NCBI GenBank assembly: GCA_017472145.1
Contig: JAFUQX010000060.1
Location: 1 to 59,756, forward strand
Direction of reading: 5' to 3'
Length of the DNA: 59,756 nt
From: Ruminococcus sp.
GTDB taxonomy: Bacteria > Bacillota > Clostridia > Oscillospirales > Ruminococcaceae
Shown: in pieces, positions 1-59,756 of the stretch
Layout: the number at the start of each line of letters is the position of its first letter
How positions within the stretch are numbered: position 1 is the first letter of the stretch
Notes under the pieces: model-generated
What the model saw: only the letters and a program-made list of their open reading frames with translations
What the model was told of the DNA's origin: nothing
Databases searched by the model: none
Made by a program: the position numbers and the translations under genes

Positions 1-125
1 CACGAAGTGACGACTGAGGGGATGCAAAAGGCACGCAAAATCGTAAGTTTTCTCATGTCTTACAATCCCCTCCGTCACGCCTTCGGCGTGCCACCTCCCC
101 TTATTAAGGGGAGGCTTTCAAAGGT
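1..125. repeat. Imperfect inverted-repeat intergenic element (left end cut)
   Basis: The first ~25 bases are repeated in inverted, slightly diverged form near 66-92: CTGAGGGGAT on the left faces ATCCCCTC on the right, each next to a CGTCA/TGACG and a short CACG..CGTG palindrome. A second palindrome, CTCCCC-ttattaa-GGGGAG, lies at 97-115. No convincing gene is seen. Such GC-rich palindromic units are common dispersed intergenic repeats in Ruminococcus-like genomes. That identity is inferred, since only one copy is in this window. The true left boundary is outside the window. Confidence 0.5.
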
Positions 126-177
126 TTTTCGACAGACTGAACGGCCAAGCAGCCATAGGCCGCTTGACCGCTTTATT

Positions 178-1029
178 TTATATTGTATAGCACATTTCCG
201 CAAAGGGGTATTTCCTTGCAAGCGCTTCCTGACACTGCTTTGCGGACATCTCATCTGCAAAGATGCCGAACACCGCCGAGCCGCTTCCGCTCATGCAGGC
301 CAGGACCGCACCCATTTCTCTCATGGCAGAGCGGATCTCAGCCACATCCGGAAGCGCAGTCACATCCTCAAAGAGGTTGCCGCAGTGCACCCATAGCTCC
401 TCAGCCGGAGCACCTCTCAGAATCGCCGCCTTCAGCCCCTGTGTATCCGGATGCTTCGGGGCGCTGAGTGCATCGATGGCCCGATAAGCCGCCGGTGTGG
501 AAATACCATCGCCGCCCTTGGCCACGACCATGGGAAGCCTCGGCAGCTTTGGCAGAACCTCCAGCTTTTCTCCGATTCCCTCTGCATAGGCCGTTCCGCC
601 GTACAGGAAGAAGGGTACATCTGCTCCCAAAGCAACACCCAGACTACACAGCGTCTCCAGACTGAGCGGACTTCCTGTCAGCATATTCAGTCCCTTCAGA
701 ACTGCTGCTGCATCGGAGCTTCCGCCGCCCATACCAGCCTGCGATGGGATGTGCTTTTCCAGATGGATCTTTACGCCGCACTCTACAGCTGCTTCCTTCA
801 GAAAGGCCGCCGCCGCACGCCAGGCCAGATTTTTTTCATTACAGGGGATCTCCGGCTCACTGCATGTAAGCTGTATGCCGCTCTCCTCTGTCAGAGTCAG
901 CTCCAGCCGGTCATAGATGGAAACACTCTGGAACACGGTCTCCAGAAGATGATAACCATCCTCACGCCGTCCCACAATATCCAGCGCCAGATTGACCTTG
1001 GCCGGTGTGAAAAGCTCCAGCGTTTTCAT
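178..1029 (-). CDS. ispE: 4-diphosphocytidyl-2-C-methyl-D-erythritol kinase
   Basis: IspE phosphorylates CDP-methylerythritol with ATP in the cytosol, in the non-mevalonate (MEP) isoprenoid pathway. The 283-residue product has the GHMP-kinase layout: an N-terminal PAKVNLALDI segment, the ATP loop SQAGMGGGSSDAAA at about residues 90-105, and a C-terminal CMSGSGSAVFG glycine loop. Length is normal for IspE. An in-frame ATG lies 21 bases upstream, but the GGGGGAG ribosome site is correctly spaced only from the ATG at 1029. That ATG lies 4 bases after the aminotransferase stop, so the two genes are cotranscribed. Function is confident from motifs. Confidence 0.93.
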   Translation of the reverse strand: MKTLELFTPAKVNLALDIVGRREDGYHLLETVFQSVSIYDRLELTLTEESGIQLTCSEPEIPCNEKNLAWRAAAAFLKEAAVECGVKIHLEKHIPSQAGMGGGSSDAAAVLKGLNMLTGSPLSLETLCSLGVALGADVPFFLYGGTAYAEGIGEKLEVLPKLPRLPMVVAKGGDGISTPAAYRAIDALSAPKHPDTQGLKAAILRGAPAEELWVHCGNLFEDVTALPDVAEIRSAMREMGAVLACMSGSGSAVFGIFADEMSAKQCQEALARKYPFAEMCYTI

Positions 1030-1033
1030 AGAC

Positions 1034-2212
1034 TCACTCTCCCCCAGCATGACGCTTTACGAAGCGCTCAATACAGCTCAGCGCATCCAGAAGATGCTTC
1101 AGAGAATAGGCATAGGATACACGCACAAAGCCCTCACCGCTTTCACCAAAAGCATTGCCCGGTACAACGGCTACCTTTTCCTCCTCCAGCAGACGGGCGC
1201 AGAACTCCTCACTGCTCAGGCCGGTGCTCTTAATGCACGGGAATACATAGAATGCACCCTCCGGCTCAAAACAGGTCAGACCGATCCGGTTAAAGCCCTC
1301 TACCAGTACACGGCGGCGCACATTATACTCAACCACCATTTTCTCTACCTCATCATCGCACTCACACAAAGCCACAATTGCTGCATGCTGGCTCATAGTC
1401 GGTGCACACATAATGGCATATTGGTGAATCTTCAGCATCTGAGCGGCAATGGGCTGGGGTGCACAGACATAGCCCAGACGCCAGCCAGTCATTGCAAAGG
1501 CCTTGGAGAAGCCGCTGACATAGATGGTACGCTCCCACATGCCGTCAATTTCTGCAATGGAGCAGTGCTTCCGGCCATATGTAAGCTCAGAATAGATCTC
1601 ATCCGAAAGCACCATGACATTGGTATCACGGAGTACCTCTGCAATGGCCTCCAGATCCTCACGGGTCATAATGCCGCCGGTAGGATTGTTCGGGTACGGC
1701 AGGATCAGCAGCTTCGTCCGATCCGTAAGATGAGCACGCAGCTCCTCCGGAGTCAGCTTGAAGCGGTTCTCCAGCTTGGTGGAAATGGAAATAGCCTTGC
1801 CGTGCATCAGCTCCACAATGGGCTTGTAGCACACAAAGCACGGCTCTACGATCAGAACCTCATCACCGGGATTCACCAGCGCCCGGATGGCCAGATCAAT
1901 GGCCTCAGAGCCGCCTACGGTGACGATCACCTCTCCCTTGGGGTCATAGCTCAGGCTATACTTCCGGTTCAGGTATCGGGAAATTTCTTCACGCAGCTCT
2001 GTCAGGCCCGGATTGGCACTGTAGATCATGCGCTTGCGCTCCAGTACATCCAGTGCCTTTTTCCGCACAGCCCACGGTGTCTGAAAATCCGGCTCACCGA
2101 CACCCAGACTGATCACACCCTCGGTATTGGCCGCCAGGTCGAAAAACTTACGAATGCCCGACGGCTTCATTTCTTTTACTTTATCAGAAAGTATGGAATC
2201 ATAATTGATCAC
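1034..2212 (-). CDS. Class I/II PLP-dependent aminotransferase
   Basis: This 392-residue fold-type I aminotransferase transfers amino groups between amino acids and 2-oxoacids. The sequence shows the substrate loop SLGVGEPDF near residue 35, LPYPNNPTGG near 165, and the PLP-lysine segment SGFSKAFAMTGWRLGY near 225. It resembles the Bacillus PatA/aspartate aminotransferase group, and the amino donor cannot be read from sequence. The start is a GTG at 2212 preceded by AAAGGAGG with 8 bases spacing. An upstream ATG at 2254 has no ribosome site at a proper distance and would overlap the Lrp gene region. It follows an Lrp-family regulator and precedes ispE, so the regulator may respond to an amino acid handled by this enzyme. 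Confidence 0.9.
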   Translation of the reverse strand: MINYDSILSDKVKEMKPSGIRKFFDLAANTEGVISLGVGEPDFQTPWAVRKKALDVLERKRMIYSANPGLTELREEISRYLNRKYSLSYDPKGEVIVTVGGSEAIDLAIRALVNPGDEVLIVEPCFVCYKPIVELMHGKAISISTKLENRFKLTPEELRAHLTDRTKLLILPYPNNPTGGIMTREDLEAIAEVLRDTNVMVLSDEIYSELTYGRKHCSIAEIDGMWERTIYVSGFSKAFAMTGWRLGYVCAPQPIAAQMLKIHQYAIMCAPTMSQHAAIVALCECDDEVEKMVVEYNVRRRVLVEGFNRIGLTCFEPEGAFYVFPCIKSTGLSSEEFCARLLEEEKVAVVPGNAFGESGEGFVRVSYAYSLKHLLDALSCIERFVKRHAGGE

Positions 2213-2257
2213 GAGGAAATCCTCCTTTTTCTCAGCAGCCCTGTGCTGCATCATTTT

Positions 2258-2746
2258 TTACGGGCAGAAAAAGCCGCGTTCATCCTTTTCTTCTGTCTCA
2301 ATAAAAATGCCCTTTTCCTTGTAGGTCTTGAGAATGAAATAGGTCGCTGTGGACAGTACACCGCTGAGCGGAGCCAGTCTCTGGGATACAAACATGGCAA
2401 TATCCTTCACGTTTTTGCCCTTTACAGTTACAGCAAGGTCATAGGCTCCGGCCATGAGGGACAGACTCTCTACCTCCTCATACTGGGTAATGATACGGGC
2501 AATTTCCTCAAAGCCGCAGTCCTTCTGAGGCGTTACACGCAGCTCGATAATGGCTGTTACCTGCTCCTGGTCAATCTTTTCCTCATTGACAATGGCACTG
2601 TAGCCCATGATCACGCCCTGTTCCTCCAAAGCCTTGATTTCCGCAGCGACCTCCGCTTCGGTCCGGCCCAGCATAACCGCCAGCTGTTCATTGGAAAGAC
2701 GTGCATTCTGCCGCAGCAGCTCGATCAGTTGATTTTTCATCATCAT
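2258..2746 (-). CDS. Lrp/AsnC-family transcriptional regulator
   Basis: The 162-residue protein has an N-terminal winged helix-turn-helix (LIELLRQNARLSNEQLAVML, about 6-25) and a C-terminal ligand-binding RAM/ACT-like domain (about 70-150) with the typical VESLSLMAGAYDLAV core. Lrp/AsnC proteins form octamers or dimers that sense amino acids and control their metabolism. Three consecutive ATG codons precede the reading frame, and AAAGGATG lies just upstream, so the exact start could be 2746, 2743 or 2740. The stop is 45 bases from the aminotransferase GTG, so it is the likely local regulator of that gene. Confidence 0.9.
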   Translation of the reverse strand: MMMKNQLIELLRQNARLSNEQLAVMLGRTEAEVAAEIKALEEQGVIMGYSAIVNEEKIDQEQVTAIIELRVTPQKDCGFEEIARIITQYEEVESLSLMAGAYDLAVTVKGKNVKDIAMFVSQRLAPLSGVLSTATYFILKTYKEKGIFIETEEKDERGFFCP

Positions 2747-2758
2747 TCATCCTTTCAA

Positions 2759-3604
2759 TCACACAATTTTTATGTAAATCGGTTCGCGCTCATGGAAGTA
2801 GCAGAGATAAGGGAAGCCGGCCTCGGCCGCCATCCGAATCCCCTCCTGAACACCCTTACCCACGTCCTCTGCACGGTGTGCATCAGAGCCGATGGTGATC
2901 ATTTCGCCGCCGAATTCACGATAGATCTTCAGGATCTCCATGGTCGGGAACGTCTTGCCATAGGGCTGTCTCAGACCGGAGGTATTGATTTCCAGACCGC
3001 AGCCGTGGTCAACCAGCGCCTTCAGGCACGCCCGGATCTGCTCCTCATAGTCAGCGATCTCAACGGGAATCTGGTGCTCCCCCTCAATATATCGCAGCGG
3101 ATAGGTCATATGGCCCAGTACATCGAACTTTCCCCACTGGCAGATCTTCAGCAGCTCCTTGAAATACTGCTCCATAAGGGCCGGAACGGATTCCTTCTCA
3201 TAGTCCAGACAGTAGAAGTCTGTCTTTCCGTGCAGCTCGTGCAGAGAGGCGATCACATAGTCCAGGCGTACATCGTGCATCACCGCTTCTGCAAGGCCAA
3301 AGTCTGCATGGGGCTGACCCAGCTCAAGGCCGCTGACAATGTGGATACGGGAACCATAGTTATCCTTGATGGAGCTGTTCTGCTTCATGGCCTTTTCCAT
3401 GATTTCGGAATAGTTAAACTTCTCCCATTTATTACGAGGGGTCATATTATAATGATCCTCAGAAAACCACCGGTTCAGTTCAATATGCTCTGTAATCGCC
3501 AGCGCCTGCAAGCCCTGGGAGATGGCACTGCGGCACAGACCGCCGGCCGTTCCCACGCCGTCCGGAGAAATACCGGTATGTGTATGACAATCGATTCCAA
3601 ACAT
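2759..3604 (-). CDS. PHP-domain phosphatase (histidinol-phosphatase-like)
   Basis: The 281-residue protein begins with the PHP metal motif DCHTHT, followed by TEHIE near residue 40, ASLHELHGKTDFY near 140 and a late IGSDAHRAEDVG near 240. These are the His/Asp metal ligands of the polymerase-and-histidinol-phosphatase superfamily. HisK-type members dephosphorylate L-histidinol phosphate. No other his genes lie nearby, so histidine biosynthesis is likely but unproven. The stop is 12 bases upstream of the Lrp regulator. A TATAAT-like -10 (3640-3645) lies upstream, but no good -35 box is seen. Confidence 0.82.
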   Translation of the reverse strand: MFGIDCHTHTGISPDGVGTAGGLCRSAISQGLQALAITEHIELNRWFSEDHYNMTPRNKWEKFNYSEIMEKAMKQNSSIKDNYGSRIHIVSGLELGQPHADFGLAEAVMHDVRLDYVIASLHELHGKTDFYCLDYEKESVPALMEQYFKELLKICQWGKFDVLGHMTYPLRYIEGEHQIPVEIADYEEQIRACLKALVDHGCGLEINTSGLRQPYGKTFPTMEILKIYREFGGEMITIGSDAHRAEDVGKGVQEGIRMAAEAGFPYLCYFHEREPIYIKIV

Positions 3605-3719
3605 AATAGTCTCCTTTCCAACTCACTGAAATCCATACTATTATACCATACTTTTCCCATGATTTCCACACTTTTTGCGAATTTATTTTTTCCACTCCTA
3701 CATTTTATACAGATTGCAC

Positions 3720-3756
3720 AAAAAAATGCGCATACATGGACTGTACACGCATTTTT
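3720..3756 (-). terminator. Intrinsic terminator after trpA
   Basis: On the minus strand an AAAAATGCG / CGCATTTTT stem with an inner GTACA/TGTA(C) extension is followed by a run of T. It lies just after the trpA stop and ends the tryptophan operon before the PHP gene. Confidence 0.85.
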
Positions 3757-3761
3757 CAAGG

Positions 3762-4532
3762 TTACTGCAAATTCATGGCTGCACGCACAGCCTTTACAAA
3801 GCGTCCTGCTGCTGCGGGAGAATCCGCACTGGACTGCCTGATCAGCTCTACAAGGGCATTGCTGAGGAGAATACCGTCACACGGCGGGATCTGCTCCGGC
3901 GCATGTGTGAAATCAGAAGCCGGAAGCTCTGCGATCACCGGAAGCGATGCATTCTCCTGCACCTGTTCGAGGAACGAAGAGGGCTTCTCCAGACCGGCCG
4001 TTACAGCATACAGAAAGCCCCTGGCCTCGCCAGCAATCATCCGGATGCGGCCTGCACTGGCTGCTGTCACCAGACTGATGCTATGTACGCCGCAGGCCTC
4101 GGCCTCGGCCCGGATCTCCTCTTTTTCCTCAAAGGGCATATCCGGAACGATCACACCCTCCACACCGCATTCTCTGCACCTGCTGAAGAATCGCTCCTTG
4201 CCAAAACGGAAAATTGTATTCAGGTACATCATAAGAAGCACAGGAATATCTGTTTTTTCACGAATTCTGCCCATCATCTCAAAGATGCCGGCCAGAGTCG
4301 TTCCGGCGGCAAGAGCCCGCTCACTGGCCTTCTGCACCGTGGGTGCTTCTGCAATGGGATCGGAGAAGGGCACACCCAGCACGATCAGATCCGCACCGGA
4401 TCCAGCCATGGCCAAAACGATCTCCTCCGTCAATGCATAGCCGCCGTCTCCTGCTGTTATATAGGGAATCAGTGCCTTCCGTCCCTCAGCCCTGCACTGA
4501 GCCAGCACTGCATCTATTCGATTCTTAGTCAT
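3762..4532 (-). CDS. trpA: Tryptophan synthase alpha chain
   Basis: TrpA cleaves indole-3-glycerol phosphate to indole and glyceraldehyde 3-phosphate and channels indole to TrpB. The 256-residue TIM barrel shows the family features: the YITAGDGG start region, the [16 protein letters not shown] loop with its catalytic-type acidic residue near 55-70, and [10 protein letters not shown] near 130. The start overlaps the trpB stop by 8 bases (ATGACTAA), with an AGAGGAG ribosome site inside trpB. The phosphate-binding C-terminal part looks shorter and less canonical than in E. coli, but the frame is intact. Confidence 0.93.
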
Positions 4533-5712
4533 TGATATTCACTCCTCTGTATTTTGCGATCTGCTGCATGTCCTTGTCACCCCGTCCGGACAGACAGATG
4601 ATCATGATCTCGTCCAGGCTCATAGTCGGTGCAAGCTGCTTGGCTGCGGCCACAGCATGAGCTGATTCAATGGCCGGAATGATCCCCTCCGTACGGGACA
4701 GATATTCCAGCGCACAAACCGCTTCCTCGTCTGTTACCGGAACATAGGACGCCCGTCCTGTCTTGTACAGATTGGCATGCTCCGGCCCTACACCCGGATA
4801 ATCCAGACCAGCTGAAATGGAATATACCGGGGCGATCTGGCCCTCCTCATTCTGAAGGAAATAGGACTTCATGCCGTGGAAAATGCCGACATCTCCCTTG
4901 GCCACAGTAGCTGCATGAAGCGCAGTCTCCACGCCCTTTCCGGCGGCCTCTGCACCCACGAGCCTTACGCTCTCATCTGGAATGAAATCATAGAACGCAC
5001 CAATGGCATTTGAGCCGCCGCCTACACAGGCCACTACACAATCCGGAAGCCTGCCTTCCTTCTCCATGAGCTGCGCCTTTGCCTCCTCACTGATGATCTT
5101 CTGGAAATCACGAACCATAGTCGGATAGGGATGCGGTCCCATAGCCGAGCCGATCAGATAGAAGGTGGTATCAATATTCATGCACCAGTTGCGCATGGCC
5201 TCGTTTACGGCATCCTTCAGTGTGCCTGTACCGCTCTCTACGCCGGTTACCTTCGCACCCAGCAGCTCCATACGATATACATTCAGACGCTGGCGCTCAA
5301 TATCCTCCACGCCCATGAAGATCTCACATTCCAGGCCGAACAGCGCACAAACGGTCGCCGTAGCCACACCATGCTGACCTGCACCGGTTTCGGCAATAAT
5401 TCTCTTTTTGCCCATGCGCTTGGCCAGAAGGATCTGCCCCAGCACGTTATTGATCTTATGGGCTCCTGTGTGATTCAGATCCTCACGCTTGAGATAGATC
5501 TTACACCCGCCCAGATCCTTTGTCATCTTCTCTGCATAATACAGCAGAGAGGGCCGGCCGGCATATTCACAGCAGAGCCTGCGGTACTCTGCCCAGAACT
5601 CCGGATCCCTGCTGTATTTATTATAGGCCGCCTCCAGCTCATTCACAGCGTTCATAACCGTTTCCGGTACATACTGTCCGCCGAATTCTCCGAATCTTCC
5701 TGCTTTGCTCAT
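4525..5712 (-). CDS. trpB: Tryptophan synthase beta chain
   Basis: TrpB condenses indole with L-serine using PLP. The 395-residue protein has [13 protein letters not shown] at the N terminus, the PLP-lysine segment [11 protein letters not shown] near residue 85, [13 protein letters not shown] near 110 and the phosphate loop VGGGSNAIG near 235. The start at 5712 is preferred because GAGGAG sits 8 bases upstream. An in-frame GTG at 5721 falls inside that ribosome site. The gene is the middle member of the T-box-controlled trpG-like/trpB/trpA operon. Confidence 0.95.
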
Positions 5713-5726
5713 TTTCTGCACTCCTC

Positions 5727-6305
5727 TTATTCTTTATTCAAGGCCAGCTGAATAAAATTCTCAAGCATGGTCTTTCCGTTCTCATCTGCAAAGGCCTCCG
5801 GCCGGAACATCACCGCAAATACCGGGTACTCTGTATGCTCCGCCGCTGCTGTCTGACCATACTGGTCGCGGGCAATTATCTTCAGGCTCTCCGGAAGCAC
5901 ATCAGCCACCGTATGCATATACGGCTCTTTACAGCCGATCACGCCGGGAAGTCCCCGGAAAATTTCCGACCGTACATCCAGTCCGACATTAAAGGCTCTT
6001 CCGCTCCGACCAGCTGCTGCCTTCTGCAAAGCTGCACCAAAGCACTCTGCTGCGGCCAGACCGCCCAGACCGATTCCCAGAACCGGGATCTTGCCTGCAA
6101 AATACCGGATCAGCTCCATGCACCAGCCTGTATCCTTCGGCATTCCTGTACCCGATGAAAAAATCAGCCCCTCCGGCTGCATCTGCGCAATTTCCTCCGG
6201 AGCTGTATCGTCATTGCGCACGATCCGAACATCCGCCCCAAGGGCCTGTATCTGCTTATACAGAGCATTCACACGGGAATCATAATTATCAATCAACAGG
6301 ATCAT
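5727..6305 (-). CDS. TrpG/PabA-like glutamine amidotransferase homologue lacking the catalytic Cys and His
   Basis: The 192-residue protein is clearly related to anthranilate/aminodeoxychorismate synthase component II, which releases ammonia from glutamine. It keeps LLIDNYDS at the N terminus and the overall class I GATase order. The nucleophile motif, normally G(V/I)CLGHQ, reads GIGLGGL, so Cys is Gly (codon GGT, one base from TGT). The normal QFHPE reads MFRPE, so the catalytic His is Arg and only Glu remains. The PGPG oxyanion strand reads SGTG, and RYHS is changed to YMHT. The frame is intact, with GGAGG 10 bases before the ATG. It is first in the T-box-trpB-trpA operon, and no trpE lies nearby. 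Glutaminase activity is very unlikely; a structural or regulatory role is inference. Confidence 0.85.
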
Positions 6306-6319
6306 ATCTCTGTCACCTC

Positions 6320-6615
6320 CAGAATAAAAAAGACCTGATGTCCCACAGATATGGGACGTCAGGTCTGAATACACTAACGTGATGCCACCCAAATTCAGAA
6401 GCTGCGAGCAGCCTCCCTCATTACGAATACGCCGGACTCTCCGGATATATTCCAATCTGCTAACGGTGATAAGCCGGCATCAGCTACTCGGCAAAAAGCC
6501 TTTCACATCGCTCCTCACAAATCCATTCACACTGCTGCGCACACACCGGCTTCCACCAACTCCGGCTCTCTGAGCTGCCGCCTTGCAGGCTACTTGCCTC
6601 TGATCCAAGGATTTA
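6320..6615 (-). promoter_or_regulatory. T-box riboswitch, tryptophan-specific leader of the trp operon
   Basis: Read on the minus strand, the leader has the Stem I signature (AGAGAGCCGG ... GTTGGTGGAAG, 6541-6570), a specifier-loop TGG (Trp codon, 6523-6525, in context GAATGGAT), and the T-box motif GGGTGGCATCACG around 6378-6391. A terminator hairpin (AGACCTGA...TCAGGTCT plus T run, 6326-6366) follows. The first gene begins 15 bases beyond the terminator region. Uncharged tRNA-Trp is expected to favour the antiterminator and switch the operon on. The codon choice fits the trpB/trpA cargo. Confidence 0.9.
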
Positions 6616-6623
6616 CTTTTTTC

Positions 6624-6652
6624 ATTATAACCCTTTTCTCACGTTTTGTCAA
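6624..6652 (-). promoter_or_regulatory. Sigma-A promoter of the trp T-box transcript
   Basis: A perfect TTGACA (6647-6652) and TATAAT (6624-6629) are separated by 17 bases on the minus strand, just before the T-box leader. Confidence 0.9.
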
Positions 6653-6680
6653 GAGTTTTCCGCCGCATTCGTCAAATATT

Positions 6681-9296
6681 TTACTTCGTCTTCTTTTCCT
6701 TTACCAGCATCATCACGCCCTTGACGATCTGAACCAGAACCATAGAGCCAAAGCTCAGACCATGAACGGCGGCAAAAAGCGCACCCGTCAGGCCGTCATC
6801 GATCTGGAACAGACCATGCAGCGCCGGAATCAGCAGAACCGCATTGATAAAGAACATACCAACCACAAAAGCCAGCAGGCCAGCCTTGTTGTTGAACATT
6901 TTTCTGGTAAACAATACAGGCTTTTCAGCCTTACAGCTGAAGCCGTGCCACAGACGGGACATACACAGTGTTGCAAACGCCATAGTCATGGCAAGGCCGG
7001 CAGATTCAAAGCCGAGCCAGCCGATGAGATAAGCGGCCGCAGTTGCAATGGAAATGGCTACACCGGAATACCCGACCTGTCCCAGGAATGCCGGAGTCAG
7101 GATCGACTCTCCGGCCGGGCGGGGCTTGCGCTTCATAACACTGTCGGAGTGCGGCTCCAGTCCCAGTGCAATGGCCGGGAGAGAGTCAGTCAGCAGGTTG
7201 ATAAACAGCAGATGGATGGCTGCAAAGGGCTGCGCATAGCCCATGATGGAGCTCCACAATACCACCAGAATTCCAGCCAGATTACCGGACAGCAGGAACA
7301 GAATGGAACGCTTGATGTTGTCATAGATATTCCGTCCGTTCTTGACAGCCTTTACAATGGTTGCAAAGTTATCATCCGCCAGAACCATAGCCGCCGCATC
7401 CTTGGATACCTCTGTACCAGTAATACCCATGGCAACGCCTACATCGGCCTGCTTCAGAGCCGGAGCGTCATTTACACCGTCACCGGTCATGGCAACGATA
7501 CAGTCTCTCTGCTGCCAGGCCTTGACGATACGGATCTTATGCTCCGGGGTTACACGGGCATAAACAGACTTGTCGGCCACGAATTCAATCATTTCCTCAT
7601 CAGAAATACCATCCAGAACAGAGCCTTCCACCGCTTCGTTTGCACGTTCCAGAATACCAATTTCCTTTGCGATCGCAGAAGCCGTAACCACATGGTCACC
7701 GGTGATCATAACCGGCTTGATGCCGGCCTGACGGCACTCTGCAACGGCCTGCTTGGATTCCGGACGAGGCGGATCCATCATCGCAATGAGTCCCATATAT
7801 TCAAGATCATATTCATCAGAAAGAGCCAGATGGTCGCCGCTGAATTCCTTGCAGGCAAAGCACAGCAGACGCAGTCCCTGCTTGGAAAGCTCCTCCACCT
7901 GCTCCTGAATCTGTCGCTTCTGAGAGGCGGAAATGTTCATGCGCTCACACAACACATCCGCTGCACCCTTGGTAAACATGATCCGCTTGCCATCCATCAT
8001 ATTCAGCGTGGACATGAGCTTCCGGTCGGAATCGAAGGGGATCTCGCTGATACGGGAGTAGCAGGCACGGATCTCTGCATCATCCATTCCCACACGATGG
8101 GCGAAATTGATCAATGCCGTTTCGGTGGGATCTCCGATCTCCATGCCGTCCTTGCAGGTGGAGTCATTACACAGAACGGAAGCGATCACCAGCGCACGCT
8201 CATCTGCATGATCCACACTTGCATCATCCGCACCGATCATATGACCCTGAGAAACAATTTTGCGGACGGTCATTTTGTTCTGAGTCAGCGTACCGGTCTT
8301 GTCGGAACAGATAACCGATACAGAGCCGAGTCCCTCCACGGCCTGAAGTTTACGCATAATGGCATTTTCCTTGGCCATTTTCTGTGTACCGAAGGAAAGC
8401 ACGATGGTTACGATGGAGCTGAGTGCTTCCGGGATGGCTGCAACAGCCAGCGCAATGGCAAACATCAGAGAGCTCATGACACTTTCAAAGCCGATGGTCT
8501 CCGCTCTCCACAGCTGAAGACCGAATACCAGAGCACAGATAATCAGAATCACGATAGAAAGCTTCCGGCCGAACTGGTCCAGGGTCTTCTGGAGCGGCGT
8601 CTTTCTTTCCTGTGCGCTCTGGATCAGGGCTGCGATCTTGCCCACCTCTGTATTCATACCAATATCCGTTACAATGCACTTACCACGGCCATAGGTCACA
8701 AAGCTGCCGGAATATACCATGGTATGACGATCGCCCAGCGGAACATCATCCGATATAGCCTCCAGGCTCTTGTCAATGTTGGTACTCTCGCCAGTCAGCG
8801 CACTTTCGTTCGTCTGGAGGGAGGCGCATTCGATCAGACGTCCATCCGCCGGAATCTGGTCTCCGGCCTCCAGAAGCAGCACATCGCCCACTACTATATC
8901 CTCAGAATCGATCACTACACTCTGGCCGTTTCTCATTACCTTTGCGGCCGGAGCGGACAGCTTCTTCAGATTATCCAGAGACTTCTCAGCCTTCAGCGTC
9001 TGTACAGTACCCAGGATCGCATTCATGGTAATCACTACAAGAATAACGATCGTACTTTCCAGATCCCCCGTAATGGCCGAAATGATCGCAGCTGCAATCA
9101 GGATGATAACCAGAAAATCCTTGAACTGCTCAAGGAATATCATCAGGCCGGATTTCTTTTTCTTCTCCGCCAGCATATTCCTGCCGTACTTTTCCCGGTT
9201 TTTCTGCACCTGTTCCTCTTTCAGACCGGACTGACCGGAGCTGAACTCAAAGTACAGATCCTCCGGAGTCTGCTGATACCGTTTCTGTTCGTTCAT
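6681..9296 (-). CDS. P-type (P2) cation-transporting ATPase, probable Mn2+/Ca2+ exporter
   Basis: This 871-residue membrane pump has the full P2A layout: an N-terminal cation-ATPase domain, actuator loop ALTGEST near 165, M4 motif VAAIPEAL near 290, phosphorylation site SDKTGTLTQNKMTV near 330, the hinge MTGDGVNDAPALKQADVGVA near 600, and C-terminal helices. It couples ATP hydrolysis to cation export across the cytoplasmic membrane. Such proteins are usually annotated as calcium pumps, and PEAL replaces the more usual PEGL. The leader is a yybP-ykoY element, a known Mn2+ sensor that controls similar ATPases (for example Lactococcus yoaB). Manganese efflux is therefore the better prediction. 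GGAGG precedes the ATG. Confidence 0.9.
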   Translation of the reverse strand: MNEQKRYQQTPEDLYFEFSSGQSGLKEEQVQKNREKYGRNMLAEKKKKSGLMIFLEQFKDFLVIILIAAAIISAITGDLESTIVILVVITMNAILGTVQTLKAEKSLDNLKKLSAPAAKVMRNGQSVVIDSEDIVVGDVLLLEAGDQIPADGRLIECASLQTNESALTGESTNIDKSLEAISDDVPLGDRHTMVYSGSFVTYGRGKCIVTDIGMNTEVGKIAALIQSAQERKTPLQKTLDQFGRKLSIVILIICALVFGLQLWRAETIGFESVMSSLMFAIALAVAAIPEALSSIVTIVLSFGTQKMAKENAIMRKLQAVEGLGSVSVICSDKTGTLTQNKMTVRKIVSQGHMIGADDASVDHADERALVIASVLCNDSTCKDGMEIGDPTETALINFAHRVGMDDAEIRACYSRISEIPFDSDRKLMSTLNMMDGKRIMFTKGAADVLCERMNISASQKRQIQEQVEELSKQGLRLLCFACKEFSGDHLALSDEYDLEYMGLIAMMDPPRPESKQAVAECRQAGIKPVMITGDHVVTASAIAKEIGILERANEAVEGSVLDGISDEEMIEFVADKSVYARVTPEHKIRIVKAWQQRDCIVAMTGDGVNDAPALKQADVGVAMGITGTEVSKDAAAMVLADDNFATIVKAVKNGRNIYDNIKRSILFLLSGNLAGILVVLWSSIMGYAQPFAAIHLLFINLLTDSLPAIALGLEPHSDSVMKRKPRPAGESILTPAFLGQVGYSGVAISIATAAAYLIGWLGFESAGLAMTMAFATLCMSRLWHGFSCKAEKPVLFTRKMFNNKAGLLAFVVGMFFINAVLLIPALHGLFQIDDGLTGALFAAVHGLSFGSMVLVQIVKGVMMLVKEKKTK

Positions 9297-9323
9297 ATTT
9301 TTACCTCCAAATTTACGAGCAGC

Positions 9324-9385
9324 AAAAAAGCGAGACCTTTATAAAATCAGACAGCTTTTCTGTATGATTTCATAAAAGTCTCGCT
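9324..9385 (-). terminator. Riboswitch-controlled terminator of the ATPase leader
   Basis: On the minus strand a long stem (AGCGAGACTTTTAT...ATAAAGGTCTCGCT) is followed by TTTTTT. Its 5' arm is the same GCGAGACTTTT strand that forms the 3' metal-binding loop of the aptamer. Termination and metal-bound aptamer should therefore be mutually exclusive, giving an on-switch. Confidence 0.88.
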
Positions 9386-9464
9386 GTTTACATATGAAGC
9401 GGGTCGTTTCCGACCGTACTGACGCCGCATAAACAGGCTTTCCCTGCCAGCTACTCTCTTTTAC
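9372..9464 (-). promoter_or_regulatory. yybP-ykoY (Mn2+) riboswitch aptamer
   Basis: The minus-strand RNA reads AAAAGAGAGTAGC at its 5' end and ACAGCGAGACTTTT at its 3' end. These match the two conserved loops of the yybP-ykoY family (GGGGAGUAGC and GCAAGACCUUU in the Lactococcus structure). Between them are a helix with GGCAGGGAAAGCC and the arm GTCGGAAACGAC. The aptamer lies between a perfect promoter and the terminator in front of the P-type ATPase. Confidence 0.87.
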
Positions 9465-9471
9465 ACAAGTG

Positions 9472-9500
9472 ATTATACTATAATATGTACAATTTGTCAA
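9472..9500 (-). promoter_or_regulatory. Sigma-A promoter of the ATPase transcript
   Basis: TTGACA (9495-9500) and TATAAT (9472-9477) are separated by 17 bases on the minus strand, directly upstream of the riboswitch. Confidence 0.9.
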
Positions 9501-9573
9501 GGGGAAAACTTTGACAAAATCCTCCTTGCTGTGCTGGATGTATTTTGTAGGAATCATGCCTACTTAACGCCGT

Positions 9574-10125
9574 TTAAACACTGCCCTGCTCCTCCTGAGG
9601 CGCATCCGACACAACAGGAGCGGCCGGGGCCTGGGTCTCCACTGCCGGAGGATCGGTCTCAGCTACAGGCGGCTGTGTCTCGATCACCGGCGGCTGCGTT
9701 TCAACAGAAGGCAGCTGCGTTTCGATCACAGCCGGCCCTGTAGAAACAGTGGGAGCCTGGGTTATAACAGGCTGAGGAGTATCATTATAATCATTGTAAT
9801 CGCTATTATTATAGCTATTCTGAGATGGCCGGATGGTCTCCGTGAAAACAGTGACCGTCCCCCGGTTTCTGTCCGTGGTGAGTCGTGTATTGGAAAAAAC
9901 TGTATCTGTCTCGGTAACCGCTTCCTCCGGAGCCGTTGTTGTAATCGCCGGCTGTGTTGTAGCCGAGGCTATAAGCTTCTGGTTGATTCCGTTTTTGGGG
10001 TTATCCATTTTAATCGGAAAAAACACCAGAAATGTGAACAGAAGCACGGCCAGCACGACTGTACTTCCGCAGAATACCATGGTCAGCTTGGTGGAGGCTG
10101 TAATCTGCACCGTTTTCTTTTTCAT
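9574..10125 (-). CDS. Membrane-anchored Pro/Thr-rich protein of unknown function
   Basis: I do not recognise this 183-residue protein. It has a short charged N terminus (MKKKTVQ), one hydrophobic helix at about residues 14-38, then an exported low-complexity tail. The tail carries a Thr-rich block, an Asn/Tyr/Asp-rich block (about 95-110), and near-repeats of the form (V/I)ETQPP from about 130 on. This looks like a type II anchored extracellular stalk. The start at 10125 is chosen because AAGGAG lies 8 bases upstream. It stands alone between the ATPase leader and tRNA-Ser, and no clear terminator is seen. Confidence 0.75.
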   Translation of the reverse strand: MKKKTVQITASTKLTMVFCGSTVVLAVLLFTFLVFFPIKMDNPKNGINQKLIASATTQPAITTTAPEEAVTETDTVFSNTRLTTDRNRGTVTVFTETIRPSQNSYNNSDYNDYNDTPQPVITQAPTVSTGPAVIETQLPSVETQPPVIETQPPVAETDPPAVETQAPAAPVVSDAPQEEQGSV

Positions 10126-10320
10126 CTCATCCGCTCCTTGGCGCAAAAAATCAAACCATGTTCCATTGAAACATATATTTTATTTTAGTACATTTTCACC
10201 GCCCTGTCAATCGCTTTTTTCTGAAAAGAAAATCACTTTTCCCAAAATTAGCACCTTGCACAAATGAAAGAGCTGTGCAAAGCTACTCAGAGACATTGTG
10301 CATAAAAAAAGATTCTCCTC

Positions 10321-10349
10321 TTGCAATTCTGCATCAAATATGCTATAAT
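10321..10349 (+). promoter_or_regulatory. Promoter of tRNA-Ser
   Basis: TTGCAA (10321-10326) and TATAAT (10344-10349) are separated by 17 bases, 25 bases before the tRNA 5' end. Confidence 0.85.
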
Positions 10350-10374
10350 ATAAGGGCTGATTTTTTGGTATTAT

Positions 10375-10466
10375 GCAGATGTACCCAAGTGGCTGAAGGG
10401 TCCGCACTCGAAATGCGGTAGGGCGGCAATACCGTCGCGAGAGTTCAAATCTCTCCATCTGCGCCA
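10375..10466 (+). tRNA. tRNA-Ser (anticodon CGA)
   Basis: The 92-base class II tRNA has acceptor strands GCAGATG / CATCTGC, discriminator G and an encoded CCA. The anticodon stem-loop is CGCA-CTCGAAA-TGCG with anticodon CGA, the long variable arm expected for serine follows, and the T-arm contains GTTCAAATC. It reads UCG codons. Confidence 0.96.
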
Positions 10467-10476
10467 GATGATCTGA

Positions 10477-10527
10477 AAAAACCACGTATTTCCGGCCAAG
10501 CCGGATCTGCGTGGTTTTCTTTTTTCT
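10477..10527 (+). terminator. Terminator of tRNA-Ser
   Basis: AAAACCACG pairs with CGTGGTTTT around an inner CCGGC/GCCGG helix, followed by CTTTTTTC. Confidence 0.9.
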
Positions 10528-10531
10528 ATAG

Positions 10532-10571
10532 AAAAAGCGGCCCCGTTTCGTCCCTCTCATACGAAACGGGG
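10532..10571 (-). terminator. Terminator of the dockerin-protease-dockerin operon
   Basis: The perfect stem CCCCGTTTCGT / ACGAAACGGGG is followed, on the minus strand, by CCGCTTTTT. It lies 53 bases beyond the last dockerin gene. Confidence 0.85.
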
Positions 10572-10623
10572 CTTTGTTCACCGGAAGGACTGCTCTGTTC
10601 ACTTCCGGTGCTGGTCTGTATCA

Positions 10624-11589
10624 TTATTCCAGTCCGGCTCCGACTCTTGCATATCGGGTCAGAACCTCTGTTGCATCGGCGATATCGACCGTTCCGTCCT
10701 GGTTGTAGTCTGCTTTAGACAGGTCTGCATCATCCGGGAGCAGACCTGCTCCATACTGCGCATACAGGGTCAGGATTTCTGTCGCATCTTCGATCTCATA
10801 GACAAGATCCTCGTCCATATCCCCGGCACTCACCATTTCGCCCTTTTGCAGGACATATTCATAACGATTGGGCACAATTTCGATATGTGCATATCCGCCC
10901 TCCCGGCCATACTGTGTGCAGATTCTGGAAAGTTTGCTTATCCCAAGCTCCATATCGGACTCAATGGCCTCATAGAGAACGTTGTAATCGATGCCGTTCT
11001 CAAAAGCCTCCTCAGACAGGAAAACCGCATGCGCCTTGCCTTGGAGATTGTCTACCTCCTCCACCATCAGGTCAGGAAAATCCTCCACTGTCAGCTCTGC
11101 ATCCTCCGTTGTATAAATCATCACGCCCAGCCGGCCATGAGCCATATAGTTCGTTCTATACTCCTGAACGACCACATCCACATCCGGATTCTCCATCAGA
11201 AGCTCTTTACACGCCTGACCAGCCCCGTCCGCTTTCACCCAGTAATAGTTCTGGCTGTAGATGTAGGACGCCTTCAGGGCCTGGAACATATGTAAGGAAG
11301 AAACCTCCAGAATTTCTGCTGTCTCCGGCAGGCCCAGTACTTCCGCCGTTACCTCCTCCAGGTCTGTACGGATAACAAAAGTGTCTCCGGTCGTTCCATA
11401 GGATACCGTTCCCATAAGCGGATCATCCTCATCCGAAACATATTCTCCGTCCTCGTATACAGTCGGGACTTCTACCCATTGATACATGGGAAGGGATAAA
11501 GGATCAAACGCAAACACAGAGATGGTGCTTCCCCACAGCATTGTGATGCTGGTGCAGACAGCAAGTAAGCCTTTCATTGTTCTTTTCAT
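10624..11589 (-). CDS. Secreted protein of unknown function with C-terminal dockerin
   Basis: This 321-residue protein has a signal peptide (MKRTMKGLLAVCTSITMLWG, cleavage near residue 28). An unrecognised mixed alpha/beta region of about 220 residues follows, then a dockerin. The dockerin has two Ca2+-binding repeats, a weak first one ending DATEILTLYAQYGAGL and a canonical second one NQDGTVDIADATEVLTRYA. Dockerins dock enzymes onto cohesins of a scaffoldin at the cell surface. The start at 11589 has GGAGG 7 bases upstream. The gene follows a secreted trypsin-like protease by 13 bases. The role of the N-terminal region is unknown; an inhibitor, substrate or partner of that protease are possibilities by context only. 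Confidence 0.85.
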   Translation of the reverse strand: MKRTMKGLLAVCTSITMLWGSTISVFAFDPLSLPMYQWVEVPTVYEDGEYVSDEDDPLMGTVSYGTTGDTFVIRTDLEEVTAEVLGLPETAEILEVSSLHMFQALKASYIYSQNYYWVKADGAGQACKELLMENPDVDVVVQEYRTNYMAHGRLGVMIYTTEDAELTVEDFPDLMVEEVDNLQGKAHAVFLSEEAFENGIDYNVLYEAIESDMELGISKLSRICTQYGREGGYAHIEIVPNRYEYVLQKGEMVSAGDMDEDLVYEIEDATEILTLYAQYGAGLLPDDADLSKADYNQDGTVDIADATEVLTRYARVGAGLE

Positions 11590-11602
11590 AAAAATACCTC
11601 CT

Positions 11603-12481
11603 TTATAAGTTGACATATGGATTGCCCATATAGAATTTTAATACGGGTGATGTGATACGCACACCCGAATTATATGTATTTCCACCATGTGTATGAATTC
11701 CGATGGCAGTTTTATACACGTCGCCGCTTTGCATTGTTTCCGTAATATAAACTGGACCGCCGCTATCGCCGCCAGATGTATCTGCTGTATAAAACAGCCT
11801 TTGGTCAGCATTTTCATCATTCGGCAAATACACAATCGGAGCAATAGCCTGATACCTCTTTCCATACACCCATCCGTTAATAACATCATCACCCGATAAT
11901 TGCGGAAAACCTGTAACAGTAACATTCTTTCCAGACGCCATAAATTCATCCGTTGCCAAGCCCAGATAAATGCGTCCATATTCCATAAGATTCACATTAG
12001 AATCCAGTTCAATCAATGCATAATCATAGTTGCTATTACCAGTCTGACCATATTCCATCGGGATATGATAATATATCGGTTCATATGTAGCAACTTCTGC
12101 ACCATTGGCATCAATGATTCGGACCACATTTGAAACAATAGCACCATTACTGTATACACAGTGTGCAGCAGTTGCAATCAGATTTTTTCCAATTATAAAA
12201 CCTGTACCACCGCTGCCATCCAAATGGACAACCGCAGTCTCCGAGCTTTCCACCATTTCATTTGTACCGCCAATTATGCTTCTTGCATTGACGGAATAAT
12301 CGGCATCATAATCTACAGTGAGATTATAGGTCGTATAGTTACCAGTTGCGTAGTTGTACTTCCGATACCTTCTTGTATCAGCTCCCGAATCAGCCAGAGC
12401 CGGTACGATTGCTGTACTGACGATTACAACCAGCATAACTGCTGTTGTCAGTGCAAGAGCTGTAAGTTTCTTAATGCTCAT
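11603..12481 (-). CDS. Secreted trypsin-like (S1, V8/glutamyl-endopeptidase type) serine protease
   Basis: The 292-residue protein has a signal peptide (about residues 1-31) and a short propeptide. The chymotrypsin-fold domain carries the catalytic triad: His in TAAHCVY near 110, Asp in NYDYALIEL near 167, and Ser in SGGDSGGP near 255. SIIGGTN near residue 68 resembles the mature N terminus of activated S1 proteases. There is no dockerin of its own. It lies between a dockerin-only gene 14 bases upstream and a dockerin gene 13 bases downstream, all with AAGGAGG sites, so the three form one operon. A paralogue with the same neighbourhood lies at 58670-59665. Confidence 0.9.
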   Translation of the reverse strand: MSIKKLTALALTTAVMLVVIVSTAIVPALADSGADTRRYRKYNYATGNYTTYNLTVDYDADYSVNARSIIGGTNEMVESSETAVVHLDGSGGTGFIIGKNLIATAAHCVYSNGAIVSNVVRIIDANGAEVATYEPIYYHIPMEYGQTGNSNYDYALIELDSNVNLMEYGRIYLGLATDEFMASGKNVTVTGFPQLSGDDVINGWVYGKRYQAIAPIVYLPNDENADQRLFYTADTSGGDSGGPVYITETMQSGDVYKTAIGIHTHGGNTYNSGVRITSPVLKFYMGNPYVNL

Positions 12482-12495
12482 TTTTCACTCCTCCT

Positions 12496-12771
12496 TTAAT
12501 TATTCCCAACCTGGTTGTCTGCGTAAATTTGCAGGATCTCGTACACATCCGCTACGCTCACCACATCGTTCTGATTTACATCCAATGATGTTTCATCATA
12601 TACTGCATACTCTCCGTTCAGAAAATCCCAAACGTATTCGGTGTCTGCATATTCAACAACGCCATCTCCGTTCAAGTCCCCACGCAGTGCAGCAGCAGCA
12701 TACAACGTTCCTGTTGTCATGACTACAGTCGTCGCTGCAATAAAAAGTGCAACTCCAAGTTTTTTCAGCAT
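12496..12771 (-). CDS. Secreted stand-alone dockerin protein
   Basis: The 91-residue product is a signal peptide (about 1-27) followed almost directly by a dockerin. The first Ca2+ loop is DLNGDGVVEYAD and the second DVNQNDVVSVAD, each followed by a helix (YVWDFLNG; YEILQIYA). There is no room for a catalytic domain. Dockerins normally tether a fused module to a cohesin, so a free dockerin could block, prime or bridge cohesins, or act as an adaptor for the protease encoded next. AAAGGAG lies 7 bases before the ATG. It is the first gene of the dockerin-protease-dockerin operon. Confidence 0.88.
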   Translation of the reverse strand: MLKKLGVALFIAATTVVMTTGTLYAAAALRGDLNGDGVVEYADTEYVWDFLNGEYAVYDETSLDVNQNDVVSVADVYEILQIYADNQVGNN

Positions 12772-13098
12772 ACAAAAGCTCCTTTCACTACACGCTGAAT
12801 ATCAGCGCATTTTGCTACTTTCATTTTCTATCTGAAAGCATCCTGCGAGTTTTCTTCCATGAGAAACAGCACATATTTTTCTCATTTTAATGAATGTGAT
12901 TCATTCTGTGCCAGATCCCTCCTCTCTATTATATTAAATCAAGAAAACACCCAAAACATTACAGCGTTTTTGCACATTCTCTCTTTTGCACAAACAATCA
13001 GAAGCCGATTTGTGCATTTTGCTCAAAGCGGATGCATGTCACAAATTCATCTGATCCCCCATATAATAAAAGTATCCTGTTTATCTATGGAGGTCATT
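12772..13098. other. Divergent intergenic region between dockerin operon and DUF2935 gene
   Basis: This 327-base AT-rich gap separates a minus-strand operon from a plus-strand gene. A TATAAT (13062-13067) with a weak -35 (TCACAA, 13039-13044, 17-base spacing) probably serves the plus-strand gene. A 7-base inverted repeat AATGAAT-GTG-ATTCATT (12889-12905) could be an operator. No gene or known RNA family is recognised. Confidence 0.5.
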
Positions 13099-13986
13099 AT
13101 GCAAACTGAAAGATATATTACGGAATCGCTGGAGCTTCATCTGTTTTTCGGCCGCATTATGAAGGAGCATTCCCTTTTTCTGAAGGCCGGCTTTACTCCG
13201 GCCGGAGCCAGCTTTGCAGCCAGAGCCGATTTCTTCAGGAATGAATTTGAAAAGCTCCTCGACCGCACGGTATTTCTCAGCAGCGGTCTCATCTCCGAAA
13301 AGGTGCTGTGTTCCGGAGAGCTGGTCACAGAGTTTACAGCAGATGCAGAAGGCCAGACACAGAGACTGACCGGCATTCCCATCAATCAGGGGATCACATG
13401 CAGAACGCAGAAGCTCAGCGGCTGCGAATGCAGAAAGGCCGATATCCGCTGTCAGATCAAATCCCTGAACCAGGCTGCACTCCGTCTGCTCTGCGGCTTG
13501 ATTGCCCTGAAGGAGGAGATCCTTGACAAGGTACTGCATTGTCAGATGTTCACAATGAATTATCCCCTGCTGATCGAGCACATCCTGCGAGAGGCAAAGC
13601 TTTACCAGAAATATGTGCAGATGCTGGAAGCAGATGGATGCATTTCTGCACAATCTATGAAGGAAACCGAATGCTTCTGGAATCAGATCATGATGGAGCA
13701 CGCCCTGTTCATCCGGGGACTGCTGGATCCTGCGGAAGAGGAGCTGATCGGCTCTGCAAACCAGTTTGCCGGAAATTATGCCGCACTGCTTAAGGCCAGC
13801 CGGACCGCACAGGACAAAACGATACCCGGCGATGCCCTTACAGAAACCAGGAAATTCAGGGATTTCAAGGCGGCCGGCACAAAGGGCATTGCATGCTGTC
13901 AGATTCGCTCGCTGATTCTGCCGCTGCTTGCAGATCATGTACTGCGTGAGGCCAATCACTATATCCGCCTTCTGGAGGATTGCTGA
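13099..13986 (+). CDS. DUF2935 family protein (ferritin-like helical bundle)
   Basis: The 295-residue protein consists of two similar helical halves, each with two Glu-His pairs: MKEHSLFLK and LIEHILREAKLY in the first, MMEHALFIRG and LADHVLREANHY in the second. This spacing is typical of DUF2935 proteins, found in Clostridia and Bacillus, whose EH pairs are thought to bind metal as in ferritin-like four-helix bundles. The actual function is unknown. The start at 13099 has GGAGG 5 bases upstream; a longer open frame upstream lacks one. The gene is monocistronic, with its own terminator. Confidence 0.85.
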   Translation: MQTERYITESLELHLFFGRIMKEHSLFLKAGFTPAGASFAARADFFRNEFEKLLDRTVFLSSGLISEKVLCSGELVTEFTADAEGQTQRLTGIPINQGITCRTQKLSGCECRKADIRCQIKSLNQAALRLLCGLIALKEEILDKVLHCQMFTMNYPLLIEHILREAKLYQKYVQMLEADGCISAQSMKETECFWNQIMMEHALFIRGLLDPAEEELIGSANQFAGNYAALLKASRTAQDKTIPGDALTETRKFRDFKAAGTKGIACCQIRSLILPLLADHVLREANHYIRLLEDC

Positions 13987-13999
13987 TCCCGCAATAAAT

Positions 14000-14046
14000 A
14001 AACCGCTCTCCATGCGAATTGAGCACTGGAGAGCGGTTGTCTTTTT
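14000..14046 (+). terminator. Terminator of the DUF2935 gene
   Basis: AACCGCTCTCCA pairs with TGGAGAGCGGTT, followed by GTCTTTTT. Confidence 0.88.
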
Positions 14047-14183
14047 ACCGGTTCGGTTCTGATTTTTCTGAAAAATCAAAAAAATATTTTTTGCGGGACA
14101 CCCGTGTGTCCGGATACATCGCTATAATAAGGATAGTGAAAGAAAAACAGGTCTGGCTAAGGGGGAGAGAGGCTTTTCGGAAA

Positions 14184-14519
14184 TCAGTCCTTCAGGTCAT
14201 CAAGGCACTGGAAATAGCCTTTGACCATTCTCAGGGCTGTCTCGATCTCCTCAGGGCTTCTATTCTGAATCAGGTTCTGCCATTCAAGGGTGAAGGAATC
14301 GGCCGAGCGTGAAGCAGTGTCCAATATAATGTGATCGGTAGTCAGGCCCAGCTCCTCCGCAAGCTTTGTAAGGACGCTGGTACTGGGGTTGCGCTTGCCC
14401 GACTCGATCAGGGCAATGTAGCTTTCACTGACAAAGATGCGGTTGGCCAGCTGCCACTGTGTAAGTCCTGCGGCCTTCCTGGCTTCCCGAATCTTGTCTC
14501 CTATCAGTTTTTCTTTCAT
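14184..14519 (-). CDS. XRE-family helix-turn-helix regulator
   Basis: The 111-residue protein has a Cro/C1-type HTH at about residues 7-62 (IREARKAAGLTQWQLANRI, then SESYIALIESGKRNPS). A short C-terminal helical tail follows. It is transcribed divergently from a SHOCT-domain membrane protein gene across a 140-base gap, so it may control that gene or itself. AAAGGAG lies 9 bases before the ATG. The ligand and target are unknown. Confidence 0.88.
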   Translation of the reverse strand: MKEKLIGDKIREARKAAGLTQWQLANRIFVSESYIALIESGKRNPSTSVLTKLAEELGLTTDHIILDTASRSADSFTLEWQNLIQNRSPEEIETALRMVKGYFQCLDDLKD

Positions 14520-14588
14520 ATAGTCACACTCCTTTACTTATATCATACCATCTCAGGGATTTTTTGGACTTAAAATGAGTAAACATTC

Positions 14589-14617
14589 TTGACAAAGGGA
14601 AAAGTTTGTGGTATAAT
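14589..14617 (+). promoter_or_regulatory. Sigma-A promoter of the SHOCT membrane protein gene
   Basis: TTGACA (14589-14594) and TATAAT (14612-14617) are 17 bases apart. Confidence 0.88.
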
Positions 14618-14659
14618 GAATAAAAATAACGGAATTCATCCAATAAAGAGGTGAAAACA

Positions 14660-15172
14660 ATGTCAAACAACATAATAAACAATCAGGTCAAACCCTACAG
14701 CCTGGGAAAGGCCGCACTCATCGTAATTGCGCTGACGGTGCTGGACACATTCGGATGTGTCGTGCTCCTGATCGGCTCTTACATTTACATGAAAAAGGGG
14801 CAGACCGGACTGGCCATGGCTCTTTGTGTGACCAACCTGCTGATACCGGACGCTCTGCCGGTTGCAGATGAGATCTTCCAGCTCATTGCCGTTGGAATGC
14901 CGCTCTATCAGAGCTACAAGGAGGGCAAAAGCGCTGGTGTTGCTGTAAACAATGCGATCGAGTCATATAAAGGCTATAATTCCGCCAAGGAGATGGATGG
15001 AATGGATCTTTTACAGGAAACGCTCCATACAAACGGAAATCCGGAACCCGTTCTGATTTCCCAGGAGGACTCCATCGAACAGATAAAGCGGCTCAACGGC
15101 CTGAAAGAATCCGGTATCATTACGGAGGAAGAGTTTCAGGCGAAAAAGAGAGAGCTGCTGGAGAAAATGTAA
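14660..15172 (+). CDS. Membrane protein with C-terminal SHOCT domain
   Basis: The 170-residue protein has two hydrophobic segments near residues 18-42 and 50-85, a soluble linker, and a C-terminal SHOCT motif (SIEQIKRLNGLKESGIITEE, then EFQAKKRELLEK). SHOCT is a short helical oligomerisation module often attached to membrane or secreted proteins; function is not otherwise predictable. The ATG at 14660 has AGAGGTG upstream; an in-frame GTG 9 bases earlier lies inside that site. It is followed after 21 bases by a small membrane protein, so both are likely cotranscribed. Confidence 0.82.
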   Translation: MSNNIINNQVKPYSLGKAALIVIALTVLDTFGCVVLLIGSYIYMKKGQTGLAMALCVTNLLIPDALPVADEIFQLIAVGMPLYQSYKEGKSAGVAVNNAIESYKGYNSAKEMDGMDLLQETLHTNGNPEPVLISQEDSIEQIKRLNGLKESGIITEEEFQAKKRELLEKM

Positions 15173-15193
15173 TAAAAAGAAAGGAGTTTAACA

Positions 15194-15397
15194 ATGAGTC
15201 TAGGAAAAATCGCAGTTGCAACATTGATATCTTCGATTCTGGTAGCAATAGTTTGCTTTATACTTGGTGCTGCCGTTGCAAGCTTTTTCACAATGATTGC
15301 AATTATTGCCGTAATTCTTGCACTTACATCTGTTATCGTTTTAATTTTCAAAATTGTCAAAGATGGCTTTGATGGCTTTATGGATGATTTTGATTAA
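15194..15397 (+). CDS. Small hydrophobic membrane protein
   Basis: The 67-residue product is almost entirely two membrane helices (about 5-29 and 31-53) with an acidic C-terminal tail (DGFDGFMDDFD). AAAGGAG precedes the ATG, and a terminator follows the stop by 11 bases, so the gene is probably real. No family is recognised. It is likely the second gene of the SHOCT-protein transcript. Confidence 0.72.
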   Translation: MSLGKIAVATLISSILVAIVCFILGAAVASFFTMIAIIAVILALTSVIVLIFKIVKDGFDGFMDDFD

Positions 15398-15408
15398 AAT
15401 GATTCAAG

Positions 15409-15451
15409 GAATGAGCTGTTGCATATTCAGATGCAGCGGCTCATTCTTTTT
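15409..15451 (+). terminator. Terminator after the small membrane protein gene
   Basis: GAATGAGC...GCTCATTC encloses a TGCAT/ATGCA helix and is followed by TTTTT. Confidence 0.88.
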
Positions 15452-15498
15452 GTCTGGCCAAAAGGAAAAGCCACCATTCCCGGATTTCCGCAAATCAG

Positions 15499-15527
15499 TT
15501 GACCTCCCCGGAAATTTATGCTATAAT
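15499..15527 (+). promoter_or_regulatory. Sigma-A promoter of the zinc-ribbon membrane protein gene
   Basis: TTGACC (15499-15504) and TATAAT (15522-15527) are 17 bases apart, 36 bases before the start codon. Confidence 0.87.
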
Positions 15528-15562
15528 CAACCTGACAGCATAAATTGCAAAGGAGCATCCAG

Positions 15563-16096
15563 ATGTACCTCAACAAACTCAAGGCCGGCTTTATACAGGT
15601 TTCCAGTATCATACTGTTTATCATCAGCGGCTATTTTCTGGCCACCGGAATCATGGCCCTTCTGCTTATTGCAAGCGGAAATCAAAAGCTCAGGGAAAGC
15701 CTGCTTGTATATATCGCCATGCTGATCATTGCTCTGATCGCCTTTGTTCCTGCTGCCAGAATGCTGCGGGAGCTTGGAAAAGCACGCAAGATCGCAGGCT
15801 ATTTCTCCGGCGATACAGATGGTACAATTTCTGTTGAAACGGCCGCCGCCGCTCTGGGACTGTCACAGCGCAGGTTGATGCAGCAGTTTGACTTTCTCAT
15901 GAAAAAGGGATATCTCCTCAATTGCCACATGGTAAGAGAGCCTGTACCGCAGTTCATCCTGAGCCGGAATACCGGTCAGGCCGCCAATGAACGCTTCCAG
16001 ACCATAAGCTGCCCCAACTGCGGCGCACCCAATATGGTCCAGAAGGGATTCCTCACTACCTGCGAATACTGCCAGAGTGAGATCCGCTCCAAGTGA
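15563..16096 (+). CDS. Membrane protein with winged-helix-like region and C-terminal zinc ribbon
   Basis: The 177-residue protein has two membrane helices (about 12-40 and 50-68). A cytoplasmic region with a short helix-turn-helix-like stretch follows (ISVETAAAALGLSQRRL, near 92-110). The C-terminal Cys4 zinc ribbon reads CPNCGAPN...CEYCQSE. No named family is recognised. The HTH-like part may be a protein-interaction winged helix rather than a DNA binder. AAAGGAG lies 7 bases before the ATG at 15563. It has its own promoter and terminator. Confidence 0.8.
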   Translation: MYLNKLKAGFIQVSSIILFIISGYFLATGIMALLLIASGNQKLRESLLVYIAMLIIALIAFVPAARMLRELGKARKIAGYFSGDTDGTISVETAAAALGLSQRRLMQQFDFLMKKGYLLNCHMVREPVPQFILSRNTGQAANERFQTISCPNCGAPNMVQKGFLTTCEYCQSEIRSK

Positions 16097-16107
16097 ATAA
16101 AACACAG

Positions 16108-16141
16108 AGACCTGCCAGAGCATTTCCGGCAGGTCTTTTTC
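16108..16141 (+). terminator. Terminator between zinc-ribbon gene and asnB
   Basis: AGACCTGCC pairs with GGCAGGTCT, followed by TTTTT on the plus strand. The convergent asnB stop at 16144 is adjacent and may use the same hairpin. Confidence 0.88.
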
Positions 16142-16143
16142 TA

Positions 16144-17982
16144 TTATAACACGATTTTTACCTGATACCGCTGAAGCCATGCATTCAGCTGCACAAAATA
16201 GGCAATGGTCTGGGGCCGGGCCATAAGCTGACCATACCACTGAACAGCCTCGCCGCCGCTGAGCAGCTCCTCCAGACGCTCCCGGCTCACAATGGACAGA
16301 ACCGGAGCTGCCGGATCCTTCAGAACCTCCCGGAGCATCCTGGACACGGCAAAATAATACGCAGGATTGTGGGTTTTCGGGTAAGGACTTTTCTTCCGCC
16401 ACAGCACCTTCTCCGGCAGATAGTCCCTCATGGCCTGCCGCAGAAGTCCCTTCTCATAGCCCCTGTAATCCTTATATTCCCACGGAACATTGTAGAGATA
16501 TTCCGCTATCCGGTAGTCACAGAAGGGCACACGCACCTCCAGGGAGCTGTACATGCTCATGCGATCCTTCCGGTCCAGCAGATTCTGCATGAACCAGTCC
16601 AGATTCAGCAGCATCATTTCCCGCATGCGGGCCTCCAGAGAAGATTCACCCTCCAGCTTATCGGTCTCCATGAGGGTATTTCGGTAGGCTGCGTCCACAT
16701 AAGCCCGGCCGTCCAGAAGCTCCGACAGCTCCTCCCTCAAAAAGGACTGCCGATAGGATGTGCTCTGCGCCCAGGGAAAGCCCTCTGTCTGCCGGATGTC
16801 CGCATCCCGATACCATGGATATCCTCCGAACAGCTCATCGGCGCATTCCCCGGAAAGACCTACCGTCACATGCTTCTTGATATCGCCGCAGAACAGCAGC
16901 AGCGAGCTGTCAACATCCGCCATGCCGGGAAGGTCTCTGGCTTCCATGGCCGGGATCAGGGCTGCGGCCAGCTCCGGGGTATCCAGCACCGTCCAATGAT
17001 GCGCACAGCCCAGCGTCTCCGCCATACACCGGATATATTCCGGGTCGCTGTTGGGCTGAAAGCGGCTTTTCTGGAAATAACGGTCATTGTCCCGATAATC
17101 CACAGAGAAGGTATGCAGCGTTTTCCCCTGCTTCTTCATAGCACGGGCGGCTACTGAGGAGATCAGGCTGGAATCCAGCCCGCCGGAAAGAAACGTTCCA
17201 ATGGGAACATCGGATACCAGCTGCCGTGTGATGGCATCCTCCACCAGATCGCGCACATGCTCCGCTGTCTGAGCAAAATTCTCTGTGTGAGGCCGGGCCT
17301 TCAGCCGCCAGTAGGTCTCAATGTGCAGACCATCCTGATCATAGAGGGCCTGCTGGGCCCGCTTCAGCTCCCGTATGGTACGGAATATGCCGCAGCCCGG
17401 CGTCCGTCCCGGTCCCATGAAAATCAGCTCCGAAAGCCCTGTGCGGTCGATCTCGTGGGGAACCTCCGGATGCTCAAGCAGCGCCTTGATCTCCGATGCA
17501 AACACCAGACCGTTCCCTGTTTCCGCATAAAAGAGCGGCTTTACGCCGATCCGGTCTCTGGCCAGAAACAGCCGCTCGGCCGTATGCTCCCATACCGCAA
17601 AGGCGAAGATACCGTTGAAACGCTCTGTGCAGCCCTTTCCCCAGTGAATGTAGGCCTGAAGCACCACCTCCGTATCACAGGATGTCTCAAATACGACACC
17701 CTGTGCCCTCAGCTCCTGTCGCAGCTCCTCTGTATTGTACAGCTCGCCGTTGTAGACGATGGTGTAGGTCTCGTCACCCTCCATGCGTGTCACAGGCTGG
17801 CGGCCATATTCCACATCGATGACAGAAAGCCGCTGGTGTGCCAGTGCACAGTGCGGCTCTGTCCAGAGCTGTCCGTTCTGATCCGGGCCGCGTCTGATCA
17901 GTGTTTTCTGCATTTTCTCCAAAATCGTCCTGCTCCGGCGCAAATCCTGCTCCCAGCTGCACATACCGCAAAATCCGCACAT
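16144..17982 (-). CDS. asnB: Asparagine synthase (glutamine-hydrolysing)
   Basis: AsnB makes asparagine from aspartate, ATP and glutamine. The 612-residue protein begins MCGFCGMC, so Cys2 is the N-terminal amidotransferase nucleophile. It also has the glutamine-site YNGELYN near 85, the PP-motif FLSGGLDSSLISS of the synthetase domain near 270, and SGECADELFGGYPWY near 375. Length fits the AsnB family. GGAGG precedes the ATG. It is monocistronic, between convergent and tandem neighbours, and no leader element is seen in the 80-base upstream gap. Confidence 0.93.
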   Translation of the reverse strand: MCGFCGMCSWEQDLRRSRTILEKMQKTLIRRGPDQNGQLWTEPHCALAHQRLSVIDVEYGRQPVTRMEGDETYTIVYNGELYNTEELRQELRAQGVVFETSCDTEVVLQAYIHWGKGCTERFNGIFAFAVWEHTAERLFLARDRIGVKPLFYAETGNGLVFASEIKALLEHPEVPHEIDRTGLSELIFMGPGRTPGCGIFRTIRELKRAQQALYDQDGLHIETYWRLKARPHTENFAQTAEHVRDLVEDAITRQLVSDVPIGTFLSGGLDSSLISSVAARAMKKQGKTLHTFSVDYRDNDRYFQKSRFQPNSDPEYIRCMAETLGCAHHWTVLDTPELAAALIPAMEARDLPGMADVDSSLLLFCGDIKKHVTVGLSGECADELFGGYPWYRDADIRQTEGFPWAQSTSYRQSFLREELSELLDGRAYVDAAYRNTLMETDKLEGESSLEARMREMMLLNLDWFMQNLLDRKDRMSMYSSLEVRVPFCDYRIAEYLYNVPWEYKDYRGYEKGLLRQAMRDYLPEKVLWRKKSPYPKTHNPAYYFAVSRMLREVLKDPAAPVLSIVSRERLEELLSGGEAVQWYGQLMARPQTIAYFVQLNAWLQRYQVKIVL

Positions 17983-18062
17983 ATATACCCCTCCATTGTC
18001 AGACTATGATCTTTCCTAAGCAGTATATGCAGATTTTGACGAAAATGTACATGATCCCCTGA

Positions 18063-19673
18063 TCATATAAAAAATTTCCGGAATACAGTAGGGATCGCAA
18101 GCTCCCTCAGAATCTCGTCCCTGGTTTTCCACTGGAACAGCGGTGATTCCCGCCCGCATTCGATATACACGCCCTCCATTTTCCAGTGCAGGTGCGTGAA
18201 GACATGCTCCTTGCTTCGCTTGTACAGTATACTCAGCGGATTGCAGCCCCAATCCTTCACCTGCGCCAGTACTTTCTCCTCGGTCATTCTGGTTTCTATA
18301 TTGGGAAATTCCCACATACCGGCCAGCAGTCCATAGAGCGGCCGTTTGCATACCGCATATTTCTCATCGGTACGCAGAATGAACACCGTTACGTCCACCT
18401 GTTTTTTCGGCTGCTTCTTTTTCCGGACCGGAAGCAGACCGGAGGTGCCGCATTTCCGGCTCCGACAATATTCCCTTAACGGGCAGGCCTCGCAGCGCGG
18501 TGCATCTCCGGGAATGCAGACAGTAGCTCCCAGCTCCATCAGCGCCTGCGTCAGAATACCGCACCCTTCACCGTCCTTCTCAGGATAAACGGCACTCAGC
18601 TCCTGGATCACACGCTGCTTGGCAGGAACCTTGTCAATTTCTACCAGAGAATCCTGAAGACGCATAACCACACGGAGTACATTTCCATCCACGGCCGCTG
18701 TAGGCTGCCCGTAGCAGATGGAGCAGACTGCGCCGGCGGTATAGTCTCCCACGCCGGGAAGGGCATGGATCTCCTCATAGCTTGTGGGAAATACGCCCCC
18801 ATGTTCCTTTACAATTTTCTTTGCTGCAAGGCGTAGATTCCTCGCACGGCTGTAGTACCCCAGTCCTTCCCAGAGCTTATGTACCTGCTCCTCTGTGGCT
18901 TCTGCAAGAGACTGAATGTCGGGAAAGGCCTCCAGAAAACGGGTGTAGTAGCCCTTCACCGTTTCCACCCGTGTCTGCTGAAGCATCGTCTCCGATACCC
19001 AGATACAATAGGGATCACGTGTTCTGCGCCACGGCAGGTCACGGGCCTTTTCCCTGTACCATGTACACAAAGGAGCAACGGCGTATCGCAGCACGGCCTT
19101 CTGGGCCTGCTCCACGGCCTGCATCCGGGCGATGATTTTTTCATACACCGGTATCATATGCGCTTCCTTGCAGACAGCGCTGATCTCCTTGACAGGAATC
19201 CATTTCACATCACTGTTTTCATCTGGCTTGGGACGGAGCTTATCCTTCCGCCGGGCCTTCAGCCCATAGGTTACATTGTAATGTACGTGAGCCGGAACAG
19301 GTGCTCCGTTCTTCTCATGAGCCGCAACCGGCAGCACATCCAGCGAAAGGATCTCACTGCATAAAGGCTCGGCAGATGCAAGCCCTGTTTCCTCCATCGC
19401 CTCCCGGACGGCTGTATCCAGAAAATCCGTATTCCCGTCCGCATGACCGCCTGTCCAGGAAAAAGACTGATAGATGTTATGAAACACCATCAGCGTATTC
19501 TCCCCTGTTTCGTCCAGTATCATACTGGAGCAGGTGATATGCCCGCCGGAGGCACAGCTCCGGTAAAATATATCTGTGCCAAAAGCTTCAGCCGCTGTAA
19601 GAATCTCCCTTTTGGCCTGGGCTTCCTCCTCTGTCTGAGGTACATAGGCGGCCAGCTGATCTTTCCAATTCAT
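18063..19673 (-). CDS. mutY: NUDIX hydrolase - adenine DNA glycosylase (MutY) fusion
   Basis: The 536-residue protein fuses an N-terminal NUDIX domain (about 1-185) to a complete MutY. The NUDIX box reads GGHADGNTDFLD...REAMEETGL, a variant without the first conserved Glu but with the catalytic REXXEE. The MutY part has the catalytic Glu in SETMLQQTRV, the HhH LPGVGDYTAG, the catalytic Asp in AAVDGNV, four iron-sulfur Cys (CIPGDAPRCEACPLREYC), and a C-terminal MutT-like domain for 8-oxoG recognition. MutY removes A opposite 8-oxoguanine. The extra NUDIX domain is not part of the usual ~350-residue protein and could sanitise a nucleotide substrate. It overlaps the ANTAR gene by four bases (ATGA). 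Confidence 0.9.
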   Translation of the reverse strand: MNWKDQLAAYVPQTEEEAQAKREILTAAEAFGTDIFYRSCASGGHITCSSMILDETGENTLMVFHNIYQSFSWTGGHADGNTDFLDTAVREAMEETGLASAEPLCSEILSLDVLPVAAHEKNGAPVPAHVHYNVTYGLKARRKDKLRPKPDENSDVKWIPVKEISAVCKEAHMIPVYEKIIARMQAVEQAQKAVLRYAVAPLCTWYREKARDLPWRRTRDPYCIWVSETMLQQTRVETVKGYYTRFLEAFPDIQSLAEATEEQVHKLWEGLGYYSRARNLRLAAKKIVKEHGGVFPTSYEEIHALPGVGDYTAGAVCSICYGQPTAAVDGNVLRVVMRLQDSLVEIDKVPAKQRVIQELSAVYPEKDGEGCGILTQALMELGATVCIPGDAPRCEACPLREYCRSRKCGTSGLLPVRKKKQPKKQVDVTVFILRTDEKYAVCKRPLYGLLAGMWEFPNIETRMTEEKVLAQVKDWGCNPLSILYKRSKEHVFTHLHWKMEGVYIECGRESPLFQWKTRDEILRELAIPTVFRKFFI

Positions 19674-20275
19674 TTCTTGTCTCCAATCACAGCATTTTGT
19701 GCGTCTGTATATTCCGCAATAATGCCCAGTGCGACCTCCTTTCGGGGACGCCGGGTATCCATCGCCAGCTTCTCGATATGCCGGTGGGCCTGAAGCTCTG
19801 TCATAGCCTGTGTTTCAATGAGAATGCATTTGGCACGGGATACATACCGCAGCTCCTCCAGCTTGCTCTGAAGCCGGACATTTTCCTGCTTCATCCCCTG
19901 AAGGCGGCTTCTCATGGCAAAGCTCTGACGAATGGCCTGATGAAACAGATTCTTATGAATCGGCCTGGACACCACCGATACACCGCTGTCAATGGTTTTG
20001 TGCATCATGGTTTCAGCGGCATCTGTGCGGCAGAGCAAAATGATGCCGGCACTGGATTTCTCGCTCATCTGCATGGCCAGCTGATCGCCGTATTCATCCT
20101 TCAGCGGTGTATTGATCATCAGCAGATCAAAGCTGTCCTGCTGCATCAAGCGTCTGGCTTCATCACCGCTGGAAACAGCAGACACCTCCCGGCCGCCGCA
20201 CTGCTTTACAAAGGCAATCACTGCATCAAGCCCTTCTTCAGAGCCAGAGACAATCAGAGTCCTTCCTGCTTTCAA
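19670..20275 (-). CDS. Pseudo-receiver / ANTAR-domain RNA-binding regulator
   Basis: The 201-residue protein has a CheY-like domain (about 1-120), a coiled-coil segment (about 122-145) and a C-terminal ANTAR domain (about 146-200; ILIETQAMTELQAHRHIEKL). ANTAR proteins bind tandem RNA hairpins and cause antitermination. At the position of the phospho-acceptor Asp the sequence reads MINTPL, so Asp is Asn, and phosphorylation control is unlikely. The start is TTG at 20275, 8 bases after GGGAGG. It follows a degenerate glutamine synthetase-like gene by 22 bases and overlaps the NUDIX-MutY gene. In Clostridia, ANTAR regulators next to glnA control nitrogen genes; a similar role here is inference. 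Confidence 0.85.
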   Translation of the reverse strand: MKAGRTLIVSGSEEGLDAVIAFVKQCGGREVSAVSSGDEARRLMQQDSFDLLMINTPLKDEYGDQLAMQMSEKSSAGIILLCRTDAAETMMHKTIDSGVSVVSRPIHKNLFHQAIRQSFAMRSRLQGMKQENVRLQSKLEELRYVSRAKCILIETQAMTELQAHRHIEKLAMDTRRPRKEVALGIIAEYTDAQNAVIGDKK

Positions 20276-20297
20276 TGTTTACGCCTCCCTGCCATCC

Positions 20298-21545
20298 TCA
20301 GAAATAATACTTACAGCAGTATTCATGAGGATCCTCAGCGGCTTCATAGGCTTCGACCTGAGCCTGCTTCTGCCGGAGGAAATTTTCTGCTGCGGCCTGC
20401 GGGACATTTTCTCTTACAAAGTCACTGCCAGCGGTGAGACGCATGGCCTCCCTGAGAGAACCGGGCAGGTGAAGCAGGAGCATATCCTGTTCTGTCGCCG
20501 AAAGCACCTCCCCCTTTTCTATGCCGTCCATCCCAGCCTGAAGAAGCAGCTGGAAGGTAAGATAAGGGTTACAGAAGGCATCCGCTGAACAGACCTCCAG
20601 CATCGGCTCACACCCCGGCGTATAGCACAGCCGCAGAACCGGCGCTTCGCCTGTTGTGCAGCCGGCCTCAAAGCGCTCATAGGAATTCACAATGGGATTC
20701 ATGAAGGAGGTAAACTCCGGAATCCGCTTCAGGATCCCGGCCACAAAGGATCTTCCTGCATCGGTGATGGTATCAAAGCTGCTGCCGAAAACGGACTTTC
20801 CTTCTCTGGAGATGCTGATATAAATTTTCAGCGCACTGCCGATCTCCTCCGGCAAGGGCTTGGGACTGAAGGAAGCATAGAGACCGTTCCGGGCCGCAAT
20901 GGTCTTTACTACCGTCTTATAATGCATCATATTGTCCGCTGCTGTCAGAGGATGACTGGATGCAAAGTCGATCTCATTCTGTCCCGGCCCAGACTTGTGA
21001 CAGGAGGAGGTGGGACTGAGGCCCATTTCCTCCAGAGATAGGCAGATCTCCCGGCGTGTGTCCTCACACTTGTCCAGTGGCGCAATATCCAGATAGCCGC
21101 CATTGTCAAACGGGATCCTTGTGGGATTTCCCTCCATATCCGTTTTGAACAGATAGAACTCACAGCGTGTACTCATTTCACACTGAAAGCCCTTCTGCCA
21201 GAGCTTCTCCGTAGCAGCCTTGAGATTGCGGCGCAGATCTCCGGCATAGATACTGCCATCCTGTTGGTAGAGATTGCAGAAAAAACGCACTACACGTCCC
21301 GACTGCGGTCTCCACGGAAGCACGGACACAGAAGATGTATCCGGCCGCAGCATCAGCATCTGGGGCTTCTCCTCCAGCATATCGGCCGAATGCACCGGAA
21401 TTCCGTACGCAAGCGCACGGTCCAGCTCACGGGGCATGATGGCGATATTCTTCATATTACCAAAAATATCACAAAATGACAGACGAATAAACTTGATGTC
21501 ATTTTCCTCAATAAAGCTCAGTGTATCTGTTTCAGAAAAATACAT
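20298..21545 (-). CDS. Glutamine synthetase-like protein lacking catalytic residues (pseudoenzyme)
   Basis: The 415-residue protein follows the GSI order (beta-grasp, then catalytic domain) and aligns through GPGQNEID, SPKPL, NPIVNSYERF and NPYL..AGMDGI. Key ligands are gone. GDNGSGMHxH reads EEIGSALKIY, losing Asn264, His269 and His271 (Salmonella numbering). HHEVAPGQ reads CHKSGPGQ, so Glu212 is Lys. The RNRSxxIRIP stretch with Arg339/344 is missing, and the final R of VELR is Cys. The N-terminal FDGSS loop is absent. Glutamine synthesis is therefore unlikely. The start at 21545 has GGAGGAG upstream. It is first in an operon with an ANTAR regulator, suggesting a sensing role. Confidence 0.87.
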   Translation of the reverse strand: MYFSETDTLSFIEENDIKFIRLSFCDIFGNMKNIAIMPRELDRALAYGIPVHSADMLEEKPQMLMLRPDTSSVSVLPWRPQSGRVVRFFCNLYQQDGSIYAGDLRRNLKAATEKLWQKGFQCEMSTRCEFYLFKTDMEGNPTRIPFDNGGYLDIAPLDKCEDTRREICLSLEEMGLSPTSSCHKSGPGQNEIDFASSHPLTAADNMMHYKTVVKTIAARNGLYASFSPKPLPEEIGSALKIYISISREGKSVFGSSFDTITDAGRSFVAGILKRIPEFTSFMNPIVNSYERFEAGCTTGEAPVLRLCYTPGCEPMLEVCSADAFCNPYLTFQLLLQAGMDGIEKGEVLSATEQDMLLLHLPGSLREAMRLTAGSDFVRENVPQAAAENFLRQKQAQVEAYEAAEDPHEYCCKYYF

Positions 21546-21617
21546 ACTGCTCCTCCTAACATAAGCTATACTTTTTATTATACCGCTTTTTTCGCCTCTT
21601 GTAAAGTCAGGCCTGAC

Positions 21618-21651
21618 AAAAAAACTGCTGTACCCTTCCGGATACAGCAGT
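21618..21651 (-). terminator. Terminator of the L,D-transpeptidase gene
   Basis: On the minus strand ACTGCTGTATCC pairs with GGGTACAGCAGT, followed by a run of seven T. Confidence 0.9.
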
Positions 21652-21672
21652 CTGATCATATTATGGTTTATC

Positions 21673-23559
21673 TTACGGAATAACCAGAACCGGGGTTTCA
21701 ACCTCCACTGCATACCACAGCTTCTCTGCAAATTCCAGCGGCAGATTGATACAGCCATGAGAACCATTATACATGTAAATGTCTCCGCCGTAAGCCGATC
21801 GATTCAGGTCATGAAGACCAACACCCGTCCAGGTGATCGGCATCCAGAAGGAAACCGGCGCTACATAGCCCTCACCCTCCAGGTCTCTGTCTCTCTCTCT
21901 GGACCATACCTTGAATACACCTGTCGGTGTCTGGCATTCCGGGTCAATACCCATACCGGTCACACAGTCTGTATCCATCATCAGAACACCATCTACATAA
22001 TACCATACATGCTGATTGGTGATGTCCACCTCAATGTAAGTGTCACCGATATCATCTGTTCCGCGGCGATAGGCGATCTGAGAATATTCCGGCTCGATGG
22101 TCACGCTTTCACCAGCCTTGATATATTCAGCCAGCTTTTCAGCAGTAGCCTGTACGTCTGTCTTCCAGCCATAGGTACCGTAATCGCCCAGCGGCAGCTC
22201 GATCGTGCCCTGAAGCGTGGAATTGAAGGTACGTGTATAACCAGCCACAAAGGTGTCGTACTTGTCAGCAAGATTCGCCTGGACCCAGGCCTCTGCTGCA
22301 ACAGAGTCAACAACTACATTGCCTTCACTGTCGGAGGATACCCAGTCCACGATCGTCGTGGACTCCAGAACCTCCTGACGATCCTCAAAATCATAAGTGA
22401 TCGTAAGACCCATCATAGAGTTTGCTTCGGCCAGGGCCGGTTCCAGATCCGCTGCTGTTTTCTCCGCAGTCAGATAGCAGCTGCAGGCCTCCAGCTCAAT
22501 GGTGGACTGACCGCTACGCACCTGCTCCAGCGTATAATCAACAAGCGTATTCACATCGATCATATCGCCGTTGTCCTCCGGTACAATTACATATGTACCG
22601 TCAGCCTGCTTCTGGAGATAGGCATCTGTAGGCGGTGCGCTGCCCCAATTATAGTTGCGCACCATGTTGGCCAGCTTGGTTTCATCATAGGTATTGACAA
22701 GCTGTGTCTTATATTCAGCCGGGCTGAAGTAATTTACAAACCACAGCAGCACATTCTGATCTGCGGCCTTCTGGAAGGCTGTGTCATCCGCCAGAGAAAT
22801 AGCAGAACCAAACTCCTCGCCGCCGAAATGGATCTCCTCACCATTCTTCTTCACAAAGGTCAGACCCTGCACCTCACCCTCATGAATAACAGCCTGAGCC
22901 GCCTGATCCATGGTCATACCGCCGATATCTACGCCATTCATGTATGTATTAGGCAAAAAGCCCTTGCTGCACATCAGCATGCCCACAATGTATACAAGAA
23001 GGAGCAGCATGATCAGAACGCTGACAATTATGATTCCGGCACGGTTCTTTCTGGCCGCCGTCTCGGCTGCCTTCTGCTGTCTCTGACTCTGGCGGTAGTC
23101 ACGGGGAATCTCATAATCATATGTATCGTCCACATTCCGGCTGCGGCGTCCGCCTCCGGAGGTCTGCCGCTGTACATAACGCTGGGCCTCCTCTGCTGTA
23201 GAGGAGGGCGCAGACGACCTGCGTCCGCTGCTGCCGCTGTCCATGGAATTCATGGTCTCCTTGATGCGGCGCATCTTCTCCATCTTTTCCTCCGAGGTCG
23301 TTCTCGGCTGAGCATTCTGCTGGGCCGAGCGATCCTGCGGCCTCTGTCCCTGAGGACGTTTTTTCAGAGCCGTACCGTTCTGCCGTCCGGACAGCTCCGA
23401 TACGCTCTTATTGCTTGCACTTGTACGGCTCTGGGCCGGTCTGCGTGATCCGCCGGATAAGGACTCCTGCATCTGACGGTGCAGCTCCTCTCTGGACATC
23501 TGGGGCGCAGAAGAAGCTCCGCTTCCAGACTGGTAATTTGTTGTTCTGTTCTCGCTCAA
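21673..23559 (-). CDS. Membrane-anchored L,D-transpeptidase (YkuD type)
   Basis: The 628-residue protein has a long cytoplasmic low-complexity N terminus (about 1-170, rich in Ser, Arg and Gln) and one membrane helix (about 175-197). Extracytoplasmic VanW/peptidoglycan-binding-4-like regions follow, then a YkuD catalytic domain (about 505-628) with the HGCINLP catalytic Cys motif near the end. It should form 3-3 crosslinks in, or modify, peptidoglycan. The start codon is TTG at 23559 with AGAAAGGA upstream. The unusually long basic cytoplasmic tail could be a regulatory or partner-binding site. It has its own promoter and terminator. Confidence 0.9.
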   Translation of the reverse strand: MSENRTTNYQSGSGASSAPQMSREELHRQMQESLSGGSRRPAQSRTSASNKSVSELSGRQNGTALKKRPQGQRPQDRSAQQNAQPRTTSEEKMEKMRRIKETMNSMDSGSSGRRSSAPSSTAEEAQRYVQRQTSGGGRRSRNVDDTYDYEIPRDYRQSQRQQKAAETAARKNRAGIIIVSVLIMLLLLVYIVGMLMCSKGFLPNTYMNGVDIGGMTMDQAAQAVIHEGEVQGLTFVKKNGEEIHFGGEEFGSAISLADDTAFQKAADQNVLLWFVNYFSPAEYKTQLVNTYDETKLANMVRNYNWGSAPPTDAYLQKQADGTYVIVPEDNGDMIDVNTLVDYTLEQVRSGQSTIELEACSCYLTAEKTAADLEPALAEANSMMGLTITYDFEDRQEVLESTTIVDWVSSDSEGNVVVDSVAAEAWVQANLADKYDTFVAGYTRTFNSTLQGTIELPLGDYGTYGWKTDVQATAEKLAEYIKAGESVTIEPEYSQIAYRRGTDDIGDTYIEVDITNQHVWYYVDGVLMMDTDCVTGMGIDPECQTPTGVFKVWSRERDRDLEGEGYVAPVSFWMPITWTGVGLHDLNRSAYGGDIYMYNGSHGCINLPLEFAEKLWYAVEVETPVLVIP

Positions 23560-23694
23560 TTCAATCTTTCCTTTCTCTCGTGCTTTGTTTCTTTTCTTCT
23601 TTCACAGCTCACATTTACTCACATTTATCATTTGAAATAAAGCCGCAAAGCCGGCTTTCTAAAATATCCCTATATTTCTCACCATTTCTTATTT

Positions 23695-23723
23695 ATTATA
23701 TATTACCCAATCCATTTTGTCAA
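23695..23723 (-). promoter_or_regulatory. Sigma-A promoter of the L,D-transpeptidase gene
   Basis: TTGACA (23718-23723) and TATAAT (23695-23700) are 17 bases apart on the minus strand, giving a leader of about 130 bases. The rest of the 460-base divergent gap (23560-24019) is AT-rich and holds no gene I can support. Confidence 0.87.
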
Positions 23724-23904
23724 CCGTTTTCGACAACTTCTTCAAATTGATTTCTGTTTGTAACCTTTTCCTTCCGGGGTGCGCTCTGTACTGCGCCGAT
23801 CCCATTTCAAAGCATCGCCCCATATACACTGCATAATTCAATAAAGGGGGAAGTTTTTGTGCAAAAAGTATGAATTCAAGACAGTTTTTTGTGTAATGTT
23901 GCGA

Positions 23905-23933
23905 TTGACTTATGAAATAAATTGTATTATAAT
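23905..23933 (+). promoter_or_regulatory. Sigma-A promoter of the pectate lyase gene
   Basis: TTGACT (23905-23910) and TATAAT (23928-23933) are 17 bases apart, 86 bases before the start codon. Confidence 0.86.
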
Positions 23934-24019
23934 ACAAAAAGGGCAGTATGGTTTGAGGGAACCGCAAAGGGCTGCTCTGTAAAACACACGAATTGGTTAC
24001 ATTGTAGGAGGTTTGACCA

Positions 24020-27000
24020 ATGAGCATGAAAAAATTCAGAACAAAAACGCTTGCTGTTCTTATGGCTGCAAGCACTCTGACATCTATGTTCTCTGCTATG
24101 AATGCAGAGGCTTATGATGGCGGAGCAAACACATCCGCAGATGTGGTATATGGCACTATGGCCAATGTACCGACAGTAGCAGCCAGCAGCGCTGTGTCCA
24201 TCATCGAGGCTAAGGGCTATGAGGAAGCCGCTTATGTTGAATGGGATGCAGTAGACGGCGCTGACGGCTATAACGTTTACTGTGACGGCGTACAGATCGA
24301 TTCTATGCTGATCCGTCAGTATTCGGGTTATTTCAGAGCAGATGCAGTGGGTCTCAAGGCCGGCAGCCACACTCTGAAGATCGTTCCCACAAGCGGCGGA
24401 ACAGAAATGACATCTGCTGCGGCTGAGGTAACGGTTACATCTACATCCTATGACAGAAGCGGCTTCTGCTTTGCTAAGAATTCTGTAACAGGCGGCTCCG
24501 GCGTTGGTGCTTATAACGACGACGGTACGCTCAAGAGCAATGCAGTTGTTCTGTATGTAACTGAGGAAACCAAGAACACAGTTACTATGGATGTACAGAC
24601 AAGCAGCTCCAAAACACAGTCCTGCACTGGTATCGGCGCAATCCTTAAGGCCATGCAGAAGGGTGCTGAAACCCGTCCGGTTGTAATCCGTATCATCGGT
24701 AAGGTAACCATAGACGGCATAAATACATCCGGCGATACAAACAACATGCTGCTGAAGGCCAGCTCAACCGACAGCCCCATTCAGAACATCACCGTTGAGG
24801 GTATTGGTGAAGACGCTGTATGCTACGGCTTTGGTATCCGCTGCCAGAGAGCAAGAAGCATTGAGATCCGTAACCTGGCTGTTATGCTGTTCGGCGATGA
24901 CGGTATCGCACTGGAAACAGATAACTATAACATCTGGGTTCATGACAATGACATTTTCTACGGTACAGCTGGAAGCGATGCTGACCAGGCCAAGGGCGAC
25001 GGCTCTATGGATCTGAAGAACGATTCCAAGTACATTACCGTTTCTTATAACCACTTCTGGGATTCCGGAAAGATGTCCCTGTGCGGTATGACAAGTGAGA
25101 CAGCTGAAAACTGGATCACCTATCACCACAACTGGTTCGACCACTCCGACTCCCGTCATCCGAGAATCCGTACCATGTCCGTTCATGTATACAACAACTA
25201 CTATGACGGCAACTCCAAGTATGGTGTAGGTGCGGTTCTGGATGCAGATGCATTTGTTGAAAACAACTACTTCAGAAACTGCAAATATCCGATGCTGATC
25301 TGTGATCAGGGTTCTGATCAGGGCACGTTTGATGATGGCGTAGGCGCAATGATCAAGGCCTATGGCAACTACATTGAGGGTGCTACCAGCTATATCACAC
25401 AGAACGACAACAGCACCAGCTTTGACGCTTATGAGGTAGCCAATCGTAATGATCAGGTACCGAGCAGTGTAACCTCTCTGGACGGCTACGGCTACAACAA
25501 TTTTGATACAGACAGCAGCATCATGTATGATTATACACCGGATGCAGCTGCAGAAGTACCGTCCGTCGTTACGACTCTGGCTGGCCGTCTCAACGGCGGT
25601 GACTTCAAATGGGAATTCGATGATTCCGTAGACGATACTGATTCCGGCATGAATGACGGACTGATGGCTGCTGTTAAGTCTTATACAACAGGCGTTATTG
25701 CAATCGGCAGCGGCTTCACTTCTGATAACAATACAACTCCGGTCGTTACAACGACAGCTACCACAAGCAATCAGACTCCGTCCACAACAGCCTCCACCAC
25801 AGCAAAGCCTGTTACAACAACTGCGGCTGCTGTTGAAGGCGGTTATGTTCACAACTTCACAGAAAGCGGAACATCCAGCAGCTTCTATACCATCTCCGGC
25901 AACCTTTCCAGCTCCAAGGGAACTGTAACCTATTCCGGCCAGACACTGACACAGTGCCTGAAGATGGAAACTGCAACCAGTATTACATTCAACGCTCCTG
26001 CAAGCGGTACACTCACGCTGGTATTTGCTGAAGCCGGCAAGAGAGTAAAGATCGACGGCACAGCCTATACTACAGATACAAGCGGTGTTGTTACTGTGGA
26101 TCTGGCTGCTGGTTCTCACACCATCGCCAAGGGCGATTCTGCAAACCTGTTCTATATGGTTTATGCAACCTCCGGCACTGTTGTTACCACAACGCAGCAG
26201 CCGACAACCTCTGGCACAGCAACACAGACCACAACCAAGGCCTCTGCACAGACAACGGCTTCTTCTGTTACCAACAGCCCGGTGGTTGAAGGTGATCTTG
26301 AGGTCGTAAGCGTTGGCGGCTGGAACGAAATGATGTATCTCGTTGTATCCGGCGTTGCGGATGCGGATGTAACTGCTGTTTCCTACAGCGGCCCGGTAAG
26401 CGGCTCTCTCACCGGCGAGGATTTCCAGTATCTGGTAAGAGATGTAGACAACGGCGCACGTGTAGATGTAACCGGTCTGACCTCTGGTATATACTCTATC
26501 ACAATGGAAACCACAAAGGGCTCTGTAACTGTAAGTGATGTTGCCGTAGGCGCACAGGATCGTTCCGGCTTTGCACACTTCAATTACACATCCGGCGTTG
26601 GTGCATACAATGACGACGGTACACTGAAGGACAATGCGATCGTTCTTTATGTAACAAACGACAATAAGGATACCGTATCTGTAACATCCAAGGATGGCAC
26701 GAAGGTAACTGGTATCGGTAATATCCTGAACTCTGCTGGTCAGGACAACGGCTCCGGTGCTACCTCCAAGGGCGGTACACCGAACACAAACAGCGACATC
26801 ATCGAAAAGATCGCTAAGGACGGTACTCCGCTGGTAATCAGAATCATCGGCAACGTAGAAGCTCCGGCTGGTCTGACTGAATTCGACTCTGTAAACTACG
26901 GCGGCTCTGTTGGTGACAACGGCTTTATGGCCAGAATGCAGTCCGGTAAGGACATCACCATTGAAGGTATCGGTACAGACGCATGCATTAATGGCTGGGG

Positions 27001-28189
27001 TATCCACTTCATCGCAGAAACTGCAAACCCCGACCTTGGCAAGAGCTTTGAAGTAAGAAACATCGCTTTCAGAAATGTTCCGGAAGACTGTCTGGGTATG
27101 GAAGGTCAGCAGGGCGATGACGCACTGACTGCTCCGGTTGAAAGATGCTGGATCCACAACTGCGAATTCTATGCTCCGTCTATCGCAAATCCGGCTGAAT
27201 CCGATAAGGACGGCGGCGATGGTGCTTGTGACTTCAAGCGCGGCATGTATTTCACAAACAGCTACTGCTACTACGAGGGCTATCACAAGACAAACCTTGT
27301 TGGTTCTTCTGACACAAGTCTCCAGTACCACCTGACATATCACCACAACTACTGGAAGAACTGCGAATCCCGTGGCCCGCTGGCTCGTCAGGCTGACATC
27401 CATATGTACAACAACGTATTTGATGGCCAGACCAGCTACTGTATGAATCCGAGAGCAAATGCCTATATCTTCTCCGAATACAACTATTTCAAGGATTCCA
27501 AGGATCCGATGGAAGTTACAAGCGGCGGTGTAGTAAAGAGCTATAACGACGTATTTGATAATGTAAGAGGCAACCAGCAGGGTACGATCGTAAGCAGCAG
27601 AGAGGAAGCTGTTGCATCCGAATGTATTTATGCCGGCTTTGAAAACAACTCCTCTATGTCCTATATCCCGTCCGGAAGCTATGCTCTTACAGAGACTACA
27701 AGCACGCTTGGTACGGATCTGACCACTATGTTTGAAGCCGACGGCGGCTGTATGGATGAGATGAGCATCTCCGGCAGTGTTACTGTTACTCCTGGTTCTA
27801 CTGCATCCACAACAACGACAACGACGACAACCACTACTACCACCACTACTACCGCTACAAATACGCCGGCTACTTCCACAAACGCTCCGGCTACTACCAC
27901 AAATACTCCGTCTACAACAACAACCGGTTCTGCTCAGAGCACTGCAACCTCCACTACAACTAAGACTGAGCTGGAGGGTCTCTGCGGCGACCTGAACCTG
28001 GATGGAAAGGTGTCCCTGGTAGACGTTGTTTATCTGAACAAGTACATTGCTCAGACACTGGTATTCGTTGACCTTCAGAAATCGAATGCAGACTGCTGCG
28101 ATGATGACAAGATCAATTCTGCTGACTCCACAGCCCTGCTCGAATTCGTTATTGAAACAGTAAAGGCTCTGCCGGTATATCCGGAATAA
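24020..28189 (+). CDS. Secreted two-domain (PL1) pectate lyase with C-terminal dockerin
   Basis: The 1389-residue extracellular enzyme should cleave polygalacturonate by beta-elimination. Order: signal peptide (1-31); Fn3-like module (about 60-140); PL1 beta-helix 1 (about 145-550) with YHHNWFDHSDSRHPRIR; Thr-rich linker (about 569-604); beta-sandwich/CBM-like module (about 607-717); second linker; Ig-like module (about 755-842); PL1 beta-helix 2 (about 843-1227) with YHHNYWKNCESRGPLAR; long Thr linker (about 1254-1314); dockerin (about 1319-1389; DLNLDGKVSLVD and a weaker CDDDKINSADS loop). Both helices keep the Arg-x-x-x-x-Arg type active-site segment. AGGAGG precedes the ATG. It is monocistronic. 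Confidence 0.93.
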   Translation: MSMKKFRTKTLAVLMAASTLTSMFSAMNAEAYDGGANTSADVVYGTMANVPTVAASSAVSIIEAKGYEEAAYVEWDAVDGADGYNVYCDGVQIDSMLIRQYSGYFRADAVGLKAGSHTLKIVPTSGGTEMTSAAAEVTVTSTSYDRSGFCFAKNSVTGGSGVGAYNDDGTLKSNAVVLYVTEETKNTVTMDVQTSSSKTQSCTGIGAILKAMQKGAETRPVVIRIIGKVTIDGINTSGDTNNMLLKASSTDSPIQNITVEGIGEDAVCYGFGIRCQRARSIEIRNLAVMLFGDDGIALETDNYNIWVHDNDIFYGTAGSDADQAKGDGSMDLKNDSKYITVSYNHFWDSGKMSLCGMTSETAENWITYHHNWFDHSDSRHPRIRTMSVHVYNNYYDGNSKYGVGAVLDADAFVENNYFRNCKYPMLICDQGSDQGTFDDGVGAMIKAYGNYIEGATSYITQNDNSTSFDAYEVANRNDQVPSSVTSLDGYGYNNFDTDSSIMYDYTPDAAAEVPSVVTTLAGRLNGGDFKWEFDDSVDDTDSGMNDGLMAAVKSYTTGVIAIGSGFTSDNNTTPVVTTTATTSNQTPSTTASTTAKPVTTTAAAVEGGYVHNFTESGTSSSFYTISGNLSSSKGTVTYSGQTLTQCLKMETATSITFNAPASGTLTLVFAEAGKRVKIDGTAYTTDTSGVVTVDLAAGSHTIAKGDSANLFYMVYATSGTVVTTTQQPTTSGTATQTTTKASAQTTASSVTNSPVVEGDLEVVSVGGWNEMMYLVVSGVADADVTAVSYSGPVSGSLTGEDFQYLVRDVDNGARVDVTGLTSGIYSITMETTKGSVTVSDVAVGAQDRSGFAHFNYTSGVGAYNDDGTLKDNAIVLYVTNDNKDTVSVTSKDGTKVTGIGNILNSAGQDNGSGATSKGGTPNTNSDIIEKIAKDGTPLVIRIIGNVEAPAGLTEFDSVNYGGSVGDNGFMARMQSGKDITIEGIGTDACINGWGIHFIAETANPDLGKSFEVRNIAFRNVPEDCLGMEGQQGDDALTAPVERCWIHNCEFYAPSIANPAESDKDGGDGACDFKRGMYFTNSYCYYEGYHKTNLVGSSDTSLQYHLTYHHNYWKNCESRGPLARQADIHMYNNVFDGQTSYCMNPRANAYIFSEYNYFKDSKDPMEVTSGGVVKSYNDVFDNVRGNQQGTIVSSREEAVASECIYAGFENNSSMSYIPSGSYALTETTSTLGTDLTTMFEADGGCMDEMSISGSVTVTPGSTASTTTTTTTTTTTTTTTATNTPATSTNAPATTTNTPSTTTTGSAQSTATSTTTKTELEGLCGDLNLDGKVSLVDVVYLNKYIAQTLVFVDLQKSNADCCDDDKINSADSTALLEFVIETVKALPVYPE

Positions 28190-28219
28190 ATCCTTAAACG
28201 ATTCCCCTGCATAAAAATC

Positions 28220-28258
28220 AAGGCTGCTGCACCGTTTTGAAGGTGCAGCAGCCTTTTC
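28220..28258 (+). terminator. Terminator of the pectate lyase gene
   Basis: AGGCTGCTGCACC pairs with GGTGCAGCAGCCT, followed by TTTC. Confidence 0.9.
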
Positions 28259-28321
28259 GTATATCTCCATTCACATACAAAAAAGGACTGCCAAAGCAGC
28301 CCTTTCTGATTCTCTGTCTGC

Positions 28322-29677
28322 TTATTCACCGCACAGCCGAATGATCGCCGCTGCAATCATTCGAGTGGTCATCATCAGCTGATCAACCGGGAAGAATTCA
28401 TCATCACCATGCATGTGATAATCCCAGCCCGGAAGCTCCGCACCAAAGGCCACGCCGCCTTCGATCTCATGCACATAGGTACCGCCGCCGATGGCGATGC
28501 AGTAGCCCTTCTCACCGGTCTCCTCCTCATATACGGACAGCAGCGTCTGCACAAAGGGAGACTCCTCCGGTACACAGTGCGGATCGTTCATCATCAGAAC
28601 CTCCATAGCAAAGCCATACTGTGCAAACCGAGCCTGCATGGTCTCCAGCAGCTCCTCCTTGGTCACGCTCACCGGATACCGGATATCTACTGTGCCGCAG
28701 AGCGCACCATTTTCAATGTGCATCATACTGCAAATGCAGGTCAGACGGCCGGACTGCTCATCCTCATGGGCAAGGCCCAGCCCCTCGCCGCCGGTGCAGC
28801 CATGAGGAAACAGCTCTGTAATGGCCCTGCAATCCGCATAGGCCGCATCTTTGGCCAGAGCCGTCAGCAGGCCTGTGATGGCATTGTCCCCAGCCTCCGG
28901 GGTGGATGCATGAGCCGCAAGGCCCGTATATGCAGCGTGACAGCCCTCAGAATCCTCTGTAAGGCGCAGCTTGGGGGTTTGGCAGGAAACTACCGCACCA
29001 GCTGGCAGAAGCGCTTCTGCGGCCGCGGGAACTGCGTTGGGCGCAGTACCTGCATTCATACGCAGAATCGGATCCTTTGTCTCCTTACGGAATACAAAAC
29101 GGATCATACCCTTTTCGATGTGGATGACCGGATAGTTCCCGTCCGGTGTAAATACCATGGGCGGCATTTTATCCTGGGTCAGATAATACGCAATATCAGA
29201 ACCGCCGTTTTCCTCGTTGCAGCCAAAGAGCAGACGTACATTCTTCTTCAGCGGAATTCCAGCCTGACGAATGGCCTTCACTGCATACAGCGCAGCCACA
29301 GACGGACCTTTGTTATCGATCGTACCACGGCCATAGAGACGGCCGTCCCGCTCGGCCATGATAAACGGATCGGATGTCCAGTTCTCCGGCATAACCGGCA
29401 CAACATCCAGATGAGACAGCACGCCCAGCTCTGGAGCGCCCATATCATCGCTCCAGTCTACTGCACCTGCGTGGTAGTCATAATTGCGGACCGCAAAGCC
29501 CATTTCACGGGCCTTATCCAGTACCAGATCCAGCGCCTGCGCACAGGCTGTGCCATAGGGATAACCGCCCTCCGGCTCAGGTGCGGCTACACTGGGAAAT
29601 GCAATCAGCTTCCGCAGCGTTTCCAGCATCTCAGCCTTGTTTTCTTCAATAATCTGATTCAGCAGAGTTTGTGACAT
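28322..29677 (-). CDS. M20 dipeptidase (PepV-like)
   Basis: The 451-residue zinc peptidase has the M20 metal motifs: LSHLDVVPV near residue 87, GRGTIDNKGP near 117, the Glu-Glu pair in GCNEENGGSDI near 153, and YHMHGDDEF near the C terminus. PepV-type enzymes hydrolyse dipeptides in the cytoplasm. AAAGGAG precedes the ATG. A small membrane protein gene begins 585 bases upstream on the same strand and ends 42 bases before this ATG, so the two may be cotranscribed. Confidence 0.9.
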   Translation of the reverse strand: MSQTLLNQIIEENKAEMLETLRKLIAFPSVAAPEPEGGYPYGTACAQALDLVLDKAREMGFAVRNYDYHAGAVDWSDDMGAPELGVLSHLDVVPVMPENWTSDPFIMAERDGRLYGRGTIDNKGPSVAALYAVKAIRQAGIPLKKNVRLLFGCNEENGGSDIAYYLTQDKMPPMVFTPDGNYPVIHIEKGMIRFVFRKETKDPILRMNAGTAPNAVPAAAEALLPAGAVVSCQTPKLRLTEDSEGCHAAYTGLAAHASTPEAGDNAITGLLTALAKDAAYADCRAITELFPHGCTGGEGLGLAHEDEQSGRLTCICSMMHIENGALCGTVDIRYPVSVTKEELLETMQARFAQYGFAMEVLMMNDPHCVPEESPFVQTLLSVYEEETGEKGYCIAIGGGTYVHEIEGGVAFGAELPGWDYHMHGDDEFFPVDQLMMTTRMIAAAIIRLCGE

Positions 29678-29719
29678 GTTGATTCGCTCCTTTATTATAA
29701 TTTCATTTGAATACCGTTG

Positions 29720-30262
29720 TTAAAAGCCTCCGGAAATCTTGGGATGCAGCCGCCTGCGGTAAACCTCCATGGACACATCCATCAGGTAGTCATAGCTGAC
29801 AAACATCATATTGGCTGTTCCCAGCAGGATATATGCACCATATTTTCCGAACTCGCCCATTTCTTCCAGAAGCTCATCCATCCCGAACAGATAGACCGTT
29901 ATAAGGAAATAAACCAGAATGCATACATTGTATATCAGCAGCTTTACGCCATAGATCAGCGGGCGGAGTCTGAGCCGCCTGAGATAGGGACGTATCAGAG
30001 GATAGTGTCCGAAGAACAGGATGAATATCAGTGCGGCCTCCTTGTTCGGCGTTACAAACAGAGACAGCGTCCCCACAGCCAAATACATAAGAAAGCCCCA
30101 CCAGCCGCTGGTTTCCATGGCCATGACCGTAACCAGGATGCCGCAGATCATGGGCATGATGATATAAAACACCGGAAATACACCGGTTATAAATTGACTG
30201 AGCAGACACATAGAGGCCAGCGTTCCGCCCAGAGCGATCCGATAGCTGATCGATCGTTTCAT
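29720..30262 (-). CDS. Multi-pass membrane protein of unknown function
   Basis: The 180-residue product has five to six hydrophobic segments. The first runs from about residue 8 to 30, and the last full one (YGVKLLIYNVCILVYFLITV) from about 105 to 125. A positively charged loop (RPYLRRLRLRP) lies between. The size and start pattern (RIALGGTLASMCLLSQF) resemble S-components of ECF vitamin transporters, but I see no diagnostic motif. The ATG at 30262 has AAAGGTG upstream. It precedes the dipeptidase gene in the same direction. Confidence 0.75.
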   Translation of the reverse strand: MKRSISYRIALGGTLASMCLLSQFITGVFPVFYIIMPMICGILVTVMAMETSGWWGFLMYLAVGTLSLFVTPNKEAALIFILFFGHYPLIRPYLRRLRLRPLIYGVKLLIYNVCILVYFLITVYLFGMDELLEEMGEFGKYGAYILLGTANMMFVSYDYLMDVSMEVYRRRLHPKISGGF

Positions 30263-30368
30263 TTGAATCACCTTTAATTACACTTCATAAGTAAATCTGT
30301 TATTTTTTATCATACCACATTTTCAGGGCCGATGTCAATTGCTTCTGTGTAAATTCCACATCCGCCCC

Positions 30369-30397
30369 TTGACAATTTACCCAGGAAATCCTATAAT
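30369..30397 (+). promoter_or_regulatory. Sigma-A promoter of the MscS-type channel gene
   Basis: TTGACA (30369-30374) and TATAAT (30392-30397) are 17 bases apart, 41 bases before the start codon. Confidence 0.9.
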
Positions 30398-30437
30398 ATG
30401 TAATATGTAATTTTGTCGAAATCAAGGAGGCTATAAA

Positions 30438-31316
30438 ATGATCCCGTTGAAGTATGTATCCTCTTCCGTAAGCTCTGACGATCTCACGGAGCTGGTTACC
30501 GAGGAGGTAGAGGAAGCAACATCCTTTTTTCATAATCTGATCGACCCCATAAAAGAGGCTGTTCCTACCGTGATTCTGGCTATTATCTGTGCGATTGCAG
30601 GGTTTGTTTTCATCAAGATCCTTATGCGGATCCTCAATCATGCCATGAAGCGTACAGAAATCGATGGAATCGCAGTCGGCTTTCTGCGTTCCCTGATTCA
30701 GATCGTCCTCTATGTCCTGCTGGCGGTGATCCTGCTCTCGCTGCTGGGTGTTCCTATGGATTCCATCGTGGCCGTCATCGTGTCCAGCAGTATGGCCATT
30801 GCACTGGCGCTGAAGGACAGTCTGGCCAATGTGGCCGGCGGCTTTATCCTGCTGTTTGCAAAGCCCGTCAAGGAGGGCGATACCATCGAGCTGGACGGCT
30901 CAAAGGGACAGGTGGAATCGGTAGGCATTCTCTATACCAAAATCGTGACATCGGATAATGTATCGGTATTCATTCCCAATGGTGCGGCTTCTTCCTCCAA
31001 AATCATCAACTACACCGAAAAGGCTCGCCGGCGTGTAGATCTGCGTTTTACCATCGCCTATGAAAATGATATCGATCTGGCCCGTCAGGTGCTCCTGAAT
31101 GCTACTGTGCTGTTTGATGAAATTCACAAAGATCCGGAGCCGGCCGTTCAGGTCAGCGCACATCTGGACAGTGCCATTGAGCTTCAGCTGAGTGTATGGG
31201 TGAATACAAATGACTACTGGACAATCTATCACGCCCTGCTGGAACAGGTGAAAAAGGATTTTGATGCGGCTGGAATTTCCATCCCCTATCCCCAGATCGA
31301 TGTACATCAGAAATAA
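30438..31316 (+). CDS. Small-conductance mechanosensitive channel (MscS family)
   Basis: The 292-residue protein has three N-terminal membrane helices (about 35-65, 78-105 and 108-140). The last is the Gly/Ala-rich pore helix (SSSMAIALALKDSLANVAGG). The MscS beta domain (PVKEGDTIEL...VESVGILYT...IPNGA, about 150-200) and a C-terminal cytoplasmic domain follow. It opens under membrane tension to release solutes in hypo-osmotic shock. AAGGAGG precedes the ATG. Confidence 0.92.
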   Translation: MIPLKYVSSSVSSDDLTELVTEEVEEATSFFHNLIDPIKEAVPTVILAIICAIAGFVFIKILMRILNHAMKRTEIDGIAVGFLRSLIQIVLYVLLAVILLSLLGVPMDSIVAVIVSSSMAIALALKDSLANVAGGFILLFAKPVKEGDTIELDGSKGQVESVGILYTKIVTSDNVSVFIPNGAASSSKIINYTEKARRRVDLRFTIAYENDIDLARQVLLNATVLFDEIHKDPEPAVQVSAHLDSAIELQLSVWVNTNDYWTIYHALLEQVKKDFDAAGISIPYPQIDVHQK

Positions 31317-31427
31317 GAAAGGCCCGGTTTCCCCCTTCAAAACGGTATCCCGGAAGCAGCGAAAAGGCCCATACCAGCCAAGTTTGTGAAATATCAAATA
31401 ACATTTTGTAAACCTTAAAAAAAGCTA

Positions 31428-31456
31428 TTGACAAACGCCCCTTTTCCGAGTATAAT
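31428..31456 (+). promoter_or_regulatory. Strong orphan sigma-A promoter
   Basis: A perfect TTGACA (31428-31433) and TATAAT (31451-31456) are 17 bases apart, with no plus-strand gene downstream before a terminator. Confidence 0.85.
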
Positions 31457-31461
31457 ATAAG

Positions 31462-31541
31462 TATCCTTTCTTAAAAATTTTTTCATAAAAATCCCCTTAC
31501 TAAAGCGCACGTCAGTCCCTCTGACGTGCGCTTTACTTTTT
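31462..31541 (+). ncRNA. Candidate small RNA between mscS-type gene and a dockerin gene
   Basis: A perfect promoter is followed, about 40 bases after the expected start site, by a strong intrinsic terminator (AAAGCGCACGTCAG pairing with CTGACGTGCGCTTT, 31502-31541). No reading frame fits in between. This predicts an AU-rich RNA of about 80 bases with a 3' hairpin. No known RNA family is recognised. It could also be a false promoter in a 3' region. Confidence 0.5.
31502..31541 (+). terminator. Terminator of the candidate small RNA
   Basis: The 14-base perfect stem AAAGCGCACGTCAG has a short TCCCT loop and is followed by ACTTTTTAT. Confidence 0.85.
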
Positions 31542-31583
31542 ATACGTTTTCCAAAGGATTCCATGAAATTTCAGATGATATAG

Positions 31584-31620
31584 AAAAGGGACAGCCAAAC
31601 CGGCTGCCCCTTATTTTTTC
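31584..31620 (-). terminator. Terminator of the dockerin gene (bidirectional)
   Basis: GGGGCAGCC pairs with GGCTGTCCC. T runs follow on both strands (TTTTC on minus, TTATTTTTT on plus). It lies 8 bases beyond the dockerin gene stop. Confidence 0.85.
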
Positions 31621-31627
31621 ATCTGAA

Positions 31628-33142
31628 TCAGATAAACTGATCCCAGGAAATATTAAGCGATGCACCGACACTTGCATAATAAGTCAGAATATTCGTTGCA
31701 TCACTGACGGTCAGCTGACCACCCTCACCCTGGGTCTGGGACTGTGTGTCTGTATCAGCCAGGAAAAAGGCCAGAGCTTCAATGCGCTCCGATGTGCCGT
31801 CTGTCAGTGTCGGCTCGAGACTGGCACCATACTGAGCGTAATAGGTAAGAACGGCAGTGGCATCTGCAACGTTAACCTCCCCGTCCATATTCACATCACC
31901 CTTCAGACCTACCAGAACCGTCTGCTTTACTTCCTCTCCATTCTCATCGGTAATGGCCGTATCGCCGCAGTACATGGAAACATCGCCCATGTAGTAATTC
32001 TGCTCAGAGCCTTCATACAGCTCCTTCGGCGTTGTGCCGGCATTTACTGCATTGGTAACATCCAGCTGCTGCTGTGTGCCATCTGTGAAGGCCACATCAC
32101 ACTCATATGCAGCATTCATGGAATTTGCAGTGATCATCTTGTTGTTCTCTGCATAGTAGCACACATACTCCGGTGCAGTAATCGATGTACCAGATGCACT
32201 TTCTACGCCCACGGCCACTGCGGCCTCCTCATACTTCACCGGCAGATACCGGTTCTTATCGTTCTCCTTGACATTAACAGAGGAATAGGTCTGATCAAAC
32301 TTGATATTATAAATACCGCAGGGCGTTCCCGGCTTCAGATAGAGATCGTTCTCCACCAGCGGAAAATCATCGGAATTGCCCAGGAAGCTGGCTGTCGTTC
32401 CAGCACCTGCGATCCAGCTGCACATATTGTTGCTGGAGGGAATCTTGTCCCCCACATTCAGCAGCTCCGGCTGATAGTAGGGAATCTCGCCTACGGCCGT
32501 AGCCACCTCAGTCCGGTCCGTATAGATATCCGCAAACTGATAGGTATAGGTCGCAGAGCCATCATCATGAAGTGTCAGCGGACACACGATATTATGTGTC
32601 TGAGAATCCGGTGCCAGCTCACCGGCTTCATTTACATAATAACGACCGTGCAGCTTGAAGGTAATGGTGTCATTTCCGTTATAATAAATCGGCGAGCCGG
32701 TGGTCGGATTGCTGCAATAATCACGAATCTGAGCATCAAAGGTCTTGGTTCTGTACGCACCGTCCTCTACAATGCCAAAGCAGAAGGGCCGGTAGGATGT
32801 GGTAAAGCTGCCGCCCAGATATTCATAGACGGCCTCCTCATAGGTATCCGTAGGACAGGTCATATTGCGGAAATAGGTATATCCGCTTTCATCCGGCAGA
32901 AGCTTGCACTGGGCTGAGCTGATGCCGATGGAAGAACCGGTGTAACCCTTCAGGTATACCCCGGCATGAATGGCTGTCTCGCCAGAAGCCGCTTCCTCCG
33001 CAGTCAGAGCATACCGCTCCAGCTGAATGCTCTGGGTATAGGTGCTGGTGCTTGCATATTCAGCAGCCTGAGCAGAAAAGGAAGCAGACAGCAGAACGGC
33101 CAGGGCCGAGCTTACGGAAAGTGCTTGTGCGATTTTTTTCAT
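31628..33142 (-). CDS. Large secreted protein of unknown function with C-terminal dockerin
   Basis: The 504-residue protein has a signal peptide (about 1-26, ...SFSAQA) and about 380 residues of beta-rich, aromatic-rich sequence without a recognised catalytic motif. A dockerin occupies about 420-500. The first dockerin repeat is DVNMDGEVNVADATAVLTYYA; the second is interrupted (a TQGEGGQ insertion) before VSDATNILTYYASVGASL. The segment PGTPCGIYNIKF near 290 resembles the closing strands of Ig-like or cohesin-like domains seen in ruminococcal surface proteins, which is a weak hint only. The ATG at 33142 has GGAGG 6 bases upstream. It is monocistronic. Confidence 0.82.
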   Translation of the reverse strand: MKKIAQALSVSSALAVLLSASFSAQAAEYASTSTYTQSIQLERYALTAEEAASGETAIHAGVYLKGYTGSSIGISSAQCKLLPDESGYTYFRNMTCPTDTYEEAVYEYLGGSFTTSYRPFCFGIVEDGAYRTKTFDAQIRDYCSNPTTGSPIYYNGNDTITFKLHGRYYVNEAGELAPDSQTHNIVCPLTLHDDGSATYTYQFADIYTDRTEVATAVGEIPYYQPELLNVGDKIPSSNNMCSWIAGAGTTASFLGNSDDFPLVENDLYLKPGTPCGIYNIKFDQTYSSVNVKENDKNRYLPVKYEEAAVAVGVESASGTSITAPEYVCYYAENNKMITANSMNAAYECDVAFTDGTQQQLDVTNAVNAGTTPKELYEGSEQNYYMGDVSMYCGDTAITDENGEEVKQTVLVGLKGDVNMDGEVNVADATAVLTYYAQYGASLEPTLTDGTSERIEALAFFLADTDTQSQTQGEGGQLTVSDATNILTYYASVGASLNISWDQFI

Positions 33143-33458
33143 AAAAAACCTCCTTGTAATTTGGGTCAGAAAATGATGGATCTTCAAATCAGAATACATC
33201 CTTTCAGGGATATCCCCCTTCCCTGTGTAATTTTATTATAACAGACTCAGGCCGGAATTTCTACAACATTTTTAGATAAAATTCGATAATCCAACAAAGT
33301 AATTTTTTTGCAACATATACAGTTCTATCCTTTTCCCGGCAAAATCACAGGTCCTTCTCCAAAACAAGTCAGAACAAGCGTCCTTTCGCTCTTTTCACTG
33401 CAAAGGAAATATGGTATGCTGAAAATACAGAAAATATACAGAAAAGGAGTTTTGTAAA
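33143..33458. other. Divergent intergenic region upstream of two small transcripts
   Basis: This 316-base AT-rich gap lies between the minus-strand dockerin gene and a plus-strand small gene. A minus-strand TATAAT (33235-33240) without a good -35 may serve the dockerin gene. A weak TTTTCA-17-TATGCT pair just upstream of the plus gene may serve the other. I see no RNA element or gene. Confidence 0.45.
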
Positions 33459-33782
33459 ATGATGCATACAATAAAACGCAGTACCAGGTCCGACAGTCCC
33501 ATCGTATACATGGAGGTATACGGAGTCAACCGGGTCCTCTACCGTGTAACGATCGGTACAGTAAAGCGCCGGGGACGGCTGGTAAAGGTCTATGGCGTGG
33601 TACTGGAGGATGTGCGTACCGGCCAGCGTGAAACTCTGGAAAATTTCTCCGAGGATTTAAATCATACGGTACAGTTTGCCAATTCCCTTATTCACCGGAA
33701 GATCCGTCCCTGCGGCCTGTATAATGAAGCGCTGAGACAGCTCCGGTACAGCTCCGCCGGAAGCATCCTGCCTGTATCCTGA
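33459..33782 (+). CDS. Small conserved-looking protein of unknown function (DUF6514-like, tentative)
   Basis: The 107-residue basic protein has no signal peptide or membrane segment. It starts with a beta-rich stretch (VYMEVYGVNRVLYRVTIGTV) and a regulatory-looking core (YGVVLEDVRTGQRETLENFS), then a helical end. Size and pattern recall small clostridial DUF6514 proteins, but I am not sure. AAAAGGAG precedes two ATG codons. It lies 89 bases before glyA, which has its own promoter. Confidence 0.65.
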   Translation: MMHTIKRSTRSDSPIVYMEVYGVNRVLYRVTIGTVKRRGRLVKVYGVVLEDVRTGQRETLENFSEDLNHTVQFANSLIHRKIRPCGLYNEALRQLRYSSAGSILPVS

Positions 33783-33801
33783 GAAAAATTTGTGAAAGTA
33801 C

Positions 33802-33830
33802 TTGCTATTCTCTGTGAAATGTAGTATAAT
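33802..33830 (+). promoter_or_regulatory. Sigma-A promoter of glyA
   Basis: TTGCTA (33802-33807) and TATAAT (33825-33830) are 17 bases apart, 42 bases before the ATG. Confidence 0.85.
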
Positions 33831-33871
33831 AAATGGTGTTATACATTACATTTGTAAAGGAGAATACAGTT

Positions 33872-35125
33872 ATGTATCAGGATATGATGGACAGCATTGG
33901 TTTTCTGAACCAGTATGACGCAGAAGTCAGTGCAGCTATGCAGCAGGAGCTGAGCAGACAGCGCCGGAATCTGGAGCTGATCGCCAGCGAGAATATTGTA
34001 ACACCGGCTGTTATGGCCGCTATGGGTTCGCCCCTGACCAATAAGTACGCCGAGGGTCTGCCGCACAAGCGTTACTACGGCGGCTGTGAGTATGTAGACG
34101 TTGTAGAGGAGATCGCCATCGAGCGGGCCAAGGAGCTGTTCGGCGCAAAGTACGCAAATGTTCAGCCCCACTCCGGTGCACAGGCCAACACAGCCGTATA
34201 TTTTGCACTGCTCCAGCCGGGTGATACCGTTCTGGGTATGAGCCTTGCACACGGCGGTCACCTGACACACGGCTCTCCGGTAAACATTTCCGGTAAGTAT
34301 TTCAACTTCGTTTCCTATGGCCTGGGCGATGACGAGGTAATTGACTATGACAAGGTACAGGCTCTGGCCGACGAGCATAAGCCGAAGCTGATCGTAGCCG
34401 GCGCAAGTGCATATCCGAGAGTCATTGACTTCGAGAGACTCTCTGCCATCGCAAAGTCTGTAGGCGCATACCTGATGGTAGATATGGCACACATCGCAGG
34501 TCTGGTTGCAGGCGGCCAGCATCCGTCTCCTGTTCCCTACGCCGACGTAACCACAACCACCACACACAAGACTCTGCGCGGCCCGAGAGGCGGTCTGATC
34601 CTGTGCAATGATGAGGAGATCGCAAAGCAGATCAACAAGGCTGTATTCCCGGGTACACAGGGTGGCCCGCTGATGCATGTGATCGCTGCAAAGGCTGTTT
34701 GCTTCGGTGAGGCTCTGAAGCCCTCCTTCCGTACCTATGCAGAAAACGTTGTAAAGAATGCACAGGCTCTGGCTGAGGGTCTGGTAAAGCGCGGCTTCAA
34801 TCTGGTTTCCGGCGGCACAGACAACCACCTGATGCTGGTAGATCTGCGCCCCTTCTCCATCACCGGCAAGGAGCTGGAGAAGCGTCTGGATGATGTATAT
34901 ATCACCGTAAATAAGAATGCCATCCCGAATGACCCGGAGAAGCCCTTTGTAACCTCTGGTATCCGTGTGGGTACTCCGGCTGTTACCAGCCGTGGTCTGG
35001 GCGTTGCTGAGATGGACAAGATCGCAGAATTTATGTATCTGACTGCTACGGATTATGAAAACAGCGCTGAGGCCATCCGTGCAGGTGTAACGGAGATCTG
35101 TAAGCAGTATCCGCTGTATGAATGA
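33872..35125 (+). CDS. glyA: Serine hydroxymethyltransferase
   Basis: GlyA interconverts serine and glycine, charging tetrahydrofolate with a one-carbon unit. The 417-residue protein has the expected NLELIASEN near residue 35, [17 protein letters not shown] near 60, GHLTHGSP near 130 and the PLP-lysine motif [16 protein letters not shown] near 230. The ATG at 33872 has AAGGAG 9 bases upstream. It is monocistronic with its own promoter and terminator. Serine from this region also feeds TrpB. Confidence 0.96.
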
Positions 35126-35149
35126 GTATGATCTGAAACAATAAACATA

Positions 35150-35182
35150 AAAGCGCATTTGCACGGACAGATGCGCTTTTTG
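35150..35182 (+). terminator. Terminator of glyA
   Basis: AAAGCGCAT pairs with ATGCGCTTT, followed by TTG. Confidence 0.87.
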
Positions 35183-35204
35183 TATACGATCGGGAGGAAA
35201 TAAT

Positions 35205-36476
35205 ATGGAGCATCCGCTTGCAGATCTGATACGTCCGAAAACCCTGGATGATGTGGTGGGACAGCGTCATCTCCTGGCTCAGGGGAAGCCCCTCCGCCGC
35301 ATTATCGACAGCGGACGTATCCCGAATCTGATTTTCTACGGCCCATCCGGCGTAGGCAAGACCACCGTGGCCCGGATCATTGCCGAGCGCACATCCATGA
35401 CCCTGCACAAGCTGAATGGTACATCGGCCTCCACAGCGGATATCCGGGAGGTGGTGTCGCAGATCGGTACCTTCTCCAGCCTGAACGGGATCCTGCTGTA
35501 TCTGGATGAGATCCAGTACCTGAACAAGAAGCAGCAACAGAGCCTGCTGGAATATATCGAAAACGGGCAGATCACACTGATCGCTTCCACAACAGAAAAT
35601 CCCTATTTTGCGGTATATAATGCCCTCATCAGCCGAAGCACGGTGTTTGAGTTCAAGCCCGTTCCCCCGGAGGAGCTGGAACGTGCTGTGACACGGGCCT
35701 TCCGGTGCATGGAAGAGCAGCTGGGACAGAGCCTTACGCTGGAAGAGGGCGTGTGCACCTACATTGCACGGGGCAGCGGCGGAGATGTCCGCAAGGCCCT
35801 GAATACAGTGGAGCTGAGTGCATTGGCCGCAGAGCCGCAGGAATCGGGCCATCTTGTGACCATGGAAACTGCGGTCTCCCTGACCCAGCGGAGCAATATG
35901 CGCTATGACCGGGACAATGATCAGCACTATGACCTGCTGTCGGCCCTTCAGAAGTCCATCCGGGGCTCGGATGAGAATGCCGCTCTCCACTACGCCGCAC
36001 GGCTTTTGCAGGCCGGAGATCTCCTCTCCCTGTGCCGGCGGCTGCTTGTGATCGCAAGCGAGGATGTGGGACTGGCCTATCCTCAGGCTGTGGTGATCAC
36101 AAAAGCCTGTGTGGACAGTGCCCTTCAGCTGGGACTGCCGGAGGCCCGAATTCCCATGGCCGAGGCCATTGTGCTGCTGGCTACGGCGCCCAAATCCAAC
36201 AGTGCATATCTGGCTATGGATGCCGCTATGGCCGATGTGGAGAAGTACGGTGCGCTGGATTTCCCGAGACATCTTCAGAACAAGCATTTTGACGGAGAGG
36301 GAGCTGCCATAAAGGGACAGCATTACCTCTATCCCCATGACTTCCCCAATCATTATGTAAAGCAGCAGTATCTCCCGGATGAGATCGCCGGCCGGAAATA
36401 TTATCAGTTCGGAGACAACAAGCAGGAAAAGGCTGCCGAGGCCTATAGAAGCAAGCTGCTTGCAGAAACAAAATGA
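35205..36476 (+). CDS. rarA: Replication-associated recombination protein A (RarA/MgsA AAA+ ATPase)
   Basis: The 423-residue AAA+ protein has the RarA signature LADLIRPKTLDDVVGQRHLL at the N terminus, Walker A GPSGVGKTT near 48, Walker B LYLDEIQYLNK near 100, sensor-1 ASTTENPYF near 128, and the C-terminal tetramerisation region ending HDFPNHYVKQQYLP. RarA acts at stalled replication forks with SSB. It is followed after 20 bases by a lipoprotein gene, perhaps on one transcript. Confidence 0.93.
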   Translation: MEHPLADLIRPKTLDDVVGQRHLLAQGKPLRRIIDSGRIPNLIFYGPSGVGKTTVARIIAERTSMTLHKLNGTSASTADIREVVSQIGTFSSLNGILLYLDEIQYLNKKQQQSLLEYIENGQITLIASTTENPYFAVYNALISRSTVFEFKPVPPEELERAVTRAFRCMEEQLGQSLTLEEGVCTYIARGSGGDVRKALNTVELSALAAEPQESGHLVTMETAVSLTQRSNMRYDRDNDQHYDLLSALQKSIRGSDENAALHYAARLLQAGDLLSLCRRLLVIASEDVGLAYPQAVVITKACVDSALQLGLPEARIPMAEAIVLLATAPKSNSAYLAMDAAMADVEKYGALDFPRHLQNKHFDGEGAAIKGQHYLYPHDFPNHYVKQQYLPDEIAGRKYYQFGDNKQEKAAEAYRSKLLAETK

Positions 36477-36496
36477 GGACAGAAAGGTGCAGAATT

Positions 36497-37387
36497 ATGA
36501 ATTCTTTAAAGAAAATGGCCGCTGTTTTGCTTTGTGCCGGCCTGCTCACAGGCTGCGCTTCCACCAAAACAGACGAAAGCAGCCAGCAGTCTGACACAAG
36601 CAGTGCAGCTGAGTCTGATACAGACAACAACACGGAGGGCACGCTGCTGTATCAGTCGGAGCGGATGAACATCCGGTATACGGGACAGTCCTCAGATGAC
36701 TACTACATCTATCTCAATTTTAAGGCTGAGAACCGCACAGACGGACAGCTCATCCTTGCAGCTGATGATATCGCTGTAAATGACGCTATGATCGATCCGT
36801 TTCTGTATGCACCGGTTGACAGCGGTCAGACAAAAACGGTGCAGATGGAATTCTCAAAGGCCGAGCTGGAAGAGCTGGGAATCGAAGCACTGGGCTGCGT
36901 AGAATTTTCCTTCTTCATAACAGACGGCTCCTCCAGTGACGGCCTGGAACGCTCTGAGATCATCACGCTGGATGTCGGAGAGTCTTCTTCACCGGAACGG
37001 GCCAAGGGCGCTGTGATCTACGACAGCAACGGCCTGAAAATCACCTATCTGGGTATGGAGCCGAGCGATTCCACGGAGGCCTGCGTTACCTTTGACATCC
37101 AGAATGATATGGGTGAGAATATCCGTATAGATGTACGTGATGTTTATATAGACGGCACTGCTGTCACGGCGGAGCTTTATCACCCCATATCCGACGGAAA
37201 ATACAGAGTGTGCAATATGTATTTCTGGGAGGAGGGTGTGCTCCTGGAGGACTCGAAGACACTTGAGTTTGAGCTGGGCGCATTTGACCCCGAAACACTG
37301 GATTCCATCCTGGAAACCGGTACGCTGACTGTGGACCTTCAGAGCATGTACGAGCCTGAAGCTGAAACTACCAAAGCTGCTGAATAA
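36497..37387 (+). CDS. Lipoprotein of unknown function
   Basis: The 296-residue protein starts with a lipoprotein signal ending in the lipobox LLTGCAS (Cys near residue 18). A Ser/Asp/Thr-rich linker (about 20-45) follows, then two similar beta-rich domains: residues about 48-150 (MNIRYTGQSSDDYYIYLNFKA) and about 170-290 (LKITYLGMEPSDSTEACVTF). This repeated surface-lipoprotein layout resembles immunoglobulin-like DUF5067-type proteins, but the function is unknown. AAAGGTG precedes the ATG at 36497. It lies 20 bases after rarA. Confidence 0.8.
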   Translation: MNSLKKMAAVLLCAGLLTGCASTKTDESSQQSDTSSAAESDTDNNTEGTLLYQSERMNIRYTGQSSDDYYIYLNFKAENRTDGQLILAADDIAVNDAMIDPFLYAPVDSGQTKTVQMEFSKAELEELGIEALGCVEFSFFITDGSSSDGLERSEIITLDVGESSSPERAKGAVIYDSNGLKITYLGMEPSDSTEACVTFDIQNDMGENIRIDVRDVYIDGTAVTAELYHPISDGKYRVCNMYFWEEGVLLEDSKTLEFELGAFDPETLDSILETGTLTVDLQSMYEPEAETTKAAE

Positions 37388-37390
37388 GCC

Positions 37391-37445
37391 AAAAGCTGCC
37401 GCAGACAGGTGAAAAAACACCCGCTGCGGCAGCTTTTCATTTTGT
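37391..37445 (+). terminator. Bidirectional terminator between lipoprotein gene and ridA
   Basis: AAAAGCTGCCGCAG pairs with CTGCGGCAGCTTTT around an inner GGTG/CACC helix, with T-rich flanks on both strands. It serves convergent transcripts. Confidence 0.85.
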
Positions 37446-37455
37446 ATATCAGGCT

Positions 37456-37839
37456 TTATTCATTGCGAATGGCAATGACCTCCACCTCAACCAATACACC
37501 CTTGGGCAGCTCTGCTACGCCTACGCAGCTTCTGGCCGGCTTGCAGTCGCCAAGTGCTTCGGCATAGATGGCGTTGAAGGCCGCAAAATCCTTTGCCACA
37601 TCCTTCAGAAAGCAGGTGGTCTTTACCACATTGGCAAAGGTACAGCCGGCTGCAGCCAGAACTGCTTCCAGATTCTTCATGACCTGTCTGCTCTGGCCTT
37701 CAATATCAGCGGCTTCTACATTGCCTGTCGCCGGATCGATGGCGATCTGACCGGATGTATAAACCATATTTCCCACCTGGATCGCCTGGGAATAAGGGCC
37801 GATGGCATCCGGTGCGTTCTTTGTGTAAATCGTGTTCAT
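37456..37839 (-). CDS. ridA: RidA family 2-iminobutanoate/2-iminopropanoate deaminase
   Basis: RidA hydrolyses the reactive enamine/imine products of PLP enzymes such as IlvA. The 127-residue protein has the family pattern: NAPDAIGPYSQAI near the start, YTSGQIAIDP near 28, and the C-terminal RSCVGVAELPKGVLVEVE with the substrate Arg near 105. It follows ilvA directly (15 bases), which matches its known job. GGAGG precedes the ATG. Confidence 0.94.
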   Translation of the reverse strand: MNTIYTKNAPDAIGPYSQAIQVGNMVYTSGQIAIDPATGNVEAADIEGQSRQVMKNLEAVLAAAGCTFANVVKTTCFLKDVAKDFAAFNAIYAEALGDCKPARSCVGVAELPKGVLVEVEVIAIRNE

Positions 37840-37854
37840 ATGTAGTCCTCCTGT

Positions 37855-39048
37855 TTAAACAATGTGGAATCCATAGTCCGTAAGCGCCTTGCGGATGGAT
37901 TCAATGTGTGCATAATCTCTGGTCTCCATGGTAATGCGAAGGAAACAGCCGTTGACATCACTGCCCTCGTTGGCACGCTCATGGTGAATGGAGATAACAT
38001 TTCCGCCCTGCTCTGCAATGATTCTTGACACGTTCAGAAGCTGACCCGGCTTGTCCAGCAGCTCGATGGTCATGGTGCAGGTCCGGCCCGACATCAGCAG
38101 ACCGCGCTTGATCACACGGGACAGGATCGTTACATCAATATTACCGCCGGACACAAGGCATACAACCTTCTTGCCCTGTACGGGAATCTTATTAAACATA
38201 ACCGCTGCCACAGAAGCCGCACCGGCCCCCTCTGCAATCAGCTTCTGCCGCTCGATGAGCGCCAGAATGGCTGCGGAGATCTCATCATCCGTTACTGTTA
38301 TCATTTCATCCACATAGTCCCGGCAGTATTCAAAGGTATGCTGACCCGGTTCCTTCACGGCAATGCCGTCTGCAATGGTGGACACAGAGGACAGCCGCTC
38401 GATTTTATTATCATGGATGGAATGCACCATACTGGGTGCACCGCTGGCCTGTACACCGTATACCTTGATCCTGGGATTCAGGTTCTTGATGGCATAGGCT
38501 ACGCCGGAAATCAGTCCGCCGCCGCCCACCGGTACCACAACTGCATCCACATCCGGGAGCTGGTCAAGAATCTCCAGACCGATCGTGCCCTGTCCGGCGA
38601 TGACATTTTCATCATCAAAGGGATGTACAAAGGTATAATTATGTTCCTTTTGCAGCTCCAGTGCCTTGTTGTAGGCATCATCATAAACGCCCTCTACCAT
38701 GCAGACCTCTGCACCGTAGCTCTTGGTGGCTTCCACCTTGGAGATGGGCGCACCGTCCGGCAGACAAATGAGCGCCTTGATGCCATGCGCTGCGGCCGCC
38801 AGTGCCACGCCCTGGGCATGGTTTCCGGCCGAGCAGGCAATCACGCCCCGGGCCTTTTCCTCCTCAGTAAGCTGGGACATCATAAAGGAAGCACCCCGCA
38901 CCTTGAAGGAACCGGTTACCTGGAGATTCTCTGTTTTCAGATAGACCTCCGCTTCAGGATTGACCTTGGGCGCATAGATGAGGTCCGTTTTGCGGATCAC
39001 GCCTCTCAGGACGTGACTGGCCTTGTAAATTTTATCAAGAGTAAGCAT
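37855..39048 (-). CDS. ilvA: Threonine ammonia-lyase with C-terminal ACT domain
   Basis: IlvA converts threonine to 2-oxobutanoate, the entry to isoleucine. The 397-residue PLP enzyme has the Schiff-base segment GSFKVRGASFMM near 48, SAGNHAQGVA near 72, and the phosphate loop PVGGGGLISG near 175. One C-terminal ACT-like domain (about 325-397) follows. The single short regulatory domain is the form often called catabolic (TdcB/IlvA short type). Its position beside ridA and behind the ilv/leu genes supports a biosynthetic role. The ATG overlaps the AAAAGGAG region at the end of the DUF815 gene. Confidence 0.93.
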   Translation of the reverse strand: MLTLDKIYKASHVLRGVIRKTDLIYAPKVNPEAEVYLKTENLQVTGSFKVRGASFMMSQLTEEEKARGVIACSAGNHAQGVALAAAAHGIKALICLPDGAPISKVEATKSYGAEVCMVEGVYDDAYNKALELQKEHNYTFVHPFDDENVIAGQGTIGLEILDQLPDVDAVVVPVGGGGLISGVAYAIKNLNPRIKVYGVQASGAPSMVHSIHDNKIERLSSVSTIADGIAVKEPGQHTFEYCRDYVDEMITVTDDEISAAILALIERQKLIAEGAGAASVAAVMFNKIPVQGKKVVCLVSGGNIDVTILSRVIKRGLLMSGRTCTMTIELLDKPGQLLNVSRIIAEQGGNVISIHHERANEGSDVNGCFLRITMETRDYAHIESIRKALTDYGFHIV

Positions 39049-39050
39049 TT

Positions 39051-40268
39051 TTAATCCGACTCCTTTTCCGTATTTTGCTGTGAAAGCAGCTGATCAATGA
39101 ACTGACGGGCCGCTCTTGCACTCCGTCCGCTTTTACAGAGGGCGAACTGCTCTGCCTTCTGGAACAGCTCATTTTCATCCATTTGCAGTCCGGCCTGCTG
39201 AGCCAGTGCATGGACGATCTCCAGATACAGCGGCTTCTGGGGCTTGCTGAAGGTAATGGTGATGCCAAAACGCTCCGACAGAGAGATCCGCTCCTGAACA
39301 GTATCATTCTCATGCTTGTCACTGCCGTCGTCAAAGGTTTCCTTCACCAGATGGCGGCGGTTGCTGGTGGCATAGATGACGGTATTCTTCATCCGTGCGG
39401 AGATGCTGCCCTCCAGCGTGGCCTTCAGTGTCCCGAAGTTGGGATCATTCTCAGAGAAGGTCAGGTCATCGATAAAGAGAATGAACTTCAGGGGATTTTT
39501 GCACAGCCTGTCCATGATCTGGGGAATAAAGCACAGCTGATCCTTGGTCAGCTCGATCAGGCGAAGGCCCTCGCTGCGATAGGTATTGGCAATGGCCTTG
39601 ACAGTGGCGGATTTTCCTGTACCCGCATCACCGGAGAGGAGAACGTTGGCCGCAAAATTTCCGCCCAGAAGAGCAAGAATATTGTCTGTTGCTGTCTTGC
39701 GCTCCCGTTCATAGCCTACCATATCCGCAAGCCTTATGGGGTCAGGGTGCTCTACGGGAACGATCTCACCGCTGTGACTGATGGTGAACATATGATATCG
39801 GGCATAGAGGCCGTAGCCGTGGCGGTGGATAGCGGCAATGCGCTCTGCATAGGCCGCCTTCAAATCGATGCGGTGCACATTCCATGTAGGAAGCGGGCCT
39901 GTATAGTCTGTTTCAGCCTGGAGCTGAGCCGGGGTCAGCATAGCGATCCGCTCAAACAGCGCAAGCTCTGTTTCCAGGCACTGCTGCATCGGAGCCGGGA
40001 TCTCCTCCCCTGCTCCGGCCCGGATCACGCATACATGCTCATGCTCCAGCACCAGAGCCTGAATATAATCCGTCAGGCTGTCTGTTTTTTCATATAGAGC
40101 CGCCGTCATGGCGCTGTAGAAGCGGATCTGTGCCGGAAGATTGGTTCGGTCTGTATGGCACAGCTGCATCAGGGAGCGGATCACCGGGTCTCCTTGCAGG
40201 CTTCGGAAAATAACCAGAGCGTCCAGCCCATAGCCGATGATTTCTCTGGGAGTCATAATCAGGGTCAT
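39051..40268 (-). CDS. DUF815 family AAA+ ATP-binding protein
   Basis: The 405-residue protein has an N-terminal helical region and an AAA+ module: Walker A GDAGTGKSATVK near 220, Walker B FILFIDDLTFSEND near 262, and a sensor-like ATSNRRHLVKETF near 298. This is the DUF815 family, predicted ATPases of unknown role. Two starts are possible. The ATG at 40268 touches the AAAGGG site, so the ATG at 40256 (MTPREI) may be the true one. It lies 2 bases upstream of ilvA and is probably cotranscribed, with no evident metabolic reason. Confidence 0.85.
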   Translation of the reverse strand: MTLIMTPREIIGYGLDALVIFRSLQGDPVIRSLMQLCHTDRTNLPAQIRFYSAMTAALYEKTDSLTDYIQALVLEHEHVCVIRAGAGEEIPAPMQQCLETELALFERIAMLTPAQLQAETDYTGPLPTWNVHRIDLKAAYAERIAAIHRHGYGLYARYHMFTISHSGEIVPVEHPDPIRLADMVGYERERKTATDNILALLGGNFAANVLLSGDAGTGKSATVKAIANTYRSEGLRLIELTKDQLCFIPQIMDRLCKNPLKFILFIDDLTFSENDPNFGTLKATLEGSISARMKNTVIYATSNRRHLVKETFDDGSDKHENDTVQERISLSERFGITITFSKPQKPLYLEIVHALAQQAGLQMDENELFQKAEQFALCKSGRSARAARQFIDQLLSQQNTEKESD

Positions 40269-40328
40269 CCCTTTCTCAATTCAAGATATGCCACCCGCAG
40301 AAAATCCGGGTGGCATTCATTGTTCTAT

Positions 40329-40610
40329 TTAAAAAGGCGGGTTCAGCTTTTCACCGCAATGCCGGCATACGGGATTTCCCCAATAAAAATATCGTGAAAA
40401 TCTTTTTCCGCAAGCCGGACAGCGGCAATACCGGTGGGACAGCAGACCTATAACAAGCAGGATCAGCAGACAGATTCCTTTCCCTATGTCAAACCAGGGC
40501 CTGGAATTCCAGAAATCCAATCCTGCAAAAAGGCAAAAGCAGGCAAATACAGAAATCGCCAGCATGCTGAAAAGAAAATACATGCGCACCGGATTTTTAT
40601 GAGACTTCAT
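40329..40610 (-). CDS. Small membrane protein with C-terminal zinc ribbon
   Basis: The 93-residue protein has two membrane helices (about 10-30 and 42-60) followed by a Cys4 zinc ribbon (CRCPACGKRF...CRHCGEKL). No family is recognised. It begins 6 bases after the leuB stop, so it is translated from the leu transcript. A hairpin (ATGCCACCCG/CGGGTGGCAT, 40288-40318) without a clear T run follows. Confidence 0.75.
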   Translation of the reverse strand: MKSHKNPVRMYFLFSMLAISVFACFCLFAGLDFWNSRPWFDIGKGICLLILLVIGLLSHRYCRCPACGKRFSRYFYWGNPVCRHCGEKLNPPF

Positions 40611-40616
40611 TTTCGC

Positions 40617-41699
40617 TTACAGCAGCTCCAGAATCTTATCTGTACATTCTGTTGTAGACAGCGGAGTCACGCCCTCGCCGGCCAGGTCGGCTGTACGATA
40701 ACCAGCCTCCAGATACTTGTCCACTGCGTCCTCAATGGACTGAGCCTCATCCATCAGACCGAAGGAATAGCGAAGCATCATAGCAGCAGAGAGAATGGTT
40801 GCAATGGGGTTGGCCTTATTCTGACCAGCAATATCCGGTGCAGAACCGTGAATCGGCTCATACAGGCCGTTCTTTGTACTGCCCAGAGAGGCAGACGGCA
40901 GCATGCCGATCGAACCTGTGATCTGAGAAGCCTCATCAGACAGAATATCACCGAACATGTTGGAGGTGACTACAACATCGAACTGTCTCGGATTTTTAAC
41001 CAGCTGCATAGCTGCATTGTCTACCAGCATATCGGTCACAGTCACATCCGGATATTCCGCTGCAACCTTGTGTACCACCTCACGCCACAGTCTGGAGCTT
41101 TCCAGAACGTTGGCCTTGTCAATAGAAATGACATTCTTGCTGCGCTTCTGAGCCGTCTCGAAGGCCACTCTTGCAATACGCTCTACTTCCATTTCACTGT
41201 AGCACTCGGTATCATAAGCCTCCGGGCCGTACTGACCGTCACGTCTTCCGCGCTCACCGAAGTAGATACCGCCGGTCAGCTCACGAACCATCATGATGTC
41301 AAAGCCCTTGGCCACGATATCCTCTCTCAGCGGACAATCTCCCTTCAGCGCCGGATAGAGCTTGGCCGGACGAAGGTTGGTAAACAGACCCATAGCCTCA
41401 CGGATGCCCAGCAGTGCCTTCTCCGGACGGAGATTCGGCGGCAGAGTATCCCACTTGGAGTTGCCTACAGCACCGCCCACTGCACCCAGCAGAACGCTGT
41501 CGCTTGCAAGACAGCCGTCAATGGTCTCCTGCGGCAGCGGAACGCCTGTTGCGTCAATCGCCGCACCGCCGATGAGATACTTTGTAAAATGGAAGGTGTG
41601 GCCGAACTTTTCGCCTACCGCCTCCAGAACTCTTACTGCGCTGTCTACGATCTCCGGACCAATGCCGTCACCGCGCAGCAAACCGATATTATATGTCAT
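40617..41699 (-). CDS. leuB: 3-isopropylmalate dehydrogenase
   Basis: LeuB oxidises and decarboxylates 3-isopropylmalate with NAD+ to 2-oxoisocaproate. The 360-residue protein has [11 protein letters not shown] at the N terminus, [12 protein letters not shown] near 92, the Arg-rich NLRPAKLYP, the [12 protein letters not shown] motif near 140, and [13 protein letters not shown] near 280 with the NAD-selective region. AAGGAGG precedes the ATG, 12 bases after leuD. Confidence 0.96.
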
Positions 41700-41711
41700 G
41701 TGAAGCCCTCC

Positions 41712-42206
41712 TTACTTTACCGCACCGCAGCGGATGGAATCGATCAGACCGCCGTTTTCGATGATGGTCTGAATGAAGGACGGGAACGGAGTGGTCTTGA
41801 AGGACGCACCGGTCGTCTTGTCCAGCAGCACGCCGTTGTCCAGATCGGCCTCTACAATGTGACCTTCCTCGATGGCCTCAGCTGCCTCCGGGCACTCTAC
41901 GATGGCCAGTCCGATGTTGATGGAATTGCGGTAGAAAATACGGGCAAAGCTTTTCGCAATTACCAGAGAAATGCCGCTTTCCTTGATGGCAATGGGCGCA
42001 TGCTCACGGGATGAACCACAGCCGAAGTTCTCGCCGGCTACCATGATGTCGCCTTCCTTTACACGGGAGGTGAAGGTGGTATCCAGATCCTCCATGCAGT
42101 GGGAAGCCAGCTCCTTCTTGTCGATCGTATTCAGATATCTTGCCGGAATGATAACGTCTGTATCTACGTTATCGCCGTACTTGATGACAGTACCTTCAAA
42201 TTTCAT
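41712..42206 (-). CDS. leuD: 3-isopropylmalate dehydratase small subunit
   Basis: LeuD is the swivel subunit of isopropylmalate isomerase. The 164-residue archaeal/clostridial-type protein shows [16 protein letters not shown] at the N terminus and the [14 protein letters not shown] loop near 58. The ATG is one base after the leuC stop, implying translational coupling. Confidence 0.95.
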
Positions 42207-42207
42207 G

Positions 42208-43470
42208 TTACATTACCTCCTCAGGGCCGGAAATCTTACCGGTAATTGCGCTTGCAGCTGCAACAGCCGGGCTGGCCAGATATACCTCAGATGTAGGATG
42301 ACCCATTCTTCCCACAAAATTACGGTTGGTTGTGGAAACGGCACGCTCGCCGGCGGCCAGAATACCCATATGACCGCCCAGACACGGACCGCAGGTGGGA
42401 GTGGATACGATACAGCCAGCCTCGATGAAAATCTTCAGCAGACCATTTTCCATCGCCTTGAGATAGATATCCTGTGTAGCCGGAATGATGATGGCCCGGA
42501 CATTCTTAGCCACCTTCTTCCCCTTGAGGATAGAGGCTGCTTCCTCGATGTCACGATAAAAACCGTTTGTACAAGAACCGATGACAACCTGATCGATCTT
42601 TACATCGCCTACATTGTCAATGGTGCGTGTATTGCCCGGCAGGTGCGGGAAGGCAACGGTGGACTTGATCTCGGACAGGTCAATGACATAAGTCTCGTCA
42701 TAAACCGCATCCTCATCCGCCTTATATACAACCGGCTGACGGTCGCTGTGCTCGGCCACATACGCCAGAGTCTGCTCGTCCACCTCAAAGATACCATTCT
42801 TTGCACCGGCCTCGATCGCCATGTTGGTCATAGTCAGTCTGTCGCTGATGGACAGGCTTGCAACACCCTCGCCGGTGAATTCCATAGAGCGGTACAGAGC
42901 ACCGTCTACACCGATCATACCGATGATATGCAGGATCACGTCCTTACCGGAGATATAGGGATTCAGCTTGCCCTTCAGCTCGAACTTGATAGCAGAGGGC
43001 ACCTTGAACCAGGCCTTGCCGATCGCCATACCGCAGGCCATATCGGTAGAGCCTACGCCTGTGGAGAATGCGCCCAGTGCGCCGTAGGTACAGGTGTGGG
43101 AGTCCGCACCGATGACAACATCACCGGAAACCACCAGACCTTTTTCCGGAAGCAGTGCGTGCTCAATACCCATCTGACCTACATCATAGAAGTGTGTTAC
43201 CTCCTTCTCGCTGCAGAAGTCACGGCACATCTTGCACTGTGTAGCTGCCTTGATGTCCTTATTCGGCGCAAAGTGGTCCATAACCATGGTCACCTTGTCC
43301 TTGTCATATACATTATCGATACCCAGCTTGTTGAACTCACGGATGGCTACCGGAGATGTAATATCATTGCCGAGCACTCTATCGAGGTTTACCAGAATCA
43401 GCTGGCCGGCCTCAACGTGATCCAGGCCTGCATGTGCAGCCAGGATCTTCTGCGTCATCGTCATACCCAT
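42208..43470 (-). CDS. leuC: 3-isopropylmalate dehydratase large subunit
   Basis: LeuC carries the [4Fe-4S] cluster of isopropylmalate isomerase. The 420-residue protein has MDHFAPNKD near 65, [15 protein letters not shown] near 122, VIGSCTNG near 295 and [12 protein letters not shown] near 360, containing the cluster Cys residues. It is the ~420-residue HacA-like form that pairs with the short LeuD. The start is at 43470 or 6 bases inside (MTMTQK); the ribosome site is weak. It follows ilvD by 18 bases. Confidence 0.95.
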
Positions 43471-43488
43471 TTCTGCTCACTCTCTTTC

Positions 43489-45150
43489 TTAATAATTGAT
43501 AATTGCGCCCTTGTCGGCGGAGGATACCATTCTGGAATACCGCTTCAGATATCCTGTCAGATCGGTCTTTTCCTGGATGGGCATGGTCTTCTTACGCTCA
43601 GCCAGCTCCTCATCAGAAACCTCCAGTGTGATGGAGTGGTTCGGAATATCGATGGAAATGATATCGCCGTCCTTGACATAGGCGATCGTGCCGCCGCTGA
43701 CAGCCTCCGGAGAAACGTGACCGATAGCCGCACCTCTTGTCGCACCGGAGAAGCGTCCGTCTGTAATCAGCGCAACCTCCTTGTCCAGTCCCATACCAGC
43801 AATGGCAGAGGTAGGAGAAAGCATCTCTCTCATACCCGGACCACCGGCCGGACCTTCGTAGCGGATCACCACAATATCGCCGGCCTGAATGCCGCCGCTC
43901 CTGATCACAGCGATTGCATCCTCCTCGCTGTTGAACACCTTGGCCGGACCCTTGTGCTGCATCATTTCCGCAGCCACTGCACTTCTTTTTACAACACAGC
44001 CATCCTCAGCCAGATTGCCTCTGAGTACTGCAATGCCGCCGGTCTGGCTGTAGGGATTTTCAATGGGACGGATAATGTCGTGATTCTTGTTGATCACACC
44101 GCTGATATTCTCGCCCAGGGTCTGGCCTGTACAGGTCATGACGTCCGTATGGATCAGATTCTTCTTGGTCAGCTCATTCAGAACGGCATATACGCCGCCA
44201 GCCTCATTCAGATCCTCCATATATGCATGACCGGCCGGAGCCAGGTGACACAGGTTCGGTGTTCTGGCGCTGATCTCATTGGCCATATCCAGATTGATCT
44301 TAATACCACACTCGTTGGCAATGGCCGGGATGTGCAGCATGCTGTTTGTGGAGCAGCCCAGAGCCATATCCGCAGTCAGGGCATTCTCAAAGGCCTTTTC
44401 TGTCATAATGTCACGGGGACGTATATTCTTACGGTACAGCTCCATTACCGCCATACCTGCATGCTTGGCCAGCTTGATTCTCTCGGAATATACCGCCGGA
44501 ATCGTGCCGTTTCCACGGAGACCCATACCCAGAACCTCTGTCAGACAGTTCATGGAGTTGGCGGTGTACATACCGGAGCAGGAACCACAGGTCGGACAGG
44601 CCTTGTTTTCAAATTCCTCTACATCCTCCAGGGTAAACTTGCCAGCGGAGTAGGAGCCGACGGCCTCAAACATACTGGAAAGGCTGGTCTTTTTGCCCTT
44701 TACATGACCGGCCAGCATGGGGCCGCCGCTTACAAAAATGGTCGGTACGTTCACTCTGGCTGCGGCCATGAGCAGACCGGGAACATTCTTGTCACAGTTG
44801 GGGATCATAACCAGTGCATCAAAGTGATGAGCCAGGGCCATACACTCTGTGGAATCTGCGATCAGGTCACGGGTTACCAGAGAATACTTCATGCCCTTGT
44901 GACCCATAGCAATGCCATCGCATACAGCAATGGCCGGGAACACAACGGGCGTACCGCCAGCCATAGCCACACCCAGTTTTACAGCATCCACAATTTTATC
45001 GATATTCATGTGACCGGGAACGATTTCATTGTAAGAGGAAACGATACCGACCAGCGGTCTTTGCATCTCCTCTTTCGTCATGCCCAGGGCATTCAACAGA
45101 GAACGCTGAGGAGCCTTGTCCACGCCGTCACAGTAGAAATTACTGCTCAA
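43489..45150 (-). CDS. ilvD: Dihydroxy-acid dehydratase
   Basis: IlvD is an Fe-S enzyme that makes the 2-oxoacid precursors of valine and isoleucine. The 553-residue protein has [15 protein letters not shown] near 117, [19 protein letters not shown] near 188 and a C-terminal [20 protein letters not shown] near 470. The start codon is TTG at 45150 with GAGGTG 7 bases upstream. It lies 11 bases after a gene of unknown function and leads the leuCDB set. Confidence 0.95.
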
Positions 45151-45161
45151 TTTATTTCACC

Positions 45162-45791
45162 TCATTTATTAGTTTTGGTTTCTGTATAAGTCATTGCTGC
45201 TTCGTCGAGCGCTGCAATGAGTTTTTTTTCAAGGGGAGTACCCTCAACATCGGGATTATAATTAAGTCCGAGCATCTGATATTCCATAGATGTGCCTGGA
45301 GCAAATGCATAGGCACAGAGAATCCTGTTACCATAATCAAATTTCGCTCTGAAAAGGAAATACCTACTTTCAGATTTCATAAATTCTCTTCCGGAAGCAG
45401 TACCATCCTTTACATACTTTTCGACAGCGCAATAAACCGGATCATAAGGACCGAATCCAATTGAAGCAAGGTCATCGTTGTAGCCAGTAAAATCGTCGGT
45501 GCTGAATGGTTCATACTGAAAGGACGGGTCGATTTCACAATGACTGTTGAATTCAACAAAATCACCGGAAAGCATGAAGGTTACAGCAAATTCATCATTT
45601 CCCTCAGCACCGCCGAAAAAGGTGGTCTCTCTCCTGATAGAGGGCTTTGCTGGAATGCTTGCTGATTTTATGATGTCATCAGGTGTTTTATTCTGTGGTC
45701 TCATCGGAGTTGAGGGGGCCTTTTCAACAGTCCGACTTTCCGTACTTCCCACTGTATCAAAAATTTTTTTCAAGGAATCAAAAAATCCCAT
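45162..45791 (-). CDS. Protein of unknown function inside the ilv-leu cluster
   Basis: I do not recognise this 209-residue soluble protein. It starts MGFFDSLKKIFDTVGS, continues with a Pro/Thr-rich linker (about 20-55), and then has an acidic, aromatic-rich domain (about 58-205) with YNDDLASIGFGPYDPVYCAV. It has no signal peptide. Its base composition is more AT-rich than ilvC and ilvD. It lies 18 bases beyond the ilvC terminator, with AGAAAGG before the ATG, and 11 bases before ilvD. The MGFFDSLKKIFD start resembles small stress/tellurium-associated or phage-shock-type soluble proteins, but that is not enough for a call. Confidence 0.75.
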   Translation of the reverse strand: MGFFDSLKKIFDTVGSTESRTVEKAPSTPMRPQNKTPDDIIKSASIPAKPSIRRETTFFGGAEGNDEFAVTFMLSGDFVEFNSHCEIDPSFQYEPFSTDDFTGYNDDLASIGFGPYDPVYCAVEKYVKDGTASGREFMKSESRYFLFRAKFDYGNRILCAYAFAPGTSMEYQMLGLNYNPDVEGTPLEKKLIAALDEAAMTYTETKTNK

Positions 45792-45808
45792 CGTACTACT
45801 GCCTTTCT

Positions 45809-45849
45809 AAAAAAAATGCTGCTTTCCCAAAACAATCGGGAAAGCAGCA
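45809..45849 (-). terminator. Terminator after ilvC
   Basis: The perfect stem TGCTGCTTTCCC / GGGAAAGCAGCA is followed on the minus strand by eight T. It separates ilvBNC from the ilvD-leuCDB genes, so the latter need readthrough or their own promoter. Confidence 0.92.
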
Positions 45850-45880
45850 AGTACAGTCCGATTACACAATGCAAACGGAT

Positions 45881-45910
45881 ATTCTATGTTATTGTATGCA
45901 GCTCAGACAA
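45881..45910 (-). promoter_or_regulatory. Possible promoter between ilvC and the ilvD group
   Basis: TTGTCT (45905-45910) and TAGAAT (45881-45886) are 18 bases apart on the minus strand, in the gap after ilvC. A transcript from here would meet the terminator within about 30 bases, giving an attenuator-like layout. The boxes are imperfect. Confidence 0.4.
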
Positions 45911-45918
45911 GCATCAGA

Positions 45919-47498
<1,580 letters not shown>

Positions 47499-47512
47499 AA
47501 TGCTTACCTCAC

Positions 47513-49261
47513 TTACTTCTTCGCAGTGGGATCTACGATGATATCATCGATAGAACCGCCCGGCGGCAGCATCGGCAGTACAAATGCATCACAGTCAATG
47601 GTGCAGTCTACCAGTACAGGGCCTTCTACAGCAAAGGCCTGCTTCAGCACTGCCTTCAGCTCGTCCAGTGTGCCAATGCAGCTGTCCATATTCGAGCAGC
47701 TGTCGCAGGCCTTGGGACAGGTCTGTCCCGGAATCTGACCCACACGGAAGGCCGGCAGACCAAAGGCCTCAGCCAGCTTCACAAAGTCCGTCTTTCTCTG
47801 AAGCGTTGTATTGGAATAGTGCTTGTCAAAGAACAGTGTCTGCCACTGACGAACCATACCCAGAACGCCGTTGTTCATAACAAAAATCACAACCGGAGTC
47901 TGATTGGTCACAGCCGTTGCCAGCTCATTGAGATTCATGCCAAAGCTTCCGTCGCCTGTGATCAGAACGGTTTTCTTGCCTGTTGCAGTGGCTGCACCAA
48001 TAGCCGCACCCAGACCAAAGCCCATTGTACCCAGACCGCCGCTGGAAATGAATGTACGAGGCCTGCTGAATTCAAAGCGCTGTGCCGCCCACATCTGATG
48101 CTGGCCTACGTCCGTTGCTACAACGATATCATCGCCGGCCGCCTCAGCCGCTTCCATGATCGCATCGATCGCAGTGAACGGTGTGATCTCGTCTCCCTGA
48201 CGCTCCAGCTCCTCGGTGTAAGCCTTCAGCTCAGAAATGCGGGCCTGCCATTCAGGAAGCTTCTTCTCCTCCACAGCCTCACAAAGTGCGGCCAGGATCT
48301 TCTTCATAGAGCCGGTCAGACCCAGATGCGCCTTTATATTCTTATTCAGCTCAGAAGCATCGATATCAATATGGATGATCTTTGCATTTTTTGCATACTT
48401 GGAAACATTGCCTGTACCTCTGTCACTGAAACGGCAGCCTGCTGTGATGATCAGGTCCGCCTCATTCTGTGCAATGGAGGACGCATAGTGACCGTGCATG
48501 CCCTCCATACCCAGCCATCTCGGATTGCTGGTGGGCACGGCAGACAGGCCCATCATGGTACAGCCGATGGGTGCATCGATCTTATCAGCCAGAGCAGCAA
48601 TTTCCTCACCGGCCTCGTCTGTAATCGCACCGCCCCCGATGTAGATATACGGTCTTTCGGATGCAGCAATCATCTTTACAGCCTCAGCCACAGCATCCAT
48701 ATTCACTTCCGGAACTGCATCCTTCTCCACAACCGGAGCAGCCTCGTATTCAAACACAGCCTGCTGAACATCCTTCGGAATATCCACCAGAACCGGGCCC
48801 GGTCTGCCGGACTTGGCAATGCGGAAGGCCTCACGGATGGTCGGAGCCAGCTCATCGATCGTCTTTACAAAGAAATTGTGCTTTGTGATCGGCATGGTCA
48901 CACCAGTAATGTCGACCTCCTGGAAGCTGTCGCGGCCAATCAGAGAATTCGGCACGTTGCCTGTGATCGCAACCATGGGAACAGAGTCCAGATAAGCCGT
49001 TGCAATACCCGTTACCAGATTGGTCGCACCCGGGCCGGAGGTTGCAATTACAACGCCCACCTCACCGGTAGAACGTGCATAGCCGTCGGCCGCATGGGAA
49101 GCGCCCTGCTCGTGGGCTGTGATAATATGGCGGATACGGTCCTGCGCCATATAAAGTGCATCGTAAATATCGATTACCTGACCGCCCGGATAACCGAATA
49201 CAGTCGTTGCTCCCTGCTCGATCAGGGTTTCGATAATGATCTGTGCGCCTTTTAACTTCAT
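47513..49261 (-). CDS. ilvB: Acetolactate synthase large subunit
   Basis: IlvB joins two pyruvates, or pyruvate and 2-oxobutanoate, using ThDP and FAD. The 582-residue protein has VFGYPGGQVIDIYDAL near 20, the activating Glu in AHEQGASHAADGYAR near 50, and the ThDP motif GDGSFGMNLNELAT...NNGVLGMV near 440-480. One unusual local feature is a Cys-rich insertion CPKACDSCSNMDSC near 530. The start at 49261 is chosen because AAAGGGTG lies just upstream. It is first in ilvBNC. Confidence 0.95.
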   Translation of the reverse strand: MKLKGAQIIIETLIEQGATTVFGYPGGQVIDIYDALYMAQDRIRHIITAHEQGASHAADGYARSTGEVGVVIATSGPGATNLVTGIATAYLDSVPMVAITGNVPNSLIGRDSFQEVDITGVTMPITKHNFFVKTIDELAPTIREAFRIAKSGRPGPVLVDIPKDVQQAVFEYEAAPVVEKDAVPEVNMDAVAEAVKMIAASERPYIYIGGGAITDEAGEEIAALADKIDAPIGCTMMGLSAVPTSNPRWLGMEGMHGHYASSIAQNEADLIITAGCRFSDRGTGNVSKYAKNAKIIHIDIDASELNKNIKAHLGLTGSMKKILAALCEAVEEKKLPEWQARISELKAYTEELERQGDEITPFTAIDAIMEAAEAAGDDIVVATDVGQHQMWAAQRFEFSRPRTFISSGGLGTMGFGLGAAIGAATATGKKTVLITGDGSFGMNLNELATAVTNQTPVVIFVMNNGVLGMVRQWQTLFFDKHYSNTTLQRKTDFVKLAEAFGLPAFRVGQIPGQTCPKACDSCSNMDSCIGTLDELKAVLKQAFAVEGPVLVDCTIDCDAFVLPMLPPGGSIDDIIVDPTAKK

Positions 49262-49333
49262 TTTTTTCACCCTTTATGTATCAGAATCATAGGACATGTT
49301 TCTGCACACGTCCTGCAAAAACATCTAATATTT

Positions 49334-49362
49334 AGTATAGCACTTTAACTCGCTGATTGCAA
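49334..49362 (-). promoter_or_regulatory. Promoter of ilvBNC
   Basis: TTGCAA (49357-49362) and TATACT (49334-49339) are 17 bases apart on the minus strand, giving a short leader of about 65 bases with a small GGAC..GTCC hairpin. No T-box is seen on this strand. Confidence 0.8.
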
Positions 49363-49472
49363 GATTCATCCTCCTGTTTTTACATTTTAATCACATTTTA
49401 TCAATCGCACAAACACATTTTTCTGATATGCGGAATAGAAAATAAAATTCTGAAAAAAATAGGAGAAAGGAC

Positions 49473-49501
49473 TTGACAAAAGGCGGAAAATCCGATAGAA
49501 T
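49473..49501 (+). promoter_or_regulatory. Promoter of the leuA T-box transcript
   Basis: TTGACA (49473-49478) and TAGAAT (49496-49501) are 17 bases apart. The -35 boxes of leuA and ilvBNC are about 110 bases apart and point away from each other. Confidence 0.87.
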
Positions 49502-49507
49502 AATAAC

Positions 49508-49820
49508 AGGGAGTCGCAATAAGGCGCACCTCCATATAATAATAGAAAAGGCGCAGACGGGAAAAAAGATGTTTCCAGCTGGTTCAGAGAGCTGTCGGTT
49601 GGTGAAAGACAGTGCAGCAGAAGCAGGATAACTGGTCCCTGAGCCGTGGGCTGAACTGTATTTTTAGGATGCAAAGTAGGCTGCACCGGGTTTCTCCCGT
49701 TACAGAGAAGCACATTGGTGGATGTGACAGAGTGGACGGAATCTCGTCAAGAAGAGTGGTACCACGGAGAAGCAATCTTCGTCTCTTTTATGCTGTATCA
49801 GCGTAAAAGGGGCTTTTTTT
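49508..49820 (+). promoter_or_regulatory. T-box riboswitch, leucine-specific leader of leuA
   Basis: The leader has Stem I signatures (TCAGAGAGC, CGGTTGGTGAAAG), a T-box motif AGAGTGGTACCACGG (49753-49767), and a terminator CTCTTTTATGCTG/CAGCGTAAAAGGG with seven T (49783-49820). Counting from the distal loop as in the Trp leader places CTG (Leu, 49632-49634) at the specifier position, which fits leuA. The specifier assignment is less certain than the T-box call. Confidence 0.9.
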
Positions 49821-49874
49821 ATGCATGCGGGTTCACATTCAATTCCAGATCAACGACAGAAAGGAATGTTTGAA

Positions 49875-51545
49875 ATGAAAAATGTAAGCAAGTACACAAG
49901 ACAATTTTTCCCGGTGGAAAATCCGCCCATGCGCTGGGCCAGCAAGAACTATATTGACAAGGCGCCCATCTGGTGCAGCGTGGATCTGAGAGACGGCAAC
50001 CAGGCGCTGATCACGCCTATGAGTCTGGAAGAAAAGCTGGAATTCTTCAAGGTTCTGGTAAAGATCGGTTTTAAGGAGATCGAGATCGGCTTCCCGGCCG
50101 CCTCCGATACGGAGTATGACTTCTGCCGTACGCTGATCGAGCAGAATCTGATTCCGGATGATGTTACCATTCAGGTACTGACCCAGGCCAGAGAGCATAT
50201 CATTGCCAAAACCTTTGAGGCTCTGAAGGGCGCAAAGCATGCCATTGTACATCTGTACAATTCTACCTCTCTGGCACAGAGAGAACAGGTATTCAAGCGC
50301 AGCAAGGAGGAAATCATCGCCATTGCGGAAGCTGGTGCAAAGATGTGCAAGGAATATCGTGCAAAGACAGAGGGTCACTTCACCTTTGAATATTCTCCGG
50401 AGAGCTTTACCGGAACAGAGCCGGAATTTGCACTGGAGATCTGCAACCGTGTCATTGACATCTGGGAGCCGACAGAGGAGGATAAGGTGATCATCAATCT
50501 GCCGGTAACGGTATCGCACTCCATGCCTCACGTGTATGCAAATCAGGTTGAGTACATGAACGGCCATCTGAACCGCCGTGAAAATGTCATCATCTCCCTG
50601 CATCCGCACAATGACAGAGGCTGTGCGGTTGCTGACAGCGAAATGGGCCTGCTGGCCGGCGGTGACAGAATCGAGGGTACGCTGTTCGGAAACGGTGAGC
50701 GTACCGGTAATGTGGACATCATCACCCTGGCACTGAATATGTATTCCCAGGGCGTAGAGCCGGAGCTGGATTTCTCCAATCTCCCGGAGATCACAAAGGT
50801 ATATGAGCGTGTCACACGTATGCGTGTATATGAGCGTTCTCCGTACAGCGGTCAGCTGGTATTTGCAGCCTTCAGCGGCTCACACCAGGATGCGATCGCC
50901 AAGGGCATGAAGTGGCGTGAGACTGAGGATCGTGTGCACTGGACCGTTCCCTATCTGCCCATTGACCCGACAGATGTGGGCCGTGAGTATGAAGCAGACG
51001 TGATCCGTATCAACAGCCAGTCCGGCAAGGGCGGCATCGGCTATCTGATGGAGACCAAGTACGGCTATGACATTCCGGCAAAGATGCGGGAGTCCTTTGG
51101 CTATCTGGTAAAGGGTATTTCCGACCGGGCGCATAAGGAATTGCAGCCGGAGGAGGTACTGAAGATCTTCAACGAAAGCTATGTCAACATTGAGACGCCG
51201 GTATCTGTGCCGGAGATCCACTATGCGCAGAAGGAAGGCGGCCTGATCGATGCATTTGTGACGGTTTGCCAGGATGGTAAGACCGAGGTCGTAGCAGGCC
51301 GGGGCAATGGCCGTCTGAATGCGGTACACAATGCGCTCAAAACCCATCTGGGCGTAGAGTTTGTGCTGACAACCTACACTGAGCATGCACTTGAAGTTGC
51401 TGCAACTGCAAGCGCCGTTTCTTATGTAGGAATCGAGCGGGACGGCAAGACCTATTGGGGCGTAGGCATCCATTCGGATATTGCTACCTCCTCTATCAAG
51501 GCACTGCTGGGCGCACTGAACCGTATGCTGAATGAGATCGCATAA
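49875..51545 (+). CDS. leuA: 2-isopropylmalate synthase (LeuA type 2)
   Basis: LeuA condenses 2-oxoisovalerate with acetyl-CoA in the first leucine-specific step. The 556-residue protein is the longer bacterial type with WCSVDLRDGNQAL near residue 33, SLHPHNDRGCAVADSE near 240 (metal His pair), GERTGNVDI near 275 and a C-terminal regulatory LeuA dimer domain (about 430-556). The ATG at 49875 has AAGGA 9 bases upstream; an ATG 9 bases earlier abuts it. It is monocistronic, divergent from ilvBNC, and controlled by its T-box. Confidence 0.95.
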   Translation: MKNVSKYTRQFFPVENPPMRWASKNYIDKAPIWCSVDLRDGNQALITPMSLEEKLEFFKVLVKIGFKEIEIGFPAASDTEYDFCRTLIEQNLIPDDVTIQVLTQAREHIIAKTFEALKGAKHAIVHLYNSTSLAQREQVFKRSKEEIIAIAEAGAKMCKEYRAKTEGHFTFEYSPESFTGTEPEFALEICNRVIDIWEPTEEDKVIINLPVTVSHSMPHVYANQVEYMNGHLNRRENVIISLHPHNDRGCAVADSEMGLLAGGDRIEGTLFGNGERTGNVDIITLALNMYSQGVEPELDFSNLPEITKVYERVTRMRVYERSPYSGQLVFAAFSGSHQDAIAKGMKWRETEDRVHWTVPYLPIDPTDVGREYEADVIRINSQSGKGGIGYLMETKYGYDIPAKMRESFGYLVKGISDRAHKELQPEEVLKIFNESYVNIETPVSVPEIHYAQKEGGLIDAFVTVCQDGKTEVVAGRGNGRLNAVHNALKTHLGVEFVLTTYTEHALEVAATASAVSYVGIERDGKTYWGVGIHSDIATSSIKALLGALNRMLNEIA

Positions 51546-51577
51546 GGCCATACGATTATAAAATATAAAAGGAATTA

Positions 51578-51606
51578 CGGGCGGCTGGAAGGGCCGCTCG
51601 TTTTTT
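51578..51606 (+). terminator. Terminator of leuA
   Basis: CGGGCGGC pairs with GCCGCTCG, followed by TTTTTT. Confidence 0.87.
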
Positions 51607-51647
51607 CTGTCGGTTTACTAAACTTGCATAAAATATTTCAATATTTC

Positions 51648-51676
51648 TTGACAAATCAGAACCTATGTGATAAAAT
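51648..51676 (+). promoter_or_regulatory. Promoter of the dockerin gene at 51722
   Basis: TTGACA (51648-51653) and TAAAAT (51671-51676) are 17 bases apart, 45 bases before the ATG. Confidence 0.85.
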
Positions 51677-51721
51677 GAAAGTGGAAAGGATTCATTTTTT
51701 CATTTTAAGGAGGTTGATTTT

Positions 51722-52867
51722 ATGAAAAAGCAAAGGAATGCAGCGATGCTGTCCGTGACGTTCATGCTGTGTCTTGCCATGTGTGCAGGTCTTGCGCAGC
51801 CGGTACAGGTCTCTGCTGCAGACGACGTCAGTCCGGCTGATTCTGTAATGGCCGTACCTGAATGGGTACCGCAGAGCTTTACTGACACAGTGCAGTTTGT
51901 CCAGAATCACGGGAGAACATTTGTAAGCGATGGTTACATCTGCATTGTAACGAAAAGTGAAGAAAGCTCCTACAGACGTGAGGTTCGTTTCAGTGACTGC
52001 TCAGCTGGATATGCTGATGACGTTGTGTTCCATGAGAAATATACTTTTGAAAAGCCGGATGAATCAGATACAGAAGCAACAGAGGCGTATGAGCAGTATC
52101 TTAATGATCTGGGACTTTATGAGTATGTTGAACTTGGTTATACACTTGAAGCGTGCTTTGAGGTAACTGTATGTGCACCCTCTGCTCCCGGACGCATGGA
52201 GCTGAGCATTGTGACACTCAACGAATACGGAGAAGAGTCTGACTGCACAGACCTGAGCTTCGAGATATCAGAGGATGGCATAGAGGAAACAGACATCTTC
52301 TCCTGGCTGCCCGACTGTACAACGGAATATCGTACATATGTCAAGGAATATGGCGATGTTTCCGTTCACGATGGCTATGTTGTTTTCTGCGGCCACCCCT
52401 GCTATGACGGCGGCTACATATGGAGCAATACGCAGACCGGTACAGGCCGGATGAAGTCTGTTATGGATTACAGTATTACCCAGGAGCTTGTAGGACCTCT
52501 GCCGCCCGGCGGCGCACCGGACGAACTGCTGGTATATGAACCGCTGATCTCCGGTACGGTTGCTATGACCTGGGGGCAAAGGCAATATTGGATGAATGAA
52601 ACATCCCTTATGGACAGTGGATTCTTCCGGATCGATGCAGACGGTTCTGTTATGAAAATCGATGCGTCTGAAATGGAATATCCTCTGTATGGCGACTGCA
52701 ATAATGATAACGCCGTTTCGATTATGGACGCACTGGTATTGCAGAAATGGTCCATCGGCCTGAGCGAGCTTCCGTCTTATGTAAACGCCGATATCAATAG
52801 TGACAGCAAGGTAAATGTATTCGACCTCACTGCACTGAAAGAGCAGCTGATGGGGTCGCAGGAGTAA
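51722..52867 (+). CDS. Secreted protein of unknown function with C-terminal dockerin
   Basis: The 381-residue protein has a signal peptide (about 1-32, ending VQVSAA) and about 285 acidic, Tyr-rich residues with no recognised domain. A dockerin occupies about 320-381, with repeats DCNNDNAVSIMDALVLQKWS and DINSDSKVNVFDLTALKEQL. AAGGAGG precedes the ATG. It has its own promoter and terminator. The dockerin helices (DALVLQKW, DLTALKEQ) differ from the DAT-V-L-T-Y-A type seen at 10624 and 31628, suggesting a different cohesin partner. Confidence 0.83.
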   Translation: MKKQRNAAMLSVTFMLCLAMCAGLAQPVQVSAADDVSPADSVMAVPEWVPQSFTDTVQFVQNHGRTFVSDGYICIVTKSEESSYRREVRFSDCSAGYADDVVFHEKYTFEKPDESDTEATEAYEQYLNDLGLYEYVELGYTLEACFEVTVCAPSAPGRMELSIVTLNEYGEESDCTDLSFEISEDGIEETDIFSWLPDCTTEYRTYVKEYGDVSVHDGYVVFCGHPCYDGGYIWSNTQTGTGRMKSVMDYSITQELVGPLPPGGAPDELLVYEPLISGTVAMTWGQRQYWMNETSLMDSGFFRIDADGSVMKIDASEMEYPLYGDCNNDNAVSIMDALVLQKWSIGLSELPSYVNADINSDSKVNVFDLTALKEQLMGSQE

Positions 52868-52920
52868 CAGACAGCCTGTATGCCGCATCAAATGCGCTAT
52901 GAAACAGCATATACAATAAT

Positions 52921-52956
52921 GAGACCGCTGGCTTGATGCCGGCGGTTCTCTTTTTT
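52921..52956 (+). terminator. Terminator of the dockerin gene
   Basis: GAGACCGC and CCGGCGGTTCTC form the stem, followed by TTTTTT. Confidence 0.85.
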
Positions 52957-52994
52957 CGATCGGAAAAATGATCAAAAAAAATTTCCAGAACCCC

Positions 52995-53023
52995 TTGACA
53001 AATATATCGGAAGACGATATAAT
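52995..53023 (+). promoter_or_regulatory. PadR-gene promoter with embedded operator
   Basis: TTGACA (52995-53000) and TATAAT (53018-53023) are 17 bases apart. The first palindromic operator fills the spacer and overlaps the -10 box. Confidence 0.9.
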
Positions 53024-53075
53024 AGGTATATCGGGAGACGATATAACGTCAAACGCTATATCGATCGGCGATAAA
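53003..53075 (+). promoter_or_regulatory. Three palindromic operators (TATATCG-N5-CGATATA)
   Basis: The operators lie at 53003-53021, 53027-53045 and about 53057-53075. The first two are perfect inverted repeats with spacers GAAGA and GGAGA; the third ends CGATAA and is weaker. Centres are 24 and 30 bases apart. They cover the promoter and leader of a PadR-family gene, so autorepression is the likely role. Confidence 0.85.
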
Positions 53076-53092
53076 TGAAAGGAGACAGGAAT

Positions 53093-53410
53093 ATGTCAAA
53101 TATGGCACTGACAGAGGCGGTTTACTACATCCTGCTTTCGCTGATGCAGCCCATGCATGGCTATGGCATTATACAGAATGTGGAAGCACTGTCGGGAGGA
53201 CGTGTGCGTCTGGCCGCCGGAACGCTGTACGGCGCAATCAACACGCTCATCGACAAGGGCTGGATCACAGCGCTTCCGGAGGAGAAGGCCAGCCGCAAAA
53301 AGGAGTATGTGATTACGGATACAGGAAAGGAAATTTTGCAGAGAGAGCTTGCTCGTCTGGAGGAGCTGCTGCATAATGGGAAACAGATTCTGGGAGGAGA
53401 ATGTGTATGA
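53093..53410 (+). CDS. PadR-family transcriptional regulator
   Basis: The 105-residue protein is a short (subfamily 2) PadR winged-helix protein. It has ILLSLMQPMHGYGIIQ near residue 12, SGGRVRLAAGTLYGAI near 33, the wing KEYVITDTGKEIL near 72, and a short dimerising C-terminal helix. AAAGGAG precedes the ATG at 53093. Its stop overlaps the start of a DUF2812 gene, a pairing common in Firmicutes in which the membrane protein is controlled by, or controls, the PadR. Three matching palindromes cover the promoter. Confidence 0.92.
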   Translation: MSNMALTEAVYYILLSLMQPMHGYGIIQNVEALSGGRVRLAAGTLYGAINTLIDKGWITALPEEKASRKKEYVITDTGKEILQRELARLEELLHNGKQILGGECV

Positions 53411-53946
53411 GAAAGGTAATTCACAAGTGGTTCTGGGTGTGGGATTTTGACAAAGAGGAAAAATGGCTGAATGAAATGGCAGCCAAGGGACTGGCCCTTG
53501 TAGGTGTGGGCTTCTGCCGGTACGAATTTGAGGAATGTGTACCAGGCGAATATGATATCCGACTTCAGCTTCTGGAGCATAATCACTGTCATGCGGAAAG
53601 TCAGAATTACATATCCTTTGTGGAGGAGACTGGCGCAGAGCATGTAGGCTCATGGATACGCTGGGTGTATTTCCGAAAAAAGACTGCTGAAGGGGAATTC
53701 CAGCTGCTGTCCGATTTTGACTCCCGCATTAAGCAGCTAAGTCTGATCATCACTATGATTGCATTGATAAGCCTGGCAAATCTGATGATCGGAATCAGCA
53801 ACGTCAGCCTTATGATCGGAAATTCCAGTGAAGTCAACGGTGTCGGATTTCTGAATCTTGCCATCGGTGTGCTGGGGTCTTTGGGTACATGGCGGCTTCT
53901 CAGAAAACGCAAAGCGCTCAAGAAAGAACAGGAAATCTTTGAATAA
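53407..53946 (+). CDS. DUF2812 domain membrane protein
   Basis: The 179-residue protein has an N-terminal soluble DUF2812 domain (about 1-105) beginning HKWFWVWDFDKEEKWLNEMA. Two membrane helices (about 112-135 and 145-160) and a basic tail follow. DUF2812 proteins are frequent partners of PadR regulators and their function is not established. The start at 53407 overlaps the padR stop and has GGAGG 9 bases upstream; an ATG 6 bases earlier is possible. Confidence 0.85.
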   Translation: MRKVIHKWFWVWDFDKEEKWLNEMAAKGLALVGVGFCRYEFEECVPGEYDIRLQLLEHNHCHAESQNYISFVEETGAEHVGSWIRWVYFRKKTAEGEFQLLSDFDSRIKQLSLIITMIALISLANLMIGISNVSLMIGNSSEVNGVGFLNLAIGVLGSLGTWRLLRKRKALKKEQEIFE

Positions 53947-53949
53947 CCA

Positions 53950-54001
53950 AAAAGTCCGCAGCTCTGTGCACATTGCATCAGACTGCGGACTTTACCTTTT
54001 T
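53950..54001 (+). terminator. Terminator of the PadR-DUF2812 operon
   Basis: AAGTCCGCAG pairs with CTGCGGACTT, followed by TACCTTTTT. Confidence 0.85.
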
Positions 54002-54026
54002 ATTCTGCTAAAAGCTCACTGCGGAC

Positions 54027-54094
54027 ATGGCTGCTATGCAGCCATTCGAGACGCTGTCTCGAGCTCTGGCAGCATTTTTCGAGAAAATTGCTGC
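54027..54094. other. Three consecutive perfect or near-perfect hairpins beyond the oxidoreductase operon
   Basis: The inverted repeats are ATGGCTGC-TAT-GCAGCCAT (54027-54045), TCGAGAC-GCT-GTCTCGA (54046-54062) and GCAGCATTTTT-CGAG-AAAATTGCTGC (54069-54094). None has a T run on the minus strand, so they are not simple terminators. They lie in the 3' region of the minus-strand operon, 15 bases beyond its last stop. Confidence 0.6.
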
Positions 54095-54109
54095 ACCAAA
54101 AAAGCTTCC

Positions 54110-54643
54110 TTACTTCGTATCCATACCCATCTGGATGGCCTTCATGTTGACCTCGATCAGATTTGCACGCTTCGGAGGAATACACTTTTCCATTGCCTGC
54201 TTTACAACATCCATGTCAAACAGACCGGTCTCGGCCAGCATTCGGCCCATGAGAATCATGTTGGCGCTGCCGTTCATGCCGCTCTCCGATGCAATGTTGG
54301 TAGCCGGAAGGGACACACAGGTGATATCTGTTCTGGTGCATTCTTCCTCTACGATGGAGCTGTCTACCAGTACCAGACCGCCCGGCTTTACGGCGTCAAT
54401 GAACTTATTGTAAGACGGGCCGTTCATAGCGATCAGAATATCCGGATTGGCCACCAGCGGAGAACCGATCGGATCGTCAGAAATACATACGGAGCAGTTT
54501 GCTGTACCGCCGCGCATCTCCGGACCATAGGACGGCAGCCAGGACAGCTCCTTGCCGCCCATCAGACCGCAGTAGGCCAGGATCTTACCTGTGAACAGAA
54601 TACCCTGTCCGCCGAAGCCGGCTAAAATAATATCTGTTGTCAT
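54110..54643 (-). CDS. 2-oxoacid:ferredoxin oxidoreductase, gamma subunit
   Basis: The 177-residue protein is the gamma chain (VorC/KorC/PorC family), with the start motif [16 protein letters not shown] and [17 protein letters not shown] near 40. The gamma domain helps form the active heteromer that oxidises 2-oxoacids to acyl-CoA and reduces ferredoxin. It starts 2 bases after the beta subunit gene. It is the last gene of a five-gene operon. Confidence 0.93.
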
Positions 54644-54645
54644 AA

Positions 54646-55404
54646 TTACTTCGCTGCCTCCTCTTCTGCTGCCTTGTCCTTATATACACCCAGCGGATAG
54701 TACGGAATCATCTTCTCCTGAACAAACTTCATGGAAGCCTCCGGAGACAGACCCCAGTTGGTCGGACATGTAGAAAGAACCTCTACGATAGACAGACCGC
54801 GCTTGGCCTTCTGATTCTCAAAGGCCTTGCGGATGGCCTTCTTGGCCTCACGGATGTGCGGAACGCTGTCAATCGCAACACGCTGGGCCAGTGCAACACC
54901 GCTCAGTGTGGACATCAGCTCACACATACGGATCGGGAAGCCGGCAGTGTCGGTATTACGGCCGAAGGGTGTAGTCTGTGTCACCTGACCCGGCAGTGTG
55001 GTGGGAGCCATCTGGCCGCCGGTCATACCATAGGTGGTGTTATTGATGAAGATAATGACGATATTCTCGCCTCTTGTGCCGCTGTGTACAGTCTCTGCTG
55101 TACCGATAGCCGCCAGGTCGCCGTCACCCTGATATGTAAATACGACCTTATCCGGATTGGTACGCTTTACACCGGTCGCTACAGCCGGAGCCCGGCCATG
55201 GGGGGCTTCGATCACGTCACACCCAAAATAGTTATAGGACATTACAGAGCAGCCTACCGGTACAACACCGATGGTCTCGCCCAGAACGCCCATCTCATCC
55301 AGTACCTCACATACCAGACGATGTACAATACCATGTCCGCAGCCCGGACAGAAATGAGTCGGTACATCCAGCAGAGCCTGCGGACGATCAAATACAACTG
55401 CCAT
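54646..55404 (-). CDS. 2-oxoacid:ferredoxin oxidoreductase, beta (ThDP) subunit
   Basis: The 252-residue subunit binds thiamine diphosphate: FCPGCGHGIVHRL near 18, GDGDLAAIGTAETVHS near 95 and INNTTYGMTGGQMAPTT near 123. It holds the catalytic cofactor and usually works with an alpha chain. The ATG overlaps the alpha stop by one base. Substrate preference (branched-chain 2-oxoacids or 2-oxoglutarate) cannot be read directly. Confidence 0.94.
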   Translation of the reverse strand: MAVVFDRPQALLDVPTHFCPGCGHGIVHRLVCEVLDEMGVLGETIGVVPVGCSVMSYNYFGCDVIEAPHGRAPAVATGVKRTNPDKVVFTYQGDGDLAAIGTAETVHSGTRGENIVIIFINNTTYGMTGGQMAPTTLPGQVTQTTPFGRNTDTAGFPIRMCELMSTLSGVALAQRVAIDSVPHIREAKKAIRKAFENQKAKRGLSIVEVLSTCPTNWGLSPEASMKFVQEKMIPYYPLGVYKDKAAEEEAAK

Positions 55405-56465
55405 TACTGCGCACCTCCTGTCAGCTTCTTGATTTCATCATAAATTTCAGCCGGTGTCGGAATTACGCCGCCGGTTCTTCCGAAGAATTCAACCGGAATG
55501 CGGCACTCTGTTGCCAGCTTTACATCATAGATCATCTGACCCATGGACATCTCTACATCCAGGATCTTCTTTGCATCCTTGGTTGCTTCCTTGATTTCCT
55601 TCACCGGGAACGGCCACAGGGTCTTGGGACGGAACAGACCAACCTTGATCCCCTCCGCTCTGGCCTTGGTAACAGCAGACTTTGCTACTCGTGCAGATGC
55701 ACCATATGCAGTTACAACCAGCTCTGCGTCCTCACACATATACAGCTCGGCATCGGTCTCATTCTCCTCTACCAGACGGTAACGCTCAAAGCGCTCCTTC
55801 ACCTTGGCCTCCAGCAGCGGTGCGTCCAGGAACAGGGAATTGATGATGTGATGCTCACGCTCATTCTTATGACCGCAGGCCGCCCAATCAGACTTGTCCG
55901 GAAGCTCTGTTTTCGGCTCCGGGAAGGTAACCGGCTCCATCATCTGACCCAGCAGACCGTCAGCCAGAATCATAACCGGCATGCGGTATTCATCGGCCTT
56001 GTCAAAGGCCAGCGTTACTGTATCCACCATTTCCTGAACAGAACACGGCGCATACACCAGTACATGGAAATCGCCATGGCCCATAGCCTTGGTAGCCTGG
56101 AAGTAGTCAGACTGCGCCGGCTGGATAGAACCCAGACCCGGACCGCCTCTCTGCACATTGATGATAACGGCCGGCAGATCGGAGCCAGCCATATAAGAAA
56201 TACCCTCGGCCTTCAGGGATACACCCGGAGAGGAGGAGGAGGTCATTGCACGAACGCCGGTAGACGCTGCACCCAGAACCATATTGATTGCGGCAATTTC
56301 AGATTCAGCCTGGAGGAATACACCGCCGGCCTTTTCCATGCGCTTTGCCATATAGGCCGAAAGCTCTGTCTGCGGTGTGATCGGATAACCGAAAAAGCAC
56401 TTACAGCCGCAGCGGATGGCAGCTTCTGCCAGAGCCTCGTTGCCCTTCATAAGACTTCTTTCCAC
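55404..56465 (-). CDS. 2-oxoacid:ferredoxin oxidoreductase, alpha subunit (VorB/KorA type)
   Basis: The 353-residue alpha chain has GCKCFFGYPITPQTE near 18, SSSPGVSLKAEGISY near 76 and RGGPGLGSIQPAQSDYF near 105. This subunit type is usually annotated as VorB (3-methyl-2-oxobutanoate) or KorA (2-oxoglutarate). The start is GTG at 56465 with AAGGG 8 bases upstream; an ATG 15 bases in is an alternative. The branched-chain genes 4 kb away make a VOR role attractive, but that is inference. Confidence 0.93.
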   Translation of the reverse strand: MERSLMKGNEALAEAAIRCGCKCFFGYPITPQTELSAYMAKRMEKAGGVFLQAESEIAAINMVLGAASTGVRAMTSSSSPGVSLKAEGISYMAGSDLPAVIINVQRGGPGLGSIQPAQSDYFQATKAMGHGDFHVLVYAPCSVQEMVDTVTLAFDKADEYRMPVMILADGLLGQMMEPVTFPEPKTELPDKSDWAACGHKNEREHHIINSLFLDAPLLEAKVKERFERYRLVEENETDAELYMCEDAELVVTAYGASARVAKSAVTKARAEGIKVGLFRPKTLWPFPVKEIKEATKDAKKILDVEMSMGQMIYDVKLATECRIPVEFFGRTGGVIPTPAEIYDEIKKLTGGAQ

Positions 56466-56482
56466 TATAAATTCCCTTCTTT

Positions 56483-56689
56483 CTATTTCTCAATTCGGAT
56501 CGCACAGTCCGGACACATCATGGCGCACATGGTACATGAAATACATGCGTCCTGATCGGTACAGACTGCGGTAAAATAACCCTTTTCGTTACGCTTTTCC
56601 TTCTGGATCACGACCAGCTTTTTCGGACATGCGGACACACAGAGACCGCAGCCCTTACAGCGTTCAAATCGAACCTGCATCTTTTCCAT
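56483..56689 (-). CDS. 2-oxoacid:ferredoxin oxidoreductase, delta (4Fe-4S) subunit
   Basis: The 68-residue ferredoxin-like subunit has two cluster motifs, CKGCGLCVSACP near 11 and CISCTMCAMMCP near 45. It passes electrons from the ThDP centre to external ferredoxin. GGGAGGG precedes the ATG at 56689. It leads the alpha-beta-gamma genes. Confidence 0.94.
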   Translation of the reverse strand: MEKMQVRFERCKGCGLCVSACPKKLVVIQKEKRNEKGYFTAVCTDQDACISCTMCAMMCPDCAIRIEK

Positions 56690-56750
56690 ATTTTCCCTCC
56701 TCCCTTTCGATCGCCGCACAGGGCAGCTGATTCTATGGAAGGGCAGCAGC

Positions 56751-57410
56751 TTATAAAGGCTGCTCCCAGACCGGTTTTACATATACATCCACAGGAATTC
56801 CGTCCGGCACATCCACCTTCAGATCTTTGCGATAGGTCGTTCCTGCAAGCGGCAGGCCGGCCTGCTCTGCTACACGCTTTGCATAATCCATGGATTTCAG
56901 GATGGTTTCGGCTGTGGTTTCCACACCCAGATTGGAATTGTTGATAATTCCGGTGTGACGCATACGGGAGACCTGTTCGATCTCATGCATGAGAGCCAGT
57001 GTTTCCTCCGGGGCTTCTGTCAGATAGCGATAGCAATTGATCACATAGAGCATATCCGTCTGCTCCTTATAGGCTGCCAGCGCATCCGCATATCGGCCCA
57101 GGCCAATTGCACCTGCGTCATCTCCGCCCACATCAATAATCAGATGTCCCGGCTCGTAAGCCATACGCTCCAGGTCAAAGGAAATGGCAGGAATATCCAG
57201 GCTGGTATTGGCATACATGGAAGCGGCCAGTGTTACGCCCTTTTCGGCGAACAGCTCCTTGAAATCCGCCGTCCGGAAATAGGGATTGACGATATCAAAA
57301 TCCACAATAGTGACCTTTTCCTGCCGGGCGGCCAGCTTCAGCGCCAGATTCACAGCAAAGTTCGTTTTACCAGAGCCATAGTGCCCGGTGATAATCGTAA
57401 TTTTCTTCAT
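56751..57410 (-). CDS. MinD/CobQ-like P-loop nucleotide-binding protein
   Basis: The 219-residue protein starts with a P-loop GHYGSGKTNFAVNLAL, then VDFDIVNPYFRT near 42 and IIDVGGDDAGAIGLGRY near 96. It belongs to the SIMIBI (MinD/ParA/CobQ) P-loop group, but the loop lacks the deviant-Walker Lys of ParA. It is first in the oxidoreductase operon, with GAGG before the ATG at 57410. A maturation or regulatory role for the Fe-S/ThDP complex is possible from context only. Confidence 0.85.
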   Translation of the reverse strand: MKKITIITGHYGSGKTNFAVNLALKLAARQEKVTIVDFDIVNPYFRTADFKELFAEKGVTLAASMYANTSLDIPAISFDLERMAYEPGHLIIDVGGDDAGAIGLGRYADALAAYKEQTDMLYVINCYRYLTEAPEETLALMHEIEQVSRMRHTGIINNSNLGVETTAETILKSMDYAKRVAEQAGLPLAGTTYRKDLKVDVPDGIPVDVYVKPVWEQPL

Positions 57411-57449
57411 AGAATACCTCCGCTGAGCGCAATTCACTCATGCGTTCCT

Positions 57450-57478
57450 ATTATACCACATTCCGCTTGGAAATGCAA
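57450..57478 (-). promoter_or_regulatory. Sigma-A promoter of the oxidoreductase operon
   Basis: TTGCAT (57473-57478) and TATAAT (57450-57455) are 17 bases apart on the minus strand. Confidence 0.87.
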
Positions 57479-57501
57479 CTGATTTTTCAGTCCTTTACTA
57501 T

Positions 57502-57540
57502 AAAAAAGTGAAAAGCACCCTGCGGCTGCAAGATGCTTTC
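57502..57540 (-). terminator. Terminator of the second protease-dockerin operon
   Basis: On the minus strand AAAGCA(tct)TGC pairs with GCA(ggg)TGCTTT, followed by TCACTTTTTT, 8 bases beyond the dockerin gene stop. Confidence 0.8.
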
Positions 57541-57547
57541 CTGTTTG

Positions 57548-58657
57548 CTATTCAATTGTAACGGGGAGCACATCCACCTTATCAGTAAGATAGTAGAGCA
57601 GTACCGTCACATCGGCCGAGTCGATGAGTCCATCGCCGTTGCAGTCTGCGGCGGCGGTCTGGCTTTCGTTCAGCGTGATCGCCTGGATGTTCGCTTTACT
57701 CAGGGTGATTGCGTCCAGCACCGTAACCTTTCCGTCCTGGTTCAGGTCACCATGGGTCGTGGCCGGCTTTTCCAGCTCGGCGAGGATGTCGATCGGGCCT
57801 TCACCAAGAACAGGAATATCATAGCCCTTTTCATCTGCAACGTATATGTTTGCATCTATTATATGCTCACCCTCTAGTTCGCTCACTGCATCAAGCACAG
57901 CAAAAAAGTCCTCAGCAGTTGCGCCCTCATATGCAAAATCGACCCGATATCCGGAATGAAGCTCATCACTAATATAACAGCTTACTTTTTTCACAGCTGC
58001 TTCCGGACAAATGCTCGTTACAAACAATTCCATTTCTTCCTGTGTTCCAGCATAGTCATAAACACACAAGCCATCTGCAATCAAAGGCTTTGCAATAGCA
58101 CTGAAGGGGGTGTACTCTGCACTTTCGATACAGCCTGCTTCATACATTTCCGAGCACATCGCCATGAGCGTGTCGTACTTTTCTTCTATGGAATTATAGC
58201 GTTTCAGTATCTCAGCGTCAACATCCTCATAATCACAGCTGGACACATTTATAGAGTCCATAATACGAACGGTTTTTCCAAGTGCAAGCAGCGTTGCATG
58301 ATCCATATCAAGCGCTTCACTGTACTTATTATAGATCGTCTCCCAACCATCATTCGTAATGGTGAGGTCAACCATACTGAATGCAAAGTAATAGTAGCTG
58401 GCAAAGAACTGTCGATGTTCTATGCTTCTGTAATTCAGCGCACCATACTCAAAAAGCCATTCGTGATTCTGATACAGCTCACTATCCTCAAAGGACTCAT
58501 AGCCTTCGGGCGGTGTACAGAGATCCGTAACCGAACTGGCATATCTATAATCCCAGAGTGCGCCAACCGGAAGAACCACTCCCGTGGAACTTATCAGCAT
58601 GCTCAGTGCAGCCAATCCGCTGACGATCGCAGTCATCACTTTCTTTAACTTTCTCAT
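57548..58657 (-). CDS. Secreted protein of unknown function with C-terminal dockerin
   Basis: The 369-residue protein has a signal peptide (about 1-33), a helical middle region (about 70-210) and an alpha/beta region (about 215-290) with no recognised motif. A dockerin occupies about 303-369, with DLNQDGKVTVLDAITLSKAN and DCNGDGLIDSADVTVLLYYL. The start at 58657 is favoured because GGGGGA lies 6 bases upstream; the ATG at 58663 touches that site. It follows a secreted trypsin-like protease gene by only 6-12 bases, mirroring the pair at 10624-12481. A partner, inhibitor or substrate relationship with the protease is inference. Confidence 0.84.
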   Translation of the reverse strand: MRKLKKVMTAIVSGLAALSMLISSTGVVLPVGALWDYRYASSVTDLCTPPEGYESFEDSELYQNHEWLFEYGALNYRSIEHRQFFASYYYFAFSMVDLTITNDGWETIYNKYSEALDMDHATLLALGKTVRIMDSINVSSCDYEDVDAEILKRYNSIEEKYDTLMAMCSEMYEAGCIESAEYTPFSAIAKPLIADGLCVYDYAGTQEEMELFVTSICPEAAVKKVSCYISDELHSGYRVDFAYEGATAEDFFAVLDAVSELEGEHIIDANIYVADEKGYDIPVLGEGPIDILAELEKPATTHGDLNQDGKVTVLDAITLSKANIQAITLNESQTAAADCNGDGLIDSADVTVLLYYLTDKVDVLPVTIE

Positions 58658-58669
58658 ATTCATTCCCCC

Positions 58670-59665
58670 TTATACTGCATTCGGATTATTTTTGTAGAAG
58701 TGGAGAAGCTCAGTGGTCATCCGAACACCCTTGTTTGCTTCCGGGACAAGATCAAGAAATCCGCGATCATTATATTGATATTCATACACAATATTGCCTT
58801 CTTCATCTATCGTGTATTTATAAATCGTTGCAACATGCATTCCAATAACTGTATAATACGTATTTCCATCATATCTAGTGATTACATAAATAGGAGAGCC
58901 ACTCTGTCCATCCTCTGCATCTATATCATGCACAAAAATTCTGTCTTCCACACTTGTAATATCACCAGATCCAGTTGCCTTTTGCCCATACCAACCAGGA
59001 GGGAAACCAGTACAGAATATATCCTTTGTCTCATCTCCAGCACGATTTATGATTTCGTCCCGCATAATTCCAAAATTGAAATTTGCATAATCTGTTAAAT
59101 CTACACCCACGGTAATTAACGCATAGTCGTAGTTATGACGGCTCAAATCGTCATGATCAGCAGTAGCAATGTTAATATATTCAACCGGTACATGAACCTC
59201 GTATATATCTTCTATAAGAATTTCCTGCGCAAGATTCCCATGTACATCATACAGTAAAATAGAAGATATGCTGCATCCTGTATTTTGCAGCGTGCCATCA
59301 CTATCATAATCAAAAACAACATGAGCAGCTGTAGCAATAGTATGATCATCTACAACAAAACCCGTACCGTAAGAAGTACTATAGCCATCATATACATTAA
59401 TCTTTACAACCCCACTCAGGGTATTATCAACTTCTCTTGAATCTTCCTCTCCAATGACTTCCCTCGTATTTTGCTCATAAGGATTTGTATCCAGGTAGTA
59501 GCTGTACAATGCTGCACCCGAATCTGCATCAAAGGCCTTGTAAGTCTTTCTGGTGTTCACCGCCGAAACCTCCATACTGGCGTAGGAGGTCACTGAAAGC
59601 ACCAGCATCAGCACCGCCACAAACGCAGACACGAGCTTCTTACCGCTTGAAACAAACACATTCAT
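58670..59665 (-). CDS. Secreted trypsin-like (S1, V8-type) serine protease
   Basis: The 331-residue protein has a signal peptide (about 1-34) and a propeptide. Its chymotrypsin-fold domain carries His in TAAHVVFDYD near 112, Asp in NYDYALITV near 182 and Ser in EDGQSGSPIY near 257. The C-terminal tail (TTELLHFYKNNP) matches the end of the protease at 11603 (ITSPVLKFYMGNP), so the two are paralogues. It has no dockerin. The upstream gene ends with a dockerin tail 17 bases away, and the downstream gene is another dockerin protein. AAGGAG precedes the ATG. Confidence 0.9.
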   Translation of the reverse strand: MNVFVSSGKKLVSAFVAVLMLVLSVTSYASMEVSAVNTRKTYKAFDADSGAALYSYYLDTNPYEQNTREVIGEEDSREVDNTLSGVVKINVYDGYSTSYGTGFVVDDHTIATAAHVVFDYDSDGTLQNTGCSISSILLYDVHGNLAQEILIEDIYEVHVPVEYINIATADHDDLSRHNYDYALITVGVDLTDYANFNFGIMRDEIINRAGDETKDIFCTGFPPGWYGQKATGSGDITSVEDRIFVHDIDAEDGQSGSPIYVITRYDGNTYYTVIGMHVATIYKYTIDEEGNIVYEYQYNDRGFLDLVPEANKGVRMTTELLHFYKNNPNAV

Positions 59666-59682
59666 TGTAGTCCTCTCCTTTC

Positions 59683-59756
59683 TCAGCCTGTATACGGCAG
59701 GGACGGAACGACCTCAATGATATAGTCCATCAGGATCTTATAATCCACAATGTCCA
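59683..59756 (-). CDS. C-terminal end of a dockerin protein (cut by window edge)
   Basis: Reading the minus strand from the window end gives, before a TGA at 59683-59685, DIVDYKILMDYIIEVVPSLP and a short YTG tail. This is the helix and tail of a second dockerin repeat, similar to the pectate lyase ending (SADSTALLEFVIETVKALP). Only about 23 codons are visible. It lies 17 bases upstream of the protease gene, so this cluster also has the order dockerin, protease, dockerin. Confidence 0.75.
   Translation of the reverse strand, partial: DIVDYKILMDYIIEVVPSLPYTG

Follow-up and report, generated by a model that had tools for sequence, protein, structure and literature searches.

The window, a stretch of 59,756 nucleotides of a Ruminococcus sp. 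genome (assembly GCA_017472145.1, contig JAFUQX010000060.1), carries at positions 10624–12771 a trio of genes on the minus strand. From upstream to downstream, the trio consists of:

12496..12771, minus strand: dockerin-only secreted protein of 91 aa, with a signal-peptide-like start and one dockerin (Dockerin_1, 24.8 bits)
11603..12481, minus strand: S1 (trypsin/V8-like) serine protease of 292 aa (Trypsin, PF00089, 57.7 bits)
10624..11616, minus strand: X-dockerin protein of 330 aa, with a signal-peptide-like start, an X module and a C-terminal dockerin (own-genome dockerin profile, 25.9 bits)

The initial annotation had described these three genes at the same coordinates and with the same domains, and Pfam and the own-genome profile agree with it. 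A signal-peptide-like segment, as read from the sequence, begins all three proteins. In the protease it is followed by a propeptide-like N-terminal segment and the catalytic residues H107, D153 and S240, and this triad together with the PF00089 score places the enzyme in family S1; Pfam found no dockerin in it. The duplicated calcium-binding repeats of the type I dockerin (PF00404, cut-off 22.9 bits) score above the cut-off in the dockerin-only protein and in the X-dockerin protein of the second cluster described below. The dockerin of the 330-aa protein was missed by Pfam at an E value of 0.1 and was recognised only once a profile had been made from 15 of the genome's own dockerins (E = 6.7e-7). 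This protein probably starts at an internal ATG (11589), which follows a stretch that by eye resembles a ribosome-binding site.

A P-type cation ATPase gene (6681–9296, minus strand) lies downstream of the trio; its relative in genome G262 has no S1 or dockerin gene within 3 kb upstream. Elsewhere in the window are a pectate lyase of 1389 aa with a CBM77 and a C-terminal dockerin (24020–28189, plus strand), a dockerin protein of 381 aa whose N-terminal part has no Pfam match (51722–52867, plus strand), and a protein of 523 aa (31628–33199, minus strand) that weakly resembles a dockerin by the own-genome profile (26 bits) and has no Pfam match. In the whole genome, we counted 124 dockerin matches among the 150 of 196 candidates that were scored and three cohesin matches, two of them above the cut-off.

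At the end of the contig lies a second cluster:

59683..59756, minus strand: 3′ end of a further dockerin-only gene, truncated where the contig stops; the identical sequence terminates contig C6
58670..59665, minus strand: second protease of family S1, 331 aa, lacking a dockerin (Trypsin_2, 44.9 bits)
57548..58663, minus strand: second X-dockerin protein, 371 aa (Dockerin_1, 43.1 bits)

The initial annotation had also called this a paralogous cluster of the same order. Its protease and X-dockerin genes are present and, of the dockerin-only gene, the tail is readable; because this tail comprises the last 23 codons of such a gene, with a translation resembling other dockerin-only tails, the claim of the same order is right. 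A genome search with the protease returned five places. The copies on contigs C44 and C43 are complete trios, and that on C6 consists of a protease and two X-dockerin genes on a contig that, like the contig of the window, stops in this dockerin-only tail. All five copies thus have a dockerin-only gene upstream, two of them as a tail only, and an X-dockerin gene downstream. Because the contig-end sequences within the dockerin-only gene are identical (window 59683–59756 and L008 7449–7522), near-identical copies probably broke the assembly, and further copies may be missing from it. The C33-end and C6 copies are nearly identical over their first 180 bases and 97% identical over the last 245 bases, which include the dockerin of X, and the bodies of protease and X diverge between these, a pattern of constant ends and a variable middle.

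We collected related loci from four sets. A scan of named genomes gave 17, of which 13 are titled Ruminococcus. Matches were present in 16 of 197 genomes of the family (some to other S1 proteases), in 7 of 394 genomes of the order and in 12 of 16 genomes of the genus, the last two counts including the present genome. Requiring a score of at least 150 and a coverage of at least 240 positions, and removing duplicates, gave 38 distinct full-length proteases, five of them from the present genome. The dockerin is N-terminal within the same protein in 16 of the 38 and is encoded by a separate small gene directly upstream in 18; the remaining four are the two contig-end copies of the present genome, for which the tail is seen, and two loci (L088 and L090) with a small dockerin gene downstream. 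Every one of the 38 is therefore associated with a dockerin of the N-terminal class. Directly downstream, a dockerin gene follows in 35 of the 38. One of the three exceptions ends after 75 bases and another after 697, and in the third, L034, the 1.5 kb after the full-length protease contains no dockerin gene. Among 18 weaker S1 matches, a dockerin accompanies four (one fused, three downstream) and is absent within 400 nt from 14, some of these loci having little flanking sequence.

The linkage of S1 protease and dockerin, for which the initial annotation had proposed a search in relatives, hence recurs across the genus and beyond, and because there are five copies in one genome and near-universal linkage among the 38, the trio is not a chance arrangement. 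Its earlier description as a functional unit agrees with this conservation, and the trio is the sole conserved part of the neighbourhood that we found: no neighbour family beyond it was common to more than 3 of 24 loci. The cassette also occurs on two contigs titled Alistipes (L012 and L020). Because the flanks of L012 are 70–97% identical to those of L017, a contig titled Ruminococcus, the title of L012 is probably wrong.

The fused and split layouts point to the origin of the dockerin-only gene. Outside its own genome, the 91-aa protein is most similar to the dockerin that forms the N-terminus of an S1 protease in L026 (normalised score 0.36). In the N-terminal class, to which 34 dockerins were assigned by position or length, the nearest foreign dockerin was of the same class in 30 of 34 cases (permutation p = 0.0005). 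Of the 81 other dockerins, 12 had a nearest relative in the N-terminal class. The nearest relative of the 19 dockerin-only proteins was another dockerin-only protein in 11 cases, a protease-fused dockerin in five and some other dockerin in three, two of these last (L011 and L085) being pieces of other genes admitted by the length rule. Parsimony on a tree of 30 proteases required seven changes between the fused and split states, compared with a mean of 10 for shuffled labels, and at least four changes fall on well supported branches of what is a quick tree with some long branches. Because the same dockerin is fused to the protease in 16 and separate upstream of it in 18 of the 38, the dockerin-only protein is, judging from these sequence relationships, the protease's own N-terminal dockerin in detached form. 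Fusion in relatives is a classical sign that two proteins act together and is no proof of binding. One proposal of the initial annotation, a protease docked in trans through partner proteins, gains indirect support in this way, because dockerin and protease form one protein in those 16 cases.

The columns of the His/Asp/Ser triad were invariant in all 30 aligned relatives. One protease copy in L024 (2578–3891), which counts among the 38 and lies outside this alignment, has by eye lost the catalytic His and Ser; the same locus holds an intact dockerin-protease copy at 5560–6855, behind a dockerin gene and after the degenerate homologue. The nearest solved structures by sequence are the Spl proteases and glutamyl endopeptidases (E values from 5e-6 to 1e-3). 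Spl, V8 and other glutamyl endopeptidases are grouped as S1B, and the Spl proteases are tandem diversified paralogues. The enzymes described here resemble that group in their S1 fold and propeptide-like N-terminus and are closest to it by sequence. They differ at the aligned pocket position, which we take to be that of the specificity-pocket His of V8: the His, a feature of the S1B glutamyl endopeptidases, is present in both copies of the window, yet in only 13 of the 30 rows, the others holding Asn (9) or one of Leu, Ala, Val, Cys, Phe and Tyr (8). To our knowledge, Spl, V8 and the glutamyl endopeptidases carry no dockerin.

The segment before the catalytic domain often ends in a motif resembling Asn-x-Arg, followed by x-Ile/Val-Ile-Gly. 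At the maturation-motif position, Arg is found in 17 and Lys in 2 of the 30 rows; by our own count, the 13 aligned fused proteins have five Arg and one Lys. Because the dockerin precedes the propeptide-like segment in the fused proteins, cleavage at this point would, by analogy with known zymogens, free the enzyme from its dockerin. We also considered a role in anti-phage defence; the matches of the protease in PADLOC and PHROGs are to protease domains of other systems, and two X proteins gave weak sub-matches in these searches (E = 0.0016 and 0.014).

The X module is of another character. For ten X modules searched at E values up to 5 and seven X-dockerin proteins searched up to 1, no Pfam family other than dockerin scored above its cut-off. 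Nine of the ten, that of the window's trio included, had no match at all, and the tenth (L050) had three sub-cut-off matches to unrelated families. No known inhibitor or pro-region profile (I9 or alpha-lytic type) was among the matches. Neither profile-profile comparison nor the loose Pfam cut-off yielded a fold; by eye alone, X can be read as beta-alpha-beta-beta-alpha-beta. One alignable set of 17 X modules from several genomes includes that of the second cluster. Against the PDB, its profile matched dockerins; beyond the dockerin part, all hits were weak, with E values of 0.006 or higher, and included centrins and an Lrp-type regulator (E = 0.077). Two PDB entries whose chains are named "Serine protease" (8x39 and 8x3a) match the dockerin part of the profile. 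The X module of the window's trio had only three weak matches outside its own genome, among 296 other genomes of the family. Profile comparison of 18 X groups linked five at 44–66% probability and the rest, that of the trio included, weakly or not at all, and homology among most X groups could not be shown. A comparison of half against half, at one cut, detected no internal duplication of X. One X-dockerin protein of 597 aa (L006, 6453–8246) has two X modules in tandem.

The dockerins of these partner proteins vary far less. In 56 pairs from within a genome, the median identity was 90% for the dockerins and 27% for the X modules, and the dockerin was the more alike in 55; in 91 pairs from different genomes, the medians were 36 and 17%. 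Identities were counted over the shorter sequence, and values of 1–10% for some X pairs of the present genome mean that the pair is not alignable. Several genomes, this one included, have more than one dockerin type, with 31–37% identity between types. Pairwise dN/dS for eight pairs ranged from 0.22 to 0.69 for X and from 0 to 0.31 for the attached dockerins, and two S1 pairs gave 0.61 and 0.21. The X module is thus constrained, more loosely than the dockerin, and on these sequence comparisons the X modules of the eight pairs are under purifying selection. Positive selection on X finds no support in these values, all eight of which lie below 1.

Sites with preserved flanks give a measure of this variability. 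The copy on contig C6 and those at L018 and L021 all adjoin argG-argH, with argG 96–99% and argH 90–93% identical; between species, the proteases at this site are 35–50% and the X modules 25–31% identical. At the site of L025 and L093, the flanks are 84–91%, the dockerin-only proteins 81%, the proteases 51% and the X modules 40% identical. Judged by these identities, protease and X diverge far faster than the neighbouring genes. The argG/argH site is empty in genome G138, measuring about 0.1 kb compared with 2.7 kb with the cassette in G262 (the genome of L021), and neither S1 nor dockerin was found in the 6–8 kb upstream of argG in G208 and G027.

This divergence bears on a rival explanation, by which the cellulosome would simply recruit a digestive enzyme through the dockerin, as an ordinary protease for scavenging; the dockerin-only gene would be a neutral by-product of gene fission and the X-dockerin proteins further cellulosome parts. 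Dockerin-bearing peptidases are indeed described in passages on R. flavefaciens (PMC2930009) and Limousia (PMC12997984). A split state with a dockerin that is still recognisable in 18 of the 38, and in the contig-end copies as well, is hardly what neutral fission would leave, and the divergence relative to the flanks is far above housekeeping expectation; we consider this explanation unlikely. In the portions of the literature consulted, the R. flavefaciens FD-1 cellulosome is reported to carry transglutaminase-like and cysteine peptidases and Doc-serpins on dockerins (PMC2930009, PMC5301203), to have function-unassigned regions in 118 of its 222 dockerin proteins, about half (PMC2930009), and dockerins occur with subtilisins elsewhere (PMC2605481). 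The word "trypsin" does not occur in the main text of PMC2930009 or PMC5301203. As in those accounts of ruminococcal cellulosomes, secreted proteases here are dockerin-borne, uncharacterised dockerin proteins are many, some genes are consecutive and some dockerins N-terminal. Unlike the ruminococcal cellulosome peptidases, the enzyme described here often has its dockerin in a separate gene and forms a unit with a hypervariable docked partner. We found no published account of the dockerin, S1 protease and X-dockerin arrangement by title or abstract start in mostly non-subscription literature.

Remnants indicate how the cassettes change. C-terminal S1 fragments lie directly before X-dockerin genes in six loci (L008, L023, L027, L028, L089 and L119). 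The L089 fragment site is the same place as L050, the L028 fragment is broken by a stop and yet also lies near a contig end, and fragments that run off the sequence edge (L053 and L111) were not counted as decay. An orphan X-dockerin gene in the present genome (L082, contig C4, 3758–5026) has no protease within 10 kb, and its dockerin shares 94–96% identity with the ones in C6 and in the second cluster of the window. In two genomes of the same genus (G138 and G027), no S1 was found and X-dockerin genes are kept, some of them broken and one near a contig end. Remnants and orphans together suggest that units duplicate, that proteases decay from the front and that partners are often kept. Orphan immunity genes in toxin-immunity loci behave likewise, and orphans of any useful surface module might equally be retained.

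Protease and adjacent X do not change in strict concert. Across 27 loci, leaving out the near copy L046 as well as L024 and L034, the Mantel correlation between S1 and the adjacent X was 0.13 (p = 0.07), or 0.075 (p = 0.20) when controlled for the dockerin. Choosing the best-matching X in each array gave 0.205 (p = 0.026), uncontrolled for the dockerin, and S1 correlated with the dockerin of the X gene at 0.245 (p = 0.011), which exceeds the value for the adjacent X. Strict co-evolution of S1 with the adjacent X is thus not supported. L012 and L017 occupy a common site with flanks 70–97% identical; there, the proteases belong to different clades (42% identity) and the X modules are alike (55–69%), so the two genes do not always move together as a fixed pair. 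X acts either on more than one protease or not on the protease at all. The initial annotation had counted random variation of the flanking dockerin proteins as evidence against its proposal, and for the downstream partner this applies in half: X is extremely variable and the adjacent X does not significantly track the protease, but the gene order is kept and the X modules of the eight compared pairs are under purifying selection.

These results invite the view that the X-dockerin proteins are independent variable surface modules, for binding or as decoys against host, phage or rivals, which have the locus and the arms race in common with the protease and do not act on it. The lack of significant co-divergence, the similar X modules beside different proteases at L012 and L017, and the X-dockerin genes without a protease on contig C4 and in G138 and G027 all agree with it. 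The dockerin gene directly behind 35 of 38 proteases and the protease tails before extra X genes speak against it, because they suggest that protease and X spread as one unit, and on balance we regard such independence as rather unlikely. Another possibility is that the X-dockerin proteins are substrates that the protease matures or releases from the surface, as adjacent genes with signal-peptide-like starts on both proteins might suggest. By eye, no cleavage site between X and dockerin is conserved across X groups, the pocket residue of the protease varies and orphan X-dockerin genes exist without a protease, so we hold this to be very improbable. Nothing was found in favour of a proteolytic maturation or editing of cohesin-dockerin complexes, which had been among the functions first suggested.

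The cassette is real, conserved and unusual, and its anatomy and evolution are well supported. Its recurrence together with the fast change of enzyme and partner suggests an enzyme checked by a surface-bound partner in an arms race. The explanation that we prefer is an anchored, fast-diversifying protease restrained by a docked X partner, to which we assign a probability of roughly 0.42; X as the restrainer of the protease would be the single most likely reading, at under one half. It builds on what the sequences show: the gene order, the equivalence of separate and fused dockerins, the intact triad, the hypervariability of protease and X against steady flanks and the extra X genes behind protease tails. 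Also in its favour are the dockerin linkage of all 38 proteases, the varied pocket residue, the purifying selection on X in eight pairs and the weak, uncontrolled correlation of S1 with the best-matching X of each array. The locus would be a self-contained extracellular cassette of a protease docking tag, a secreted S1 precursor and one or more docked X-dockerin partners. The dockerin would hold the precursor on a scaffoldin, and the mature enzyme would be freed by a cut that separates its catalytic domain from the dockerin/propeptide part, so that the fused and split layouts could serve equally well. The X-dockerin proteins, docked on the scaffold of the producer itself, would bind and restrain the protease as an inhibitor or folding partner and would protect the producer's surface. 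The rapid change would be driven by an arms race, whether with neighbours or with other targets.

Several observations weigh against a docked restrainer of the protease. Where dockerin and protease are encoded separately, the dockerin-only protein is left with no further domain that could hold the protease, and of the 13 aligned fused proteins only 5 show the Arg-type maturation motif clearly. Adjacent X and S1 lack significant co-divergence, with strict pairing broken at L012 and L017. X matches no Pfam inhibitor or pro-region and has no convincing PDB match outside the dockerin, most X groups are without demonstrable mutual homology and L034 is without a downstream dockerin gene.

Staphopain with staphostatin and AprA with AprI are pairs of a secreted protease and a co-encoded inhibitor. 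As in these pairs, a protease gene adjoins a partner gene; unlike theirs, the partner here is secreted, dockerin-tethered, hypervariable and often arrayed, and its inhibitor role is putative. CDI and similar systems are polymorphic toxin-immunity loci with orphan modules. The cassette shares with them constant ends and a variable middle, effector C-terminal remnants followed by partner genes, and presence or absence at a fixed site. It differs in that variation of the adjacent partner does not significantly follow that of the protease, and toxicity is only putative here. We consider it doubtful, though conceivable, that the cassette is a cellulosome-borne polymorphic protease/immunity system, in which gut ruminococci would carry fast-changing proteases on the scaffold at their surface and shield themselves with dockerin-tethered, exchangeable inhibitor arrays. 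If that were true, cohesin-dockerin docking would replace the delivery domain of a secretion system.

The locus gives one uncharacterised class of dockerin proteins a genetic partner and an evolutionary signature of constant docking ends, a hypervariable middle and orphans, so that the role of the X-dockerin class becomes directly testable. The repeated exchange of covalent and separate dockerins on one enzyme is, in addition, a natural test of a dockerin acting in trans.
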